NCBI RefSeq assembly: GCF_030816505.1
Contig: NZ_JAUSYB010000001.1
Coordinates: forward strand, 310,001 to 374,000
Length of the DNA stretch: 64,000 nucleotides
Direction of reading: 5' to 3'
Origin: Microbacterium sp. W4I20
Lineage (GTDB): Bacteria > Actinomycetota > Actinomycetes > Actinomycetales > Microbacteriaceae
The notes below the pieces were generated by a model. The model searched no databases. It saw nothing but the letters and a program-made list of their open reading frames with translations, and was not told where the DNA came from. Shown piece by piece: positions 1 to 64,000 of the stretch. Each line of letters opens with the position of its first letter. The first letter of the stretch is position 1. The position numbers were made by a program, and so were the translations under genes.

Positions 1-987
1 TGGAAGGCCGGCACCGTCTCGGTCCAGTCGCGTCGGATGTGCTCGCCGGTGAAGAGACTCGCATCGTCCCGGAAGTCGGTTGGTTCCGTGCGTTCCGCAG
101 ACCACCGCGTCGCCTGCCCGCTCGCGTAGCTCGACTCGTGGAAGGCGAAATACAGCGGGTTGCGGCCGTTGTACGGCATCGCGTGCAGGAGGTCGTGCCG
201 GAAGGCGTTCGACGTCGGGTCCTGCTCGAGAAGGGACCACACGGTCTGCCAGCCGTCGTTCGTCCCGAGGGCGGATCCGACGGAGCGCATCCGGGATCGG
301 GACACGACCTCGCCGTCCGGAAGCACGATGAGCCCGGCATCTGCCAGGTCGACCAGTCGGAGCATGGCGTCGCGATGCTCGGGGAACCGGCGGTAGTAGC
401 GCTCCGATGCCGAACGCATCTTGTCGTAGCACAGGGCATAGACCTCGTCGGGGTGGCGCTCCACGGTGCTGAGCCCGCCGGTGATGAAGACGTCTTCGAG
501 GGGAGCGGGCGTCCGTCGAGAGGTAGGCCAGCGTCGTGAAGCCGCCGAACGACTGTCCGAGCACGGTCCAGGTCGCGGCGCCCAGGTGCTCCCGCAGCGC
601 CTCGCAGTCGCGCACGATGGCGTCGGCGCGCAGGTGCGTGAGGTGCTCGGCGACGACCGATGCGCCCCGGTCGAGATCCGCATCGCCGACCGGTGTGGAC
701 CGGCCGGTGCCGCGCTGGTCGATCAGTACCACCCGATAGTGGGCGAGCGCCTCGTCGAGCCACGCCGGCGCCGTCGACGAATGGAAGGGACGGGGAGACT
801 CATGGCCCGGGCCACCCTGGAGGAAGACCAGGTAGGGGAGGGCTTCGCCGCCCTCCCGCGAGACGACCGCGGCGAACACGTCGATCGTCCGAGTGTCGGC
901 GGGATCGCCCCAGACGAGGGGAACGGTGAGCGTGTGCTCCTCGACGGTGAGATCGAGAAGTCGGCGGGTGCGGGTCTCGGCGGTCAT
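1..987 (-). pseudogene. pip: Prolyl iminopeptidase (alpha/beta hydrolase), frameshifted and cut by window start
   Basis: Reading leftward from ATG at 987, one frame encodes an alpha/beta-hydrolase N-terminus: an oxyanion loop GGPGHE, DQRGTGRS, and the nucleophile elbow GQSFGG. This frame degenerates into arginine-rich sequence near position 515. The next frame then resumes with EDVFITGGL, HDLLHAMPYNGRNPLYFAFHESSYA and further family-typical sequence to the window edge. Removing one base around 505-520 (minus strand ACGG) rejoins the two parts with the spacing expected of proline iminopeptidases, which release N-terminal proline from peptides. The start overlaps the stop of the upstream DUF262 gene by one base (TGATG), suggesting coupled translation. 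It is either a real frameshift pseudogene or an assembly error. The 3' end lies outside the window. Confidence 0.8.
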
Positions 988-2990
988 CACATCACGTTCC
1001 CTATGTAGGAGTACTTGACGAAGACCTCGGCGGCGATGCCGGACTCCTCCAGCACCCCCTGCACGGCGGTCATCATGTAGTGGGAGTCCCAGCCCATGTA
1101 GAGGAAGTGGGAGTCGTCGAGCTCGTCCCACTGTCCCTTCCAGGCCATCTCGTCGTAGATCGGACCGCCGTGCTCTGCGCAGTAGGTCAGCGCGGCGCTC
1201 CGGGTGTCGGTCCAGGCCCGGCGGAAGACCCGGTTGAAGAGGTACTTGACGTCGGGGACCTCCCAGCGTTCCCCGCGGTACTCGACGTAGTCGAACTCGC
1301 GTTCCCAGCCCGCCGGCCAGCCGCGACGGCGGACGGCATCCAGGATGGGGGTCAGGCCGTCGTCGTCGATCTCCGGCAGCGCCGGCCGAGCCCAGATCCG
1401 CACGACATCGGTCGTCAGCGCGACCGTGCGCTGCGAGATCGCTGCCGTGCCCCAGCTGTCGGCTCCCGCGAGTGCGCGCGTCGCCGGTACCGAGCTCCGG
1501 GCGTAGGCCTCGTCGCGCTTGACGGGGAAGGCCGCTCCGAACACCCGCTCGGTCAGCGGCTGCTCGAGCAGGGTGAGGTTTCCGAGGGTCGGGGCGAGCG
1601 CCCGGTGGCTGTTCTGCTCGTCCTCGGTGTAGTCGCTCCACGGCCGCAGTCCGTCTCCCGACCAGGTGTCGCCGGGGGCTGTGGGAACGACGTGTTCGAC
1701 ATCGTAGGCATCGAGGTCGTCGACGCCTTCCAGTCGTCCGAGCACGTAGGCGGCATGGGGGAGCTCGGCGTACTTCAGCACCGCGCTCACGCGCTCATCG
1801 GACGGAGTGATCCTCGCGAAGGCGCGGGCCAGCGAGTCGCGCCCGCCCGTTCGGGCTCGGCACAGCCGGGCGATCAGACGCTCGCCCGGGAGATTCACCA
1901 GGGTGCGCCGCAGATGCAGCGCCTGGATCCATTCCAGGGTCTCGATCAACTCGTCCCGGTCGATGACGCCCCGCGCATGGTCGCTGTAGGCGCTCATCAC
2001 GAGCGGGTAGGAGGAACGGCCGAACGTGTTCACGTAGCGCAGTGGCCGCGCGAGCTCGGCATCCGGCTCCCGCGAGGGATCGAGCAGGATGCCGTAGATC
2101 TCGGCGAAGTGCCGCCAGTTCTCGGCGTCGCTCTGCAGCTGCGCCAGATCGACGCGGGGGAACGACCGGCGGAACGCGCTGTACACGCCGTGCTCGCCGT
2201 TCGCTGCGAGCTCCCGACCGGTGACCAGCACGAGGTAGTGCCGCCAGAAGGCCCCGATCGCCTCACCGGTGTGCTGCTCTATGGGGATCCAGTAGCACGA
2301 CTCGACGTCGACCTGCTCGGCGTGGGTCAGACCCATCAGGATGTAGTTGTGGATGAGCTCGTGATCGCGCAGCGGCTCGCCCGTGGAGTTCAGGCTCTCG
2401 AAGATCTGCTGCGCGTTCGCTTCGGCGCCGAGGGTGATCGAGACGTGCTCGAGTCGCCGCAGCCCCTGCCAGATTCGCGGCACCTCGTCGACGTGGATCT
2501 GGCTGCGGAAGAAGGCGTAGTTGTCGTCGAAGCGGGATTCGCGGTCGGCGTCGCCGCGGCGGTCCAGCACCACCGATTCGTACAGCTCCGCCCAGGCGTC
2601 GTGCGGACGGAGCTTCGTGCGATCGGGCGCGTCCTGCCGCACCAGTACCCGTTCCAGCTCGGCCGCGGTGACCGGATCGGTCTCCCGGACGGCGTGGTGG
2701 AGCGATGCCACCAGCAGCATCAGGGTGGTGATGCGCTGCTGTCCGTCGATCAGGATGAGGTCGGCGTCGCCAGACGGGCCGTCTTCGGCCGAGAGGATCG
2801 ACCCGATGAAGTGGCGGTGGGACTCGTCTTCGCGAGCCACCGCGCGGATGTCGGCGAGCAGCCGCTCGCACCCTCCGATGTCCCAGCGGTACTGGCGCTG
2901 ATACACCGGGACGACGATGCTCTTCGACCCCGCCGCGAGCCATTCGATCGTGTTGACTGCTGTCGCCTCGACGTTGGTCGCGGTGCTCAT
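987..2990 (-). CDS. DUF262/DUF1524 protein, GmrSD-like (possible type IV restriction enzyme)
   Basis: A 667-residue protein. The N-terminal DUF262 domain (ParB/Srx-like fold) shows PVYQRQYRW at residues 28-36, the nucleotide-site motif DGQQR at 82-86, and an IFESLNSTGEPL block near 196. A DUF1524 HNH-type nuclease domain follows with EHVVP at 432-436 and GNLTLL at 470-475. The usual Asn-rich stretch after GNLTLL looks altered (ERVFGAAFPVK). About 110 C-terminal residues (from about 560) match no domain I recognise. Single-chain DUF262-DUF1524 proteins include GmrSD and BrxU-type enzymes that cut DNA with modified bases, so an anti-phage role is plausible, though not shown here. No other restriction or defence gene lies next to it, and it overlaps the downstream peptidase gene. 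Confidence 0.8.
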   Translation of the reverse strand: MSTATNVEATAVNTIEWLAAGSKSIVVPVYQRQYRWDIGGCERLLADIRAVAREDESHRHFIGSILSAEDGPSGDADLILIDGQQRITTLMLLVASLHHAVRETDPVTAAELERVLVRQDAPDRTKLRPHDAWAELYESVVLDRRGDADRESRFDDNYAFFRSQIHVDEVPRIWQGLRRLEHVSITLGAEANAQQIFESLNSTGEPLRDHELIHNYILMGLTHAEQVDVESCYWIPIEQHTGEAIGAFWRHYLVLVTGRELAANGEHGVYSAFRRSFPRVDLAQLQSDAENWRHFAEIYGILLDPSREPDAELARPLRYVNTFGRSSYPLVMSAYSDHARGVIDRDELIETLEWIQALHLRRTLVNLPGERLIARLCRARTGGRDSLARAFARITPSDERVSAVLKYAELPHAAYVLGRLEGVDDLDAYDVEHVVPTAPGDTWSGDGLRPWSDYTEDEQNSHRALAPTLGNLTLLEQPLTERVFGAAFPVKRDEAYARSSVPATRALAGADSWGTAAISQRTVALTTDVVRIWARPALPEIDDDGLTPILDAVRRRGWPAGWEREFDYVEYRGERWEVPDVKYLFNRVFRRAWTDTRSAALTYCAEHGGPIYDEMAWKGQWDELDDSHFLYMGWDSHYMMTAVQGVLEESGIAAEVFVKYSYIGNVM

Positions 2991-3100
2991 GCTGGTGTCT
3001 CGTCCTCCCGTAGCGCCGGGCGCCGTGGACTCGCCGGGCGCCCGATCCAGTCTATTCGGTTATGCACGGCCGACCTCAGGGGAGCTCGCGATCGTCGCTG

Positions 3101-3114
3101 TTAGGCTTGCCTTA
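3101..3114. promoter_or_regulatory. Possible DtxR/IdeR-type iron box
   Basis: TTAGGC-TT-GCCTTA is an imperfect inverted repeat 53 bp upstream of the oxygenase-like gene at 3167. It matches 11 of 14 positions of the core of the actinobacterial iron box (TTAGGCTAACCTAA). Iron control of the downstream gene is inferred. Confidence 0.45.
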
Positions 3115-3166
3115 TCAGGGCCTGTTAAAACGTGCTGGCCCCCGATGAAAGGATCTGACTCAGATC

Positions 3167-3940
3167 ATGGGATACATCAAGTCCGCTGCCCTCGAGGAAA
3201 AAGGATTCGTCGTCCTCGACAGCTACAACCAGGAGCTCGACCCCAAGGAGTGGCTCGACATCGAGTACAACGACTGGAAGTCGTCGGGTGACACCCGCTT
3301 CGCTCCTCTCGCCAGTGCCTTCGGTGACATCGAGTGCAACGGCTTCTGGAACCACAAGCCGCCGCGCACCGATAAGGACGGCGTCTGGATCGACTCGCAG
3401 ACCGAGAAGGCTCCGAACCTGACCCGTCGCGCGCAGGAGCCGGGCGCCAACGTCGGCCGCTGCCGCGTCATCGAGTTGCAGCCGACGCCCTACGGCGAGT
3501 GCCTCTACAACCTGCACCAGGACGACAACAACCGTCTGAACCCCGACGGGACCGGCTGGGTCGTCCGCGGATTCTTCAACCTGACGGATGACAAGGACAG
3601 CTACTTCGTCCTCCGCGAGAACCGCACCGACCCGAGCATCGAGTACCGCATCGCCCTTCCGGCCGGAGCGCAGCTCATCGTCGACACGCAGCGCCTCTGG
3701 CACGCCGCCACGCACAACGGCGACGAGCCCCGCTACTGCCTGATCACGTCGTGGACCTCGGGTCCTGAGCTCGACGCGTACATCGAGAAGTACAACGGCA
3801 CGGATGACGTTCCCAACTACGAGGTCGCGCAGGATGTCCTCGAGGCAGGGTACGCCGAGCAGGCCCGCAAGGATGCCGCTCGCGCCGCCTACTACGCCGC
3901 GAAGGGTCAGCAGGTCAAGCAGGCGATGAGCGAGGCCTGA
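3167..3940 (+). CDS. Putative Fe(II)/2-oxoglutarate oxygenase-like protein
   Basis: A 257-residue soluble protein. Residues around 125-195 have the layout of a double-stranded beta-helix oxygenase: a LHQDD (HxD-type) motif, a RGFFNLTDD strand, DTQRLWHAATH with a candidate distal iron His, then an Arg-containing RYCLITSW strand. I cannot place it in a named subfamily, and the substrate is unknown. The C-terminal 50 residues are charged and helical. ATG at 3167 is preceded by GAAAGGA at 3147-3152. The upstream region holds a possible iron box, which would fit an iron-dependent enzyme or an iron-starvation gene. A strong terminator follows. The gene is monocistronic and divergent from the DUF262 gene. 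Confidence 0.5.
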   Translation: MGYIKSAALEEKGFVVLDSYNQELDPKEWLDIEYNDWKSSGDTRFAPLASAFGDIECNGFWNHKPPRTDKDGVWIDSQTEKAPNLTRRAQEPGANVGRCRVIELQPTPYGECLYNLHQDDNNRLNPDGTGWVVRGFFNLTDDKDSYFVLRENRTDPSIEYRIALPAGAQLIVDTQRLWHAATHNGDEPRYCLITSWTSGPELDAYIEKYNGTDDVPNYEVAQDVLEAGYAEQARKDAARAAYYAAKGQQVKQAMSEA

Positions 3941-3996
3941 GCCTCCTCCTGGGGCGCTGAGCCTCCTCCTGGGTCGCTGAGCCTGTCGAAGCGACG
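3937..3996 (+). repeat. Three 20-bp tandem units leading into a terminator
   Basis: Units start at 3937, 3957 and 3977, each beginning CTGAGCCT. The first two are nearly identical (CTGAGCCTCCTCCTGGG). The third diverges to CTGAGCCTGTCGAAG, a 15-mer found exactly again at 26910-26924. The first unit contains the stop codon of the upstream gene. Confidence 0.7.
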
Positions 3997-4030
3997 AAGG
4001 CCCCGGTCGGGAAGACCGGGGCCTTCTTTG
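3996..4030 (+). terminator. Rho-independent terminator
   Basis: A perfect 13-bp stem (GAAGGCCCCGGTC / GACCGGGGCCTTC) with a 5-nt loop is followed by a short T-rich tail. It ends the transcript of the oxygenase-like gene. Confidence 0.85.
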
Positions 4031-4065
4031 TGTGAACTACACGCTTGTGATTTCGGGGCAGGTAA

Positions 4066-4097
4066 GCGAGAATGAGCCCATAACCGCATATTCTCGC
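4066..4097. promoter_or_regulatory. 8-bp inverted repeat upstream of DUF3145 gene
   Basis: GCGAGAAT at 4066-4073 and ATTCTCGC at 4090-4097 form a perfect palindrome with a 16-nt spacer, 55 bp before the DUF3145 start. It could be an operator or a 5' UTR hairpin. No known regulator is recognised. Confidence 0.35.
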
Positions 4098-4152
4098 CAC
4101 TCACGTTGGTTCAGGTCGTTGGGGAAGACGCACCTGATGAAACGGAGAGATC

Positions 4153-4656
4153 ATGGCGACGGCTTACGCACGCGGAGTGGTGTTCATCCACTCTGCGCCT
4201 CGCGCGCTCTGCCCGCACCTGGAATGGGCGGTAGGGCGCGCTATCGGGCGCGCAGTGAACTTCGACTGGACCGCGCAGCCAGTCCTCGACGGCGCCCGCC
4301 GCGCGGAGTTCTACTGGGATGGCCCGGTCGGCACCGGGGCGGCTCTTGCGACCGCGATCCGCGGGTGGGAGCACCTGCGGTTCGAGGTCACCGAGGATCC
4401 GATACCCGGCAGTGACGGCGGCCGCTGGCTGCACACGCCCGACCTCGGCATCCACTACGCGCAGACGGATGCCGCCGGCAACATCGTCGTCGGCGAGGAT
4501 CGCATCCGCTACGCGATGGAGATCGCCGCGGGGAGCGCGGTCGAGCTGCAGCGCGAGCTGGACGTCGCCCTCGGCTCGGCCTGGGACGAGGAGCTCGAGC
4601 CGTTCCGCCATGCCAGCGATGACGCACGCGTCGTCTGGCTGCACAAGGTCGGATGA
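4153..4656 (+). CDS. DUF3145 family protein
   Basis: A 167-residue protein typical of the actinobacterial DUF3145 family. It begins MATAYARGVVFIHSAPRALC and contains HLEWAVGRAIGRAVNFDW, both hallmarks of the family. It has no signal peptide or membrane segment. The function is unknown; the family is widely conserved in Actinobacteria. GAGAGA at 4145-4150 sits just before the ATG and may be a weak ribosome binding site. The gene stands alone between two terminators. Confidence 0.85.
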   Translation: MATAYARGVVFIHSAPRALCPHLEWAVGRAIGRAVNFDWTAQPVLDGARRAEFYWDGPVGTGAALATAIRGWEHLRFEVTEDPIPGSDGGRWLHTPDLGIHYAQTDAAGNIVVGEDRIRYAMEIAAGSAVELQRELDVALGSAWDEELEPFRHASDDARVVWLHKVG

Positions 4657-4744
4657 CCGACCCACGAAGCCTGGAGCGCGGAGGCGTGAGTATCGGATGC
4701 CGGTGATCCATCCCGGACGCTGAGAAGACGTATCCCGCTCCACA

Positions 4745-4785
4745 CGACGAGGACCCCGCCCCGCAGAGGGACGGGGTCCTCGTCG
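4745..4785. terminator. Bidirectional terminator
   Basis: A hairpin with arms CGACGAGGACCCCG (4745-4758) and CGGGGTCCTCGTCG (4772-4785) lies between the convergent DUF3145 and MocR-type genes. Confidence 0.8.
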
Positions 4786-4791
4786 CGATGA

Positions 4792-6198
4792 TCAGATGAC
4801 GGCGGCGCGCGGCAGCTCCTCGCGGTCTGTGATCTCGCCATCGCGCACGTCCGACCAGGCGAGCCGCAGTCTCTCCATCGCCGCCTTCGTCCGATCGGGC
4901 GGGAGGGTGATAGGGATCCGCAGTCGCCGTTCGAGGACGCCACCGGTGGCGAATCTCGGGCCTGGCGGCAGAATCAGTCGGTGCTCGCGTGCCGCCAGCG
5001 AGAGTCGGGTCGACACGGGTGCCCCCAGATCAACCCAGGCGGAGAGGCCGCCGTGCGTCTGCGGCATCCGTACTCCCTCGATGCGTGCGAGGCCCTCTGC
5101 GACGGCCGCCCGCCCGGCATCGAGGCGCGCGCGCACGTGCGCGGCGAGGGCGGGCATCTCGGTGAGGAGTTCGACGGCGATGCACTGTTCGAGGAGGGCG
5201 GTGCCGAGTTCGAAGGATGGCCGCACCGCGAGCAGACGGGCGATCAGTGGACGCTCGGCGCGGATCCAGCCGATTCGCATGCCGCCCCACGCGATCTTCG
5301 ACATGGAGCCGATGGTGACGACGTGCGGCCCGAACGCGGCCATCGGGCGCGGAGACCATCCGCGATCGATGTCGAGCTCTGCGGTCGTCTCGTCGACGAT
5401 GAGATACGTACCGGTGTTCTGCGCCGTCGCAGCGATGAGCGAACGCTCGGAATTCGTCAGCGTGGCACCGGTGGGATTGTGGAAGTCGGGGATCAGGTAC
5501 GCGATATGCGGGCGGCTCTGCAGCAGCAGCTCGGTGAGGTGAGCCGTGTCCCATCCCTGCACGTCGACCGGTGTGGGCAGCGTGCGGTACCCGTACCGGC
5601 GGATCGCCTCCAGTGCGTGCGGGAAGGTGGGTTGTTCGACGACGGCGCGCTCTCCGCGTCGGCCGATCGTCGCGAGCACCAGATTGAGAGCGCTCAGCGC
5701 CCCGGAGGTGATGATGATCTCCTCCGCATCGGTGGCGACGCCACGCTCTGTGAAGCGCCGGGCGACGGCGTCGCGCAGTTCCGGGAGGCCGCGCAGCGAG
5801 TACCCGCTCGTCCCGCGCAGGGCGGCCAGCCGCGGCAGGGCGCGGACGGTGGCGTCGTACAGCCCCGGTGTGGAGTCCATGGAGGCGATGGAGAGATCGA
5901 TCGCGGAATCGTCCTCGTCCATCTGCGGCGAGACGTGGTCGTGGGGGAGCGCGACCCGCGTGCCCCCGCCCTGTCTGCGCGAGACATAGCCGTCGACCTC
6001 GAGGAGGTCGTAGGCCCGGGTCATCGTCGATCGCGACCGGCGTAGCTCGAGGGCGAGGGAACGCTCGCTGGGGAGTCGTTCGCCGACCGTGAGGCGTCCG
6101 TCGAGGATGAGGGCGCGGATCTGTCCCGCCAGAGCCGCTGCGGTCGCGCCGGCCGCGCTCCGGGCGCCGAGCTGATCCACCAATCGTGAGGTCACCAC
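4792..6198 (-). CDS. MocR/PdxR-type GntR-aminotransferase transcriptional regulator
   Basis: The N-terminal 75 residues form a GntR winged helix (LPSERSLALELRRSRSTMTRAYDLLE). The rest is a fold-type I PLP aminotransferase domain with the PLP lysine in IGSMSKIAWGGMRIGW. MocR proteins use PLP or a PLP adduct as effector and usually control the divergent neighbour. Here that is a YczE-family membrane protein gene 90 bp away, with a candidate operator between them. The start is uncertain: GTG at 6198 is chosen, but GTG 6195 or TTG 6213 is possible. Confidence 0.88.
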   Translation of the reverse strand: MVTSRLVDQLGARSAAGATAAALAGQIRALILDGRLTVGERLPSERSLALELRRSRSTMTRAYDLLEVDGYVSRRQGGGTRVALPHDHVSPQMDEDDSAIDLSIASMDSTPGLYDATVRALPRLAALRGTSGYSLRGLPELRDAVARRFTERGVATDAEEIIITSGALSALNLVLATIGRRGERAVVEQPTFPHALEAIRRYGYRTLPTPVDVQGWDTAHLTELLLQSRPHIAYLIPDFHNPTGATLTNSERSLIAATAQNTGTYLIVDETTAELDIDRGWSPRPMAAFGPHVVTIGSMSKIAWGGMRIGWIRAERPLIARLLAVRPSFELGTALLEQCIAVELLTEMPALAAHVRARLDAGRAAVAEGLARIEGVRMPQTHGGLSAWVDLGAPVSTRLSLAAREHRLILPPGPRFATGGVLERRLRIPITLPPDRTKAAMERLRLAWSDVRDGEITDREELPRAAVI

Positions 6199-6213
6199 TC
6201 CAGGATGCCGCAA

Positions 6214-6238
6214 ACTGGCCTGATATCAGCAGACCACT
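6214..6238. promoter_or_regulatory. Candidate MocR operator in divergent promoter region
   Basis: Arms ACTGGCCTG (6214-6222) and CAGACCACT (6230-6238) are inverted with 7 of 9 matches. The palindrome TGATATCA (6221-6228) spans the inner end of the left arm and the spacer. The site sits between the divergent regulator and membrane-protein genes. Confidence 0.5.
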
Positions 6239-6290
6239 TTTCGGAGAGTGGCCTTCTCTGTGCGGAGGCGGGATACAGCACCATGGAGAG

Positions 6291-6947
6291 ATGAACCTCC
6301 GTTCCGCGATCCTCCCTGTCACCGCCACGAGTCGCCGCGACCTCGTCGAGCGCCTGGTGCAGCTGATCGTCGGGCTGGTCCTCTACGGTGTCGCGCTGGG
6401 GTTGATGGTGCGCGGCGGGATCGGAGTCGCGCCCTGGGACGTGCTGTCACTGGGTATCGCGACGCAGACCGGCCTCGGATACGGAGCCGTCACGAACCTC
6501 GTGGCCGTCGTCGTGCTGCTCCTCTGGATTCCGCTCCGACAGCGGGTGGGCATCGGAACGCTGCTCAACGCGCTCCTGATCGGGCCGAGTGCGGACCTCA
6601 CGCTGCTCGTCGTTCCCGATCCGCCCTCGATCTGGGTCGGCGCACCGATGTTCGTCGTCGGTCTGGTGCTTCTCGCATTCGCGACCGGTCTGTACATCGC
6701 TGCGAGCTTCGGGCCGGGGCCGCGGGACGGGCTGATGACCGGGCTCGTGCGGCGCACCGGCTGGCGGGTGTGGATCGTGCGCACACTGATCGAGGGCAGC
6801 GTGCTGCTCATCGGCTTCCTGCTCGGTGGACCGGTGGGCGTCGGCACGGTGCTGTTCGCACTCGGCGTCGGCCCTCTGGTCGGCTGGTTCCTGCCGCGCA
6901 TCACCCGCATCCGTGCGGAACGCTCGCGCCGACTCGCGCCCGTGTGA
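6291..6947 (+). CDS. YczE/YitT-like integral membrane protein
   Basis: A 218-residue membrane protein with about five or six hydrophobic helices. Family motifs include GLMVRGGIGVAPWDVLSLG near the N-terminus and ASFGPGPRDGLMTG in the middle. Homologues (YczE, YyaS) are often divergent from MocR-type regulators, as here. The transported substrate is unknown. ATG 6291 is preceded by GGAG at 6285-6288. A longer in-frame extension to 6186 would run through the operator region and is unlikely. Confidence 0.85.
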   Translation: MNLRSAILPVTATSRRDLVERLVQLIVGLVLYGVALGLMVRGGIGVAPWDVLSLGIATQTGLGYGAVTNLVAVVVLLLWIPLRQRVGIGTLLNALLIGPSADLTLLVVPDPPSIWVGAPMFVVGLVLLAFATGLYIAASFGPGPRDGLMTGLVRRTGWRVWIVRTLIEGSVLLIGFLLGGPVGVGTVLFALGVGPLVGWFLPRITRIRAERSRRLAPV

Positions 6948-6973
6948 CAGCCCTGAGCAGGTGCCGCGACACG

Positions 6974-7010
6974 AGAAGAGGCTTCGGGAGAATCTCCCGA
7001 AGCCCCTTCT
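6974..7010. terminator. Bidirectional terminator
   Basis: An 11-bp perfect stem (GGCTTCGGGAG / CTCCCGAAGCC, 6980-7004) with outer AGAAG/CTTCT pairing lies between the convergent yczE-like gene and fabF. Confidence 0.85.
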
Positions 7011-7021
7011 GTTCCGAGCTG

Positions 7022-8260
7022 TCAGTCGGCGTTGGCGAACACGGCGACGGCGTTGTGGCCGCCGAAGCCGAAGGAGTTGCTGATCGCGATCTGCGGACCG
7101 TCGCCGAGCGGCGTCGCCTCACCGGACAGGCGGAACGGCACGGCGGGGTCGGGCTCGGTCATGTTGATCGTCGGAGGCGCCACACGATCGCGCAGTGCGA
7201 GCAGCGAGAAGATCGCCTCGAGTGCACCGGTACCGCCGAGGAGGTGGCCGGTCGATGCCTTGGTCGCGGAGACCGGGATCTCGCCGAGTCGGTCGCCGAA
7301 GACCTTCTTGAGTGCCACATACTCGTTCGGGTCGCCGACCGGGGTCGACGTCGCGTGTGCGTTGATGTGCGTGACCTGCTCGGGGGTGACGCCGGCCTCT
7401 TCGAGTGCCTGGGTCACCGCGCGGGCCGCGCCGGTGCCCTCGGGGTCATTGCCGGTGATGTGGTACGCGTCGGCGGTCACGCCGCCGCCGAGCACGTAGC
7501 CGTAGATCTTCGCGCCGCGAGCCTTGGCGTGCTCCTCGGTCTCGAGGATGAGGGCTGCAGCTCCCTCGCCCATGACGAAGCCGTCGCGGTCGATCGCTCC
7601 GGGACGCGAGGCGTGCGCCGGGTCGTCGTTGCGTCGTGACAGTGCCTGCGCGGAGGCGAACGACGCCATGGTGATGGGGTGGATCGCGGATTCGGTGCCA
7701 CCGGCGATCACGACGTCGGCGAGCCCGTCCTGCAGGTGGTGGAAGGCGTGGATGATCGACTCGGTGCTCGAGGCGCAGGCGCTCACCACGGTCTGCGCGT
7801 AGGCGCGGGCGTGGAACTGGAGAGAGAGGTTGCCGGCCGCCGCGTTGGGCATCAGCATCGGCACGGTGAGGGGCATCACGCGTCGCGGGCCCTTCTCACG
7901 CAGGGTGTCCCAGGCGTCGAGCAGGGTCCAGAGGCCGCCGATGCCGGTCGCGAAGTCGACGCCGAGCCGCTCGGGGTCCACCTCGGGAGATCCGGCATCC
8001 TCCCACGCCTCGCGCGCGGCGATCAGCGCGAACTGCGACGAGGGGTCGAGGCGCTTGGCCTCATGCCGCGGGAGCACCTCTTCCGGTCGCACCATCGCCT
8101 CTGCGGCGAACGTCACGGGAAGGCCGTACTGCTCGACCCAGTCGTGCTCGAGAGTGCGGGTCCCGGACACGCCTGCGAGCAGGTTGGTCCAGTTGTCCGG
8201 GGCGGTCCCGCCGATGGCGGACGTGGCGCCGATGCCGGTGACGACGATGCGCTTGGTCAT
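7022..8260 (-). CDS. fabF: 3-oxoacyl-ACP synthase II (KAS II)
   Basis: A 412-residue enzyme that extends acyl-ACP with malonyl-ACP in type II fatty acid synthesis. It starts MTKRIVVTGIGATSAIGG. The nucleophile cysteine lies in VVSACASSTESI, and the catalytic histidines in NAHATSTPVGD and GFGGHNAV. It is last in the fabD-fabH-acpP-fabF operon. A hairpin in the 92-bp gap after acpP may lower its expression relative to ACP. Confidence 0.97.
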   Translation of the reverse strand: MTKRIVVTGIGATSAIGGTAPDNWTNLLAGVSGTRTLEHDWVEQYGLPVTFAAEAMVRPEEVLPRHEAKRLDPSSQFALIAAREAWEDAGSPEVDPERLGVDFATGIGGLWTLLDAWDTLREKGPRRVMPLTVPMLMPNAAAGNLSLQFHARAYAQTVVSACASSTESIIHAFHHLQDGLADVVIAGGTESAIHPITMASFASAQALSRRNDDPAHASRPGAIDRDGFVMGEGAAALILETEEHAKARGAKIYGYVLGGGVTADAYHITGNDPEGTGAARAVTQALEEAGVTPEQVTHINAHATSTPVGDPNEYVALKKVFGDRLGEIPVSATKASTGHLLGGTGALEAIFSLLALRDRVAPPTINMTEPDPAVPFRLSGEATPLGDGPQIAISNSFGFGGHNAVAVFANAD

Positions 8261-8308
8261 GGTGTGGTTCCTTGTCGGGCGGGGTCGAGCGGAGTTCGGG
8301 CAAGGCAG

Positions 8309-8345
8309 AGGATGCCACGCCCCGCGGAGGCGGGGGTGGCATCCT
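8309..8345 (-). terminator. Intercistronic hairpin between acpP and fabF
   Basis: Arms AGGATGCCAC and GTGGCATCCT (8309-8318, 8336-8345) with further GC pairing inside form a strong stem. No T-run follows in the direction of transcription, so partial termination or mRNA 3' protection of acpP is more likely than complete termination. Confidence 0.6.
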
Positions 8346-8352
8346 GCGCGGA

Positions 8353-8601
8353 TTACTCCTGGCCTGCGACGATGAAGTTGACGGCGTCGCCGACGGTCTT
8401 CAGGTTCTTGACCTCGTCGTCGGGGATGGTGACGCCGAACTTCTCCTCGGCGTTGACGACGATCGTCATCATCGAGATCGAGTCGATGTCGAGGTCGTCG
8501 GTGAACGACTTCTCCAGGGCGACCTCGGAGGCGTTGATGCCGGTCTCGTCGGTGATGAGCTCTGCGAGGCCTGCGAGGACCTCATCGTTGGTGAAAGCCA
8601 T
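8353..8601 (-). CDS. acpP: Acyl carrier protein
   Basis: An 82-residue acidic protein. The phosphopantetheine serine lies in DLDIDSISMM (DSI rather than the common DSL). It carries growing acyl chains for FabH and FabF, its operon neighbours. AAAGAGGAAG sits upstream of the ATG. Confidence 0.97.
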   Translation of the reverse strand: MAFTNDEVLAGLAELITDETGINASEVALEKSFTDDLDIDSISMMTIVVNAEEKFGVTIPDDEVKNLKTVGDAVNFIVAGQE

Positions 8602-8668
8602 GTGGTCTTCCTCTTTCTTGCGGGTTGTAATCGGAACCGTGGAACAGTCTAGGGATTCTCGCGCGATC

Positions 8669-9670
8669 TCAGGGGAGGACGACGACCTGTGCGGCGAAGA
8701 CGAGCCCGGCGCCGAAGCCGATCTGCAGGGCGAGGCCGCCCGACAGCTCCGGGTGCTCGGCCATGAGTCGGTGACTGGCCAGCGGGATGGATGCCGCCGA
8801 GGTGTTGCCGGTCGTCTCGATGTCGCGGGCGATGACCGTCGTCTCCGGCAGCTTCAGCTGCTTGGCGAACTCGTCGATGATGCGCATGTTGGCCTGGTGC
8901 GGGATGAACGCGGCGATGTCGGACGGTTCGACGCCCGCCCTGTCGAGTGCTTCGCGCGCGACCTTGGCCATCTCCCACACTGCCCACCGGAAGACGGTCT
9001 GGCCCTCCTGGCGGAGGGTGGGCCACGGCACCTCGCCGTCGCGGAACTGCGTGAGCGTGCCGTTCATGCCGACGGCATCCGCCTTGGAGCCGTCGGAGCC
9101 CCAGACGGCGGGGGCGATCCCGGGCGTGTCGCTCGGACCGATCAGCGCGGCGCCGGCGCCGTCGCCCAGAAGGAAGGAGATGCTGCGGTCGGCCGGGTCG
9201 ACGACATCGGAGAGCTTCTCGCTGCCGATGACCAGGGCGTACCGGGCAGCGCCGGCCCTGATCAGGGCATCGGCCTGCGTGACCGCGTAGGAGTATCCCG
9301 CGCAGGCTGCGTTGACGTCATAGGCGGCCGCCGGGTTCGCGCCGACGCGATCGGCGACGATCGCCGAGACCGAGGGGCTCTGCTTCGGGTTGCTGATCGT
9401 CGCGACGATGACCAGGTCGATCTGGTCGGCGGGGATGCCGGACTTCTCGATGGCCTCGGCGCCCGCGATGGCCGCGAGGTCGATGGCATCGGTGCCCTTG
9501 TCGGCACGGACCCGGGTGATGATCCCGGTGCGCTGACGGATCCACTCGTCGCTGGAGTCGATCGGGCCGATGAGGTCGTCGTTCGGTATGGCGTTCTCGC
9601 CGCGGGCGGCACCGAACGAATAGATCCGCGTGTAGGCGGGTCCGGTGACCTGCTTCAGGGTGGCGGTCAT
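8669..9670 (-). CDS. fabH: 3-oxoacyl-ACP synthase III (KAS III)
   Basis: A 333-residue condensing enzyme that starts fatty acid synthesis from acyl-CoA and malonyl-ACP. The catalytic Cys lies in NAACAGYSYAV, His in FIPHQANMR and Asn in TTGNTSAASIPLA. The ATG at 9670 (MTATLKQVTG) overlaps the fabD stop by 4 nt (ATGA), so the two are coupled. A much longer open frame upstream is the antisense of fabD and is not used. Confidence 0.97.
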   Translation of the reverse strand: MTATLKQVTGPAYTRIYSFGAARGENAIPNDDLIGPIDSSDEWIRQRTGIITRVRADKGTDAIDLAAIAGAEAIEKSGIPADQIDLVIVATISNPKQSPSVSAIVADRVGANPAAAYDVNAACAGYSYAVTQADALIRAGAARYALVIGSEKLSDVVDPADRSISFLLGDGAGAALIGPSDTPGIAPAVWGSDGSKADAVGMNGTLTQFRDGEVPWPTLRQEGQTVFRWAVWEMAKVAREALDRAGVEPSDIAAFIPHQANMRIIDEFAKQLKLPETTVIARDIETTGNTSAASIPLASHRLMAEHPELSGGLALQIGFGAGLVFAAQVVVLP

Positions 9671-10587
9671 GCGGCTTCTCCGTTCAGCAGCGCGACGGCT
9701 GCGTCGAGATCTTCGGGAGTCTTCACAGCGACGGTCGGCACTCCGCGCAGCCCGCGCTTGGCAAGACCTGTGAGCGCGCCGGCGGGCGCGAGTTCGATGA
9801 GGCCGGTGATTCCGTGTTCGGCGAACGAGGCCATGCAGAGATCCCAGCGCACGGGCGAGGACACCTGGTCGACGAGATAGGTGAGCGCCTGCGTGCCGCT
9901 CTCCACCTGCGAGCCGTCGCGGTTGGTCCACAGCGGAATCGTGGGGTCGGCGGGTGTCACGGTGCCGATGGCGTCGCGCAGCGCGGCGACCGCGGGGGCC
10001 ATGTACTCGGTGTGGAAGGCGCCGGCGACCTGCAGCGGGATCACACGAGTGCCCTTGACCGGCTGGGTCGAGAGGGCTTCGAGGCCGGGGAGCTCGCCGG
10101 CGACCACGAGCTGGCCGCCGCCGTTGTAGTTGGCGGGGGAGAGCCCGAGTTCCGTCAGCCGCTCGAGGACCGCCTGCTCGTCGCCGCCCAGGACGGCGCT
10201 CATGCCGGTCGGGGTCTGTGCCGCGGCATCCGCCATGGCTCGTCCGCGGATGCCGACGAGGCGCATACCGGTCTCCGCGTCGATGACTCCGCTGCCGACC
10301 AGCGCCGCGATCTCGCCCACCGAATGTCCGGCGATGCCGTCAGCCGACCGGCCGGCCCGCTGGACCAGCGCGTCGCCGGCGATCAGCGATGCCGCGACGA
10401 TGAGCGGCTGCGCGACGCGCGTGTCGCGGATGGTGTCAGCATCCGACACCGTGCCGTGCTCGCGGAGGTCGACCTGCGCCGCATCCGAGTAGGCCGCGAG
10501 GCGTTCTGCCACTCCGTCGAGCTCGAGCCAAGGGGCGAGGAATCCGGGGGTCTGCGAGCCCTGACCAGGGCATACGACGACAATCAC
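9667..10587 (-). CDS. fabD: Malonyl-CoA:ACP transacylase
   Basis: A 306-residue acyltransferase with the nucleophile serine in GHSVGEIAAL and an N-terminal CPGQGSQTPG oxyanion motif. It loads malonate onto ACP. It is the first gene of the fab operon; the 100 bp upstream should hold the promoter, probably bound by the adjacent PucR-type regulator. Confidence 0.97.
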   Translation of the reverse strand: MIVVVCPGQGSQTPGFLAPWLELDGVAERLAAYSDAAQVDLREHGTVSDADTIRDTRVAQPLIVAASLIAGDALVQRAGRSADGIAGHSVGEIAALVGSGVIDAETGMRLVGIRGRAMADAAAQTPTGMSAVLGGDEQAVLERLTELGLSPANYNGGGQLVVAGELPGLEALSTQPVKGTRVIPLQVAGAFHTEYMAPAVAALRDAIGTVTPADPTIPLWTNRDGSQVESGTQALTYLVDQVSSPVRWDLCMASFAEHGITGLIELAPAGALTGLAKRGLRGVPTVAVKTPEDLDAAVALLNGEAA

Positions 10588-10687
10588 GTACTCAGTCTCT
10601 CAGCGTTTCGGGTTATGCGGTGGATGATCCATCACAAGATTCCGAGGATCCCTTGTGTGTGGCGTACAGGCCGTCGGTGCGCGGCGC

Positions 10688-11914
10688 TCAGCGCTGCGGG
10701 CGGCGGAGGGCCGGGCGGCGACGCGCCTGATCGCCCACGCCGATCGATCCGAGGATGAGCGCCGTCTGCAGGATCAGGGCCTCACGCGGCCCCGTGGCAT
10801 CCCAGCCGATGACCTCGCTCACGCGCTTGAGGCGATAGCGCACGGTGTTCGGGTGCACGAACAGCTCCCGGGCGGTGGCTTCGAGCGAGCGACCGTTGTC
10901 GAGGTAGCTCCAGAGAGTGGTGACCAGATCGGTCGAGTGCGCCTGCAACGGGCGGAAGATGCGCTCGATGAGAGTCTGTTTGGCGAGCGGATCTCCGGCG
11001 AGCGCGCGTTCGGGGAGGAGGTCGTCCGCCTCCACGGGCCGCGGGGCGCTGCGCCAGGCACGCGCGACAGCGAATCCGGCCAGGGCGGCGCGGGCGCTCT
11101 GGCTCGCATCGACGAGAGCGACCACGGCAGGGCCGAGAACCACGTAGCCGGGGCCGAACGACGGTTCGAGGCGCGCGGCGATCTCCTGGAAGCCGAGTTC
11201 GTCCTCGACCTCCTCGGTGTCCTGTCCCGCGACTCTGGCGCGGCCGAGCACCAGCACCAGTCGCGATCCCTGCACGCCGATGAGCACGTCGACCGCCAGC
11301 TTGCGGGCGGTGCGACGCACGAGGTCGACGTCGAACTGCGGGGGTGTCGTGCCCACCAGGACCGCGACCTCGCCGTGGCCGTGCCAGCCGAGAGCGGCGA
11401 TGCGGCTGGGCAGCTCCTCGTCGGCTTCACCCGTGAGGATCGAGTCGACGACCAGTGCCTCCAGCCGCGCATCCCAGAGCCCGCGGGCCTCGGCGGCCCT
11501 GGCGTAGACGTCGGCGGCGGCGAAGGCCACATCCCGCGAGTACAGCAGGATCGCCTCGCGAAGATCGTTCCCCCGGCCGGCGACGCGCTCCTCTGTCACC
11601 TCGACCGTCACCCGGATCAGCTGCAGCGTCTGCTGAAGGCTGACGCTGCGCAGCAGCTCGCGGGGCGCCGCCGCGAAGATGTCGGCCGCGATCCAGGGCG
11701 TGGAATTGGGGTCCTCGTACCACTGGATGAACGAGGTGATGCCGGCCTGCGCCACCAGCCCGACCGCCGAGCGGCGGGCTGGTGGCATGTCGGCGTACCA
11801 CGGAAGTGTGTCTTCCAGCCGCTTGATGGTCACCGAGGCGATGTCGCCGGAGATCCGGCGCAGCCAGGTGAGCGTCGCAGCCTTGTCCATGCTGCGGGAA
11901 GACGAACCTGTCAC
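10688..11914 (-). CDS. PucR/CdaR-type helix-turn-helix regulator (FasR-like by position)
   Basis: A protein of about 408 residues ending in a PucR C-terminal HTH (ATARELFVHPNTVRYRLKRV). Its N-terminal region starts DKAATLTWLRRISGDIAS. Streptomyces has a related activator (FasR) next to the same fab operon, so control of fatty acid synthesis is likely. GTG 11914 is chosen because GGGGAGAG lies about 13 nt upstream, inside the end of aceE. ATG 11890 is the alternative. It follows aceE closely and may be co-transcribed with it. Confidence 0.85.
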   Translation of the reverse strand: MTGSSSRSMDKAATLTWLRRISGDIASVTIKRLEDTLPWYADMPPARRSAVGLVAQAGITSFIQWYEDPNSTPWIAADIFAAAPRELLRSVSLQQTLQLIRVTVEVTEERVAGRGNDLREAILLYSRDVAFAAADVYARAAEARGLWDARLEALVVDSILTGEADEELPSRIAALGWHGHGEVAVLVGTTPPQFDVDLVRRTARKLAVDVLIGVQGSRLVLVLGRARVAGQDTEEVEDELGFQEIAARLEPSFGPGYVVLGPAVVALVDASQSARAALAGFAVARAWRSAPRPVEADDLLPERALAGDPLAKQTLIERIFRPLQAHSTDLVTTLWSYLDNGRSLEATARELFVHPNTVRYRLKRVSEVIGWDATGPREALILQTALILGSIGVGDQARRRPALRRPQR

Positions 11915-11921
11915 CGAGGGC

Positions 11922-14648
11922 TCAGCTCTCCCCGCCTGCGTTGCCGCTCGTGCCGGCGTTGACGTCGTGCAGGCTGTACTTCCGGATCGCCTGAGCCGCG
12001 AGCGAGCGGTCGACGACGCCGTCCTCCGCCAGCGACTGCAGGGTGCGCACGACGACCGACGGGCCATCGATCTTGAAGAAGCGACGTGCCGCAGCACGGG
12101 TGTCGGAGAAACCGAAGCCGTCGGCGCCGAGCGTGGCGAAGCGGTTCGGGACCCACGGGCGGATCTGGTCCTGCACGGCGTGCATGAAGTCGCTCACCGC
12201 GACGACCGGACCTTCGGCGCCCTGCAGCTTCTGGGTGAGGTAGGCCGTGCGGGGCTCCTCCTCCGGGTACAGGAAGTTGTGCTCGTCGGCGGCGAGGCCG
12301 TCGCGGCGCAGCTCGGTCCACGAGGTGACCGACCAGACGTCGGCGATCACACCCCAGTCGTTCTTCAGCAGCTCCTGCGCCTCGAGGGCCCAGGGGAGTC
12401 CGACGCCCGACGCGAACAGCTGAGCACGGGGGCCCTCGCCTTCGCCGACGGACACCCGGTGGATGCCCTTGACGATGCCGTCGACGTCGACGTTCTCCGG
12501 CTCTGCCGGCATCACCATCGGCTCGTTGTACACCGTGATGTAGTACATGACGTTCGGGTCTTCGTGGTTCCCGCCGTACATCCGCTCGAGACCCGAGCGC
12601 ATGATGTGCGCGATCTCGTAGCCGTACGCCGGGTCGTAGGAGACCGTGGCCGGGTTGGTGGCCGCGAGCAGGTGCGAGTGGCCGTCGGCGTGCTGAAGTC
12701 CCTCGCCGGTGAGCGTCGTGCGACCGGCCGTGGCGCCGATGATGAACCCGCGGGCCATCTGGTCGCCGGCCGCCCACTGCGCGTCGCCCGTGCGCTGGAA
12801 TCCGAACATCGAGTAGAAGAGGTAGATCGGGATGAGCGGCTCGCCGTGGGTGGCGTAGGAGGTGCCCGCGGCCGTGAAGGCTGCGAGAGCGCCCGCCTCG
12901 TTGATGCCGACGTGCACGATCTGGCCCTGCGGGCTCTCCTTGTAGGCGAGGAGCAGTTCCCGGTCGACCGACGTGTAGTGCTGGCCGTTCGGGTTGTAGA
13001 TCTTCGCGGTCGGGAAGTACGCGTCCATGCCGAAGGTGCGTGCCTCGTCCGGGATGATCGGCACGATGCGGTGGCCGAAGTCCTTCGAGCGGAGGAGGTC
13101 CTTCAACAGGCGGACGAACGCCATGGTGGTGGCGATCTCCTGCGTGCCGGAGCCCTTCTTGGGCAGGGCGTACGCGGCGTCGTCCGGCAGCGAGAGTCCG
13201 ACGTGCGTCGACCGACGCTCCGGCAGGAAGCCGCCGAGTGCCTGACGACGCTCGAGCATGTACTGGATCGTCTCGTCCTGGGGTCCCGGGTTGTAGTACG
13301 GGGGAAGGTACGGGTTCTCCTCGAGCTGCGCGTCCGTGATCGGGATGTGCATCGCATCGCGGAACGTCTTGAGGTTGTCGAGCGTCATCTTCTTCATCTG
13401 GTGGGTCGCGTTGCGGCCCTCGAACTGCGGACCGAGGCCGTAGCCCTTGACGGTCTTCGCCAGGATGACGGTGGGCTTGCCCTTGTGCTCGGTCGCGGCC
13501 TTGAACGCGGCATAGACCTTGCGGTAGTCGTGACCGCCGCGCTTGAGGTTCCAGATGTCGTCGTCGGAGTAGTCCTTGACGAGGGCTGCGGCACGCTCGT
13601 CACGGCCGAAGAAGTGCTCGCGGACGTACGCGCCGGACTCGGCCTTGTACGTCTGGTAGTCGCCGTCGGGGGTGACGTTCATCAGGTTGAGCAGTGCGCC
13701 CTCGGTGTCGCGGGCGAGCAGGTCGTCCCACTCGCGGCCCCACACGACCTTGATGACGTTCCAGCCGGCGCCGCGGAAGAACGATTCCAGCTCCTGGACG
13801 ATCTTGCCGTTGCCGCGCACCGGCCCGTCGAGGCGCTGGAGGTTGCAGTTGACGATGAACGTGAGGTTGTCGAGGCCCTCGTTGGCGGCGACCTGCAGCT
13901 GGCCGCGGCTCTCGACCTCGTCCATCTCGCCGTCGCCGAGGAAGGCCCAGACGCGCGAGGCGGAGGTGTCCTTGATGCCGCGGTTCTCGAGGTACTTGTT
14001 CGACATCGCCTGGTAGATCGCGTTGATCGGGCCGAGACCCATCGAGACGGTCGGGAACTGCCAGTACTCCGGCATGAGGCGCGGGTGCGGGTAGGAGGGG
14101 ATGCCGTTCGGGGCGTGCGACTTCTCCTGGCGGAAGCCGTCGAGCTGATCCTCGGTCAGGCGACCCTCGAGGTAGGAACGTGCATAGGTGCCGGGGGAGG
14201 CGTGACCCTGCACGAAGATCTGGTCGGCGCCGCCCGCGTGATCCGCACCCTTGAAGAAGTGGTTGAAGCCGACCTCATACAGGGCGGCCGAGGAGGCGTA
14301 GGTGGAGATGTGTCCGCCGACCCCGATGCCAGGGCGCTGCGCGCGGTGCACCGTGATCGCGGCGTTCCAGCGGATCCAGGCGCGGTAGCGGCGCTCGACC
14401 TCTTCATCACCGGGGAACTCGGGCTCGTTCTCCGGTGCGATGGTGTTGATGTAGTCCGTGGTCGGGACCATCGGCACGCCCAGGTGCAGCTCCTTCGAGC
14501 GCTTGAGCAGGCTGAGCATGATCTCTCGGCCACGACCGTGGCCCTTCGCATCCACCAGCTCATCGAGCGACTGCTGCCACTCGCCGGTCTCCTCCGGATC
14601 GCTGTCGAGGGGGCCCTGGGAATACGGATCCTGGTCGTGAACAGTCAC
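11922..14648 (-). CDS. aceE: Pyruvate dehydrogenase E1 component, homodimeric type
   Basis: A 908-residue thiamine-diphosphate enzyme that decarboxylates pyruvate and acetylates the E2 lipoyl domain. Visible motifs include the TPP/Mg site [12 protein letters not shown] followed by [11 protein letters not shown], and [13 protein letters not shown] in the transketolase domain. The GTG at 14648 ([11 protein letters not shown]) gives the family length, with GAAAGG just upstream; an upstream ATG would add an unrelated leader. In Actinobacteria the E2 and E3 are encoded elsewhere, and the lpdA at 45.5 kb could serve as E3. Confidence 0.96.
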
Positions 14649-14803
14649 GGGGTGGAGCCTTTCGTCAAGCTGGCAGGTCATGCCAAGGAAACGGGAAGCG
14701 ACGCGGGCAGCCTTGTCGGCTGTGCACAACGCGCGCCGGGTTCAGCCTATCCCTCTTCCACGACAGGGGTACGCATCGGACGCCCGATACACTGGACGCA
14801 CCA

Positions 14804-14879
14804 GGGCCTTTAGCTCAGCTGGTAGAGCGCCACGTTTACACCGTGGATGTCGTCGGTTCGATCCCGGCAGGGCCCACCA
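14804..14879 (+). tRNA. tRNA-Val (anticodon TAC)
   Basis: The acceptor arms GGGCCTT and AGGGCCC pair with one G-T. The anticodon loop TTTACAC on a CCACG/CGTGG stem gives anticodon TAC, reading GTA/GTG valine codons. The T-arm GGTTCGATCC is present and CCA is encoded. A TACACT -10-like hexamer lies at about 14788. Confidence 0.97.
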
Positions 14880-14910
14880 GTCGATGCCGGATCGGGGCTA
14901 GCCTGATCGC

Positions 14911-15537
14911 ATGACGGTATACATCCCGAGCATCGAGACCCCGTTCCGCCCGTTCCCAGAAGACCGCTGGTCGGTGGATCCTGCCTCGGGCAGCATCAGC
15001 GTGTCCAGCATTCCCGGCACTGACATCTTCACCGACCCGGGCGGCGATGACGGCGACCAAGTCACGTCGTCGACGCTGCACAACGCCGCGACACTTCTGA
15101 CCGATGCTCCCGCCGGCGACTTCCAGCTGAGCGCGCGCGTCCGCGTCCGCTTCGCAGGCACGTTCGATGCCGGCGTGCTGTTCCTGCGCCACGACCGTGA
15201 GACGTGGGCGAAGCTCTGCTTCGAGTTCTCGCCGCGCGGGCAGGGCATGATCGTCAGTGTCGTCAACGATCGCGTGTCCGACGACGCCAACGCCTTCACG
15301 GTCGACGGTGATCACGTGCACCTGCGTGTATCTCGGAAGGGGACGGTTTTCGCCTTCCACGCCTCCACGGACGGCGAACGATGGATGCTGATCCGCGCGT
15401 TCGCGCTCCCGAACGGCGACAAGACGCTCGAGGTCGGATTCGAGGCCCAGTCACCTCAGAGCGACGGCTGCGACGTCGTCTTCGACGAACCCCGCCTCGT
15501 GGAGCGCACGATCTCCGACTTCCGCGACGAGTCGTGA
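14911..15537 (+). CDS. DUF1349 domain-containing protein
   Basis: A 208-residue, mostly beta-stranded protein matching the DUF1349 (regulation-of-enolase-like, concanavalin-type) family. Typical are the FTDPGGD segment, the FDAGVLFLRHDRETWAKLCFEFSP strand pair and WMLIRAFALPNG. It is probably a cytosolic carbohydrate-binding-like fold; the biological role is unknown. It is encoded right after tRNA-Val with its own ATG, and no signal peptide is seen. Confidence 0.8.
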   Translation: MTVYIPSIETPFRPFPEDRWSVDPASGSISVSSIPGTDIFTDPGGDDGDQVTSSTLHNAATLLTDAPAGDFQLSARVRVRFAGTFDAGVLFLRHDRETWAKLCFEFSPRGQGMIVSVVNDRVSDDANAFTVDGDHVHLRVSRKGTVFAFHASTDGERWMLIRAFALPNGDKTLEVGFEAQSPQSDGCDVVFDEPRLVERTISDFRDES

Positions 15538-15636
15538 ACCACGGTTCTTCTCTCTGGTGATCACCGACCAGCCCCGCGCCCGGGTCGACACGGGACACAT
15601 GTCTTCGTGCGTGCTTGACCGGATTCCCGAGAACCG

Positions 15637-16401
15637 ATGATCGACGCGGAAGACTCCGAGTGGTCGGCCATCGCCGACGTGTGGGCGGAGCTGTGGGGAA
15701 GCTTCGCCGATCCGTCGCGTGGCGTCGTCATCGATGCCACCGGGATCGGACCCGGTTCGCGCGTGCTCGACGTGGGATGCGGGAGCGGGGAGTTCCTGGC
15801 GATGCTGGGCACACTCGGAGCAGAGGCGGCGGGCATCGATCCCGCCCGGCGCATGGTCGAGATCGCCCGAGCGGCTGCCCCCGCGGCGGATGTACGTGTG
15901 GGCGCGGCAGAGGAGCTGCCCTGGCCCGATGCCTCGTTCGATGTCGTGACCGCCTTCAACGCGCTGCAGTTCGCCGAGGACACCCTCGATGCGCTCGCGG
16001 AGATGCACCGGGTGACCGCACCCGGAGGCCTCGTCGCGATCGTGAACTGGGCCGAGCGCGACCGGAACGACCTCGACGCGATCGATACCGCCGTCGCGGC
16101 CGCCGAGGGCGATGAGCCGACGCCGGACGGGGAGCTCCGTCGGGAGGGCGGCGTGGCGCAGCTCCTCGCGGACGGCGGGTTCGAGGTGGTGTCCGCCGGG
16201 CTCGTCGAGATGCCCTGGGAGGCGCCGGATGCGAAGACGCTGCTGCGGGGTGTGCTGATGGGCGAGGATGCCGACATCGTCTCCGAGATCGCACCTGTCG
16301 TGCTCGCAGCGGCTGAGTCGTTCCGGACGGAGACCGGCGCATACCGCCTGGTCAACGCCTTCCGCTACGCGGTGGCCCGTCGTCCCGCTGCAGCGAGATG
16401 A
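15637..16401 (+). CDS. Class I SAM-dependent methyltransferase
   Basis: A 254-residue Rossmann methyltransferase. Motif I is VLDVGCGSGEFLAML, followed by the acidic SAM-ribose residue in AAGIDPARRMVEIA and the post-motif segment ELPWPDASFDVVTAFNALQF. It belongs to the UbiE/Methyltransf_11 type, and the substrate cannot be told. The neighbours are unrelated and separated by about 100 bp on each side. Confidence 0.85.
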   Translation: MIDAEDSEWSAIADVWAELWGSFADPSRGVVIDATGIGPGSRVLDVGCGSGEFLAMLGTLGAEAAGIDPARRMVEIARAAAPAADVRVGAAEELPWPDASFDVVTAFNALQFAEDTLDALAEMHRVTAPGGLVAIVNWAERDRNDLDAIDTAVAAAEGDEPTPDGELRREGGVAQLLADGGFEVVSAGLVEMPWEAPDAKTLLRGVLMGEDADIVSEIAPVVLAAAESFRTETGAYRLVNAFRYAVARRPAAAR

Positions 16402-16503
16402 CCTCGGATCATCCGCGGGCGCAGTCACCCACGGGCATAGTGTGGACACCACTCACACCGTGAGCGAACGATCAGTGCAGGGGAACGGACACCGGGAGCG
16501 ATC

Positions 16504-17394
16504 ATGGCGCGACGCATCGTCATCAGTGGGGCATCCGGTCTGATCGGAAGTGCGCTGACCTCTTCGCTCCGCTCGGACGGCGCCGAGGTCATCACGCTCG
16601 TCCGCCGCCCGCCGAGGAGCGACACGGAGCGGCAGTGGGCGCCGGGGGAGCGCGACCTCGATCCCGATGTGTTCGCCGGTGCGGAAGCGGTCGTCGCGCT
16701 GGGAGGCGCGAGCGTCGGACGCCTGCCGTGGACACCCCGCTACCGCGACGAACTCGTCGACTCTCGATTGAAGAGCACCCGCACGATCACGACCGCCCTT
16801 CGCGCCCTGCGCGATGACGCGCCCGCCCTCGTCTCGGCATCCGCCGTCGGCTACTACGGATCGGCCCCGGGCGAGACGCTGACTGAGGACTCTCCGGCCG
16901 GAGGGACCTTCCTCGCGCAGCTGTGCGTCCAGTGGGAGGGGGAAGCGCTCCGGGCCGCTGATCACACCCGCGTCGCTCTGCTGCGCACCGCCCCGGTCAT
17001 CCATCGCCAGGGCGTGCTCAAGCCGCTCATCCAGCTCACGCGCTTCGGAGTCGCCGGGCCGATCGGGCCCGGAACGCAGATCTGGCCGTGGATGTCGCTG
17101 GAGGACGAGGTGCGCGCGATCCGCCACGTCATCGATGCGAAGATCGGCGGCCCCGTGAATCTCACCGGTCCGACGCCGGCATCCGCCAATGACATCGGCC
17201 GAGCGCTCGCCCGCGAGATGCACCGCCCGTTCTGGCTCCCTGCTCCCACCTGGGCCCTGCGTCTGGCGCTGAGCGCCGCGGCGGCCGACTCGCTCCTGGT
17301 GTCGGACGCCGATGTGCGCCCGACGGTGCTGGAGAAGACCGGGTTCCACTTCACGCACCCCACCGCGGCGGAGGCGGTTCACTCCGCCGTGTGA
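16504..17394 (+). CDS. TIGR01777-type NAD-dependent epimerase (YfcH-like SDR)
   Basis: A 296-residue atypical extended SDR. It has the glycine-rich NAD site SGASGLIGSAL at the N-terminus, SAVGYYGSAPGETLTE in the centre, and a C-terminal DUF1731 segment ending PTVLEKTGFHFTHPTAAEAV. The family is widespread and its substrate unknown. GGGAGCGATC just before the ATG serves as ribosome binding site. Confidence 0.88.
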   Translation: MARRIVISGASGLIGSALTSSLRSDGAEVITLVRRPPRSDTERQWAPGERDLDPDVFAGAEAVVALGGASVGRLPWTPRYRDELVDSRLKSTRTITTALRALRDDAPALVSASAVGYYGSAPGETLTEDSPAGGTFLAQLCVQWEGEALRAADHTRVALLRTAPVIHRQGVLKPLIQLTRFGVAGPIGPGTQIWPWMSLEDEVRAIRHVIDAKIGGPVNLTGPTPASANDIGRALAREMHRPFWLPAPTWALRLALSAAAADSLLVSDADVRPTVLEKTGFHFTHPTAAEAVHSAV

Positions 17395-17422
17395 TCCGCC
17401 TCCGCGCAGGGTCGATCCGCGC

Positions 17423-18187
17423 TCAGTGCCCGTGGGGGTCGAGGCGATTGATCGTCGACACCACCTGGTCGTAGTCGCCGCGAGCCTCGCCGTACCTCAG
17501 GAACTTCACGTTCTCGACCTGGATCTCGGTCGCGTCGGGCTGTGCCTCGAGCAGCTCCATCACCTCGGAGACGAAGTCATCGAGCGGCATGGCGAAATCG
17601 CTCTCCTTCTGCCCGGGCAGCAGATCGGTCTGCACGGACGGCGGCTCGAGCTCGACGACCTTCACCGTCGATCCCGCGAGTTGCAGGCGGAGCGACTCGC
17701 TGAGCATGTGGATGGCCGCCTTGCTCGCGTTGTAGCTGGGCGTCGCCTTCAAGGGAGCGAACGCCAGGCCGGAGGACACGGTCATGATCGTGGCATCCGG
17801 CACGCTGCGCAGATGCTCGATGAAAGCACCGATGAGGCGGATCGGACCCAGGACGTTCGTGGTGATCGTCTCCTCGGCGGTCGCGAGGAACCCGGAGGGC
17901 GCCGACCAGTCCTCGACACGCATCACGCCGGCCATCGTGATGACGACGTTCAGGCTCGGGTGGGCGGTGATCACCTCGGATGCGGCGGAGCGGATGCTGT
18001 CGGCATCCGTCGTGTCGATCTGCACGGTGTGGATTCCCGGGTCCTCCGCAGCGATCGTGCGGAGCAGCTCGGCGCGTCGTCCGCCGACGATCACGGTGTT
18101 CCCCTTCGCGCGCAGTGCACGAGCGAGGGCGAGGCCGATGCCGCTGGTGGCGCCGGGGATGAAGATGGTGTTTCCGCTGATGTTCAT
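17423..18187 (-). CDS. Short-chain dehydrogenase/reductase (DltE-like)
   Basis: A 254-residue classical SDR. The NAD(P) motif is PGATSGIGLALA, GGRR lies after the second strand, and the catalytic YNASKAA has Ser upstream. The C-terminal half resembles the DltE/short SDR group. ATG 18187 (MNISGNTIF) is chosen because the divergent operator region starts right beyond it. It is divergent from an XRE regulator, probably its repressor. Confidence 0.87.
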   Translation of the reverse strand: MNISGNTIFIPGATSGIGLALARALRAKGNTVIVGGRRAELLRTIAAEDPGIHTVQIDTTDADSIRSAASEVITAHPSLNVVITMAGVMRVEDWSAPSGFLATAEETITTNVLGPIRLIGAFIEHLRSVPDATIMTVSSGLAFAPLKATPSYNASKAAIHMLSESLRLQLAGSTVKVVELEPPSVQTDLLPGQKESDFAMPLDDFVSEVMELLEAQPDATEIQVENVKFLRYGEARGDYDQVVSTINRLDPHGH

Positions 18188-18194
18188 GTCTCCA

Positions 18195-18257
18195 CCCTCG
18201 GCTCCCATCCGAGGGCGCACCAGGGACGGGTCATCCAGGGATCGGCGGTCCCTGGAT
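18195..18257. promoter_or_regulatory. Two inverted repeats between SDR and XRE regulator
   Basis: CCCTCGG/CCGAGGG (18195-18201, 18209-18215) and ATCCAGGGA/TCCCTGGAT (18233-18241, 18249-18257) are both perfect palindromes. The second lies 30 bp upstream of the regulator start. They are likely operators of the HTH regulator. Confidence 0.55.
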
Positions 18258-18287
18258 GGACCCGCTGCCGGGAGGGATACTGAACGG

Positions 18288-19133
18288 ATGGATCGAGACG
18301 CGCTCGCTGAATTCCTCCTGCGGCGACGGGAGAGCCTGAGGCCGTCCGACGTGGGTCTGAGCGAAGGGGCGCGGCGACGGACGCCGGGACTGCGCCGGGA
18401 GGAGGTCGCCCAGCTCGCGGCGATGTCGACCGACTACTACACCCGCCTCGAGCAGCGTCGGGGGCCGCAGCCGAGCATCCAGATCGTCGCAGCGCTGGCG
18501 CGGGCGCTGCGGCTCACTTCCGACGAGCGCGACTACCTGCACCGGATCGCGGGGTACAGCGCGCCGGACCGCTCGGTCTTCACCGATTACGTGCGCCCCG
18601 GCCTGCAGCGCATCCTCGACCGCTTGCACGATTCACCCGCGTTCGTCGTCTCGGGGCTCGATGAGGTGCTGGTGCAGAACGACGCCGCCCGCGCGCTCCT
18701 CGGCGACGCGAGTCACCTGCGGGGGCTCGAGCGCAGTGGGATCTACCGCTGGTTCGCTCGCCCCGGCACCGAACGGGGTCGCTATCCCGAGGCCGATCAC
18801 GCCCGGCAGAGTCGCTCGCTGGTCGCGTCACTGCGGGCAGCGCATGGCGCGGAGGGCACACGTGCCCGCGCCGCCGAGATCGTCCGCGAACTCACCCCGC
18901 GCAGTCCGGAGTTCGTCGAGCTGTGGGAGACGCACGAGGTGCGCCGCCGCTTCGAGGAGCACAAGGTGCTCATCCATCCGGAACTCGGCGAGATCGAGGT
19001 CGACTGCCAGGCCCTGTTCACCGAGGACGAGTCCCAGGCGCTGATCGTGCTCACCGCCGCGCCGGGGAGTGAAGCCGCCGGCAAGCTCGAGCTGGTCCGC
19101 GTCCTCGGCACTCAGACCGTGCACTCGTCCTGA
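18288..19133 (+). CDS. XRE-family regulator with MmyB-like ligand domain
   Basis: A 281-residue protein. The N-terminal HTH (residues about 30-85: RTPGLRREEVAQLAAMSTDYYTRLEQ) is followed by an MmyB-type PAS-like ligand domain (SGLDEVLVQNDAARALLGD; VDCQALFTEDESQALIVLTA). Such regulators often repress an adjacent, divergent SDR gene, which matches the layout here. ATG 18288 (MDRDALAEFL) fits the family start. Confidence 0.9.
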   Translation: MDRDALAEFLLRRRESLRPSDVGLSEGARRRTPGLRREEVAQLAAMSTDYYTRLEQRRGPQPSIQIVAALARALRLTSDERDYLHRIAGYSAPDRSVFTDYVRPGLQRILDRLHDSPAFVVSGLDEVLVQNDAARALLGDASHLRGLERSGIYRWFARPGTERGRYPEADHARQSRSLVASLRAAHGAEGTRARAAEIVRELTPRSPEFVELWETHEVRRRFEEHKVLIHPELGEIEVDCQALFTEDESQALIVLTAAPGSEAAGKLELVRVLGTQTVHSS

Positions 19134-19154
19134 GCCGCGACGCGCGGCTGCGGA

Positions 19155-19544
19155 TCAGGTGAGGCGCTCGAAGACCAGGGTCGCCTGGATCCGATCGCCG
19201 CCGCCGAAGCCGGCGCTCCCGGAGGACGCCGTGGTGATCGTGTGCAGGCGGTACCCGAGCGCGGCCTGGGCGTTGATGGCGCGTTCGAGCTCGGTGAGGT
19301 TGCCGGACCCGGAGCCCCACATCTTCTCCTTGAGCACGACCTGCAGCACGACATAGCTCATGCCGGTCGCCGCGGGCCGGGGCTGGGCGCCCGACACGGC
19401 ATCCGCCTGGATCCTGTTGATGACCCCGTTCAGCCCCGGCTCCTCGGGAGGCGGGGGCTGCACGGTGTCGGTCCAGTTCTGACCGTCCCACCATCGGGTC
19501 GTTCCGGAGCCGTCGTCGTACCAGCCGGCCTGTGTCGCGGTCAT
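19155..19544 (-). CDS. DUF2510-DUF4177 two-domain small protein
   Basis: A 129-residue protein. The N-terminal DUF2510 motif is GWYDDGSGTTRWWDGQNWT (residues 7-25). The C-terminal DUF4177-like segment starts YVVLQVVLKEKMWG and includes LERAINAQAALGYRLHTI. No membrane helix is present. The function is unknown. It is transcribed 13 bp downstream of the aldo/keto reductase. Confidence 0.8.
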   Translation of the reverse strand: MTATQAGWYDDGSGTTRWWDGQNWTDTVQPPPPEEPGLNGVINRIQADAVSGAQPRPAATGMSYVVLQVVLKEKMWGSGSGNLTELERAINAQAALGYRLHTITTASSGSAGFGGGDRIQATLVFERLT

Positions 19545-19557
19545 CGTCTTCTTCCCG

Positions 19558-20397
19558 TCAGGATTCTTCGTGGGTCCGCGGATCGGCGTCGAACAGCCGT
19601 CCGTCCGGTCGTCCGAGAGCCGTGATCGCCGCGACCTCCGCGTCGTCGAGGACGATCTCGGCGGCGGCGAGGTTCGAGACCTGGTGCTCGAGGGACGATG
19701 CCTTCGGGATGGACACGACCTCGCGTGCGACGTGCCAGGCGAGCACCGCCTGCACCGGGGTGATGCCGTGCGCGGCCGCGACCTCGGCCACGACAGCCTC
19801 CTCCACCAGCTCGCGAGCCCGCCCGAGCGGGCTCCACGCCTCGGTCAGGATGCCGTGCTCGCGGTGGTAGGCCAGCTGCTCCTCCTGAGGGAAATAGGGG
19901 TGCAGCTCGATCTGGTTCACGACCGGTCGCACGCCGGTCTCGCGTTCGATGCGCTCGAGGTGCTCGGGGAGGAAGTTCGACACGCCGATCTGCCGCACGA
20001 TGCCCCGCTCCTGCGCGTCGACGAGGGCGGCCCAGGCCTGCACGTACTCGTCCTGGCTCGGGTTCGGCCAGTGGATGAGGTGGAGGTCGGTGATGTCCAG
20101 GCCGAGTCGCGAGCGGCTCTCCTCGATGCTCGTCCGCGCCTTCTCGGTCGGATGGTGGCGGCCGGGCAGCTTCGTGGTGACGATGATCTCTTCACGAGGA
20201 GCGTCGGATGCCGCGACGCCGAGGCCCACCGACCCCTCGTTCTCGTAGTTGAAAGCACTGTCGACCAGCCGGTAGCCGGCATCGAGGGCTCCGGCGACGG
20301 CGGCAGCGCCCTCGTCGCCGTTCAGTGCGTAAGTGCCGAGACCGATGGCCGGCAGCGCGAAGCCGTTGTGGGCGGTGAAGGTGGGAACAGCGGGCAT
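19558..20397 (-). CDS. Aldo/keto reductase
   Basis: A 279-residue NADPH-dependent oxidoreductase of the TIM-barrel AKR superfamily. The catalytic tetrad is visible: Asp and Tyr in DSAFNYENE, Lys in IIVTTKLPG, His in DLHLIHWPNP. Related enzymes include 2,5-diketo-D-gluconate reductases; the substrate here is not determined. GGAGAT lies just before the ATG. Confidence 0.92.
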   Translation of the reverse strand: MPAVPTFTAHNGFALPAIGLGTYALNGDEGAAAVAGALDAGYRLVDSAFNYENEGSVGLGVAASDAPREEIIVTTKLPGRHHPTEKARTSIEESRSRLGLDITDLHLIHWPNPSQDEYVQAWAALVDAQERGIVRQIGVSNFLPEHLERIERETGVRPVVNQIELHPYFPQEEQLAYHREHGILTEAWSPLGRARELVEEAVVAEVAAAHGITPVQAVLAWHVAREVVSIPKASSLEHQVSNLAAAEIVLDDAEVAAITALGRPDGRLFDADPRTHEES

Positions 20398-20524
20398 CGG
20401 ATCTCCTTCGGGAAGTGTTCCCCCAGCGTAGGCCTTGCGGTTCGGGCACGTCAGCGCTCGACTGTTGGGTCAGGACACCGGCGTGCGGGATCATGGCTCT
20501 CATGACTCTCGGCGCCGGACTCCC

Positions 20525-20908
20525 ATGACAGATTCCGTACGATGCCCGTGTCTCTCCGGGAACACGTTCGATTCCTGCTGTGGGCCGCTCTTGCAGGGGG
20601 CTGCCGCACCCACGGCGGAGCGGCTGATGCGGTCCCGGTTCACCGCGTTCAGCCGAGAGGATGCCGCGTACCTGCTGCGCACCTGGCATCCGACGACACG
20701 GCCCCTCGCCGTCGATTTCGACCCAGGGCTGCGCTGGCTGCGGCTGGTGATCCTCGATCGCGTGGCCGGCGGACCGTTCGACGATGAGGGCGTCGTCGAG
20801 TTCGAGGCGCACTGGGTGCAGGATGCCGAGCGCGGAGCGCTGCACGAGCGCAGTCGCTTCGTGCGTGAGGAACGGCAGTGGTACTACCTCGACGGCGACG
20901 TGCGATGA
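20525..20908 (+). CDS. YchJ family protein with SEC-C motif
   Basis: A 127-residue protein. A cysteine-rich SEC-C zinc-binding motif CPCLSGNTFDSCCG opens the protein, followed by an NTF2-like domain (ERLMRSRFTAFSREDAAYLLRTW) typical of YchJ/UPF0225. The function is unknown. ATG 20525 is chosen to begin just before the SEC-C motif; longer upstream readings lack homology. Confidence 0.88.
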   Translation: MTDSVRCPCLSGNTFDSCCGPLLQGAAAPTAERLMRSRFTAFSREDAAYLLRTWHPTTRPLAVDFDPGLRWLRLVILDRVAGGPFDDEGVVEFEAHWVQDAERGALHERSRFVREERQWYYLDGDVR

Positions 20909-20945
20909 CCGGCGGGATGTCGCGGCAGCGGCTAGATTTGAGAGC

Positions 20946-21680
20946 GTGAACGCCACCCCCGAAGACCAGCGCACCCTGCTCGACATCGCCGACCTCGACC
21001 GGCGCATCGCGCAGGCGGAGCGTGCGCGCACGAAGCCTGCCCAGGCGGCGCGGATCAGCGAGCTCGTCGCCATCCGCCAGGATCAGCTCCGGGAGCTCAC
21101 CTCGCTGACCGGCACCCGCGACGACGTGCGCACCGAGCTGAAGCGGCTGGAGTCCGACGTCGCCGTCGTCGAGCAGCGCCGCAACCGCGACGCCGAGCGG
21201 CTGGCCGCATCGACGAGCGCGAAGGACGCGCAGGCGCTCGAGCACGAGCTCGCCAGCCTCGCCCGCCGCCAGAGCGACCTGGAGGATGCCGAGCTCGACG
21301 TCATGGGGCGTCTCGAAGAGGCCGAGGCCGCCGTCGCCGCTCAGCAGGCCCTGCTCGAGACCACGACCGCCGAGGGGACAGCTCTCACCTCGCAGGCGAA
21401 GGCCGATGTCGCGGCCGCCACGGATCAGGGCACGCAGCTCGCGCGCGACCGGGCCGCCGTCGCGGCGACCGTGTCGGCAGACCTGCTGGCCGAGTACACC
21501 CGCCGCGCCGCGAACAGCGCCGGCGCGGCTCTGCTGACCCGCGGCACATGCAACGGCTGCCGCATGCAGCTGCCCAGCACCGACCTGAACGACGTGCGCC
21601 GCGCGCCGGCCGACCTCGTCGTCACGTGCCCGGAGTGCGGCTGCATCCTCGTGCGCACCGAAGAATCCGGGCTCGCTTGA
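20946..21680 (+). CDS. Coiled-coil protein with C-terminal zinc ribbon
   Basis: A 244-residue protein starting with GTG. Residues about 15-185 form a long alpha-helical coiled coil (ELKRLESDVAVVEQRRNRDAERL). A C4-type zinc ribbon ends it (CNGC ... CPECGC). This matches the actinobacterial zf-RING_7/CT398-like family, often annotated as C4-type zinc ribbon protein. The role is unknown. It precedes the polymerase gene by 22 bp and may be co-transcribed with it. Confidence 0.85.
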   Translation: MNATPEDQRTLLDIADLDRRIAQAERARTKPAQAARISELVAIRQDQLRELTSLTGTRDDVRTELKRLESDVAVVEQRRNRDAERLAASTSAKDAQALEHELASLARRQSDLEDAELDVMGRLEEAEAAVAAQQALLETTTAEGTALTSQAKADVAAATDQGTQLARDRAAVAATVSADLLAEYTRRAANSAGAALLTRGTCNGCRMQLPSTDLNDVRRAPADLVVTCPECGCILVRTEESGLA

Positions 21681-21702
21681 GCGGGGCCCGCACGCGCCGT
21701 CG

Positions 21703-23400
21703 ATGAGTTCGTCGACGTCGCACGAGCGGCGCATCGCGTTGGTGGCCGTCGGGAGCGATGAGTTCGCGGCCGTCGAGCTCGATGAGGGCGACGCTGAGCG
21801 CAGTCGCGTCCTCCTGTCCGGTGAGCAGCTCCTCGCCTGGGTGGCCGAGACCGAACGATCTGCCGCGCCGCGCTGGATCATTCGCAGTGCGCGGGACATC
21901 TATCCGCGTCTCCTCGGCGGCGAAGTCCGCCTGGGACGGACGCACGACCTGCTGCTCTGCCACGCGATCCTGCGCGACACCGATGCGGTGGCCCGGCCTC
22001 TCCCGCCCTCACCGGCCTGGGTTCGTCGCGAGCCCGACGATGCGGCCCCCGCGCTGTTCGACGTCATCGAGCACGACGCCGGGGACGACCCCGTGACCGA
22101 GGTGCTCGAGCAGTTCCGTGCGCAGCGCCGGGTCATCGCGCAGGAGCGGGGCGGTCGGCTGACCCTCCTGTGCGCGGCCGAATCGGCCGGCGGGCTGATC
22201 GCGGAGGAGATGCGCGCGGCGGGGCTGCCGTGGGACGAGGGCGTGCATGACGCGATCCTGACCGAGACGCTCGGCACGCGCCCGATAGCCGGAGGTCTGC
22301 CCAGCAGGATGGTGGAGCTCGGCGACCGGGTGCGGGCGATCCTCAGCGACTCGACCCTGCACCTCGACAGCCAGCCGAAGCTGCTCCGCGCCCTGCACCG
22401 CGTCGGTGTGCAGGTGGAGTCCACCAGCCGGTGGGAGCTCGCGAATCAGTCGCACGCGGTCGTGGAGCCGCTGCTCGCCTACAAGAAGCTCTCGCGGCTC
22501 CTCAGCGCCAACGGGTGGGCGTGGCTGGCCGAGTGGGTGCACGACCGGCGGTTCCGTCCGGTGTACATCCCCGGCGGGGTGGTGACCGGCCGGTGGGCGT
22601 CGGCGGGTGGCGGGGCGCTGCAGCTGCCGCGGAGCCTGCGCCCTGCCGTGCGCGCCGACCCCGGCTGGACGTTGATCGTCGCCGACGTGGCACAGCTGGA
22701 ACCGCGGATGCTGGCCGCCATGGCGTCGGATTCGGCGATGGCCGAGGCCGCCAGGGGGAGCGACCTGTACGCGGGCGTCGTCGCCTCCGGCGCCGTCGGC
22801 ACCCGCGAGGAGGCGAAGTACGCCGTGCTGGGTGCGATGTACGGCGCCACCACGGGGGACAGCGGCCGCCTCGTGCCGCGGCTCCGGAAGGTCTATCCCC
22901 GTGCGATGGCGCTCGTCGACAAGGCCGCACGCACCGGCGAGGACGGGGGAGTCGTCTCCACCTGGCTCGGCCGTTCGTCCCCTCGCCCCTCCATCCAGTG
23001 GGCGGACCTGCAGTCGAGAGCGACAAGCGCCGACGCCGATCCCGCCGAGGTCGCCCTCGCGCGGCGGCGTGCGCGGGATTGGGGGCGCTTCACCCGCAAC
23101 TTCATCGTCCAGGGAACGGCCGCCGAGTGGTCGCTGATCTGGTTGGCCGAGATCCGGCACCGGCTGCAGCGCGCGCCGGAGGCGGCGGTCCCTGCCGTCT
23201 CGTCAGGACCGTTCGCCCGCCGGCCCCACCTCGCGTTCTTCCTGCACGACGAGGTCATCCTGCATGTGCCGGAGGAACAGGCCGAGGCTGCGGCCGACGC
23301 GGTGCGCGTGGCCGCGGCGGTGGCCACGCGCCGGCTGTTCGGCGACTTCCCCATCGATGTGCCGCTCGATCTGCGGATCGCGGAGTCGGCGGAAAAGTGA
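21703..23400 (+). CDS. Actinobacterial Pol I-like DNA polymerase (bifunctional 3'-5' exonuclease/polymerase family)
   Basis: A 565-residue family A polymerase, much shorter than Pol I and without a 5' nuclease. Polymerase motif A is LIVADVAQLEPRMLAAMA, the finger-helix region is EEAKYAVLGAMYGATTG, and motif C is FFLHDEVILHV. The catalytic Asp of motif A and the Asp-Glu of motif C are therefore retained. The N-terminal 190 residues correspond to an exonuclease-like domain, but I cannot confirm its acidic residues. This second family A polymerase is common in Actinobacteria; repair is a plausible role. It lies immediately upstream of rnpB. Confidence 0.85.
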   Translation: MSSSTSHERRIALVAVGSDEFAAVELDEGDAERSRVLLSGEQLLAWVAETERSAAPRWIIRSARDIYPRLLGGEVRLGRTHDLLLCHAILRDTDAVARPLPPSPAWVRREPDDAAPALFDVIEHDAGDDPVTEVLEQFRAQRRVIAQERGGRLTLLCAAESAGGLIAEEMRAAGLPWDEGVHDAILTETLGTRPIAGGLPSRMVELGDRVRAILSDSTLHLDSQPKLLRALHRVGVQVESTSRWELANQSHAVVEPLLAYKKLSRLLSANGWAWLAEWVHDRRFRPVYIPGGVVTGRWASAGGGALQLPRSLRPAVRADPGWTLIVADVAQLEPRMLAAMASDSAMAEAARGSDLYAGVVASGAVGTREEAKYAVLGAMYGATTGDSGRLVPRLRKVYPRAMALVDKAARTGEDGGVVSTWLGRSSPRPSIQWADLQSRATSADADPAEVALARRRARDWGRFTRNFIVQGTAAEWSLIWLAEIRHRLQRAPEAAVPAVSSGPFARRPHLAFFLHDEVILHVPEEQAEAAADAVRVAAAVATRRLFGDFPIDVPLDLRIAESAEK

Positions 23401-23427
23401 TCGCGGTCGCCGCTCGCCGGGAGAAAG

Positions 23428-23433
23428 TAGACT
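23428..23433 (+). promoter_or_regulatory. Probable -10 hexamer of rnpB
   Basis: TAGACT lies 7 bp before the predicted 5' end of the RNase P RNA. No clear -35 element is seen. Confidence 0.45.
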
Positions 23434-23440
23434 GAGCACG

Positions 23441-23801
23441 CGAATGGGTCGACTGGACGGTCGCGTGGCGGGCAACCGCACCGAGGAACGTCCGGGCTCC
23501 ACAGGGCAGGGCGGTGGGTAACACCCACCCGGAGTGATCCGCGAGAAAGTGCCACAGAGAGCAGACCGCCCCGCAAGGGGTAAGGGTGAAAGGGTGGTGT
23601 AAGAGACCACCGGGGGCCATGGTGACATGGCCCGCCAGGTAAACCTCGCCCGGAGCAAGGTCAGACAGAGGATGTTGACGCGGCCCGCCGAGTCCTCGGG
23701 TAGACCGCTGGAGCGGCACGGCAACGTGTCGCCGAGACAGATGGCCGTCGAAGGGGCGAAGAACCCCGGAACAGAACCCGGCGTACAGGTCGGCCCATTC
23801 G
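23441..23801 (+). ncRNA. rnpB: RNase P RNA (bacterial type A)
   Basis: Conserved signatures include GAGGAACGTCCGGGCTCC, the ACAGAGAGCAGACCGCC segment, GGTAAGGGTGAAAGGGTG, and GTGTAAGAGACCACCG. The 5' end (GAATGGGTCG) pairs with the 3' end (CGGCCCATTC), closing helix P1 and fixing the ends at about 23441 and 23801. It is the catalytic RNA that matures tRNA 5' ends. The 3' end is also the attachment site of the adjacent element and is duplicated at 26826-26852. No good terminator follows directly; the hairpin at 26865 was probably the original one. Confidence 0.95.
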
Positions 23802-23802
23802 C
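23776..23802 (+). repeat. attL: 27-bp direct repeat inside rnpB 3' end
   Basis: A 27-bp segment (starts ACCCGGCGTACAGG, ends CCCATTCGC) repeats exactly at 26826-26852, 3,050 bp away. The left copy is the functional rnpB 3' end. Confidence 0.92.
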
Positions 23803-23811
23803 ATTAACCCA

Positions 23812-23873
23812 CTTGATCAGGGACTTACCTGATTAAGATGGCACATAGTCCGCACATAGTCCGCAGAGAGTCC
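23812..23873. repeat. Inverted repeat plus three 11-bp direct repeats near attL
   Basis: CTTGATCAGG/CCTGATTAAG (23812-23837, one G-T) is followed by GCACATAGTCC at 23841, 23852 and, with two changes, 23863. The tandem units resemble arm-type integrase binding sites beside an attachment core. Confidence 0.6.
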
Positions 23874-23880
23874 GCATCAG

Positions 23881-24351
23881 TCAGGGATCACCGGGCTCGT
23901 CCTCAAGACGGCTCGAGAGGGCCGAGTGCAATAGACGGCGTGCCCAAGGCGGCATTCGGAGCGTGAGGGCCTGGGTGTCCTCCGACGAAAGCCCGTGCTC
24001 CAGGGTGACGGTGAACTCGGGTTTGGCGTCCACGTGGATCGTCATCCGCTGGATGCTCGTCGGGATGTCGCCCTCGAGTAGGAGCGCTCGTCCCTCGGAT
24101 GCGTACCTGTCACCGCCGTTCAGTCGGGCCGCGTGCTCGTGGCAGACGCCCCGCTCTCGAATGTCTGACCCATCTCCGGTGGCGAAGGCCGTCTCGGCTA
24201 CGTTCAGGCAGCGCTCCGCAGCACTGCGCACGCGGGAGCATCGATCATGGATGAAAGGGTAGCGTCCGAAGCCCACATGCGCCGCGGAGGTCCTCGACGA
24301 CGGGCAGTGCTTCGACGGCGTGGGGCGGACTCGCTTTGCGGAGCCCTTCAC
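23881..24351 (-). CDS. Hypothetical protein in rnpB-integrated element
   Basis: Up to 156 residues, of which the last 100 look protein-like (RCLNVAETAFATGDG, RGVCHEHAARLNGG, IHVDAKPEFTVTLEHGLS). No family is recognised. A GTG at 24276 (VGFGRYPFIHD) is a plausible shorter start, since the residues before it are compositionally odd. It overlaps the weak opposite-strand frame at 24247. No membrane segment or signal is seen. Confidence 0.45.
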   Translation of the reverse strand: MKGSAKRVRPTPSKHCPSSRTSAAHVGFGRYPFIHDRCSRVRSAAERCLNVAETAFATGDGSDIRERGVCHEHAARLNGGDRYASEGRALLLEGDIPTSIQRMTIHVDAKPEFTVTLEHGLSSEDTQALTLRMPPWARRLLHSALSSRLEDEPGDP

Positions 24352-24642
24352 GGACGGTGGTGGCTCGGCTGTCGCCTTGACGACGAGCTCGATGGGTTCC
24401 GTGCGGACCTTAGGTCTGACGGAAGGGTCGGCCCATGGCGGATCGCAGGAAGACTCACTCGTCTCTACGAAGCCATCAAGGAAGACCCCGCGCCCCTATC
24501 CAGAGACACCGCCGACGACTTCATCAAGACCGCCGACAATCTCCGATCCACACTCGAGAGCGCGCAGAACCACATACTCACATCGCCCCCAGCAGCAGAA
24601 CCAGACTCAGGGGCCGACCCCACCACCGACACCAGTGCCTAA
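24247..24642 (+). CDS. Weak hypothetical frame, possibly a gene fragment
   Basis: The last 70 residues (RLTRLYEAIKEDPAPLSRDT, then a hydrophilic Pro/Ser/Thr-rich tail) look coding. The first half is arginine-rich and overlaps the minus-strand gene, which suggests only the 3' part descends from a real gene. It may be a truncated cargo gene of the element. The 130 bp after it show nothing recognisable. Confidence 0.25.
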   Translation: MDERVASEAHMRRGGPRRRAVLRRRGADSLCGALHGRWWLGCRLDDELDGFRADLRSDGRVGPWRIAGRLTRLYEAIKEDPAPLSRDTADDFIKTADNLRSTLESAQNHILTSPPAAEPDSGADPTTDTSA

Positions 24643-24771
24643 CGCTCGCGCTCGCCGCAGCGGATCGATCCGGCACCTCGTTGAAATCGGATCGACGTAG
24701 CCGAGCGTTTCGATCTCACGGAGCGGGCTTGTGGTGGTCGAGGGCCCGAACCCGCTCGATATCATGAGCGG

Positions 24772-25182
24772 ATGGTCGTTCCCGCCGCCCCAGTACGAGC
24801 GCCCAGAGCGTTCCAGATGATGTGGGTGATCGGCTTCCTGATCGGAACGACCACGCACACGGCAGATCTGATCGTCGGCGGATTGGACGTCTACACCGGC
24901 TTCCCGCCTGGACTCCGGCTGTTCTGGGTGACACTCACGATTCTGGATCCCGTCACCGCTGTGTTGATCTACCTTCGACGGCGCTCCGGCATCGTGCTCG
25001 GCGTCACCGTGATGGTCGTCGACATCGCAGTGAACTGGACCGTCTTCATTCTGGTCGGCGGACTCTCGTGGTTTGGGATCATGAGTCAAAGCCTGTTCGC
25101 AGTGCTCACCTTCGTCACGGCACGCACCCTTTGGTTATGGTTCGGTCAATCTTCCGCACGGGGCGTCAACGTGAATGGGTAG
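24772..25182 (+). CDS. Small four-helix membrane protein in element
   Basis: A 136-residue protein with four hydrophobic segments: FQMMWVIGFLIGTTT, LFWVTLTILDPVTAVLIYL, GIVLGVTVMVVDIAVNWTVF, and SLFAVLTFVTARTLWLWF. It is not recognised as a named family. It sits inside the rnpB-integrated element beside a lipoprotein gene. No enzymatic motif is present. A role at the envelope, for example phage exclusion, would be speculation. Confidence 0.6.
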   Translation: MVVPAAPVRAPRAFQMMWVIGFLIGTTTHTADLIVGGLDVYTGFPPGLRLFWVTLTILDPVTAVLIYLRRRSGIVLGVTVMVVDIAVNWTVFILVGGLSWFGIMSQSLFAVLTFVTARTLWLWFGQSSARGVNVNG

Positions 25183-25342
25183 AGCTGATCGACTTGCGGG
25201 CCCAGAGCACACCAAGGGATGACTGAGACTGGGGTCGTCGCGCTCCGCGTTCTGAGCCTCCGCCGAGCCTGCGGGGGGACGCAGCGTGCCGGAAGGTGTC
25301 GGCGGTCAAGCCGGTACCCGTACCCCCGCGCCGGAACGCTGG

Positions 25343-26146
25343 CTACGGCGTGATCAGCCATTCGAGGAACGACCGAGCTTCAGCCTCGTCCAGGATGACG
25401 CCAGCCTCGCTGCTTTCACGGATCAGTTGCGCGATTCCCGCATCTGTAACCGTTCCGCCGTCCAGTCCCCAGTTCGAGCGCGACTTCTCTTGCTGCTCCG
25501 GGCTCGCCTGATCCCACAGATAGATCATCGATTCGACGTCGGGCGTAAGTGCGTCGGCACCCTCAGCCGAATCGGAGCCTCCGAGATCCACAGCTTCGCC
25601 GAATGTTTCGATCGCTGCGGCTTCTCCCATGCCGAGCGACACGAGGACAGTCTCTACCTCATCGCCCTCGGAGACGACGAAGGTCTGGGCGAATGCCGCT
25701 TCACCTCCGGCGAGCATCTTCGGAGCGGCGTTGAGCGAGCGGAACTCGTCGTCGAGCAGGTATTCATCATCAAGGAAGACACCGTTCACGATGGCTTGGA
25801 CGTTGAGCTCGGACGCGGGTTCGACCGGGTCACCGCCGACGCGAGTGATCGACCCCGCTACGGTCACGTAGCGCGTGCCGGACTGTTCCAACGGGAAGAG
25901 GTCCGAAAGGCGCGTTGGAGCCTCTTGAGGCGCCTGAACGGTAACTTCCCACACGGACCCATCGAACTCGAGTGTCACAGTCTCCCCGAAGGCGTGAGAT
26001 GCGCTCTCAACTTCGGTGGGATTTTCAGACTCGCTGACGCTCGGGGCCGGCGACGGCGCACCAGGTGTCTCGGCAGGAGTTGAACATCCCGCCACTAGAA
26101 GGCCGACTACTGCCAGGCCGACGAGGGCCCCGATCTTGCTGTGCAT
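25343..26146 (-). CDS. Secreted lipoprotein in element
   Basis: A 267-residue protein with a type II signal peptide: MHSKIGALVGLAVVGLLVAGC, lipobox LVAG-C at about residue 21. An acidic Pro/Ser/Glu linker (SPAPSVSESENPTEVE) follows, then a beta-rich domain (VTLEFDGSVWEVTVQAP; RYVTVAGSITRVGGDPV) resembling DUF4352-type sandwiches. An acidic helical C-terminus ends in EARSFLEWLITP. It is anchored outside the membrane. Temperate phages often carry lipoproteins near the integrase that block superinfection; that role is only a hypothesis here. Confidence 0.7.
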   Translation of the reverse strand: MHSKIGALVGLAVVGLLVAGCSTPAETPGAPSPAPSVSESENPTEVESASHAFGETVTLEFDGSVWEVTVQAPQEAPTRLSDLFPLEQSGTRYVTVAGSITRVGGDPVEPASELNVQAIVNGVFLDDEYLLDDEFRSLNAAPKMLAGGEAAFAQTFVVSEGDEVETVLVSLGMGEAAAIETFGEAVDLGGSDSAEGADALTPDVESMIYLWDQASPEQQEKSRSNWGLDGGTVTDAGIAQLIRESSEAGVILDEAEARSFLEWLITP

Positions 26147-26317
26147 GACGGGAAGCCTATCTGGCGGCCGTCGCGCAACTCGTTCGGTCCTGCACTCGTA
26201 AGAATTTCGAGGCGCGAGCGGTGGCAGCACGTCACCTCTGCCGCCTCACACGTCATATTCGACGTACGAGGCGGCGGCTGGCGTAATACGCGCATACCCG
26301 AGAACTATGGTCTCGAC

Positions 26318-26818
26318 ATGGCTACACGTCGCGTCAGGGGGACCGGCACCGTCTTTCAGGATCAACGCGGATATTGGACGGTGGCGTTGCCGCTCCCATC
26401 GCAGGACGGCACGCGAAAGCGGAGCGTCAAGCGGTTCAAGAGCCGAGGTGCGGCTCTGGAGCACCTTCGTGATTTTGAACGGTCAATCCAGGGAACGGAC
26501 TTGCCGCGTAGCGCTGAATACCCATCTGGAGCTGGTGTCACCACTGTCGGAGAGTGGTTCGAATACTGGCTCGCCGAGTGCGTGTACCCGCAACTGAGAC
26601 CGCGGACGGCCGACGGATACAGAAGCGCCGTTATCACCCACATCGTGCCCGCGCTCGGGGCCGGGACGTCGTTGTCCTCGGTTCGCGCGACAGACATTCG
26701 TCGCATGCAGCACCTGGTGAGAGAAGGCCTGGCTGCGACCACCGTTCGCAACGGTCAACGGGTTAATTCCCGATCAGACCGAAGAATCCACCAGCGCCAA
26801 CGGTCGTCAACCATCTAG
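26318..26818 (+). pseudogene. int: Tyrosine recombinase, N-terminal fragment
   Basis: A 166-residue fragment. An AP2-like arm-binding N-terminus (TRRVRGTGTVFQDQRGYW) is followed by a SAM-like core-binding domain (VGEWFEYWLAECVYPQLRPR; RATDIRRMQHLVREGLAATTVR). Intact integrases are about 380-400 residues. The catalytic domain with its Arg, His and Tyr residues is absent, and the frame ends in unrelated residues 8 bp before the right attachment repeat. An internal deletion has probably inactivated it. Confidence 0.85.
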
Positions 26819-26825
26819 GCTCCGT

Positions 26826-26852
26826 ACCCGGCGTACAGGTCGGCCCATTCGC
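26826..26852 (+). repeat. attR: 27-bp direct repeat of rnpB 3' end
   Basis: This is an exact copy of 23776-23802, marking the right boundary of the integrated element. Confidence 0.92.
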
Positions 26853-26864
26853 CCTCGCACGAAC

Positions 26865-26893
26865 GAAGGCCCCGCTGCATCAGCGGGGCCTTC
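26865..26893. terminator. Terminator, probably the original rnpB terminator
   Basis: A perfect 13-bp stem GAAGGCCCCGCTG/CAGCGGGGCCTTC with a 3-nt loop starts 12 bp after the attR repeat. Before the insertion it would have followed rnpB directly. It can also serve ppgK on the other strand. Confidence 0.75.
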
Positions 26894-26909
26894 CTCGTGA
26901 AATGGGTTC

Positions 26910-26924
26910 CTGAGCCTGTCGAAG
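26910..26924 (+). repeat. Second copy of dispersed 15-mer CTGAGCCTGTCGAAG
   Basis: Identical to 3977-3991. Both copies lie within 35 bp of a strong intergenic terminator. Confidence 0.6.
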
Positions 26925-26926
26925 GA

Positions 26927-27673
26927 TCAGTCGCCGGCGAGGGAGGCCGCGCCGATGATGCCCGAGTTGTTGCGGTGGATCGCCGGGACGATCGGGGTCT
27001 TGAGGTCCAGCAGGGGAAGGAAGTCCCCGGCGTTCTTGGACACGCCGCCGCCGACCACGAACAGGTCGGGGCTGAAGAGGAACTCGATGTGCGAGTAGAA
27101 GGCCTGCAGGCGCTCGGCCCAGGCTTCCCAGCTGAGGTTCTCGCGCTCGCGCGCCGAGGTCGCCGCCCACTGCTCGACGGACTCGAACTCGCCGAAGTTG
27201 AGGTGGCCGAGCTCGGTGTTCGGGAGCAGCACGCCGTCGTAGATGAAGGCCGAGCCGATACCGGTGCCGAGCGTGGTCAGGAGGGTCAGGCCGCGCACAT
27301 CCCGCGCCGCGCCGTGGCGTGCTTCGGCGACGCCGGCGGCATCCGCATCGTTCACGAAGACGATGTTGCGTCCGAGGCCGTCGCGGAAGAACCGCTCCGC
27401 GTCGAAGTCGACCCATTCCTTCGAGACGTTTGCCGCAGACAGCGTCTTCCCGCGCTTGACGATCGCGGGGAAGGCGACACCGAGCGGGAGGGTCGAGTCG
27501 TGCACGTCGAGCGTCTTCAGGACGGACTGCACGGCCACGAGCACATCCTGCGGGGATGCGCCCTCGGGAGTGGGGACGCGCACCCTGTCGGAGGCCATCG
27601 TGCCGTGCGCCAGGTCGACGAGTCCTGCTTTGATTCCCGTGCCGCCGATGTCGACGCCGATCGCTTTTGCCAT
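26927..27673 (-). CDS. ppgK: Polyphosphate glucokinase (ROK family)
   Basis: A 248-residue kinase that phosphorylates glucose using polyphosphate or ATP. Motifs include the phosphate loop GVDIGGTGIKAG at the N-terminus, VNDADAAG for sugar binding, TLGTGIGSAF, and ELGHLNFGEFESVEQWA, typical of PpgK. The start is ATG 27673, with MLM two codons upstream as an alternative; no clear ribosome binding site is seen. It is divergent from the gene at 27742. Confidence 0.95.
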   Translation of the reverse strand: MAKAIGVDIGGTGIKAGLVDLAHGTMASDRVRVPTPEGASPQDVLVAVQSVLKTLDVHDSTLPLGVAFPAIVKRGKTLSAANVSKEWVDFDAERFFRDGLGRNIVFVNDADAAGVAEARHGAARDVRGLTLLTTLGTGIGSAFIYDGVLLPNTELGHLNFGEFESVEQWAATSARERENLSWEAWAERLQAFYSHIEFLFSPDLFVVGGGVSKNAGDFLPLLDLKTPIVPAIHRNNSGIIGAASLAGD

Positions 27674-27741
27674 GAGCATTAGCTTAGCGACCGCCGCACA
27701 CGCCAGTAGGATCGATGACATCACGCGAGGAAGGGACAGCC

Positions 27742-27969
27742 ATGTCTGACGGCGACGCAAAGTACTGGTACAACTCAGAGACCGGTCAGGTCGAGTTCGG
27801 CATGATCTCGCCGTCGGTGGACCGTGTCGGTCCCTTCGACACCGAGGCGGAGGCCGCTCGTGCCCCCGAGGTCGTCAAGGAGCGTTCGCGCGCCTGGGCC
27901 GAGGAGGAGGCCGCGGAGCAGGGCTGGGATGCGAAGAGCGGCGACGCAAAGGGCCAGGGCGCAGAGTAG
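27742..27969 (+). CDS. Small acidic conserved protein
   Basis: A 75-residue hydrophilic protein (MSDGDAKYWYNSETGQVEFG, PFDTEAEAARAPEVV). It resembles the short SPOR-like/YWYN-type proteins often annotated in Microbacteriaceae. It has a strong Shine-Dalgarno (GAGGAAGGGA) and ends 2 bp before glnA2, so the two are probably translated together. The function is unknown. Confidence 0.75.
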   Translation: MSDGDAKYWYNSETGQVEFGMISPSVDRVGPFDTEAEAARAPEVVKERSRAWAEEEAAEQGWDAKSGDAKGQGAE

Positions 27970-27971
27970 TC

Positions 27972-29309
27972 ATGGACAAGCAGAGGGACTTCGTCCTCCG
28001 GACGATCGAGGAGCGCGGCGTCAAGTTCGTGCGGCTGTGGTTCACCGACGTCATCGGCACGTTGAAGTCCGTCGCGATCGCGCCGGCCGAGGTCGAGGGA
28101 GCCTTCGCTGAGGGCATCGGCTTCGACGGCTCGGCGATCGAGGGACTGACCCGCACCTACGAGTCGGACCTGCTCGCACAGCCCGACCCGACGACCTTCC
28201 AGACGCTGCCATGGCGCGGAGAGATCGACCCGACGGGACGGATGTTCTGCGACATCACGACGCCCGACGGGCAGCCGGCGGTCGCCGACCCCCGCCACGT
28301 GCTCAAGCGCACGCTCGCGAAGGCCGCCGACGCCGGGTTCACGTTCTACACGCACCCCGAGATCGAGTTCTACCTGCTGAAGTCGTCGTCGTTCGGGCCC
28401 GAGGGCCCCGTCCCCGTGGACTCCGCCGGGTATTTCGACAACGTTCCCGGTGGCACCGCGCACGATTTCCGCCGGCGTTCGGTGCGGATGCTGGAAGATC
28501 TGGGCATCTCGGTCGAGTTCAGCCATCACGAGGGCGGCCCGGGGCAGAACGAGATCGACCTGCGCTACGCCGACGCGCTGACGACCGCCGACAACATCAT
28601 GACCTTCCGCACGGTGATCAAGGAGGTGGCGATCGAGCAGGGCGTCTACGCGACGTTCATGCCGAAGCCGCTCAGCGGTCAGCCCGGCAGCGGCATGCAT
28701 ACGCACATGTCCCTGTTCGAGGGCGACCAGAACGCCTTCTACGAGGAGGGCGCGAAGTATCAGCTCTCCAAGACCGGCCGGCACTTCATCGCGGGTCTTC
28801 TCCGGCACGCGAACGAGATCGCCGCGGTCACCAACCAGTTCGTCAACTCGTACAAGCGGCTCTGGGGCGGCGACGAGGCTCCGAGCTTCATCACCTGGGG
28901 CCACAACAACCGTTCCGCGCTGGTGCGCGTGCCGATGTACAAGCCCAACAAGGGACAGTCGTCACGCGTCGAGTACCGTGCGCTGGACTCGGCGGCGAAC
29001 CCCTACCTGGCGTACGCGCTCCTGCTCGCCGCCGGCCTCAAAGGCATCGAAGAGGGCTACGAGCTCCCGCCCGAGGCGGAGGACAACGTCTGGGCGCTGA
29101 GCGACGCCGAGCGGCGTGCGCTGGGCTACTCGGCACTGCCCGCGAGTCTCGACCACGCGCTCGAGTACATGGAGGCCTCTGAGCTCGTCGCCGAGACGCT
29201 GGGGGAGCAGGTCTTCAACTACGTGCTCCTCAACAAGCGCAAGGAGTGGGAGGCCTACCGCGGCCAGGTCACTCCGCTGGAGCTGAAGAACAACCTCGAA
29301 CTGCTCTGA
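27972..29309 (+). CDS. glnA2: Glutamine synthetase type I, GlnA2 class
   Basis: A 445-residue GSI-alpha type glutamine synthetase making glutamine from glutamate, ammonia and ATP. Active-site segments include IGFDGSAIEGL, HPEIEFYLL, HHEGGPGQNEIDL, GSGMHTHMS, and NRSALVRVP. It lacks the NLYDLPPEE-like adenylylation stretch of glnA (it has EGYELPPEAEDNVW) and the extra loop of the beta type. It sits 9 bp before glnE, the usual actinobacterial order. Confidence 0.93.
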   Translation: MDKQRDFVLRTIEERGVKFVRLWFTDVIGTLKSVAIAPAEVEGAFAEGIGFDGSAIEGLTRTYESDLLAQPDPTTFQTLPWRGEIDPTGRMFCDITTPDGQPAVADPRHVLKRTLAKAADAGFTFYTHPEIEFYLLKSSSFGPEGPVPVDSAGYFDNVPGGTAHDFRRRSVRMLEDLGISVEFSHHEGGPGQNEIDLRYADALTTADNIMTFRTVIKEVAIEQGVYATFMPKPLSGQPGSGMHTHMSLFEGDQNAFYEEGAKYQLSKTGRHFIAGLLRHANEIAAVTNQFVNSYKRLWGGDEAPSFITWGHNNRSALVRVPMYKPNKGQSSRVEYRALDSAANPYLAYALLLAAGLKGIEEGYELPPEAEDNVWALSDAERRALGYSALPASLDHALEYMEASELVAETLGEQVFNYVLLNKRKEWEAYRGQVTPLELKNNLELL

Positions 29310-29318
29310 GGGACGCGC

Positions 29319-32294
29319 ATGGCCCGTCCGGACGACTCCGTCTCGCTCTCCGCACTGGCGCGGCTCGGCTTCTCGGAGTTGAGCGAGGCTGCGGCATCGC
29401 TGTCGGAACTCGCGGAGATCCTCGACCTGTCGCGTTCCCTGCTGCTCGAAGCGGGGGATGCCGCCGACCCCGACGCCGCGGTGCGGGGAATGGTCCGCGT
29501 GGCGAGACGGGATGCGACGCAGCTGCGCGCGCTTCTCGCGAACGAGGAGTCGCGCCGCCGAGTCTGGCGGGTGTTCGGAGCCTCGGAGGGGCTGGCGGAC
29601 TTCTTCCTCCGGCATCCGGACCAGCTGCCCGTCCTCGGCGAGCCGAACGACGTGCTCCCTTCCGGCGAGGTGCTGCGGGAGCGGCTCTTGGCATCGGTCG
29701 GTGCACGCGACGGGTTCGCGGAGACCGGCGACGACGCCGCGGTCGTCGCCATCCGCGTCGCGTATCGCCGAAATCTCGCTGCGATCGCCGCGTTCGACCT
29801 GACACATGCCTCGCCGGAGACCGTTGTCGCCGAGGTGTCCGCGGCACTGGCGGATGCGGCAGGCGCCGCCCTCGAAGCATCCCTCGCCGTGGCCAGGGCC
29901 CGACTGCGTGAGACGACGCCGCAGGCCGAGATCGCGGCGACCCGCCTCTCCATCATCGGGATGGGGAAGTCCGGTGCCCGGGAGCTGAACTACGTCAGCG
30001 ACGTGGACGTGATCTTCGTCGGAGGCACCGGCGATGAGGAGGTCGTCGGCGAAGCTCGCGCGATCGACATCGCCACCCGCCTCGCGCGGGAGACGATGCG
30101 CGGACTCGACGGGATCGAGATCGAGCCTCCGCTGTGGGAGGTCGATGCGAACCTGCGTCCGGAGGGCAAGCAGGGAGCCCTCGTGCGCTCGCTGTCCTCG
30201 CACCTCGCGTACTACGACCGATGGGCGAAGAGCTGGGAGTTCCAGGCGCTTCTCAAGGCGCGGCCGCTGGCCGGCGACGAGCTCCTCGGCGCCGAGTACA
30301 TCGCCGCCGTGCAGCCGAAGATCTGGTCCAGCGCGGCCCGGGAGGACTTCGTCGAGAGCGTGCAGCGCATGCGCGAGCGGGTGATGGAGCACATCGATGC
30401 CGAGGACGCGCCGTACCAGCTGAAGCTCGGCTCGGGCGGTCTGCGTGACATCGAGTTCACGGTGCAGCTTCTGCAGCTCGTGCACGGCCTGACGGATGAG
30501 ACGCTGCGCACGCGCGGAACTCTGGAGAGCCTCGACGCGCTCGTCGCCGGTGGCTACATCGGGCGGGCGGATGCGGCCACCTTCGCGGACGACTACCGAG
30601 TCCTGCGACTGATGGAGCACCGTCTGCAGCTGAGGGAGCTGAGTCGCACGCACCTGATGCCCCGGACTCCCGCCGGCCAGCGGGTCCTCGCCCGCAGCAC
30701 GGGGCTTGCCGAGACCGGGGAGGGCGTCTGGGCGCGGTGGGAGAGCGTGCGCCGGGAGGTGCGGGAGATCCATACGCGGCTCTTCTACCGGCCTCTGCTG
30801 AGCGCCGTCGCCGGACTGCCCGAAGAGGAGCGCACGCTCTCTGCGGCGCAGGCGCACGACCGTCTCGCGGCGATCGGTTTCCGCGACCCCGCGGGGGCGC
30901 TGCGTCACATCGGAGCCCTCACGACGGGGCTCAGCCGCAAGACCACGATCCAGCGGCACCTGATGCCGATCATGGTGCGCTGGTTCGCCGACGGCAGCGA
31001 CCCCGACTACGGCCTCATCGCCTTCCGCCGGATCAGTGAGCGCCTCGGCGACACGCCCTGGTTCCTGCGGATGCTGCGCGACTCGTCCGGTGCCGCCGAG
31101 AGCCTCACGCGACTCCTCTCCTCGTCCCGCTACGTCGGGGAGCTCATGGAGTGGATCCCCGAGTCGGTCGCCTGGCTCGACAGCAGCGGTCGGCTGCGTC
31201 CGCGTGGTGCGGCGGCCCTGGACGAGGAGGCGAGGGCAATCCAGACCCGCCACGAGACGGTCGCCGACGCCTCGCGCGCCATCCGGGCGCTGCGGCGACG
31301 GGAGCTGCTGCGCACCGCGATGGGCGGGGTGCTCGACGTGCTCACGATCGAAGAGGTCGCGACGGCGCTGACCGAGATCACCGAGGCGACGATCCAGGCC
31401 GCGCTGCGAGCCGTGATCCGCGAGGTGGTGCCGCCCGAGGACGGTGCCCTCGATTTCGCCGTGATCGCGATGGGCCGTTTCGGCGGCGCAGAGCTCGGGT
31501 TCGGCTCCGACGCCGACATCCTCTACGTGTACGAGGCCAACGGGGTCGAGGCGCAGCGGGCGCAGACGCTCGCGACCCAGATCGTCGCGGGCCTCCGGGA
31601 GCACCTCACCGACCATCGGGTTCCGCTGGATCTCGACGCGGACCTGCGTCCCGAGGGGCGTCAGGGGCCGGTGGTCCGATCCATCGCGGCGTACACCGAG
31701 TACTACCGTCGGTGGTCGCTCTCCTGGGAGGCGCAGGCGCTCCTGCGAGCGCGCGGCGTGGCGGGCAGCGCGAAGCTGGTGGAGCGCTTCACCGCTCTGG
31801 CGGACACCATCCGCTATCCCGAGGACGTCGACCTGCAGGGCACCAGGGAGATCAAGCGCATCAAGGCGCGCGTCGAAGGGGAGAGACTGCCGCAGGGGGC
31901 CGACCCGCGTCGTCACCTGAAGCTCGGACCCGGCACGCTCAGTGACGTGGAATGGCTCGTGCAGCTTCTCCAGCTGCAGCACGCGCACGACGTGCCGGGG
32001 CTGCAGACGACCTCCACGCTCTCGGCCCTCGACGCCGCGGTCGCCGCCGACCTGGTGCCCGAGCCCGATGCAGAGCGCCTGCGAGAGGCCTGGCGGCTGG
32101 CCAGCAGGCTGCGTTCGGCGATCACACTGCTCACGGGTCAGACCAGCGATGTGCTCCCGGCCGACCGCCGGCAGCTCGATGCGATCGGCCGGCTTCTGGG
32201 GTACCCGGATCGCTCGGCCACAGAGCTCGAAGAGGACTTCCTGGGCGTCACGCGCAGGGCCAGGAAGACGTTCGAGCACCTGTTCTACGGGTAG
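29319..32294 (+). CDS. glnE: Glutamine-synthetase adenylyltransferase/deadenylase
   Basis: A 991-residue protein with two nucleotidyltransferase domains: GMGKSGARELNYVSDVDVIFV near residue 210 (deadenylating half) and AMGRFGGAELGFGSDADILYVY near 715 (adenylylating half). Each is followed by a helical GlnD-PII-UTase-like segment. It modifies the tyrosine of the beta-type glutamine synthetase at 37.5 kb according to nitrogen status. It follows glnA2 by 9 bp in one operon. Confidence 0.96.
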   Translation: MARPDDSVSLSALARLGFSELSEAAASLSELAEILDLSRSLLLEAGDAADPDAAVRGMVRVARRDATQLRALLANEESRRRVWRVFGASEGLADFFLRHPDQLPVLGEPNDVLPSGEVLRERLLASVGARDGFAETGDDAAVVAIRVAYRRNLAAIAAFDLTHASPETVVAEVSAALADAAGAALEASLAVARARLRETTPQAEIAATRLSIIGMGKSGARELNYVSDVDVIFVGGTGDEEVVGEARAIDIATRLARETMRGLDGIEIEPPLWEVDANLRPEGKQGALVRSLSSHLAYYDRWAKSWEFQALLKARPLAGDELLGAEYIAAVQPKIWSSAAREDFVESVQRMRERVMEHIDAEDAPYQLKLGSGGLRDIEFTVQLLQLVHGLTDETLRTRGTLESLDALVAGGYIGRADAATFADDYRVLRLMEHRLQLRELSRTHLMPRTPAGQRVLARSTGLAETGEGVWARWESVRREVREIHTRLFYRPLLSAVAGLPEEERTLSAAQAHDRLAAIGFRDPAGALRHIGALTTGLSRKTTIQRHLMPIMVRWFADGSDPDYGLIAFRRISERLGDTPWFLRMLRDSSGAAESLTRLLSSSRYVGELMEWIPESVAWLDSSGRLRPRGAAALDEEARAIQTRHETVADASRAIRALRRRELLRTAMGGVLDVLTIEEVATALTEITEATIQAALRAVIREVVPPEDGALDFAVIAMGRFGGAELGFGSDADILYVYEANGVEAQRAQTLATQIVAGLREHLTDHRVPLDLDADLRPEGRQGPVVRSIAAYTEYYRRWSLSWEAQALLRARGVAGSAKLVERFTALADTIRYPEDVDLQGTREIKRIKARVEGERLPQGADPRRHLKLGPGTLSDVEWLVQLLQLQHAHDVPGLQTTSTLSALDAAVAADLVPEPDAERLREAWRLASRLRSAITLLTGQTSDVLPADRRQLDAIGRLLGYPDRSATELEEDFLGVTRRARKTFEHLFYG

Positions 32295-32343
32295 TACGCG
32301 CGGCGAGTTTGCAGTATCCGGCGCCGTGACCCAAGCTGGCGCT

Positions 32344-33264
32344 ATGAGCGACGCACGAATCGGAATCATCTGGAACCCCTCCAAGGTCGAGCAGGAGGTT
32401 CTCCAGGATGCCGTGAGTGCGGTCTTCGACGCCGGTGCCGACATCCGCTGGTGGGAGACGACGCCCGAGGACCCGGGTCGGGGCATGGCACGGGAGGCCG
32501 TCGAGGACGGCCGGGAGGTCGTCATCGCGGTCGGCGGCGACGGAACGGTGCGTGCGGTCGCGGAGTCGCTCGCCAGCTCGGAGACAGCCCTCGGCATCGT
32601 GCCTCAGGGGACAGGCAACCTCCTCGCGCGGAACCTCGAGGTTCCGTTGAACAACGTGAAGGCCGCGCTCGAGCGCGTCCGTGACGGAGAGGAGCGCCGC
32701 ATCGATCTCGGCTGGGTGACGTACGACGGCACCGAGCACGCCTTCGCGGTGATGGTCGGCTTCGGCGTCGACGCGCAGATGCTGGTCGAGACCGATGACG
32801 ATCTCAAGTCGAAGGCGGGATGGCTCGCCTACGTCGAGGCGATGGGGCGGGCACTGGCCGGCACCGAGATGACCGACATCACTCTCGCGATCGATGGCGA
32901 CAAGGCGGTCGCCGTGCGCGGCCACACGATGCTGATCGGCAACTGCGGGATGGTGCAGGGTGGCATCCGCCTGCTGCCCGACGCCGTGCTCGACGACGGG
33001 AAGCTCGATGTGTTGATGATCAGCGCCGACGGGGCGCTGCAGTGGCTCGACACGCTCCGCTCGTTCGTGTGGGACAACGGCATTCGCCGTCTCTTCGGTG
33101 CGGTCGACGAGGCGGTCAGCACGGATTCGGCGCGTCACCTGCCGGTCGAGACGATCTCGGTCGAGCTCGCCACCCCGCTCATCTTCGAGATCGACGGCGA
33201 GGAGCTCGGCGAGGTCACCTCGTTCGATGTCCGCGTGCAGCCGGGCGCTCTGCTCGTCCGCTGA
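32344..33264 (+). CDS. Diacylglycerol kinase family protein
   Basis: A 306-residue lipid/sphingosine-kinase-type protein (DgkB/YegS superfamily). The nucleotide-binding motif VIAVGGDGTVRAVAE and GIVPQGTGNLLARNL are near residues 60-100, and GGIRLLPDAVLDDGKLDV is in the C-terminal beta domain. It likely phosphorylates a lipid alcohol at the inner membrane surface; the substrate is not known. Confidence 0.9.
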   Translation: MSDARIGIIWNPSKVEQEVLQDAVSAVFDAGADIRWWETTPEDPGRGMAREAVEDGREVVIAVGGDGTVRAVAESLASSETALGIVPQGTGNLLARNLEVPLNNVKAALERVRDGEERRIDLGWVTYDGTEHAFAVMVGFGVDAQMLVETDDDLKSKAGWLAYVEAMGRALAGTEMTDITLAIDGDKAVAVRGHTMLIGNCGMVQGGIRLLPDAVLDDGKLDVLMISADGALQWLDTLRSFVWDNGIRRLFGAVDEAVSTDSARHLPVETISVELATPLIFEIDGEELGEVTSFDVRVQPGALLVR

Positions 33265-33267
33265 ACT

Positions 33268-33284
33268 CGCGCTGCGCCAGCGCG
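33268..33284. terminator. Short GC hairpin between convergent genes
   Basis: CGCGCTG-CGC-CAGCGCG forms a perfect 7-bp stem in the 32-bp gap between the kinase-like and AI-2E genes. No T-run is present, so termination is uncertain. Confidence 0.35.
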
Positions 33285-33296
33285 TGCAGGCTTCGA

Positions 33297-34451
33297 TCAG
33301 CGAGTCGTGACGACCGGAGGGACCGTCTTACGGTCCTGCGCGGGGAAGAGCACCTTCTGCACGATGATGATGATGCTCGCCGCCACGGGGATGGCAACGA
33401 GCGCGCCCAGGATGCCGCCCAGCGCGCCTCCGGCGACCGCCGCGATCACGACGAGGGCGCCGGGCACCGCCACGGCCCTGCTCATGATGCGCGGCGAGAG
33501 CACGTACGCCTCGATCTGCATGTAGACGAGGTAGTAGCCGATCGCGATGAGCGCAGTCACGGGGGACACGAACAGGCAGATCAGGGAGTTGATGATCGAG
33601 GCGGTGAGTGTTCCGACCAGGGGGATCATCGATCCGATGAACGCGATCAGGGCGAGGAGAGCGGGCACCGGGGCTCCGATGATGCTCAGGAAGATGAGAC
33701 TCAGGATGCCGTTGATCAGCGCCAGGCTCGCCTGTCCGATCACGTAGCGGCCGACGGCTCCGGAGACGTCCTCGAGGAGGTCGGTGAAGGTCGCGCGCTG
33801 GTAGGCGGGAACGAACCGTGCGGCGGTGCGCTTCATGCTGCGCAGCGAACCCATGAAGTAGAGGGTGAGGATCAGGACGATGGTGATCCCTGTGAACCCG
33901 CCCGCGATGCCCGCGCCGACGGCGAAGACCCCGCCGCCGATGTCGGCGTAGTTGTCCGGGTCCTTGAAGAAGTCCAGCACGCCCTGGACGGCATCCTCGA
34001 TGGTGGAGCCGAACTGACCGCTGACGTCCTTGAACCACGCGCTGTTCATGAAGTCCTCGACCATCCCCGGCCCGTCCTTGATCAGGTTGCTGATCTGTTC
34101 GACGAGGAGGGGGACGATGGCCAGGATGATGCCGGCGAACGCGAGAACCACGCCCGCCACGACGATCGCGACGGCAGCTGCGCGGGGGAGCTTGCGCTCG
34201 ATGAAGGTGACGATCGGATCCAGTCCGAGCGCGAGGAAGACAGCCACGCCGATGTACACCAGCACCGTGGCGAGCTGATCGACGATGCCGCCGATCATCA
34301 AGGCGACCAGGACGCCGAGTGCGCCGAGGAGGCCGAAGGTGAACGGGTTCGTCCTGGCGTAGGCGGCGACCGCGTTCGACGGCTGCGCTTCGGTGAGAGT
34401 GGTCGTCGAACCCTGCTGCGCAGCCTTCGTGTGCACGGTCTTGCGGCGCAT
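33297..34451 (-). CDS. AI-2E family transporter (PerM-like)
   Basis: A 384-residue integral membrane protein with about eight hydrophobic helices. Typical family segments are the LGLDPIVTFIERKLPRAAAV loop, YVIGQASLALINGILSLIF and the C-terminal AIPVAASIIIIVQKVLFP. The family includes exporters of autoinducer-2 and Na+/H+ exchangers; no specific substrate can be inferred. ATG 34451 (MRRKTVHTK) gives a short basic cytosolic N-terminus. Confidence 0.9.
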   Translation of the reverse strand: MRRKTVHTKAAQQGSTTTLTEAQPSNAVAAYARTNPFTFGLLGALGVLVALMIGGIVDQLATVLVYIGVAVFLALGLDPIVTFIERKLPRAAAVAIVVAGVVLAFAGIILAIVPLLVEQISNLIKDGPGMVEDFMNSAWFKDVSGQFGSTIEDAVQGVLDFFKDPDNYADIGGGVFAVGAGIAGGFTGITIVLILTLYFMGSLRSMKRTAARFVPAYQRATFTDLLEDVSGAVGRYVIGQASLALINGILSLIFLSIIGAPVPALLALIAFIGSMIPLVGTLTASIINSLICLFVSPVTALIAIGYYLVYMQIEAYVLSPRIMSRAVAVPGALVVIAAVAGGALGGILGALVAIPVAASIIIIVQKVLFPAQDRKTVPPVVTTR

Positions 34452-34626
34452 GATTCCCTCACTCTGTTCTTTGAGACCCCTCAGTTGACCATCCGGCCCT
34501 CGCCTGGTCAAGGCGGCCACGCCGGGTTGACACGGAACCGCCGACCGGGGTGACTTCTACGCCGAGACCGGAGCACGCCGGTGAACCTTCAGGATCGGCC
34601 ACGGCCCATGACCTACGCTCGCCAGA

Positions 34627-36189
34627 GTGACGATTGAGAGAAGAGTTCGCGTCAGCGTGATCGTGCCGGTGTTCAACCCCGGACCGACCTTCGACGACCT
34701 GGTGGGGTCCTTCGACCGGCAGACCCTGTCGGCCGCCGAATTCGAGGTGCTGCTCTGCGACGACGGGTCCGACGAGTCGACGCAGGAGCGTCTCGCGGCG
34801 GTGGCGCAGGACCGTCCGAACGTGCGGGTGCTGAACCTCCCGCACAGCGGCTGGCCGGGCACGCCACGCAACGAGGGGATCGCGGCGGCGGCGGGGGAGT
34901 ACATCTTCTTCGTCGATCAGGACGACTATCTGTTCGATGCCGTGCTGGAGAAGATCTGCGACTACGCCGACCTGCACTCGTCCGACGTCATCGTCGGCAA
35001 GGAGGTCGGCATCGGTCGCACTCTTCCGCGTCAGATCTTCCGGCGCGACGTGCCGCACGCGGTGCTCGGCAAGGATCCGCTCCTCGAACTGCTCACTCCT
35101 CACAAGATGTTCCGCACCGCTTTCCTGCGGGAGCATGAGATCCGCTTCCCGGATGGCCGTGTGCGGCTGGAGGACCACCTCTTCGTGATGCGGGCCTACT
35201 TCCTGGCCCGGACCATCTCGATCTTCGCCAGCGAACCGTGTTACGCCTGGGTCAAGCATCCGGGCAGTGCGAGCGCGGCGCGGATCGAACCCGAGACGTA
35301 CTTCCCCCACCTGGAGGCCGTGCTCGACCTGGTGGAGGCGCACACCGAGCCCGGGCGGCTGCGCGACAAGCTCCTGCGGCACTGGCTGCGAGGAAAGATC
35401 CTCAAGCGGCTGTCGGGGCGACAGATGGCGCGATACCCCGCGGCGTATCGCGATCGTCTGCTCGATGTCGTCAGACCCCTCGTCGCAGCGAGGTTCGGAT
35501 CCGGGGTCGACGACGGACTCACCTTCCCGAATCGGATCCGTGTCGCCCTCCTGCGGGCCGACCGACGTGCGGAGCTCCTCCGCCTCGCCGAGTTCGAGGC
35601 CGGGCTCGAGTGCGAGGCCGTCGTCACTTCGGCGAGCTGGACGCGCGGGGGCGGTCTCGCACTCGCGGTCGACGTTCGGATCACCTCGGGTGGTGCGGAT
35701 GCCTTCGTCGCCGAGGAGTCCGTTCCGGGCTCGGGGCGCGTCGCCTGGGTGCCGGCCGTAGATCTCGGCGACCTGCCGCGCACGCTGTTCGAAGAGAATC
35801 GCGACGTCCGCCGCGACCACATCGACCTCTTCGCCGGATCGGAGAGCGGCGGCGCGCAGCGGCGTCTGCTCAGCCGGAAGCCGAAGAAGAGCGGTCCGGT
35901 CCGCGTGGCGGTCGATCCGCTGCGGGTCTTCGAACCGACGGACAGTTCGCGTCATGCTCGCTTGAGCGTGAAGATCCGTCGGGGCGGATGGACCTTCGAG
36001 GTTCCGCTGACGGCCGATCCCGCCCTGCTCGCGGGTGCCGGGGCGTCACCGCTGCTGGCCGGTCGCACCACCATTCTCGCCGTGACCGACGGCGGCGCGG
36101 TCGACCTCGTCCGCGAGTGGCCGGGAGGCGCCCTGAAAGACTTCGTAGGCCGCGCCGTGCGTCGCATCCGGGCGCTGCGCAAGAAATGA
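34627..36189 (+). CDS. Glycosyltransferase family 2 with long C-terminal domain
   Basis: A 520-residue protein beginning with GTG. The GT-A domain shows VSVIVPVFNPG, LLCDDGSDE, and the metal-binding FVDQDDYLF, with a catalytic acidic pair in RLEDHLFVM. The last 200 residues form beta-rich repeats (RVAWVPAVDLGDL; LSVKIRRGGWTFEVPL), as in TarS/TarP-like or teichoic-acid-type transferases. It probably glycosylates a cell-envelope polymer. It stands alone, divergent from the AI-2E gene. Confidence 0.85.
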   Translation: MTIERRVRVSVIVPVFNPGPTFDDLVGSFDRQTLSAAEFEVLLCDDGSDESTQERLAAVAQDRPNVRVLNLPHSGWPGTPRNEGIAAAAGEYIFFVDQDDYLFDAVLEKICDYADLHSSDVIVGKEVGIGRTLPRQIFRRDVPHAVLGKDPLLELLTPHKMFRTAFLREHEIRFPDGRVRLEDHLFVMRAYFLARTISIFASEPCYAWVKHPGSASAARIEPETYFPHLEAVLDLVEAHTEPGRLRDKLLRHWLRGKILKRLSGRQMARYPAAYRDRLLDVVRPLVAARFGSGVDDGLTFPNRIRVALLRADRRAELLRLAEFEAGLECEAVVTSASWTRGGGLALAVDVRITSGGADAFVAEESVPGSGRVAWVPAVDLGDLPRTLFEENRDVRRDHIDLFAGSESGGAQRRLLSRKPKKSGPVRVAVDPLRVFEPTDSSRHARLSVKIRRGGWTFEVPLTADPALLAGAGASPLLAGRTTILAVTDGGAVDLVREWPGGALKDFVGRAVRRIRALRKK

Positions 36190-36335
36190 GCGCCGTGCCG
36201 TCCACAGGCCCCGGCTAGGTCACGATCCCCTTTTCTGGCAACCCCCTCGGCGCAGGACGCACAGATCTCTAACGTGGTGCGGGCAGGACGGGCCCGCGCC
36301 GCTGGAGGGTGCGCGCGCGGCGACGTTCTGAGGGG

Positions 36336-36378
36336 CAGTGGCCCGTTGCCGGGTTTCGCCCTGTGCAGCGGGCCACTG
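36336..36378. promoter_or_regulatory. Long inverted repeat upstream of peptidase E-like gene
   Basis: CAGTGGCCCGTTGC (36336-36349) and GCAGCGGGCCACTG (36365-36378) pair at 13 of 14 positions plus one G-T, with a 15-nt loop, ending 34 bp before the ATG. It could be an operator or a leader hairpin. Confidence 0.5.
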
Positions 36379-36412
36379 GTCGGTGCACACTGGCAGGGCG
36401 AAGGAGCCGCAC

Positions 36413-37102
36413 ATGAAACTACTGTTGACCTCCGGTGGCGTCACCAACCCGTCCATCCATCGTGCCTTGCGGGAGACGCTGGGCAAGCCGATCGAGGAAG
36501 CCACCGCGCTCATCATCCCGACCGCGCAGTGGGGGCATCCGATGTGCTCCCCACAGTCGGCGTGGATGTCCACGGCCGGCCGCTGGCCCGAACGACAGGA
36601 TCTCGTCGAGCTCGGGTGGAAGTCGGTCGGCCTCCTCGAGCTCACGGCGCTGCCGAGCATCGACCCGGATCGGTGGAAGCCGTGGGTGCGCGAGGCGGAC
36701 GTGCTCCTCGTGGAGGGCGGGGATGCGATGTACCTCGCTTTCTGGATGCGGGAGTCAGGCCTCGTGGAGCTGCTGCCGGAGTTGACCGAGACCGTGTGGG
36801 TCGGCATCAGCGCGGGGAGCATGGTCATGACACCGCGGGTCGGCGATCTCTTCGTGGAGTGGAACCCCGCGGGCGGCGACGAGGGACTGGGGCTGGTCGA
36901 CTTCTCGCTCTTCCCGCACCTGGACTACCCCGGCTGGTCGGAGAACACCTCCGAGAGCGCTCGGGAGTGGGCCGAGGAAATCGGTGGCCCCGCCTATGCG
37001 ATCGACGATCAGACGGCAATCGCGGTGGTCGACGGCGATGTGCGAATCGTCTCCGAGGGCAAGTGGCTGCCGTTCGGCCTCGCGGTCGACCGAGACCGCT
37101 GA
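36413..37102 (+). CDS. Peptidase E-like protein (type 1 GATase-like, S51)
   Basis: A 229-residue protein with the S51/peptidase E layout. LLTSGGVTNPSIHRAL opens the protein, LLVEGGDAMYLAFWMR lies near the middle, and the nucleophile Ser is in VGISAGSMVM. HLDYPGWSENTSE supplies the probable catalytic His region. Peptidase E releases N-terminal aspartyl residues, but the substrate here is unknown. AAGGAG lies before the ATG. A long inverted repeat precedes it. Confidence 0.85.
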   Translation: MKLLLTSGGVTNPSIHRALRETLGKPIEEATALIIPTAQWGHPMCSPQSAWMSTAGRWPERQDLVELGWKSVGLLELTALPSIDPDRWKPWVREADVLLVEGGDAMYLAFWMRESGLVELLPELTETVWVGISAGSMVMTPRVGDLFVEWNPAGGDEGLGLVDFSLFPHLDYPGWSENTSESAREWAEEIGGPAYAIDDQTAIAVVDGDVRIVSEGKWLPFGLAVDRDR

Positions 37103-37430
37103 GCCAGCGTCGACACGACAGCGGAGGGACTCTCACTCCGGATCTCCCGAGAGATCCTGGCGAGGAAGAGCCCCTCGACACCGGAGCGGCTTGGACACAG
37201 TCCCCCAGGACGTGTCTGGTGCATGCTCTCCCGCGTGATGGTACGCCTGATCAGCGCGCGCGGAAATCCCATGGTGATTCGCGAGAAGCAGGCGTACGCT
37301 CCTTGCGGATGGGGTGAGCCGGTGGAGGCCCCCAGCGAAGCCGGCTAGGTGTCCCGATGGGTTTCCCAGAACCGGTCGGGGCACCGTTTTGTCGATCTCT
37401 TGCTCTGATTCGCAGAGCGACTCCAGACAC
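37103..37430. other. Gene-free, strongly hairpin-forming stretch (candidate structured RNA)
   Basis: No credible gene is present. At least five separate stems are seen: GGATCTC/GAGATCC (37140-37157); GACACaGTCC/GGACGTGTC (37194-37216); GTACGCCTG/CAGGCGTAC (37241-37297) with a nested CGCG/CGCG arm; GGTGTCCCGA/TCGGGGCACC (37348-37385) enclosing TGGG/CCCA; and GCTCTG/CAGAGC (37402-37418). It matches no riboswitch class that I recognise. The transcribed strand is unclear. Confidence 0.4.
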
Positions 37431-37431
37431 C

Positions 37432-37469
37432 GAAGAGCCCGCCCCAGCTGATGCGGGGACGGGCTCTTC
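37432..37469. terminator. Terminator of glnA
   Basis: GAAGAGCCCGCCCC and GGGGACGGGCTCTTC form a long stem 55 bp after the glnA stop codon. It also closes the structured region. Confidence 0.85.
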
Positions 37470-37523
37470 GTGAGATTGCGCGGACTCCGCGAGGGCTAGC
37501 CCAGCGAATCCCGCGTCATCGGG

Positions 37524-38948
37524 TCAGACGCCGAAGTACAGCTCGTACTCGAACGGGTGCGGGCGCTGCGCCATCGGCAGGATCTCATTCTCGTACTTGT
37601 ACGAGATCCAGGTCTCGATGAGCTCCTTGGTGAACACGCCGCCCTCGAGGAGGAACTGGTGGTCCTCCGCCAGTGCGTCGAGCGAGTCCAGCAGCGAGTT
37701 CGGGACCTGCGGGATGCCCTTGGCCTCCTCGGGGGGAAGCTCGTAGAGGTCCTTGTCGACCGGCTCGTGCGGCTCGATGCGGTTCTTGATGCCGTCGAGG
37801 CCGGCCATCAGCTGCGCAGCGAACGCGAGGTACGGGTTGCCCGAGGCGTCAGGTGCGCGGAACTCGATGCGCTTGGCCTTCGGGTTGGAGCCCGTGATCG
37901 GGATGCGGATCGCGGCGGAACGGTTTCCGGCCGAGTAGACCAGGTTGACCGGTGCCTCGAAGCCCTTGACCAGACGGTGGTAGCTGTTCAGGGTCGGGTT
38001 GGTGAAGGCGAGGAGCGCCGGCGCGTGCGCCAGGATGCCGCCGATGTACCACCGAGCGACGTCGCTGAGCTGGCCGTAGCCGGCCTCGTCGTAGAACAGC
38101 GGCTTGCCGTCGGCCCACAGGGACTGGTGCGTGTGCATACCGGAGCCGTTGTCGCCGTAGAGCGGCTTGGGCATGAAGGTCGCGACCTTGCCCCACTCGT
38201 TGGCGGTGTTCTTGACGATGTACTTGAACTTCAGGATGTCGTCCGCCGCGTGGACCATCGTGTCGAAGCGGTAGTTGATCTCCTGCTGACCGGCGGTGCC
38301 GACCTCGTGATGCGAGCGCTCGAGGATGAACCCGGCGTCGATCAGCTTCAGGGTGATGTCGTCGCGCAGGTCAGCGGTCTTGTCGACGGGGGAGACGGGG
38401 AAGTAGCCGCCCTTATAGGGGGTCTTGTTGGCGAGGTTTCCGCCCTCTTCCTCGCGGCCGGTGTTCCAGGCGGCCTCCTCGGAGTCGACCTTGTAGAAGC
38501 TCTCGCCCGCGGTGACCGAGTAGCGCACGTCGTCGAAGATGTAGAACTCGGCCTCGGGGGCGAAGAACGCGGTGTCGGCGATGCCGGTCGACGTGAGGTA
38601 CTTCTCCGCCTTCTTGGCGACCTGACGCGGGTCCTTCGAGTAGATCTCGCCGGTGCGCGGGTTGTAGATGTCGAAGATCATCACGAGGGTGCTCGCCTCG
38701 CGGAACGGGTCGATGTACGCCGTGGTGACATCGGGGATGAGCTGCATGTCGGACTCGTGGATGCTCGCGAAGCCGCGGATCGAGGAGCCGTCGAAGAGCT
38801 GACCCTCCGTGAAGAATCCCTCGTCGACCGTCGATGCAGGAATGTTGAAGTGCTGCTGCACACCCGGGAGATCGGTGAAGCGGATGTCAAGGAACTTGAC
38901 GTCGTTCTCCTTGATGTAGCTCAGTACCTCGGACGAATCTTTGAACAT
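37524..38948 (-). CDS. glnA: Glutamine synthetase type I-beta
   Basis: A 474-residue main glutamine synthetase. Segments include [44 protein letters not shown], and NRSAAIRIP. The adenylylation tyrosine is in [16 protein letters not shown], so GlnE control is expected. ATG 38948 (MFKDSSEVL) has AGGAG 7 nt upstream. A GlnR-type box lies 85 bp upstream of the start, indicating nitrogen-responsive transcription. Confidence 0.97.
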
Positions 38949-39032
38949 GTAACGACTCCTGGATTGCGGATCGATGGCTTCACGGCCATTGTGCACAGTA
39001 CGGCGGGGGCGTTTCTCCCGGGTGTCCGTATT

Positions 39033-39048
39033 GTTTCAGGCATGTTAC
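39033..39048 (-). promoter_or_regulatory. GlnR-type binding site upstream of glnA
   Basis: On the minus strand it reads GTAAC-ATGCCT-GAAAC, an exact match to the actinobacterial GlnR consensus (GTnAC-n6-GAAAC). It sits in the divergent region between glnA and the RDD gene. Confidence 0.75.
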
Positions 39049-39070
39049 AGGGGTCGCTTAAGCTGGACCG

Positions 39071-39466
39071 GTGACGGATGCTGTGAACGCGTACCCCGGC
39101 GAGCGACTCGGACTGCCGGAAGCGGGTCCCGGAAGCGTGGGACGCCCGGGACGGCGCATCGCGGCGCTGGCGATCGACTGGGCAGCCGCGGTGATCCTCT
39201 CCATCGCCTTCTTCCAGTACGACGCGATCGCGACGACCGTGATCTTCGTCGTGGTGCAGATCCTGTTCATCCCGACCGCGGGCGGAAGCCCAGGCCACCG
39301 CATCCTCGGAATGCGAGTCGTCCGGCTCGACGGCGCATGGGTCGGGCTCTGGCGGCCGATCGTGCGCACCCTGCTGCTGGCCGTCGTCATCCCCGCGGTG
39401 ATCTGGGATGCCGATCAGCGCGGTGTCCACGACAAGGCCGCCGGCACTCTCCTGATCCGCGCCTGA
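39071..39466 (+). CDS. RDD family membrane protein
   Basis: A 131-residue protein. The RDD signature appears as GRRIAALAIDWAAAVI near residue 27, followed by two hydrophobic helices, TAGGSPGHRILGMRVVRLDG, and a third helix before DQRGVHDKAAGTLLI. The start codon is GTG. It is divergent from glnA; the function is unknown. Confidence 0.88.
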   Translation: MTDAVNAYPGERLGLPEAGPGSVGRPGRRIAALAIDWAAAVILSIAFFQYDAIATTVIFVVVQILFIPTAGGSPGHRILGMRVVRLDGAWVGLWRPIVRTLLLAVVIPAVIWDADQRGVHDKAAGTLLIRA

Positions 39467-39472
39467 CCTCGC

Positions 39473-39961
39473 TCAGGCGCGCCCGCGGTTGCGGCGGCGG
39501 GTCTCCCGGGGAGCCCGACCACCGAGGAAGGAACGCGCGGGGTCCACGATGTATCCGTGGCGCAGGGCCTCGCGGCCGATCAGCATACGGAAGCCCATCT
39601 CGTCCCGATTGCTCAGCGTCACCTCGGCGAGCACCTCCCGATCCACCAGCCGGATGAGCAGCTTCACCACCAGCCGCTCCTGCGCATGGCCCGACGAGCT
39701 GCGCACGGCGCGCCGGTCGTGAACCGGCGTCTCCACGACGACGGCATCCTCCTGGCTGTCCTGCCAGGGCTTCACCCGGAAGCGGACCCAGTCCTCGCCC
39801 TCCCGATCGAACTCGTGCACGTCGAACGCGTGCAGCGACGATGTGCGGGCACCGGTATCGATCTTGGCCTTGAGCCAGTCCACTCCGAGATCGGGCAGGC
39901 TGATCCACTCGCGCCACCCCGTAAGGGTGTTTGAATGGGTAGACCTACTCACTCGATACAT
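39473..39961 (-). CDS. RimK-associated retropepsin-like protease (RimB/COG4067)
   Basis: A 162-residue protein with an aspartic-protease active-site motif KIDTGARTSSLHA near residue 33 and SNRDEMGFRMLIGREAL toward the C-terminus. These match the COG4067/zinc-protease-like family that trims polyglutamate tails added by RimK. It is divergent from rimK with only 17 bp between starts, so its promoter must overlap rimK coding sequence or the transcript is leaderless. GTG 39952 is an alternative start. Confidence 0.85.
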   Translation of the reverse strand: MYRVSRSTHSNTLTGWREWISLPDLGVDWLKAKIDTGARTSSLHAFDVHEFDREGEDWVRFRVKPWQDSQEDAVVVETPVHDRRAVRSSSGHAQERLVVKLLIRLVDREVLAEVTLSNRDEMGFRMLIGREALRHGYIVDPARSFLGGRAPRETRRRNRGRA

Positions 39962-39978
39962 CCTGGCAGGAAATCCCC

Positions 39979-41166
39979 GTGAAGATCGCAGTGCTCTCCC
40001 GTGCGCCGCAGGCGTACTCCACCCAGCGACTGCGTGCAGCCGCGCTCCAGCGCGGTCACAACGTCAAGGTCCTGAACACCCTGCGCTTCGCGATCGACCT
40101 GACCGCGGATGAACCCGACCTCCACTACCGGGGACGGCAGCTCAGCGACTACGACGCGATCCTGCCGCGCATCGGCAACTCCATCACGTACTTCGGCACG
40201 GCCGTGGTGCGCCAGTTCGAGCAGATGGACGTCTATACGCCCAACACCGCGAACGGGATCTCGAGCGCGCGCGACAAGCTCCGCGCCAACCAGATCCTGT
40301 CGCGGCACAACATCGCGATGCCGCCCACCGCCTTCGTCAGGAACCGGGCGGACGTGCGTCCGGCGATCGAGCGCGTCGGCGGGGCGCCCGTCGTGATCAA
40401 GCTCCTCGAGGGCACGCAGGGGATCGGAGTCATCCTCGCGCCGCAGGTGAAGGTCGCCGAGGCGATCATCGAGACGCTCCACTCGACGAAGCAGAACGTG
40501 TTGATCCAGAAGTTCATCTCCGAGAGTCGGGGTCGCGACATCCGTGCTCTGGTCGTCGGCGATCGCGTCGTGGCAGCCATGCGGCGCTCCGCGGCGGGTG
40601 ACGAGTTCCGCTCCAACGTGCACCGTGGCGGCTCGGTCGACGCGGTCGAGCTCGATCCGGTATATGAACGAGCGGCCGTGCGCTCCGCGCAGATCATGGG
40701 CCTGCGGGTGGCCGGCGTCGACATGCTGGAGGGGGAGGACGGACCGCTGGTGATGGAGGTCAACTCCTCGCCGGGGCTGCAGGGCATCGAGACCGCGACC
40801 AAGCTCGACGTCGCGGGCGCGATCATCGATTACATAGCCGGACAGGTCGCCTTCCCGGAGATCGACGTGCGACAGCGTCTGACGGTGTCCACCGGCTACG
40901 GCGTGGCTGAGCTCATGGTCCACGGTGCGGTCGACCTGGTGGGCAAGACGCTGGGCGAGGCGGGCCTCTGGGAGCGCGACATCACGGTGCTCACGCTGCA
41001 CCGCGGCGTGAGCGTCATCCCGAACCCGCGCAAGCACGTCGTGCTCGAGGCCGAGGACCGGCTGTTCTGCTTCGGCAAGCTCGACGAGATGCGCTCGATG
41101 GTTCCGGAGCGGCGTCGTCGCCGTGCCAAGGTGCGACGACTTCCTCGGCAGCCGCTTTCCGAGTGA
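39979..41166 (+). CDS. rimK: RimK-type ATP-grasp glutamate ligase with C-terminal TrkA-C domain
   Basis: A 395-residue protein. An N-terminal preATP-grasp domain (MKIAVLSRAPQAYSTQRL) and ATP-grasp domain (residues about 95-290: VVIKLLEGTQGIGV; DGPLVMEVNSSPGLQGIE) match RimK, which adds glutamates to ribosomal protein S6. Residues about 298-372 (STGYGVAELMV ... DRLFCFGKLDEM) are a TrkA-C/RCK_C ligand domain, and the tail is highly basic. CAGGA lies 7 nt before the GTG start. The RCK_C domain may sense a small ligand. Confidence 0.9.
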   Translation: MKIAVLSRAPQAYSTQRLRAAALQRGHNVKVLNTLRFAIDLTADEPDLHYRGRQLSDYDAILPRIGNSITYFGTAVVRQFEQMDVYTPNTANGISSARDKLRANQILSRHNIAMPPTAFVRNRADVRPAIERVGGAPVVIKLLEGTQGIGVILAPQVKVAEAIIETLHSTKQNVLIQKFISESRGRDIRALVVGDRVVAAMRRSAAGDEFRSNVHRGGSVDAVELDPVYERAAVRSAQIMGLRVAGVDMLEGEDGPLVMEVNSSPGLQGIETATKLDVAGAIIDYIAGQVAFPEIDVRQRLTVSTGYGVAELMVHGAVDLVGKTLGEAGLWERDITVLTLHRGVSVIPNPRKHVVLEAEDRLFCFGKLDEMRSMVPERRRRRAKVRRLPRQPLSE

Positions 41167-41171
41167 ACGAA

Positions 41172-41209
41172 GAACGCGGCCGCACCTGGAGTCCAGGGCG
41201 GCCGCGTTC
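41172..41209. terminator. Bidirectional terminator
   Basis: A perfect 12-bp stem GAACGCGGCCGC/GCGGCCGCGTTC with an inner CTGG/CCAG lies between convergent rimK and the DUF4191 gene. Confidence 0.8.
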
Positions 41210-41226
41210 TCGCGTTCTACAGGGGC

Positions 41227-41937
41227 TCAGCGCGGACGCTGAGCACGGACCTTCGTCGGGTCGATGCCCTTCGGGATCGGCAGCGACGACAGCGACTGCG
41301 AGACGGAGTCGATGCGGCGGATGACCGCAGCCATCGTGGTCTTGTCGATCGCCTTCGGCAGCTTCTTGATGGTCTTGGCGAGGTCGGCGATGGCCACCTC
41401 GTCGTCACCGTGTCCGACGTAGAACACCGTGACGGGCACGCCGTGGGCGACGCGCTGAGCCTTGCTCCGCTCCTCGTTGACGAGGCGGGTGAGGCGACCG
41501 CGCGCCCCCTCACCGACGACCACGATGCCGCCGCGGCCGACCGTGCGGTACACGGCTTCCTGCGTCTTCGGGTTGATGCCCACCGGGGTCTCGGATGCCT
41601 GCCAGCTGCGGCCGAGGCTGGTGCTGAGCACGTGACCGGTGGCGCCGGGCATCCCGTCGATCTTGGTGTACATCGCGGAGGTCGACATCCGCGTCATCAG
41701 GAACAGCGCGCCGAGCACACCGAGCATGAGGCCGGTGATGCCCCAGAGGATGAGCGTCCAGATCTGGAACGGGGGGATCAGGTAGCCCGCGACCAGGCCG
41801 AGGAGGATGCCGCCGATCAGGATCGCGATCTGGATCCAGGGGAGCCAGGGGTAGGCCTCACGCGTGAACTTGAAGAGGGACTTGATCTGGGAGAAGAACC
41901 CAGGACGCTTTTCGGGTTCGGGAGCACGCTTGGCCAT
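41227..41937 (-). CDS. DUF4191 family membrane protein
   Basis: A 236-residue protein: a basic N-terminus (MAKRAPEPEKRPGFFSQIKS), two transmembrane helices at about 33-80 (IQIAILIGGILLGLVAGYLI; LILWGITGLMLGVLGALFL), then a cytosolic domain (GRGGIVVVGEGARGRLTRLV; KKLPKAIDKTTMAAVIRR). This matches actinobacterial DUF4191. The function is unknown. Confidence 0.88.
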   Translation of the reverse strand: MAKRAPEPEKRPGFFSQIKSLFKFTREAYPWLPWIQIAILIGGILLGLVAGYLIPPFQIWTLILWGITGLMLGVLGALFLMTRMSTSAMYTKIDGMPGATGHVLSTSLGRSWQASETPVGINPKTQEAVYRTVGRGGIVVVGEGARGRLTRLVNEERSKAQRVAHGVPVTVFYVGHGDDEVAIADLAKTIKKLPKAIDKTTMAAVIRRIDSVSQSLSSLPIPKGIDPTKVRAQRPR

Positions 41938-42101
41938 GGGTACCAGCCTACCCAGTTCGGGCGGTCCTGACATCGACGTTCGCGTCCAGCGGAGCAGCCA
42001 CCGGCAGCGACTCTTCCTGCACATCCTTCGAAGACCTGCTGATACATCCACATCGAGTCCGATCGGCCCCGCGCGGTCGCTTCTCAGGATGTGATGAGGG
42101 C

Positions 42102-43634
42102 ATGGCAGATGTCGAGATCGAAGACCGGAGCGTCGCGCTCGTTCCGGGCGTGCACCGGGTGGTCCGCGCGCTCGATCCGGCAGAAGGTCCGTTCGCCGGC
42201 ACCCTGGTCACCCGTGGGGACGGCGTGGCTGTGCGGATGGATGCGACCGATCTCGCGGGATGGCTGGGGTGGCGTTTCGCGGGAGCAGAGCACGTCGCAG
42301 GCCCGATCGACGTCGTCCGGCGTCCGGATGGGCACGACGTACTGCTGCCATGGTGCACGGACCGGGTACTGGGGTTCCTGGTCCGCCGGGCGGCGGCGGC
42401 CGCTCCGCTCACGTCGGGGGAGTGCAGCACGCTCGTCGCGAGCCTGCTGCGTGGCCTCGACGAGCTGGGCGGCTCCGCTGACGGGGTGCCGACGGGGATG
42501 TGGTGGCTGAGTGACGTCGGCCGCCCCATCTTCGTCATCGGCGGAGGACAGGATGCACGAGCCGGGGTCGTGTCGATCGTTGAGCGTCTCAGCGCGGACA
42601 GCACCGACAAGGCGCTGAAACGCGCGCTTCTGGCCGTGCACCAGGGAGTCGGGAAGGCGATGTCCCAGCCGAGGGTTCCTCGGAAGCTCCTGGATGCATG
42701 GGAGCAGGAGGTGCTGTCCGTCGCGGCTCCGCGCCCCCTCGTGCGGGAGACGCACGCGCCGGAACGGGCACGCGAGGTCGCTCGCGCCGTCCTGTCCGAG
42801 GCGGCACCGGCCGCACCACGGCGGCGGGGCCGACGGGCGGATGCTCCCACGGCCGCGCGGTCCGATGCCCGGCGCACACCGGGCATTCAGCAGCTGGAGG
42901 CCCTTCGGGGTACCGTTCGCCGTGTCGCTGTGGCGCTCGGCGGACGATTGCGAGGCCGCGGGCGAGTCGACGATCGGCGGCCGCAGACGAGGGCAGCGGC
43001 ACCGGCATCGGCGAAGGAAGCGCATCCGCGTCCTCGCATTCGACGTCGCGCGATCGTCGTCGGCAGTGGGGTAGCCGCCGTGGTGCTCGCCGGCGGGCTG
43101 CTCTGGCCGGGCGACGCGCCAGGACAGGCGGCAGGCGACGATGGCTCAGGTGAGCCGTCGGTCGCTCGATCAGTCGATGATCCCGCGACGCCGCGCGCGG
43201 CCGACGCGGCAAAGGATCGGGAGCCGAAGGATGATGGGCCAGGGGATGCTGATCCGAAGGACGACGCCGAGCCTGACGGTGAGGACCGGAAGTCGCCCCG
43301 CGGAGCGCAGGAGCCGGATGCCGCAGCACCCGCATTGCTGGCCCTGATCGCCGAGTGCGGAGCAGCGGAGGACCCGCTGTGCACTGATGCGGTCGCGGCG
43401 GGATCGACCGGCGTCGTGGAAGCCCTCGTCACCGCGTCATCAGAGGATCCGGCGATCCAGCTGGTCGACGAGTACGGAGACGTCGCCGTGATCCGCCTGA
43501 GCACACCCCGAGCCGCTCCCGAACAGGGAGGTGAAACTCCGGCATCCGGTCCCGAGCAGATGCTGGTGCTCGTCCGCCACGACGAGAAATGGCTGGTCCG
43601 CGACGTCTACGGCGTCGCGGACCAGCCAGGATGA
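42102..43634 (+). CDS. Single-pass membrane protein with pseudokinase-like N-domain
   Basis: A 510-residue protein of no recognised family. Residues 1-215 resemble a degenerate kinase-like fold (GHDVLLPWCTDRVLGFLVRR; LTSGECSTLVASLLRGLDEL; SDVGRPIFVIGGG) without catalytic motifs. An Arg/Ala-rich linker leads to one transmembrane helix near 320 (AIVVGSGVAAVVLAGGLLW). An acidic Asp/Lys/Pro linker and a small extracytoplasmic domain (IQLVDEYGDVAVIRLS; MLVLVRHDEKWLVRDVYG) follow. The arrangement recalls actinobacterial receptor-kinase-like proteins. It is convergent with sucB (8-bp gap). Confidence 0.7.
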   Translation: MADVEIEDRSVALVPGVHRVVRALDPAEGPFAGTLVTRGDGVAVRMDATDLAGWLGWRFAGAEHVAGPIDVVRRPDGHDVLLPWCTDRVLGFLVRRAAAAAPLTSGECSTLVASLLRGLDELGGSADGVPTGMWWLSDVGRPIFVIGGGQDARAGVVSIVERLSADSTDKALKRALLAVHQGVGKAMSQPRVPRKLLDAWEQEVLSVAAPRPLVRETHAPERAREVARAVLSEAAPAAPRRRGRRADAPTAARSDARRTPGIQQLEALRGTVRRVAVALGGRLRGRGRVDDRRPQTRAAAPASAKEAHPRPRIRRRAIVVGSGVAAVVLAGGLLWPGDAPGQAAGDDGSGEPSVARSVDDPATPRAADAAKDREPKDDGPGDADPKDDAEPDGEDRKSPRGAQEPDAAAPALLALIAECGAAEDPLCTDAVAAGSTGVVEALVTASSEDPAIQLVDEYGDVAVIRLSTPRAAPEQGGETPASGPEQMLVLVRHDEKWLVRDVYGVADQPG

Positions 43635-43642
43635 TGCTGTCG

Positions 43643-45445
43643 TCAGGCTCCCAGCTGGGCGGCGAACTGCGCCGCCTCGAGGCGAGCCTTCACCGCGCCG
43701 AGGAAGCGAGCGGCATCGGCGCCATCGATGATCCGGTGGTCGTACGAGAGTGCGAGGTACACGTACGAGCGGACGGCGATCGCGTCGACTGCACCGACCT
43801 TCACCAGGCCGGGGCGCTTGACGACCGTTCCTGTTCCGAGGATCGCGGACTGCGGCAGGAACACGACCGGAGTGTCGAACAGCGCGCCGCGCGAACCCGT
43901 GTTGGTCAGCGTGAACGTGCCGCCGGCGAGCTCATCCGGCTTCAGCTTGTTGTCGCGGGTGCGTGCGGCGAGATCGGCGATCTCGTGCGCGATCTGCGCG
44001 ATGTTCTTCGACGCGGCGTCGCGGAGCACCGGCGTGAGCAGGCCCCGCTCGGTGTCGACGGCGATCGATACGTTCTCGCTGGCGGGGTAGACGATCTGCT
44101 CCCCGTCGACGGTCGCGTTCACGATCGGGAAGGCCTGCAGAGCCTCAGCGGTCGCCAGAGCGAAGAACGGCAGGAACGACAGCTTGTCGCCCGTCTTCTC
44201 CAGGAACGACGCCTTCACGCTGTCGCGGTACTCCGCGAGTGCCGTGACATCGACCTCGACGACCGTGGTCAGCTGAGCAGTCTGCTGCATCGACTCGACC
44301 GCGCGCTTGGCGAGGACCTTGCGCAGACGGGACATCGGCTGCGTCGTGCCCCGGAGCGGCGACACCTCGAGCGGCGCGGGGGCTGCGGCAGCCGGGGCGG
44401 CAGCGGCAACCGGTGCGGCCTTCGCGGTCTCGGCGGCCTTCAGGACGTCTTCCTTGCGGATACGACCGCCGACACCGGTGCCGGTGACCGAAGCCAGGTC
44501 GACACCCTGCTGCGAAGCCAGGCGCCGCACCAGCGGCGTCACGTAGAGGTTGTCGTTCTCCGTGGGGAGGCTGAGCTTCGGCGCAGGAGCAGCAGAGGCT
44601 GCGGCGGGCGCCGGCTCGGCAGGAGCCGCAGCGGGCGCGGGCGCGACAGGTGCCGGGGCAGCCTCCGCAGCGGGGGCTTCAGCTACCGGCGCCTCAGCGG
44701 CCGGAGCCGCAGGAGCCTCAGCCGGAGAAGCAGGAGTCTCGGAAGGCGCAGCGGGAGCCTCAGCGGCCGGAGCCTCTGCAGCCGGAGCCTCGGAGGGAGC
44801 AGCGCCGGAACCGACACGTGCGAGCACAGCGCCGACGGCGACGGTCTCGTCTTCGCCGGCAACGATCTCCTGCAGCACGCCGGCGACCGGCGAGGGGATC
44901 TCGGTGTCGACCTTGTCGGTCGAGATCTCGAGGAGTGCCTCGTCGACCTCGACGGAGTCGCCGACCTGCTTGAGCCAGCGCGTCACGGTGCCCTCGGTGA
45001 CGCTCTCACCCAGCTCTGGAAGCACGATGTCCTTCGCGTCGCCGGCCGGCGCAGCAGCGTCGGCAGCGGGCTGCGCTTCAGCGGCCGGAGCAGCCTCAGC
45101 CGGAGCGGCCTCAGCAGGAGCGGCCTCAGCCGGAGCAGCTTCAGCAGGAGCGGCCTCAGCAGCGGGAGCTTCCTCAGCGGGGGCATCCCCGGCAGGGGCG
45201 GCGGCGCTGCCGTCGCCGATCCGCGCGAGCAGAGCACCGACCTCGACGGTCTCGTCCTCGGCCACGAGGATCTCCTCGATCACACCGCTGACGGGGGAGG
45301 GGATCTCGGTGTCGACCTTGTCGGTCGAGATCTCGAGCAGGCCCTCGTCCGCCTGGACGGTGTCTCCCACCTGCTTGAGCCAGCGGGTGACCGTACCCTC
45401 TGTGACGCTCTCACCGAGAGCGGGGAGGACGACGGATGTGCTCAT
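43643..45445 (-). CDS. sucB: Dihydrolipoamide succinyl/acyltransferase (2-oxo acid dehydrogenase E2)
   Basis: A 600-residue E2. Two lipoyl domains carry the lipoyl Lys in [15 protein letters not shown] (near 45 and 180). Long Ala-Pro-Glu linkers separate them from an E3-binding domain ([17 protein letters not shown]) and a catalytic domain with [14 protein letters not shown]. It serves the 2-oxoglutarate and/or pyruvate complex, with lpdA as its neighbour. CTGAAGGAGAC lies just before the ATG. Confidence 0.95.
45064..45180 (-). repeat. In-frame repeats encoding Ala-Pro-Glu linker of sucB
   Basis: Repeated 15-bp units encode successive EAAPA blocks between the two lipoyl domains. A flexible swinging arm is the usual role. 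Confidence 0.7.
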
Positions 45446-45512
45446 GACTGAGTCTCCTTCAGGAAGTTGTATGACGCGTATCTAGCTTAGTGACTCGGGC
45501 ACCGGTTGGTGC

Positions 45513-46886
45513 TCAGAGGGCGTGCAGGGGCTTTCCGGCCAGGGCGAGGAAGGCTTCCCCGAGGGCCTCGCTCTGCGTCGGGTGCGCATGGACCAGAGGC
45601 GCGATGTCCTCCGGGTGGGCTTCCCAGGCGACGGCGAGCTGTCCCTCGGTGATGAGCTCGCCGACACGGTCGCCGAGCAGATGCACACCGATGACGGGGC
45701 CGTCCTTGAGACGGACGACCTTGACGAGTCCCGCCGTGCCGATGATCTCGCTCTTGCCGTTGCCGGCGAGGTTGTATTCGTAGGCGATGACCGCATCGCT
45801 GCCGTGCTCGGCGATCGCGCCCTCCTCCGTGGCACCGACCGATGCCACCTCAGGGCTCGAGTAGGTGACCTTCGGGATCTGCGAGTCCGGGATGTTCACG
45901 GGGGAGAGGCCGGCGATGCGCTCCGCGACGGCGATCCCCTGCTGGAATCCGCGGTGGGCCAGCTGCAGGCCGGGCACGATGTCGCCGACGGCCCAGACAC
46001 CGGGAACGCCGGTGCGCAGCTCCTGATCGACCGTCACGAATCCGCGGTCGAGCTTCACGCCGGCTTCCTCGAAGCCGAGGTCGGCGGTGACCGGGCCACG
46101 TCCGACGGCGACGAGCAGGTAGTCGGCGGTGAACTCCTTGCCGTCCTCGAGGGTCACGGTGACCGAGTTCTCGTCCTGAACGGCGGTCTGGAAGCGGACG
46201 CCGAGCGAGTACTGGATGCCGCGGCGGCGGAACGCGCGCTCGAGGCCCTTGCTCATCGCGATGTCCTCGTTCGGGACGAGGTGGGGCAGCGCCTCGATGA
46301 TCGTGACCTCGGCTCCGAACGACCGCCACACACTGGCGAACTCGACGCCGATCACACCGCCGCCGAGGATGAGCACGCGCTCGGGGATGACATCGAGGCC
46401 GAGAGCCTGCTCGCTGGTCAGGATCCGCCCGCCGATGTCGAGGCCCGGGAGTGAGCGGCTGTAGGAGCCGGTGGCGAGCACGACATCGGACCCGACGTAG
46501 AGGTCGTCGCCGACGCTGATGCTGCGATCGGCGTTCAGGCGGCCGAGTCCCGGGACCGTGGTGATGCCGCGAGCCTTGACGAGCCCTTCGAGTCCCTTGA
46601 ACTTCTTCGCGACGATGCCCTCGCGGTAGGCGCGAACGCCCACGGGGTCGATGCCCTCGAGGGTCGCGGTGATGCCGACGTGCGCGGCGTCACGAACGTG
46701 CTCGGCGACCTCCGCGGCGTGCAGCAGAGCCTTTGTCGGGATGCAGCCGCGGTGCAGGCAGGTGCCGCCGACCTTGTCCTTCTCGATGAGGGCGACCGAC
46801 TTGCCGAGCTCGCTGGCGCGCAGGGCTGCGGCATACCCGCCGCTGCCACCGCCCAGGACGACGATGTCGAAAGTGTGCGTTGTCAT
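45513..46886 (-). CDS. lpdA: Dihydrolipoyl dehydrogenase (E3)
   Basis: A 457-residue FAD flavoprotein reoxidising dihydrolipoyl groups. It has an N-terminal FAD motif (VVLGGGSGGYAAALRA), the redox disulfide in GGTCLHRGCIPTKA, an NAD motif (RVLILGGGVIGVEFASVW), and the catalytic His-Glu near AHPTQSEALGEAF. It lies between pepA (3-bp gap) and sucB, as one transcript. Confidence 0.96.
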   Translation of the reverse strand: MTTHTFDIVVLGGGSGGYAAALRASELGKSVALIEKDKVGGTCLHRGCIPTKALLHAAEVAEHVRDAAHVGITATLEGIDPVGVRAYREGIVAKKFKGLEGLVKARGITTVPGLGRLNADRSISVGDDLYVGSDVVLATGSYSRSLPGLDIGGRILTSEQALGLDVIPERVLILGGGVIGVEFASVWRSFGAEVTIIEALPHLVPNEDIAMSKGLERAFRRRGIQYSLGVRFQTAVQDENSVTVTLEDGKEFTADYLLVAVGRGPVTADLGFEEAGVKLDRGFVTVDQELRTGVPGVWAVGDIVPGLQLAHRGFQQGIAVAERIAGLSPVNIPDSQIPKVTYSSPEVASVGATEEGAIAEHGSDAVIAYEYNLAGNGKSEIIGTAGLVKVVRLKDGPVIGVHLLGDRVGELITEGQLAVAWEAHPEDIAPLVHAHPTQSEALGEAFLALAGKPLHAL

Positions 46887-46889
46887 GTG

Positions 46890-48362
46890 TCATGCCTCCT
46901 TGTGGGATGCTGCGGCGAAGGCGACGATCGATCGGACCATCGCCCCCGTGGGGCCTTTTTCGGTGAAGCCGTACGGAGCCCCGCCGTGCTCGCCGGAGCC
47001 GGCGATGTCGAGGTGCACCCAGGGGATGCGCGGGGCGTCCGCCTCATCTGACGTGCGTCCGACGAAGCGCCGAAGGAAGAGGCCGGCGTAGGACGCCCCG
47101 CCCATCCGGTCGCTCATGTTGACGTTCTGCAGGTCGGCGATCGGCGACTCGAGCGATTCCTCCAGATAGCTCGGCAGCGGCATGTGCCAGGCCGGTTCGC
47201 CGGTCTGCGCGGCGGCGGCGAGGAGTTCCGCGACGGTGTCGTCGTCACCGAAGACCCCGGTGTGCCGGTGGCCGAGCGCGGCCACGATCGCACCCGTCAG
47301 CGTGGCGACGTCGATGATGACGTCGGGGTGCTCGCGGCTCGCGGCCACGAGTCCGTCCGCGAGGACCAGCCGTCCCTCGGCATCCGTGTTGAGCACCTCG
47401 ACGGTGGTGCCGTCCAGGATGCGGACGACGTCGCCCGGGCGGAGCGCCCGGCCGGACGGCATGTTGTCGGTGATGCAGAGCCAGGCGGTCACGCGCACCG
47501 GCAGCGCCAGGGTGGCGATCGCGCGCAGCGCGGCGAGGCTCGTGGCGGCGCCCGCCATGTCGAACTTCATCCCCACCATGGATGCCGCGGGCTTGAGAGA
47601 CAGGCCACCGGTGTCGAAGGTGATGCCCTTGCCGACCAGCGCGATGTGGCGGGTGGCATCAGCAGGGGAGTAGTCGAGACGCACCAGGCGCGGGGGGCGG
47701 TCGGATCCCTGGGCGACACCCAGGATGCCGCCGAAGCCCTGTTCGGCGAGAGCCGTCTCGTCGAGGATCTCCACCGTGACGTCGAGACCGGCGACGCTCT
47801 CCGCGGCGCTCTGGGCGAGCTGCTCGGGGCTCTGCCACTCGGCGGGAACATTGACGAGGTCTTTGATCTGAGCGACGGCATCGCCCACGGCCTGCGCACG
47901 GGCGATCTCGTGGTCATCGATCTCGGCGTGCAGCGTGACGGAGACGGCCCGCTTCTTGCCCGGTTCGGAACGGTAGGTCTCGAACCGGTATCCGCCGAGC
48001 ACGGCGCCCTCGGCCGCCGCAGCGGCGAACGACTCCAGTCCCGGAGCGAGGCCGAGCGCCACGCTCTCGAAGCCGGTCAGCGAGCGCAGCGCTGCGCCTG
48101 CCGCGTTGCGCACCGCAGCTTCGTCGGGCGTGGCGCCGACGCCGACGACGGCGAACGGGAGCGAGGTCACCTCGGGCGCGTACACCCGCGTGAACGAGGA
48201 GGCGGATCCGGTGAATCCGATGCCCGCCAGAGCATCCGCCAGACCGGGGAACCCTGCCAGAGACTCGGACGATGCGGGAAGATCGGAGACGACGAGCACT
48301 GCGGCATCTGCAGCGCTTCCGGGGAACGTATCTGTGGTGTGCGACAGCACGGGAAGCGTCAT
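46890..48362 (-). CDS. pepA: Leucyl aminopeptidase (M17)
   Basis: A 490-residue M17 metallopeptidase that removes N-terminal residues from peptides. The metal and active-site segments are VGKGITFDTGGLSLKP and NTDAEGRLVLAD. The N-terminal 160 residues are the variable macro-like domain. It is the first gene of pepA-lpdA-sucB and is divergent from the PAC2 gene. Confidence 0.95.
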   Translation of the reverse strand: MTLPVLSHTTDTFPGSAADAAVLVVSDLPASSESLAGFPGLADALAGIGFTGSASSFTRVYAPEVTSLPFAVVGVGATPDEAAVRNAAGAALRSLTGFESVALGLAPGLESFAAAAAEGAVLGGYRFETYRSEPGKKRAVSVTLHAEIDDHEIARAQAVGDAVAQIKDLVNVPAEWQSPEQLAQSAAESVAGLDVTVEILDETALAEQGFGGILGVAQGSDRPPRLVRLDYSPADATRHIALVGKGITFDTGGLSLKPAASMVGMKFDMAGAATSLAALRAIATLALPVRVTAWLCITDNMPSGRALRPGDVVRILDGTTVEVLNTDAEGRLVLADGLVAASREHPDVIIDVATLTGAIVAALGHRHTGVFGDDDTVAELLAAAAQTGEPAWHMPLPSYLEESLESPIADLQNVNMSDRMGGASYAGLFLRRFVGRTSDEADAPRIPWVHLDIAGSGEHGGAPYGFTEKGPTGAMVRSIVAFAAASHKEA

Positions 48363-48475
48363 GTCTCCATCCTAGGAGCCCGTCGCAGCCGTGGTGCGCG
48401 GGGACGGGGCCGCGTGTTCGCTCTCAGCATGACGAGCCCAGCCCGGGTGCCGGGAGGTGCTCGTAGCATGGTGAC

Positions 48476-49417
48476 ATGCCCTTCTCCGGTGAGATCCACG
48501 AACGTGTCGCGAACGCACCGACGGTGCCGCGCGGCCTGCCCCTGGTCGTGCTCCTGACGGGATTCACCGACGCGGGCAGCGCGGTCTCCGGTCTGATCGA
48601 GCACCTGCGCGAGACCGCCTCGCCGCAGCCCATCGTCGTGTTCGACAATGACGTGCTGCTCGACTACCGTGCTCGGCGCCCGGTGATCTCCTTCGATCAG
48701 GACCACCTGACCGAGTTCCGTCCCTCTCGGCTCGAACTGTCGCTGGCGACCGACGCTCTGGGTCAGCCGTTCCTGCTCCTCGCCGGCTACGAGCCGGACT
48801 TCGCCTGGAACGCCTTCGCGCAGACGGTCCTCGACCTCGCTGCCGAATTCGAGGTGTCCGGGCTCAACTGGGTGCACTCGATCGCGATGCCGGTGCCGCA
48901 CACCCGCCCCATCGGCACGACCGTCAGCGGCAATCGCCGCGAGCTCACCGTCGCCCACTCGGTGTGGCGTCCGCGCACGCAGGTCCCCGCCACGGCAGGT
49001 CACCTGCTCGAGTTCCGTTTCGCGGAGCAGGGTCTCCGCGTCGTCGGTTTCGTGCTCCTGGTGCCGCACTATCTGGCCGAGACGGAGAACCCGGACGCCG
49101 TCATCGCCGCCGCCGACAAGCTCATGGCCTCCACCGGCCTCGTGCTCATCCTCGACGCCGTGCAGGAACGCCGCGACGACTACCTCACCCGGGTCGACGA
49201 GCAGGTCACCGGGAACGACGAGCTGCAGCAGATGGTCCACAACCTCGAGCGCCGCTATGACGCCTACATGGCCGGCCGCAACCCCGACGACGACTCGTAC
49301 GACGAGGGCGGATTCAGCGAGCGCGACCTGCCCAGTGCCGATGAGCTGGCCGCCGAGCTCGAGCGCTATCTCGCGTCGCGCCCCTCCGGCGACGACGACA
49401 AGCCTCGGCGCAGCTGA
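48476..49417 (+). CDS. PAC2 family protein (proteasome assembly chaperone-like)
   Basis: A 313-residue protein of the PAC2 superfamily: PLVVLLTGFTDAGSAVSGLI and VVFDNDVLLDYRARRPVISF near the N-terminus, SGLNWVHSIAMPVPHTRP in the middle. An acidic tail ends in helices (DEQVTGNDELQQMVHNLE). In Actinobacteria these proteins are widespread; a chaperone role is inferred from the family name only. It precedes rpoD. Confidence 0.88.
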   Translation: MPFSGEIHERVANAPTVPRGLPLVVLLTGFTDAGSAVSGLIEHLRETASPQPIVVFDNDVLLDYRARRPVISFDQDHLTEFRPSRLELSLATDALGQPFLLLAGYEPDFAWNAFAQTVLDLAAEFEVSGLNWVHSIAMPVPHTRPIGTTVSGNRRELTVAHSVWRPRTQVPATAGHLLEFRFAEQGLRVVGFVLLVPHYLAETENPDAVIAAADKLMASTGLVLILDAVQERRDDYLTRVDEQVTGNDELQQMVHNLERRYDAYMAGRNPDDDSYDEGGFSERDLPSADELAAELERYLASRPSGDDDKPRRS

Positions 49418-49489
49418 GAAGAATCCGCGGCAACTTCGCGGCAATGCGTCGGCATCGCCACACGTGTGCGATACTAGGAGTCTGACCCG

Positions 49490-49525
49490 TTGTCAATCAG
49501 TGTTTTCCCGCACTGGACTTGACAA
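49490..49525 (+). promoter_or_regulatory. 5' UTR hairpin upstream of rpoD
   Basis: TTGTCAA and TTGACAA (49490-49496, 49519-49525) enclose a second stem CAGTG/CACTG (49498-49502, 49511-49515). The structure ends 60 bp before the GTG start. A GATACT -10-like hexamer at about 49470 would place it in the leader. Confidence 0.5.
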
Positions 49526-49585
49526 GGGTCTTACTAGTGTCCGAAATGTCCCGGGGCGGCTCATCAGCCCCGTGAAAGGCGAAAC

Positions 49586-50823
<1,238 letters not shown>

Positions 50824-50824
<1 letters not shown>

Positions 50825-51516
50825 TGCAGGCGAACGAGGGCAAGGCGCTCGAGACGAGCGTCGACGGAAAGTCGTTCGCGCGGATTCCGCTGCGCACCCG
50901 CGTCGTGATGCCGGATGACGACCTCGACGCGATCATCACCGAGTATGCGAAGGACGCCGTCCGCCCGGGCGACCTCCTTTTCGTGACCGAGAAGATCGTC
51001 GCCATCACGCAGGGCCGGTCGTACCGTCTCGACGAGATCCAGCCGCGCAAGCTGGCGCTGTTCCTGTCGAAGTACGTCACGCGCACGCCGTACGGCATCG
51101 GACTCGGCATGCCCGAGACGATGGAGATGGCGCTGCGGGAGTGCGGCACCCCTCGCATCCTGCTCGCCGCCGCCGTCGCCGCAGTGACGAAGGCGCTCGG
51201 CCGTAAGGGCGACTTCTACCGCATCGCCGGCGACAAGGCCCGCGCGATCGACGGACCGACCAAGCACACGATCCCGCCCTACAACGAGGCCGTGGTGCTC
51301 GGACCGAAGGACCCCCGCGGGGTCGCCTCACACCTCAAGTCGCTGCTGGGCGGAGAGCTGGAAGTAGCCGTCGTCGACATCAACGACCTCGGCGGCAACA
51401 TCCTCGGCTCGACCCTCGACAAGGATGGCGAGCGCCGCCTGGTCAAGATCCTCGGCGACAACCCGCTGGGACAGGGACTCGAGTCCACGCCCCTCGGCAT
51501 CGTCCGGGCGGTCTGA
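50824..51516 (+). CDS. Coenzyme F420-0:L-glutamate ligase-like protein
   Basis: A 230-residue protein resembling CofE/FbiB ligases: FARIPLRTRVV, GDLLFVTEKIVAITQGR near residue 50, FYRIAGDKARAIDGP, and a C-terminal VDINDLGGNILGS metal-site segment. F420 synthesis genes are not seen nearby, so the true substrate may differ. The ATG overlaps the rpoD stop by one base, implying coupled translation with the sigma factor. Confidence 0.8.
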
Positions 51517-51565
51517 CCTCCGCCCACGGACACACCCCCTTCGTCGGGCTCAGGAACCGAACTGC

Positions 51566-51598
51566 GGAAGGCCCGGATGCTCAGCATCCGGGCCTTCC
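51566..51598. terminator. Bidirectional terminator
   Basis: A perfect 15-bp stem GGAAGGCCCGGATGC/GCATCCGGGCCTTCC with a TCA loop lies between two convergent genes. Confidence 0.9.
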
Positions 51599-51610
51599 TC
51601 GTCTGCTGGT

Positions 51611-52627
51611 TCAGAACCCGATGATCTTGCGGTAGCGCGGCTTGTGTCCGGTGCGGATGCCGGTGACGCTGGGCTTGTTCTCGTAGACACCGGCGCCCCA
51701 GTTGCCCTCGACGAGAACCGGGCCCTCGGGGGTCACGACGACGTCCCAGCCGACGTACTGCACCTGCGGCACCACGCGGGCGACCTGGTCGATGAAGGCG
51801 CGCACCTCATCGATGTACGGGAGCTGGAAGTCAGCGATCCGGAAGCCCGAGTCCGGATGCGTCTCGTGCACGTGGCCGTGCGAGTCGTAGCCGGCGCCGA
51901 CGGAATGACCGTTTTCGTCGAGCATCGTATAGAAGCCGCCGAAGGTCATCTGGTCGCTCACGGCGCCGCGACCGAACTTCTGCGCCATCGCCAGGATGTG
52001 CGCCTTCTCGCCATCGAAGAACGCAGTGATGCGGGTGGTGTTGACCGTGCCGGGGCAGACCGCAGCGAGGTCTCCGTGTTGGCGGATGACCTCTTCGATG
52101 AGCAGTTCGCCGCGGCTCAGCAGTCCGGCGTGGAACTCGTCCCAGTCGGTGATGTCGGCGGCGTGGTAGCGGTGCACGCCGGTACCGGCCTGGCCCACGG
52201 GCTCCTTGGTGACGATCGTGCCGAGACGCTGGGTGAGTTCGCGCACGGCATCCGCGTTCCCCGCGTCGACGACGAGCCACTCGCGGTGCAGGTGTGCCGC
52301 GAAGTGCCGGTTGAACTCGATCTTGTCCTGGAAGATCCAGCGGAAGTCCGGGTGGTCGTAGCGCTGCGAGAGCTGGTTCGAGACGGGGTGCGTCATGTAC
52401 GTCTCGCGCTCCGCCTTGGTCAGCATCGCGAAGTCGTAGTCGATGTAGTCCTGGAATCCGACATTGTGCCGAGCCGCCGACCAGAGCATGTCGACGATGA
52501 TGGCCGGTACCGCCCTGTGGTGCTGCTCCGACGCCTCCTTGGCTCGCTCCACCACCGACCCGACATCGATGCGGCGGGCACGACCCAGCAGATAGCGGAC
52601 GCGGGGCGCGAGGGAAAGACGAGACAT
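51611..52627 (-). CDS. Sugar-transfer-associated ATP-grasp family protein
   Basis: A 338-residue protein matching the ATP-grasp group often found in polysaccharide loci (ATPgrasp_ST). ATP-grasp elements include TIVTKEPVGQAGTGVHRY, LLIEEVIRQHGDLAAV and GWDVVVTPEGPVLVEGNWGAG. It probably ligates an amino acid or similar acid to a cell-wall or glycan precursor. It is divergent (81 bp) from the racemase-like pair, which fits a D-amino-acid or envelope theme. Confidence 0.82.
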   Translation of the reverse strand: MSRLSLAPRVRYLLGRARRIDVGSVVERAKEASEQHHRAVPAIIVDMLWSAARHNVGFQDYIDYDFAMLTKAERETYMTHPVSNQLSQRYDHPDFRWIFQDKIEFNRHFAAHLHREWLVVDAGNADAVRELTQRLGTIVTKEPVGQAGTGVHRYHAADITDWDEFHAGLLSRGELLIEEVIRQHGDLAAVCPGTVNTTRITAFFDGEKAHILAMAQKFGRGAVSDQMTFGGFYTMLDENGHSVGAGYDSHGHVHETHPDSGFRIADFQLPYIDEVRAFIDQVARVVPQVQYVGWDVVVTPEGPVLVEGNWGAGVYENKPSVTGIRTGHKPRYRKIIGF

Positions 52628-52708
52628 TGGGCTCCGAGGGTAGGGGTCCTCACCAGTCTACGGGGGCGTACAGGGCAAGCCGGGAAGGCGGAAGCTACTC
52701 TGGAAACC

Positions 52709-53413
52709 GTGTGTGACACGACTTCCAGCGCCCTGCCTCGTGCGGTGATCTCCCGCTCGGCGCTCGCTGCTGCGGCATCCGCCTCCGTTCGCGCGGGGGG
52801 AGAGACCGCCGACCTGCGGCGCGATGCCTGGGGGCACGGCGTCCTCACCGTCGCGCAGGCCGTGACGGCGGCAGGAGCCGCCCAGGTCCTCGTGGACTCG
52901 GAGGGCGAGATCGAGGCGCTGCGCCTGGAAGGGATCACCGCCGTGACAGCAGGGACCCCGGACATCGATCCGGCGCTGCTCTACGGGCTGCCGGATGCCG
53001 ACGGCTCGCTCGCGACCCGACCTGTCCTGCGGCTCGCCGGTCGAGTCATCTCCACGAAGCGTCTTCGGGCCGGCGACGCCGTCTCGTACGGGTACACCTT
53101 CCGGGCGGAGACGGACACGACCGTGGCGCTGGTGACCGGCGGCTACGCGCAGGGGATCGTGCGCGCCCTCGGCAACCACGCCGAGGTCGAGATCGACGGC
53201 ATCGCCCGCCCCATCATCGGGCGGGTCGCGATGGATGTCTGCGTGGTCGACCTGCAGGGTGCCGACGCGGATCTCGGAAGCGAGGTCACCTACTTCGGCG
53301 GCTCCGGCCCCGCCGCCCCGGGGCTCTCCCGCTGGGCTGCACTCACTGGGATGACGGTCGGCGAGCTCGTCGCGGTCGCCGGATCGCACGCGGCACGGGG
53401 GTGGGAGGCATGA
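52709..53413 (+). CDS. Truncated alanine-racemase paralogue: C-terminal domain with catalytic Tyr, no PLP lysine
   Basis: A 234-residue protein from GTG 52709. Residues 10-95 retain only the first strands of an alanine racemase barrel, and the PLP-lysine motif (normally VKADAYGHG) reads LRRDAWGHG at 36-44, so Lys is Arg. About 150 barrel residues are then missing. A complete C-terminal beta domain follows: SYG with the catalytic Tyr at 127, GGYAQG at 144-149, and the Met-Asp motif at 175-176. Alone it cannot hold PLP in the usual way. It overlaps the next gene by 4 nt (ATGA). Confidence 0.88.
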   Translation: MCDTTSSALPRAVISRSALAAAASASVRAGGETADLRRDAWGHGVLTVAQAVTAAGAAQVLVDSEGEIEALRLEGITAVTAGTPDIDPALLYGLPDADGSLATRPVLRLAGRVISTKRLRAGDAVSYGYTFRAETDTTVALVTGGYAQGIVRALGNHAEVEIDGIARPIIGRVAMDVCVVDLQGADADLGSEVTYFGGSGPAAPGLSRWAALTGMTVGELVAVAGSHAARGWEA

Positions 53414-54450
53414 GCCGCCCCGAACTCCGGATCAGCAGCGCGACCTTCCGCGCCAACATCGAGGCGGTCCGTGCGCGCATCACGCCCTCAGCGCTCATGC
53501 TCGTGCTCAAGGACGACGCCTATGGCCACGGACTGCCCTGGGCCGTCGAGACCGCGGTCGCGGCGGGAGTCGAGTGGTTCGGCAGCTACGACGTGCGCAG
53601 CGGGCTGGATGCACGACGGATCGCCGGCGGCGGCGTGCGCGTGTTCGCCTGGGCCACATCGACGGATGCCGAGATCGATGAGGCGCTCCTGCGGGATGTC
53701 GAACTGGGCGTCGGCTCGACCGAGTACCTCCGGCGCATCATCGACCGCGCCTCGGTCCTCGGCACCCCTGCTCGTGTGCACCTGAAGATCGACACGGGTC
53801 TGCACCGCAACGGCATCCTCCCCGAGGATTGGGCCGGCGCCGTGGCCGAGGCCCGGCAGGCGGAGCGCGCCGGGCTCATCGAGCTCGACGGCGTGTGGAG
53901 CCATATCGCCGAGGCCAGCGACGAGGAGGATGACGAGGCGCAGGCGGCATTCCTGCAGGCGGTCCGCATCGCCGGCGAATCCGGGACCGCGCCGGCCTCG
54001 CGTCACCTGACGGCGTCTGCCGCATCCTGGTGGCGACCCGAGCTGCGGGGATCCGTGTCACGGATCGGCGCCTTCTGCTACGGCATCCGATCGGCGGACG
54101 GGCCGGAACTCGAGGGCGTCCGACCCGTCGCCGCACTGGTCGCCCAGGTGACAGAGCTGGTCGAGGGCGAAGCCGTGATCGGGATCGGCAGTTTCGACGG
54201 CGTCCCCTCCACACTCTCGGGCGCACCGGTCGGGACCCCTGCGGGTGCTCGCGTCCTGCGGACGATCGATCAGACGACGGCGACCGTCGCGGAGTGGCCG
54301 GGCATGCAGGTGGGCGACGAGGTGACGCTCTTCGGCCCGGGAAGCCACGGGGAATCCAGCGCGACCAGCCTTGCCGAGCGCATCGACACCGTGGGCGAGG
54401 AGATCCTCACCCGGCTGAGTCCCCGCGTGCGTCGCGTCGTCCTGGACTGA
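53410..54450 (+). CDS. Alanine-racemase-like PLP barrel protein lacking the catalytic Tyr segment
   Basis: A 346-residue fold-type III racemase. The barrel is full length: PLP Lys34 in LVLKDDAYGHG, HLKIDTGLHRNGI at 124-136 with the substrate Arg, VWSHIAEAS near 162, and SRIGAFCYGI near 217. The C-terminal domain is eroded: the SYG-containing strands are deleted (residues 252-264 read EGEAVIGIGSFDG), Met of the Met-Asp motif is Ile, and the C-terminal PLP Tyr is Glu (TVGEE). ATG 53410 overlaps the upstream stop (ATGA). Probably partners the upstream protein. Confidence 0.88.
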   Translation: MSRPELRISSATFRANIEAVRARITPSALMLVLKDDAYGHGLPWAVETAVAAGVEWFGSYDVRSGLDARRIAGGGVRVFAWATSTDAEIDEALLRDVELGVGSTEYLRRIIDRASVLGTPARVHLKIDTGLHRNGILPEDWAGAVAEARQAERAGLIELDGVWSHIAEASDEEDDEAQAAFLQAVRIAGESGTAPASRHLTASAASWWRPELRGSVSRIGAFCYGIRSADGPELEGVRPVAALVAQVTELVEGEAVIGIGSFDGVPSTLSGAPVGTPAGARVLRTIDQTTATVAEWPGMQVGDEVTLFGPGSHGESSATSLAERIDTVGEEILTRLSPRVRRVVLD

Positions 54451-54489
54451 GAGTCAGCAGGGGACTGCCGCCCGTCCGGGAACGAGAAA

Positions 54490-54524
54490 GGCTCCGGACC
54501 GCGCCGAAGCGCAGACCCGGAGCC
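54490..54524. terminator. Terminator between racemase-like gene and DUF7455 gene
   Basis: GGCTCCGG/CCGGAGCC (54490-54524) encloses GCGC-CGAA-GCGC. It is bidirectional between convergent genes. Confidence 0.7.
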
Positions 54525-54538
54525 TGGAGTCGTGGGGA

Positions 54539-54757
54539 TCAGACGGTCTCGACGAGGCGTGCGCTCTCGTCGTGCCAGCTGGTCGCGACACTGCGGAGCT
54601 TCTCTTCGTACTTGCGGCCGTGGTGGGCGCAGAACAGGAGCTCGGATCCGTTGACTTCGGCCGCGATGTACGCCTGAGCGCCGCACGAATCACAACGATC
54701 CAGTGCGGTCAGGCGGAACTCGATGGCGGAAGCCTCACGTTCGGTCGTTGCATTCAT
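54539..54757 (-). CDS. DUF7455-type small zinc-binding protein
   Basis: A 72-residue protein. The motif LDRCDSCGAQAYIAAEVNG followed by LLFCAHHGRKYEEKL gives a CxxC...CxxH zinc site typical of this actinobacterial family. The ATG at 54757 (MNATTERE) starts the conserved part; GAGGCACCGAG lies just upstream. The function is unknown. Confidence 0.85.
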   Translation of the reverse strand: MNATTEREASAIEFRLTALDRCDSCGAQAYIAAEVNGSELLFCAHHGRKYEEKLRSVATSWHDESARLVETV

Positions 54758-54937
54758 CTCGGTGCCTCCTCGGGTGTCGGCCTCGCTGTGGGTGTGCTCA
54801 ATGTAACCACGCTGCACCTGTATGCATGCCCGGTTGACGGCGTGTTTCGCTCAGCGCGTACGCAGACGGCACGGGCTGGGATCCGGTGGGGAGTGTCGGC
54901 GGCCGGCTCGGGCCCGTCGAGAATAGACTCGGAGATT

Positions 54938-57064
<2,127 letters not shown>

Positions 57065-57073
57065 ACGGTCGGG

Positions 57074-58291
57074 TCAGCGGGCGACGCGCAGTGCGGCGTC
57101 GTAGACCTCGAGCAGTGCGGCACGATGCGTGCCCTGCGCCACCTGGTCGCGGTGCGCGATCGCGGCTTCGCTGAGGTCGGTCACCGAGGCGGGATCATCG
57201 CGCAGCCGGGTCAGAGCGGCTGCGAGCCCCGCGGCATCCGAGCTCGCCGTCACGAGTCCGCCGCCGGGCGGCAGGGTCTCCGCGAGGTCGGGATCGGTGA
57301 CGATCACCGGGAGACCGGTGGCGATGGCCTCGAGGATCACCATCGGCTGGTTGTCGAAGTCGAGGGAGCTGGATACCAGGACGTGCGCGTCGCGCATCGC
57401 CGCGAGCACTTCGGACTGCGGAACGCTGCCGTGCACGCGGATGCGCCCGTCGGGGAGCGCTGCGGCACGCCGCGACACGGAAGCCCGCGAGACGCCGTCG
57501 CCGTACATGTGCGCAGCGATGTCCGGCACCTGCTCCACAGCGTCGAGGAACACTCCGGGACGCTTCTCCGGAGAGAGCCGACCGCACCAGATCACCCGCA
57601 GCTGCTCGCCGGGCGCGACGACTCGCGGCTCGGGAGCGCCGACGGCATCGAGTACCGATCGCTCGATGCCGTTCGACAGCACCGTCATCGGCGTCTCGAC
57701 TCCCTGCGCGCTGAGCTTGTGCGCGAAATGCGCCGAGGGCACGATCACGCGATCCGCGTGATTCGCCTGACTGACCATCAGCCGCCACATCCGTCGCGCC
57801 GTGCGGGTGTGCGTGTACGGGGACGAGGAGTCGACTCGCGCGAGATCATGACTCATCCGCCGGCGATGCATCCCGGCCAGCAGTGCCGTGGTGACGCTCG
57901 GCAGCGGGAGGACGGAACGGGTGTAGACGTCGATCCGACCGTGCATCGTCTGCACGACGGGGATGCCGAGTGCGCGGGCGGCCTCGAAACCCGCGAGTGC
58001 GGCGAACATCTCGGTGTGCACGTGCACCACGTCGACTCGGCGCTCTCTCAGCTCGCGCTGCAGCAGAGCAGCGGCGCCAGACGGCGTCCACGTGAACGGA
58101 TAGCCGTCCGGCGCGAATCGTCGGGCCGTCGGGAGGCGGATGACCGAAGGATCGGTGCTCTCCGCCGAGAGGGGCGCGAACACCCACACCTCGTGTCCGG
58201 AGCGCTCCAGTTCCTCTTTGTGCGCCTTGACCACGGTCTGCACTCCGCCGAGCGTCGGCAGGTAGTAGTCGGTGACCAGGGCGATGCGCAC
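57074..58291 (-). CDS. GT4 family glycosyltransferase
   Basis: A 405-residue GT-B enzyme: MRIALVTDYYLPTLGGVQTV at the N-terminus, VVHVHTEMFAALAGFEAAR, and the donor-site segment WCGRLSPEKRPGVFL. FDNQPMVILEAIATGLPVI (the E-x7-E region) lies in the C-terminal half. It resembles mannosyl- or glucosyltransferases acting on lipids such as PimB/PimC. It is divergent from the ole-like operon across only 32 bp, so coregulation is possible. Confidence 0.9.
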   Translation of the reverse strand: MRIALVTDYYLPTLGGVQTVVKAHKEELERSGHEVWVFAPLSAESTDPSVIRLPTARRFAPDGYPFTWTPSGAAALLQRELRERRVDVVHVHTEMFAALAGFEAARALGIPVVQTMHGRIDVYTRSVLPLPSVTTALLAGMHRRRMSHDLARVDSSSPYTHTRTARRMWRLMVSQANHADRVIVPSAHFAHKLSAQGVETPMTVLSNGIERSVLDAVGAPEPRVVAPGEQLRVIWCGRLSPEKRPGVFLDAVEQVPDIAAHMYGDGVSRASVSRRAAALPDGRIRVHGSVPQSEVLAAMRDAHVLVSSSLDFDNQPMVILEAIATGLPVIVTDPDLAETLPPGGGLVTASSDAAGLAAALTRLRDDPASVTDLSEAAIAHRDQVAQGTHRAALLEVYDAALRVAR

Positions 58292-58323
58292 CCCCTCAGA
58301 CTATGGCCGCTAGGGTGAGGAGC

Positions 58324-59313
58324 ATGTCCGGAGCCCGTGTGCTGGTGACGGGGGCGAGCGGGTTCCTCGGCGGCCATGTGGTGCGCGATCTCGACGCGCA
58401 CGGCCACGAGGTGTTCGCCGCCGGTCGTAACGCCCCGGCCCTCGCCGCGGTCGCCGACGAGGAGCATCGCATCCGCGGCGATCTGAGGTCCCTGGCCTCC
58501 GCCGAGCTCTCCGTGGACGCGGTGATCCATTGCGCGGCGCTCTCGACCCCATGGGGGCCCTGGCGGGCCTTCCAGGAGGCGAATGTCGAGGGCACAGCGC
58601 GCGTCGTGGAGTTCGCCCGCCGGAACGGCGTGCGCCGGATCGTGCACGTGTCGTCTCCGAGCGTGTACGCCGCTCCCCGGGATCACCTGCTGATCCGCGA
58701 AGAGGAGGTCGACACGGACAACCGGCTCAACGGGTACATCCGCTCGAAGATCGCCGCCGAAGCGCTGCTGCAGGAGGCTCGTCGCACGGGGCAGATCTCT
58801 GAGCTCGTGATCCTGCGCCCGCGGGGTCTGATCGGCGTCGGCGACCCGAGCCTGATCCCCCGCCTGCTCGACGTGCATCGCCGGGTCGGCATCCCGCTGT
58901 TCGACGGCGGCGAGAACCTGATCGACGTCACCGCTGTCGAGAACGTCGCGACGGCGCTGCGGCTCGCGCTCGACGCGGGCGATCCGGCCGGCGGCGTGTA
59001 CAACATCACCAACGACGACCCTCGATCGTTCCGTGCTCTGCTGACGACGCTGCTCGAGCTCCTCGGCGAGACGCCGCGGATGAGGCCGATGAACCGCCGG
59101 GCGGCGTGGGCGCTGGCGACGGCGCTGGAGGCGATCTGCCGTGTGACACCTGGCCGCCCTGAGCCTCCGCTCACTCGGTACACCCTCAGCACCATCGCCT
59201 ACTCGCAGACCCTCGACATCTCCCGCGCGGAGGCAGAGCTCGGGTACCGGCCGCACGTCTCCCTCGACGGCGCGCTCGCCCGCGTCGCTGCGCACCTGCG
59301 AGCGGCAGCATGA
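58324..59313 (+). CDS. OleD-like NAD(P)-dependent dehydrogenase (3-beta-HSD family)
   Basis: A 329-residue extended SDR. The NAD motif LVTGASGFLGGHVV, AALSTPWGPW, the catalytic YIRSKIAAEALL, and a C-terminal PLTRY ... DISRAEAELGYRPHVSLDGAL match OleD, which reduces 2-alkyl-3-ketoacids in olefin/beta-lactone synthesis. ATG 58324 has AGGGTGAGGAG just before it; ATG 58303 is less likely. It is first in a four-gene operon. Confidence 0.85.
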   Translation: MSGARVLVTGASGFLGGHVVRDLDAHGHEVFAAGRNAPALAAVADEEHRIRGDLRSLASAELSVDAVIHCAALSTPWGPWRAFQEANVEGTARVVEFARRNGVRRIVHVSSPSVYAAPRDHLLIREEEVDTDNRLNGYIRSKIAAEALLQEARRTGQISELVILRPRGLIGVGDPSLIPRLLDVHRRVGIPLFDGGENLIDVTAVENVATALRLALDAGDPAGGVYNITNDDPRSFRALLTTLLELLGETPRMRPMNRRAAWALATALEAICRVTPGRPEPPLTRYTLSTIAYSQTLDISRAEAELGYRPHVSLDGALARVAAHLRAAA

Positions 59314-60107
59314 GCGGGCGCCTGCGGCACTACGTGTGCGGAAGCACGAGCCATGATCTTGCGGCGATGTTCCGCGGCGGGGCGCACGAGGTGAGGCAGT
59401 TCCCGTCCGGCGTCTTCCTGTACGACGGAGCGGGCGGGCAGCGCGTGCTCTTCGACACCGGCTACGCGACGGGCGAATGGCGCACGGGCTGGCGCGGTGC
59501 CGTGTACCGCCGCCTGCTTCCGCCGACGGTCGCGCCGGACGATGACATCGCCCGACAGCTGCGGGAAGACGGCGTGGACCCGGCATCTGTCACGCACGTG
59601 GTGCTCTCGCATCTGCATCCGGATCACGTGGGCGGGGTCGCGCGTTTCCCCGAGGCGACGTTCGTGATGACATCGGGTCAGCAGCGGGCGTTGGCCGCGC
59701 CGCGGCTCCGAGCCGGCATCCTCACAGGTCTCCTTCCGTCGTGGTTCAGTGACGCGACGAAGATCGTGCTCGGCGAACGCGACTTCCGTCCGACCGCTGT
59801 CGGGGGCGTTCCGCTGTCGGCCGCCGACCTGTTCGGCGACGGCAGCTACCGGATCCTGGACCTCCCGGGGCATGCGGACGGCCACATCGGCGCCCTGGTC
59901 GATGGCCGTGTGCTGCTCGCGGGGGATGCGGGGTGGGGTCGGGACCTGCTGGGAGCGGCAGATGCTCTCCGGGCGATCCCTCGTGCGGTGCAGCACGACT
60001 ACGCCGACTACACGCGGACGGCCGCGCACCTGCAGGCCGTGGCTGCCGGGGGCGTCCGCATCGTGTGCAGCCACGACCCCCTCGATGAGAAAGAGCTGCT
60101 GTCCTGA
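59310..60107 (+). CDS. MBL-fold metallo-hydrolase
   Basis: A 265-residue metallo-beta-lactamase-fold enzyme with the metal motif LSHLHPDHVGG near residue 95, LPGHADGHIGAL, LLAGDAGW and a final CSHDP His. The N-terminal layout resembles N-acyl-homoserine-lactone lactonases. It overlaps the upstream gene by 4 nt (ATGA) and the next by one base (TGATG). In this operon it occupies the place where an OleB alpha/beta-hydrolase would be expected. Confidence 0.85.
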   Translation: MSGRLRHYVCGSTSHDLAAMFRGGAHEVRQFPSGVFLYDGAGGQRVLFDTGYATGEWRTGWRGAVYRRLLPPTVAPDDDIARQLREDGVDPASVTHVVLSHLHPDHVGGVARFPEATFVMTSGQQRALAAPRLRAGILTGLLPSWFSDATKIVLGERDFRPTAVGGVPLSAADLFGDGSYRILDLPGHADGHIGALVDGRVLLAGDAGWGRDLLGAADALRAIPRAVQHDYADYTRTAAHLQAVAAGGVRIVCSHDPLDEKELLS

Positions 60108-61408
60108 TGTCCCGGGTGCGGATCTTGCGCGAGTTCGCCGCCGTGCGGTGGGGCCGGCCGCTGCGCTCACGCGCAGGGGTGGAGCGACGTCAGACGAGGC
60201 TGCTGCGACGACACCTCCGCTTCCTCCGCCGCCGGTCGCCGCATTTCCGCGAACTCCTGGACGCGCACCCGTTCGACGCGCTCCCACTCATGGACAAGAG
60301 CGTGATGATGCGTCGGTTCGACGAGATCAACACCGTCGGAGTGCACCGGGATGAAGCGCTGGCCCTGGCGATCGCCAACGAGCGCTCTCGGGACTTCGCG
60401 GCGGATCTCGGCGAGAACTCCGTCGGGCTCTCCAGCGGCACGAGCGGTCACCGCGGCCTGTTCATCGTGAGTCCGCAGGAGCGGGACGCGTGGGTCGGGA
60501 CCGTGCTCGCGCGCACCCTGCCGCGCGGACGGCTGCTCGGACACCGCATCGCCCTGTTCCTGCGCGCCGACAACAGCCTCTATGAATCCGTCGGATCGCG
60601 CGCGGTGTCGTTCTCGTACTTCGACGTGCACACCGACATGACGGAGAACATCCGCCGGCTCGAGGCCTTCCGCCCCACGATCCTGGTGGCGCCGCCCTCG
60701 GTGCTCCGGCTGATCGCCCGTGCCGCCGAGGACGGAATCCTCCACACCCGCCCGCAGAAGGTCTACGCCGTCGCGGAAGTCCTCGAGCTGACTGACGAGC
60801 GCCGCATCGCCGCGGCGCTCGGCCAGGAGCGGTTGCATCAGCTGTACCAATGCACGGAAGGATTCCTCGCGCACACCTGCGAAGAGGGCGTGATCCATCT
60901 CAACGAGGACAGCGTGCTGTTCGAGCGCGAGCCGCTCGACGAGGAGCGGTTCACCCCGATCATCACCGATCTCCGGCGACGGGCTCAGCCGATCGTGCGT
61001 TACCGCCTCGGCGACGTGCTGCGCATCCGGGCGACGCCGTGCCCGTGCGGAAGCGCCCTGACGGCGATCGAGCGCATCGAGGGGCGGGAGGGCGACACGC
61101 TGCTGTTCCGCGGACTCGACGGTCGAGGCGTGCCGGTGTTCGCCGACGTGATGACCAGGGCCCTGCTGTATGCCGAGGGGTTCGACGAGTACCGGGTGGT
61201 GCAGACGCACGCGTCGCTGCTGAGGATCTCCCTGGATGTGCTCGATGATCAGACGACGGACAGCGTCACGCACGAGGTGCACGCGCTCGCCGATCGGCTG
61301 GGCTGCGAACGCCCGGAGATCGTCTTCGACGTGTTCGAGCGAGACGGTTCGGTGAAGCTGCGCCGAGTGGTGCGGACGTGGAGGGGGAACGCCGATGCGG
61401 AGCTGTGA
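60107..61408 (+). CDS. F390 synthetase-like adenylate-forming enzyme (CapK/PaaK type)
   Basis: A 433-residue protein. The AMP-forming P-loop is VGLSSGTSGHRGLFIVS near 105, YQCTEGFLAHTC near 247, and DLRRRAQPIVRYRLGDVLRI with a later CPCGSAL zinc-like motif, as in PaaK/F390-synthetase families. It should activate a carboxylic acid as an acyl-adenylate, which fits the OleC position in an ole-like pathway. The start is ATG in the TGATG overlap. Confidence 0.8.
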   Translation: MSRVRILREFAAVRWGRPLRSRAGVERRQTRLLRRHLRFLRRRSPHFRELLDAHPFDALPLMDKSVMMRRFDEINTVGVHRDEALALAIANERSRDFAADLGENSVGLSSGTSGHRGLFIVSPQERDAWVGTVLARTLPRGRLLGHRIALFLRADNSLYESVGSRAVSFSYFDVHTDMTENIRRLEAFRPTILVAPPSVLRLIARAAEDGILHTRPQKVYAVAEVLELTDERRIAAALGQERLHQLYQCTEGFLAHTCEEGVIHLNEDSVLFEREPLDEERFTPIITDLRRRAQPIVRYRLGDVLRIRATPCPCGSALTAIERIEGREGDTLLFRGLDGRGVPVFADVMTRALLYAEGFDEYRVVQTHASLLRISLDVLDDQTTDSVTHEVHALADRLGCERPEIVFDVFERDGSVKLRRVVRTWRGNADAEL

Positions 61409-62327
61409 GATCGTCGGATGGGGGAGTGTGCTGCCCCCGGACTCCGTCCGCTTCGAGGACCAGGTGCGCTACCGCATCGCGGAGGACGTGTCGCACCTCG
61501 ACATGCTCGCGAGCGCCTGCACCCGCGCACTCGCCCACGCGGGCATCGACATCGATGACGTCGATCTCGTGCTGGGAGCATCCGCCGCGGGGATCCAGCC
61601 GATCCCGTGCACGGCCGCGCTGGTCCTGGAACGACTGACCCTCGCCGGCCACGCCGCCGCCTTCGACGTGAACTCGACCTGCACCAGCTTCATCACCGCG
61701 CTCGATGTGGCCTCTCGGTACCTCGATTCCGGGGATCACGACACCGTCCTCGTGTTCGCCGGCGACGTCGGGACGAGGTTCCTGAACCCCGCCCAGCCCG
61801 AGAGTTACGAGCTGTTCAGTGATGCCGCGGTGGCCATGGTCCTCCGACGCTCCGACGACTCCGACCGTGGGGTGATCGCCAGCGCGCAGCAGACCTGGCC
61901 GTCGTACGCGCACGACACCGAGATCCGGGGCGGTCTCTCGCGGTCGCCGGCGCAGCTCTACGCGCAGTCGGACCCCGGCGACTACCTGTTCGACATGAAC
62001 GGACGGCGGGCACTGCTCGGAATGATGCGCGTGCTGCCCGACTTCTTCGCGCGCTTCCACGCGAAGAGCGGTCTCGCCTACGACGACGTCGCTCTCTGGG
62101 TGCCGCACCAGGCCTCGGCCGCGCTCGGACCGATGCTCGACCGCCTCGGGATTCCAGAGGACCGTCGCGTGGACGAGGTCGCGCGCTTCGGCAACATGGT
62201 GTCGGCATCCGTGCCGTTCATGCTGGCGCGCGCTCTCGAGTCCGGGCGGGTGGGAGCCGGCGACACGGTCATCCTCTGCGGCACGGCGGCGGGTCTCACC
62301 GCGAACATCCTCGCTCTTCGTCTGTGA
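61395..62327 (+). CDS. KAS III-like (OleA-like) thiolase-fold condensing enzyme
   Basis: A 310-residue enzyme. The catalytic Cys is in DVNSTCTSFITALDVA, His in VALWVPHQASAAL, Asn in RFGNMVSASVPFMLA, giving a complete Cys-His-Asn triad. It diverges from the housekeeping fabH at 8.7 kb and resembles OleA, which condenses two acyl-CoAs head to head. The start overlaps the upstream gene by 14 nt. Confidence 0.85.
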   Translation: MRSCEIVGWGSVLPPDSVRFEDQVRYRIAEDVSHLDMLASACTRALAHAGIDIDDVDLVLGASAAGIQPIPCTAALVLERLTLAGHAAAFDVNSTCTSFITALDVASRYLDSGDHDTVLVFAGDVGTRFLNPAQPESYELFSDAAVAMVLRRSDDSDRGVIASAQQTWPSYAHDTEIRGGLSRSPAQLYAQSDPGDYLFDMNGRRALLGMMRVLPDFFARFHAKSGLAYDDVALWVPHQASAALGPMLDRLGIPEDRRVDEVARFGNMVSASVPFMLARALESGRVGAGDTVILCGTAAGLTANILALRL

Positions 62328-62340
62328 GGCGCGGGAACGC

Positions 62341-64000
62341 TCAGACGATCGTGCGGCCGATGCTGCCGATCACCCCGTCGATCGGCTGACCGGATGCATC
62401 GCGCCGGGCGCCCGTCTCGGGAAGCTTGCGCACGGCGCCTGTCGGATCGACGGCCTGGGCAGGACTCGGTCCCACCCAGGCGACCGTGAGCCGGTCCTCG
62501 CCCTTCAGGAACGAGTGCGCACGCACGCCACCGGTCGCGCGGCCCTTCGCCGGGTACTCGGAGAAAGGCGTCACCTTGGCGCGCCCCGGGTCGGTGCCCG
62601 GCAGGATGCTGTCGCCGCCCGAGACGGTGGCCACGACGGCGTCCGTCCCCGGAGCCACCACTCCGAACGAGAGCACGGAGGCGCCCGCTCCGAGCTTGAT
62701 CCCGGCCATGCCGCCCGCCGGTGCCCCCTGCGGACGAACCGCGGATGCCGGGAAGCGCAGCAGCTGCGCATCAGTCGTGACGAACACGAGCTCGGAGTCG
62801 TCCGGTGCGTCGGCGGCGCCGACCACCGTATCGCCGGGCTTCATGCCGATGACCTCGAGGTTCGGACGCACGGGTAGCGTCGTCGGCACGATGCGCTTCA
62901 CCGTGCCCTGTGCCGTACCGAGCGCGATCGGCGTCTCGCTGTCGAAGCGCACGAAGCCGATGACCCGTTCCCCTCTGGTCGAGATGCCGAGATAGTCGCG
63001 CAGCGGGGTTCCTGCGGCCAGCTGCACGGACGTCGCCGGCACGGACGGCAGGTCGACGGGGGAGAAGCGCACGACGCGACCGGTGCTGGTCAGCGCACCG
63101 AGCTCGGCGCGAACTGTGGTCTCGACTGTCGTGAGGATCGCATCGTGCTTGCTCCGGCGAGCCGGAACAGCGAGTTCCTGGCCTTCGCCGAGGTCGACGC
63201 GCACGGCCCGTCCGGTCGTCGAGAGCACCAGCACGGTGGCGGCATCCGCGATCTGCAGGTCGACCCCGCCCTTGGCCGCGCGGGGCTTGGGCGGTGCGGC
63301 GTTCATGAGCATGGTGCGACGCGCGGTGCCGTAGGCGTCTGCGGCGGCGTCGAGCTCGCGAGCGACGACCGCGCGAAGCAGCACCGGACTCGCGAGGAGC
63401 TCCCGCAGGGAGGCGATCTCCGCGAGCAGCGCGTCCCGCTCGGTCTCGAGCTCGATGCGCGAGAACTTCGTCAGACGGCGCAGGCGCAGCTCGAGGATGT
63501 ACTCCGCCTGCAGCTCACTCAGATCGAAGACCGAGCGCAGGCGCGTGCGTGCCTGCTCCGAGTCGTCGGACGAGCGGATGACCTGGATGACCTCGTCGAT
63601 GTCCAGGATGGCGATGAGGAGGCCTTCGACGAGGTGCAGGCGCTCCTCCCGACGGGCGAGCCGGTAGCGGCTGCGGCGGGTGATGACCTCGAGGCGGTGC
63701 CCGACGTAGACGCTGAGCATCTCCTTGAGGCCGAGGGTGCGGGGCTGCCCCTCGACGAGCGCGACGTTGTTGATGCTGAAGGAGTCCTCCAGCGGCGTCA
63801 GCCGGTACAGCTGCTCGAGCACCGCGTTCGGGTCGAAACCGGTCTTGATGCCGATCGCCACCCGCAGGCCGTGGTTGCGGTCGGTGAGGTCGGTGACGTC
63901 GCTGATGCCCTGCAGCTTCTTGGACTGCACCGCGTCGCGGATCTTCTCGATCAGCCGCTCCGGACCGACCATGTACGGCAGCTCGGAGACGACGATGCCG
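62341..64000 (-). CDS. parC: DNA topoisomerase IV subunit A, C-terminal part (runs off window end)
   Basis: About 553 codons of the subunit are present, starting upstream of MVGPERLIEKIRDAV at the window edge. LEQLYRLTPLEDSFSINNVAL and the coiled-coil gate EYILELRLRRLTKFSRIELE are seen, followed by a beta-pinwheel C-terminal domain (GRAVRVDLGEGQELAVPAR; AQGTVKRIVP; GGVRAHSFLKGEDRLTVAW). It relaxes and decatenates DNA with ParE, encoded 5 kb upstream. The true start lies beyond 64000. Confidence 0.93.
   Translation of the reverse strand, partial: GIVVSELPYMVGPERLIEKIRDAVQSKKLQGISDVTDLTDRNHGLRVAIGIKTGFDPNAVLEQLYRLTPLEDSFSINNVALVEGQPRTLGLKEMLSVYVGHRLEVITRRSRYRLARREERLHLVEGLLIAILDIDEVIQVIRSSDDSEQARTRLRSVFDLSELQAEYILELRLRRLTKFSRIELETERDALLAEIASLRELLASPVLLRAVVARELDAAADAYGTARRTMLMNAAPPKPRAAKGGVDLQIADAATVLVLSTTGRAVRVDLGEGQELAVPARRSKHDAILTTVETTVRAELGALTSTGRVVRFSPVDLPSVPATSVQLAAGTPLRDYLGISTRGERVIGFVRFDSETPIALGTAQGTVKRIVPTTLPVRPNLEVIGMKPGDTVVGAADAPDDSELVFVTTDAQLLRFPASAVRPQGAPAGGMAGIKLGAGASVLSFGVVAPGTDAVVATVSGGDSILPGTDPGRAKVTPFSEYPAKGRATGGVRAHSFLKGEDRLTVAWVGPSPAQAVDPTGAVRKLPETGARRDASGQPIDGVIGSIGRTIV

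Follow-up and report, generated by a model that had tools for sequence, protein, structure and literature searches.

Textbooks present alanine racemase (Alr), a target of antibiotics, as a symmetrical homodimer. The available excerpts of two published accounts describe known Alr enzymes as homodimers with two identical sites (PMC3485190, PMC3245724). Here we ask what is to be made of two overlapping genes in Microbacterium sp. W4I20 that carry different parts of this fold and that divide the residues of one such site between them. The genes, called A and B below, lie in a stretch of 64,000 nucleotides (the window; GCF_030816505.1, contig NZ_JAUSYB010000001.1, positions 310,001-374,000 of the forward strand), and all positions that follow are those within the window.

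52709..53413, + strand: gene A, the 'C-domain' subunit of the putative split racemase (234 aa, GTG start, stop codon included)
52817..52819, + strand: A Arg37 codon, at the place of the pyridoxal phosphate (PLP) lysine (Lys39 in Geobacillus Alr), within the motif LRRDAWGHG
53087..53089, + strand: A Tyr127 codon, equivalent of the catalytic Tyr265'
53231..53236, + strand: A Met175-Asp176 codons, equivalents of Met312'-Asp313'
53410..53413, + strand: ATGA, the B start codon overlapping the A stop codon, a likely point of translational coupling
53410..54450, + strand: gene B, the 'barrel' subunit of the putative split racemase (346 aa, stop codon included)
53509..53511, + strand: B Lys34 codon (PLP lysine, equivalent of Lys39)
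54397..54399, + strand: B Glu330 codon, at the position of the substrate-gating Tyr354

Each gene carries part of the Alr active site

An earlier sequence-only reading of this DNA had given these coordinates and frames and the 4-nt ATGA overlap correctly, and had proposed that each gene lacks the catalytic half kept by the other. Profile searches confirm this proposal with two refinements. Protein A matches positions 1-122 of the 127 in PF00842 (99.9 bits) and shows only a sub-threshold stub of the PF01168 barrel. As had been claimed, it holds the C-terminal domain with Tyr127 and Met175-Asp176 and has arginine for the PLP lysine, and approximately 50 barrel residues remain in it. In Geobacillus Alr numbering, Arg37 replaces Lys39, and Tyr265, Tyr284, Met312 and Asp313 are retained. 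Protein B matches PF01168 over positions 1-219 of 220 (138.6 bits) and retains Lys39 (Lys34), Tyr43, Arg136, His166, Ser204 and Arg219. The full barrel and the loss of the Tyr265 strands are as previously described, but B also keeps the later part of the C-terminal domain, which matches PF00842 from position 35 only and scores above the cut-off (45.3 bits), yet without Tyr265.

Against the NCBI alr equivalog TIGR00492, A scores 101.8 bits and B 117.7 bits, both below the cut-off of 168. The barrel with the PLP lysine is found in B and not in A alone, the C-terminal domain with Tyr265 and Met312 is found in A while B alone lacks Tyr265, and neither polypeptide has both catalytic residues. Most of the 120 A homologues listed are 221-243 aa long, many of them exactly 234 aa, and sources that name such split or fused proteins mostly label them just 'alanine racemase'. 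Ordinary Alr is nevertheless present in the window genome, where two full-length genes lie elsewhere, one of them with Tyr354. The second (locus L046, C1:2231171-2236542) has histidine at position 354 and adjoins genes for a D-Ala-D-Ala ligase, a VanY-type carboxypeptidase and an OmpR-type response regulator, a neighborhood that looks like a vancomycin-resistance-type cluster.

Residue losses are reciprocal and both genes are under purifying selection

We classed 312 aligned sequences by Lys39 and Tyr265 alone, which gave 111 A, 106 B, 94 full sequences and one fragment. Left out of this alignment were exact duplicates and 21 near-identical congener loci (L134-L154), in one of which (L152) B stands at a contig end without A. 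Residue partition was read from 106 A and 105 B sequences, after removal of four edge-cut A rows and three rows from locus L262. Arg136, a residue not used for classing, is present in 105 of 105 B sequences and in 2 of 106 A sequences. His166 behaves likewise (B 104/105, A 0/106), as does Arg219 (B 104/105; A 9/111, edge-cut rows included). The division is reversed for Met312 (A 106/106, B 2/106) and Arg309 (A 104/106, B 1/105), and it is less clean for Asp313, where aspartate also occurs in 49 of 105 B sequences. In known Alr, according to the available excerpts, Tyr265 and Met312 are contributed by the partner subunit and the set of the Arg136, His166 and Arg219 type by the subunit that holds PLP (PMC3485190, PMC3245724). 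Thus, B keeps the residues drawn from the PLP subunit and A those drawn from its partner.

Both genes are under purifying selection, with dN/dS values of 0.16-0.34 for A and 0.16-0.33 for B relative to 10 congeners (11 rows, of which L249 repeats L131). The A stop codon overlaps the B start codon by 4 nt in 74 of 91 pairs in which A precedes B (ATGA in 48, GTGA in 23 and TTGA in 3), which argues for coupled synthesis of the two proteins.

The pair recurs across Microbacteriaceae

We searched 199 sampled Microbacteriaceae genomes with A and with B and read the fetched loci. Among the matches listed, a separate A/B pair occurs in at least 58 of the 199 genomes and in 27 of 85 genera, far more often than chance would allow, and a pair or a fusion in at least 65 genomes and 29 genera; these counts are minima rather than a census, because loci were picked from strong hits. 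In the aligned loci, picked in this way, every separate B has an adjacent A. The sequence-only reading had expected an inseparable pair across the family, and this holds for the pairing itself, but many Microbacteriaceae genera do not carry the pair. In a sample of 102 genomes that covers 19 further families of the order, none has a degenerate C-terminal domain listed beside an intact one; three had no match, and two (G623 and G649) had two complementary pieces of one domain.

Within Microbacterium, 242 of 295 genomes gave a B match at E <= 1e-60, and at least one of the 53 B-negative genomes (G285) carries a diverged A-B fusion. All 20 B-positive congeners checked have an intact C-terminal domain in a separate frame of 214-453 aa, and in 18 of them the degenerate C-terminal domain of B is listed beside it. 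Of 20 B-negative congeners checked, 15 have one PF00842 protein, two have two and one has none; the remaining two, G285 with its fusion and a genome that is 68% complete, give three PF00842 matches each. The absence of B from 53 congeners at the threshold used, one of them the carrier of that fusion, and the lack of half of the catalytic residues in each gene are what might be expected if A and B were functionless, decaying remnants of a duplicated alr gene. We consider this scarcely credible given the purifying selection, the open frames, the frequent 4-nt overlaps, the complementary sets in which active-site residues are kept across 27 genera, and the genomes, described below, in which no other Alr was detected. 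Elevated substitution rates had been named in advance as the mark of pseudogenes, and the dN/dS values reported above are not of that kind.

The usual neighbor of the pair is a parE-like gene (DNA_gyraseB and Toprim domains), and in Microbacterium loci an ATP-grasp gene mostly lies on the other side. The divergent ATP-grasp ligase had earlier been taken as support for a role in the cell envelope. This argument fails, and the gene was dropped as a candidate partner of the pair: among 17 congeners devoid of the pair, 16 have an ATP-grasp gene next to the parE-like one, with 54-59% identity to the protein encoded in the window in eight and 35-37% in another eight. A CofE-like neighbor (50821..51516, + strand; PF01996, 45.9 bits, far below the cut-off of the F420 CofE equivalog) was also dropped as a candidate partner; its gene follows a sigma-70 gene in many Microbacteriaceae loci whether the pair is present or absent.

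Neither Microbacterium schleiferi FXH-192 nor Microbacterium sp. cf332 has the pair beside parE; the former carries it elsewhere in the genome, and the latter has one PF00842 protein. On a ParE tree of 60 rows, those without B are patchy and imply at least five changes. Wall chemotype in Microbacterium, D-Orn versus L-Lys, is likewise patchy in the available part of one study (PMC10757982), and this shared patchiness is only suggestive.

Intermediate stages, fusions and genomes in which intact Alr was not detected

If the pair descends from a duplicated homodimeric enzyme, intermediate forms might survive, and several arrangements fit such a series. First, 18 fetched genomes have a tandem of two full-length Alr genes, each of which retains Lys39 as well as Tyr265. 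Second, 122-175 barrel residues remain in ten A rows, including the A half of one fusion, but Lys39 has already given way there to Asp, Ser, Pro, Thr or Gly. Third, the barrel in the other A rows ranges from 78 residues down to 4. Fourth, in three genomes of one genus (G049, G119 and G174), the A part is a C-terminal domain with almost no barrel, which is fused to the end of B and precedes TsaE. In three loci of genus g50 (L315, L316 and L317), a single frame comprises the candidate one-site racemase and TsaE (PF02367, 96.4 bits in L315), and no further PF00842 protein was found in these genomes.

One-chain fusions occur in both orders. For the B-A order, with named relatives in Gulosibacter and Pseudoclavibacter, 38 of the 41 best matches were aligned (P0168, P0175 and P0191 were left out), and all 38 share Lys32, Tyr36, Arg135, His167, Arg220 and Tyr349 in the B half and Tyr515, Tyr534, Met563 and Asp564 in the A half. 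The A-B order is represented by 15 rows, some of them shortened, and its named relatives lie in Terrimesophilobacter/Parafrigoribacterium, a Microbacteriaceae MAG and Microbacterium G285. Two records conflict here: Terrimesophilobacter mesophilus DSM 19267 has one PF00842 protein, whereas an A-B fusion is recorded under the name Parafrigoribacterium mesophilum. Single-chain fusions of relatives were modeled, in one case from 15 rows, and in fold searches the B half superposes on Alr chains; since single chains are compared, these searches do not bear on the arrangement of the pseudo-dimer.

Intact Alr was not detected in 11 Microbacteriaceae genomes that are 98-100% complete, Gulosibacter- and Pseudoclavibacter-like genomes among them. 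Seven have only a fusion (G020, G100, G161, G136, G049, G119 and G174), one of 0.9 Mb has only one A/B pair (G015), and three have only two split pairs each (G192, G140 and G077). All 11 encode D-Ala-D-Ala ligase (Ddl), and together these observations are strong indirect evidence that the composite racemase works, although the D-alanine in these genomes could come from a D-amino acid transaminase instead. The pattern is broader than the sequence-only reading could show, in that it recurs, fuses and in places seems to replace the ordinary enzyme.

These forms also bear on the view that A and B do not join, with B acting alone as a PLP enzyme without the tyrosine and A serving as a regulatory or structural partner of an ordinary Alr. 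YggS-type proteins demonstrate that an Alr-like barrel can exist alone, which lends this view some plausibility. However, A retains the residues that touch the PLP site of a partner, natural fusions exist in both orders, and composite forms occur in genomes where A would have no intact Alr to regulate. We regard separate functions as quite improbable.

A proposed heterodimeric racemase with one composite site

The proposal of the sequence-only reading, a heteromeric racemase with one composite site, gains support from the residue partition (106 A, 105 B), the fusions in both orders, the 11 genomes in which intact Alr was not detected and the purifying selection on both genes. We assign a probability of roughly 0.87 to the reading that A and B form an obligate heterodimeric, Alr-like PLP racemase of fold type III with a single composite site. 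Complex formation, the geometry of the site and catalysis by A and B are what we infer from such comparisons of sequence. In the proposed mechanism, the barrel of B would bind PLP through Lys34, with Tyr38, Arg133, His165 and Arg218 nearby in the site. The C-terminal domain of A would reach over this barrel, so that Tyr127 could serve as the acid/base on the opposite face and Met175-Asp176 would lie at the carboxylate of the substrate. The opposite half of the symmetrical ancestor, in which the barrel of A faced the C-terminal domain of B, would have decayed because it holds no site any more. On more than one occasion, an Alr gene would have been duplicated and the two copies would have lost opposite parts, and fusion of the halves may later have given certain lineages a single chain that works as a pseudo-dimer with one site.

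Tree analyses point to more than one origin of the split. In a barrel tree of 93 sequences built by quick search, a branch with SH-aLRT support of 99 separates Tyr354-type from Glu/Asp354-type sequences, and split B sequences lie on both sides of it, beside full-length enzymes. With quick trees, the AU test rejects a single origin for all B (p 0.0004) and, less firmly, for the B sequences outside the alr locus (p 0.018), but it does not reject one for the alr-locus B parts, pairs and fusions together (p 0.45). FastTree, with moderate support, places the second pair of G192, G140 and G077 with its B near gene 1 and its A near gene 2 of the full-length tandem pairs, and groups the Asp354-type B of the first pair with gene 2, suggesting that reciprocal loss went in both directions. 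On these trees, the split is judged to have arisen more than once.

The substrate of the window pair

Position 354 controls substrate choice in Alr, as described in the available excerpts of three studies (PMC4517790, PMC3245724, PMC3485190). Among the 94 B parts outside the alr locus, 55 have Glu at this position and 35 have Asp, four show a gap and none has Tyr; of the 12 B parts at the alr locus, 11 have Tyr and one shows a gap. Carriers of Glu354 include Microbacterium, Frigoribacterium, Curtobacterium and Labedella, and carriers of Asp354 include Clavibacter, Herbiconiux (L089, taken as H. gentiana from matching coordinates of G011 and G500), Subtercola and Leifsonia.

The walls of Curtobacterium contain D-ornithine, and those of Leifsonia, Plantibacter and Agromyces contain Dab. 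Available excerpts of published descriptions report D-ornithine in most of the Microbacterium testaceum clade (PMC10757982), Dab in Clavibacter (PMC9190974) and Subtercola (PMC5945732), both D- and L-Dab in Herbiconiux (PMC10011130) and D-Dab in Rhodoluna lacicola (PMC4156110). Ornithine is listed for M. schleiferi (PMC10978784, Table 2), D-Lys for Frigoribacterium and Dab (B2gamma) for Cryobacterium (PMC7033078, Table 3). A diamino acid is thus found in the wall of all seven Glu/Asp354-carrier genera with a stated chemotype (Labedella is not among them), which in effect amounts to a single contrast, because Glu and Asp fall into two tree groups.

The pair was rejected as a strict marker of D-diamino-acid walls, as several Dab genera have one PF00842 protein: Cryobacterium (one per genome in four genomes, with Tyr354 in the two read), a Rhodoluna MAG, Plantibacter and six of the seven Agromyces examined. 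Cryobacterium and Rhodoluna further indicate that D-diamino acids do not need a split pair everywhere. The earlier suggestion of a substrate other than alanine is plausible from Glu330 at the gating position, but it is weakened by Cryobacterium, which has Dab and lacks the pair. As a separate observation, Tyr265 is followed by Asp (SYD) in the one Alr that Plantibacter and Cryobacterium have (L293, L306 and L313) and in the full-length Glu354 genes L294, L296, L298 and L330, and SYD may possibly be a second way to fit diamino acids.

The composite racemase might instead be a second alanine racemase. Alr is the best-scoring family for both A and B, and the Tyr354 of the alr-locus pairs and fusions indicates that composite sites evidently can serve alanine. 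Set against this are the complete absence of Tyr354 from the B parts outside the alr locus and the presence of a Tyr354 Alr in the window genome, and we consider alanine possible but unlikely as the substrate of the window pair. Because the pair belongs to the Glu/Asp354 clade and the genome also has a Tyr354 Alr, we lean towards a D-diamino acid, D-ornithine in Microbacterium, destined for the bridge of type B peptidoglycan. We would place even odds on a wider statement, namely that the window pair makes D-ornithine as an obligate one-site heterodimer and that, in Gulosibacter- and Pseudoclavibacter-like genomes and in a third genus, a separately evolved version at the alr locus made the essential Alr a single chain with a single site.

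Comparison with known systems

If these interpretations are correct, Microbacteriaceae broke the symmetry of Alr repeatedly and left a natural series from homodimer to obligate heterodimer, which runs through intact tandem genes, long-barrel A forms without the lysine, stub A forms, fusions in both orders and a C-terminal domain with almost no barrel. The pair would also be a candidate, open to testing, for the enzyme behind the D-ornithine or D-diaminobutyrate of type B peptidoglycan.

Summed over A and B, the predicted enzyme has the same two domains as Alr/DadX (PF01168 and PF00842, fold-type III PLP) with the catalytic Lys and Tyr. Unlike the Alr/DadX homodimer, the single proposed site would be held by two different polypeptides, or by one fused chain in relatives. 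The closest precedents for a changed position 354 are the lysine racemase Lyr and the broad-spectrum racemase Bar/BsrV, Alr-fold enzymes in which the available excerpt gives the Tyr354 equivalent as Thr391 in Lyr and Ala393 in Bar (PMC3485190). However, Lyr and Bar are homodimers, and position 354 is Glu or Asp here (Glu330 in B) and neither Thr nor Ala. Asn134, directly after Arg133 in B, matches Asn174 of Lyr, but this residue does not discriminate, since full-length Microbacteriaceae Alr mostly has Asn there too. Lyr and broad-spectrum racemase chains also score below several Alr chains against A and B. Among the matches listed in the open-access literature searched, we found none that describes an alanine racemase as split, heteromeric or fused. 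As a general class, heterodimers and pseudo-dimers can arise when the gene of a homodimeric enzyme is duplicated, and A and B resemble the members of this class in that duplication and reciprocal loss would have produced an obligate pair or a fused pseudo-dimer.
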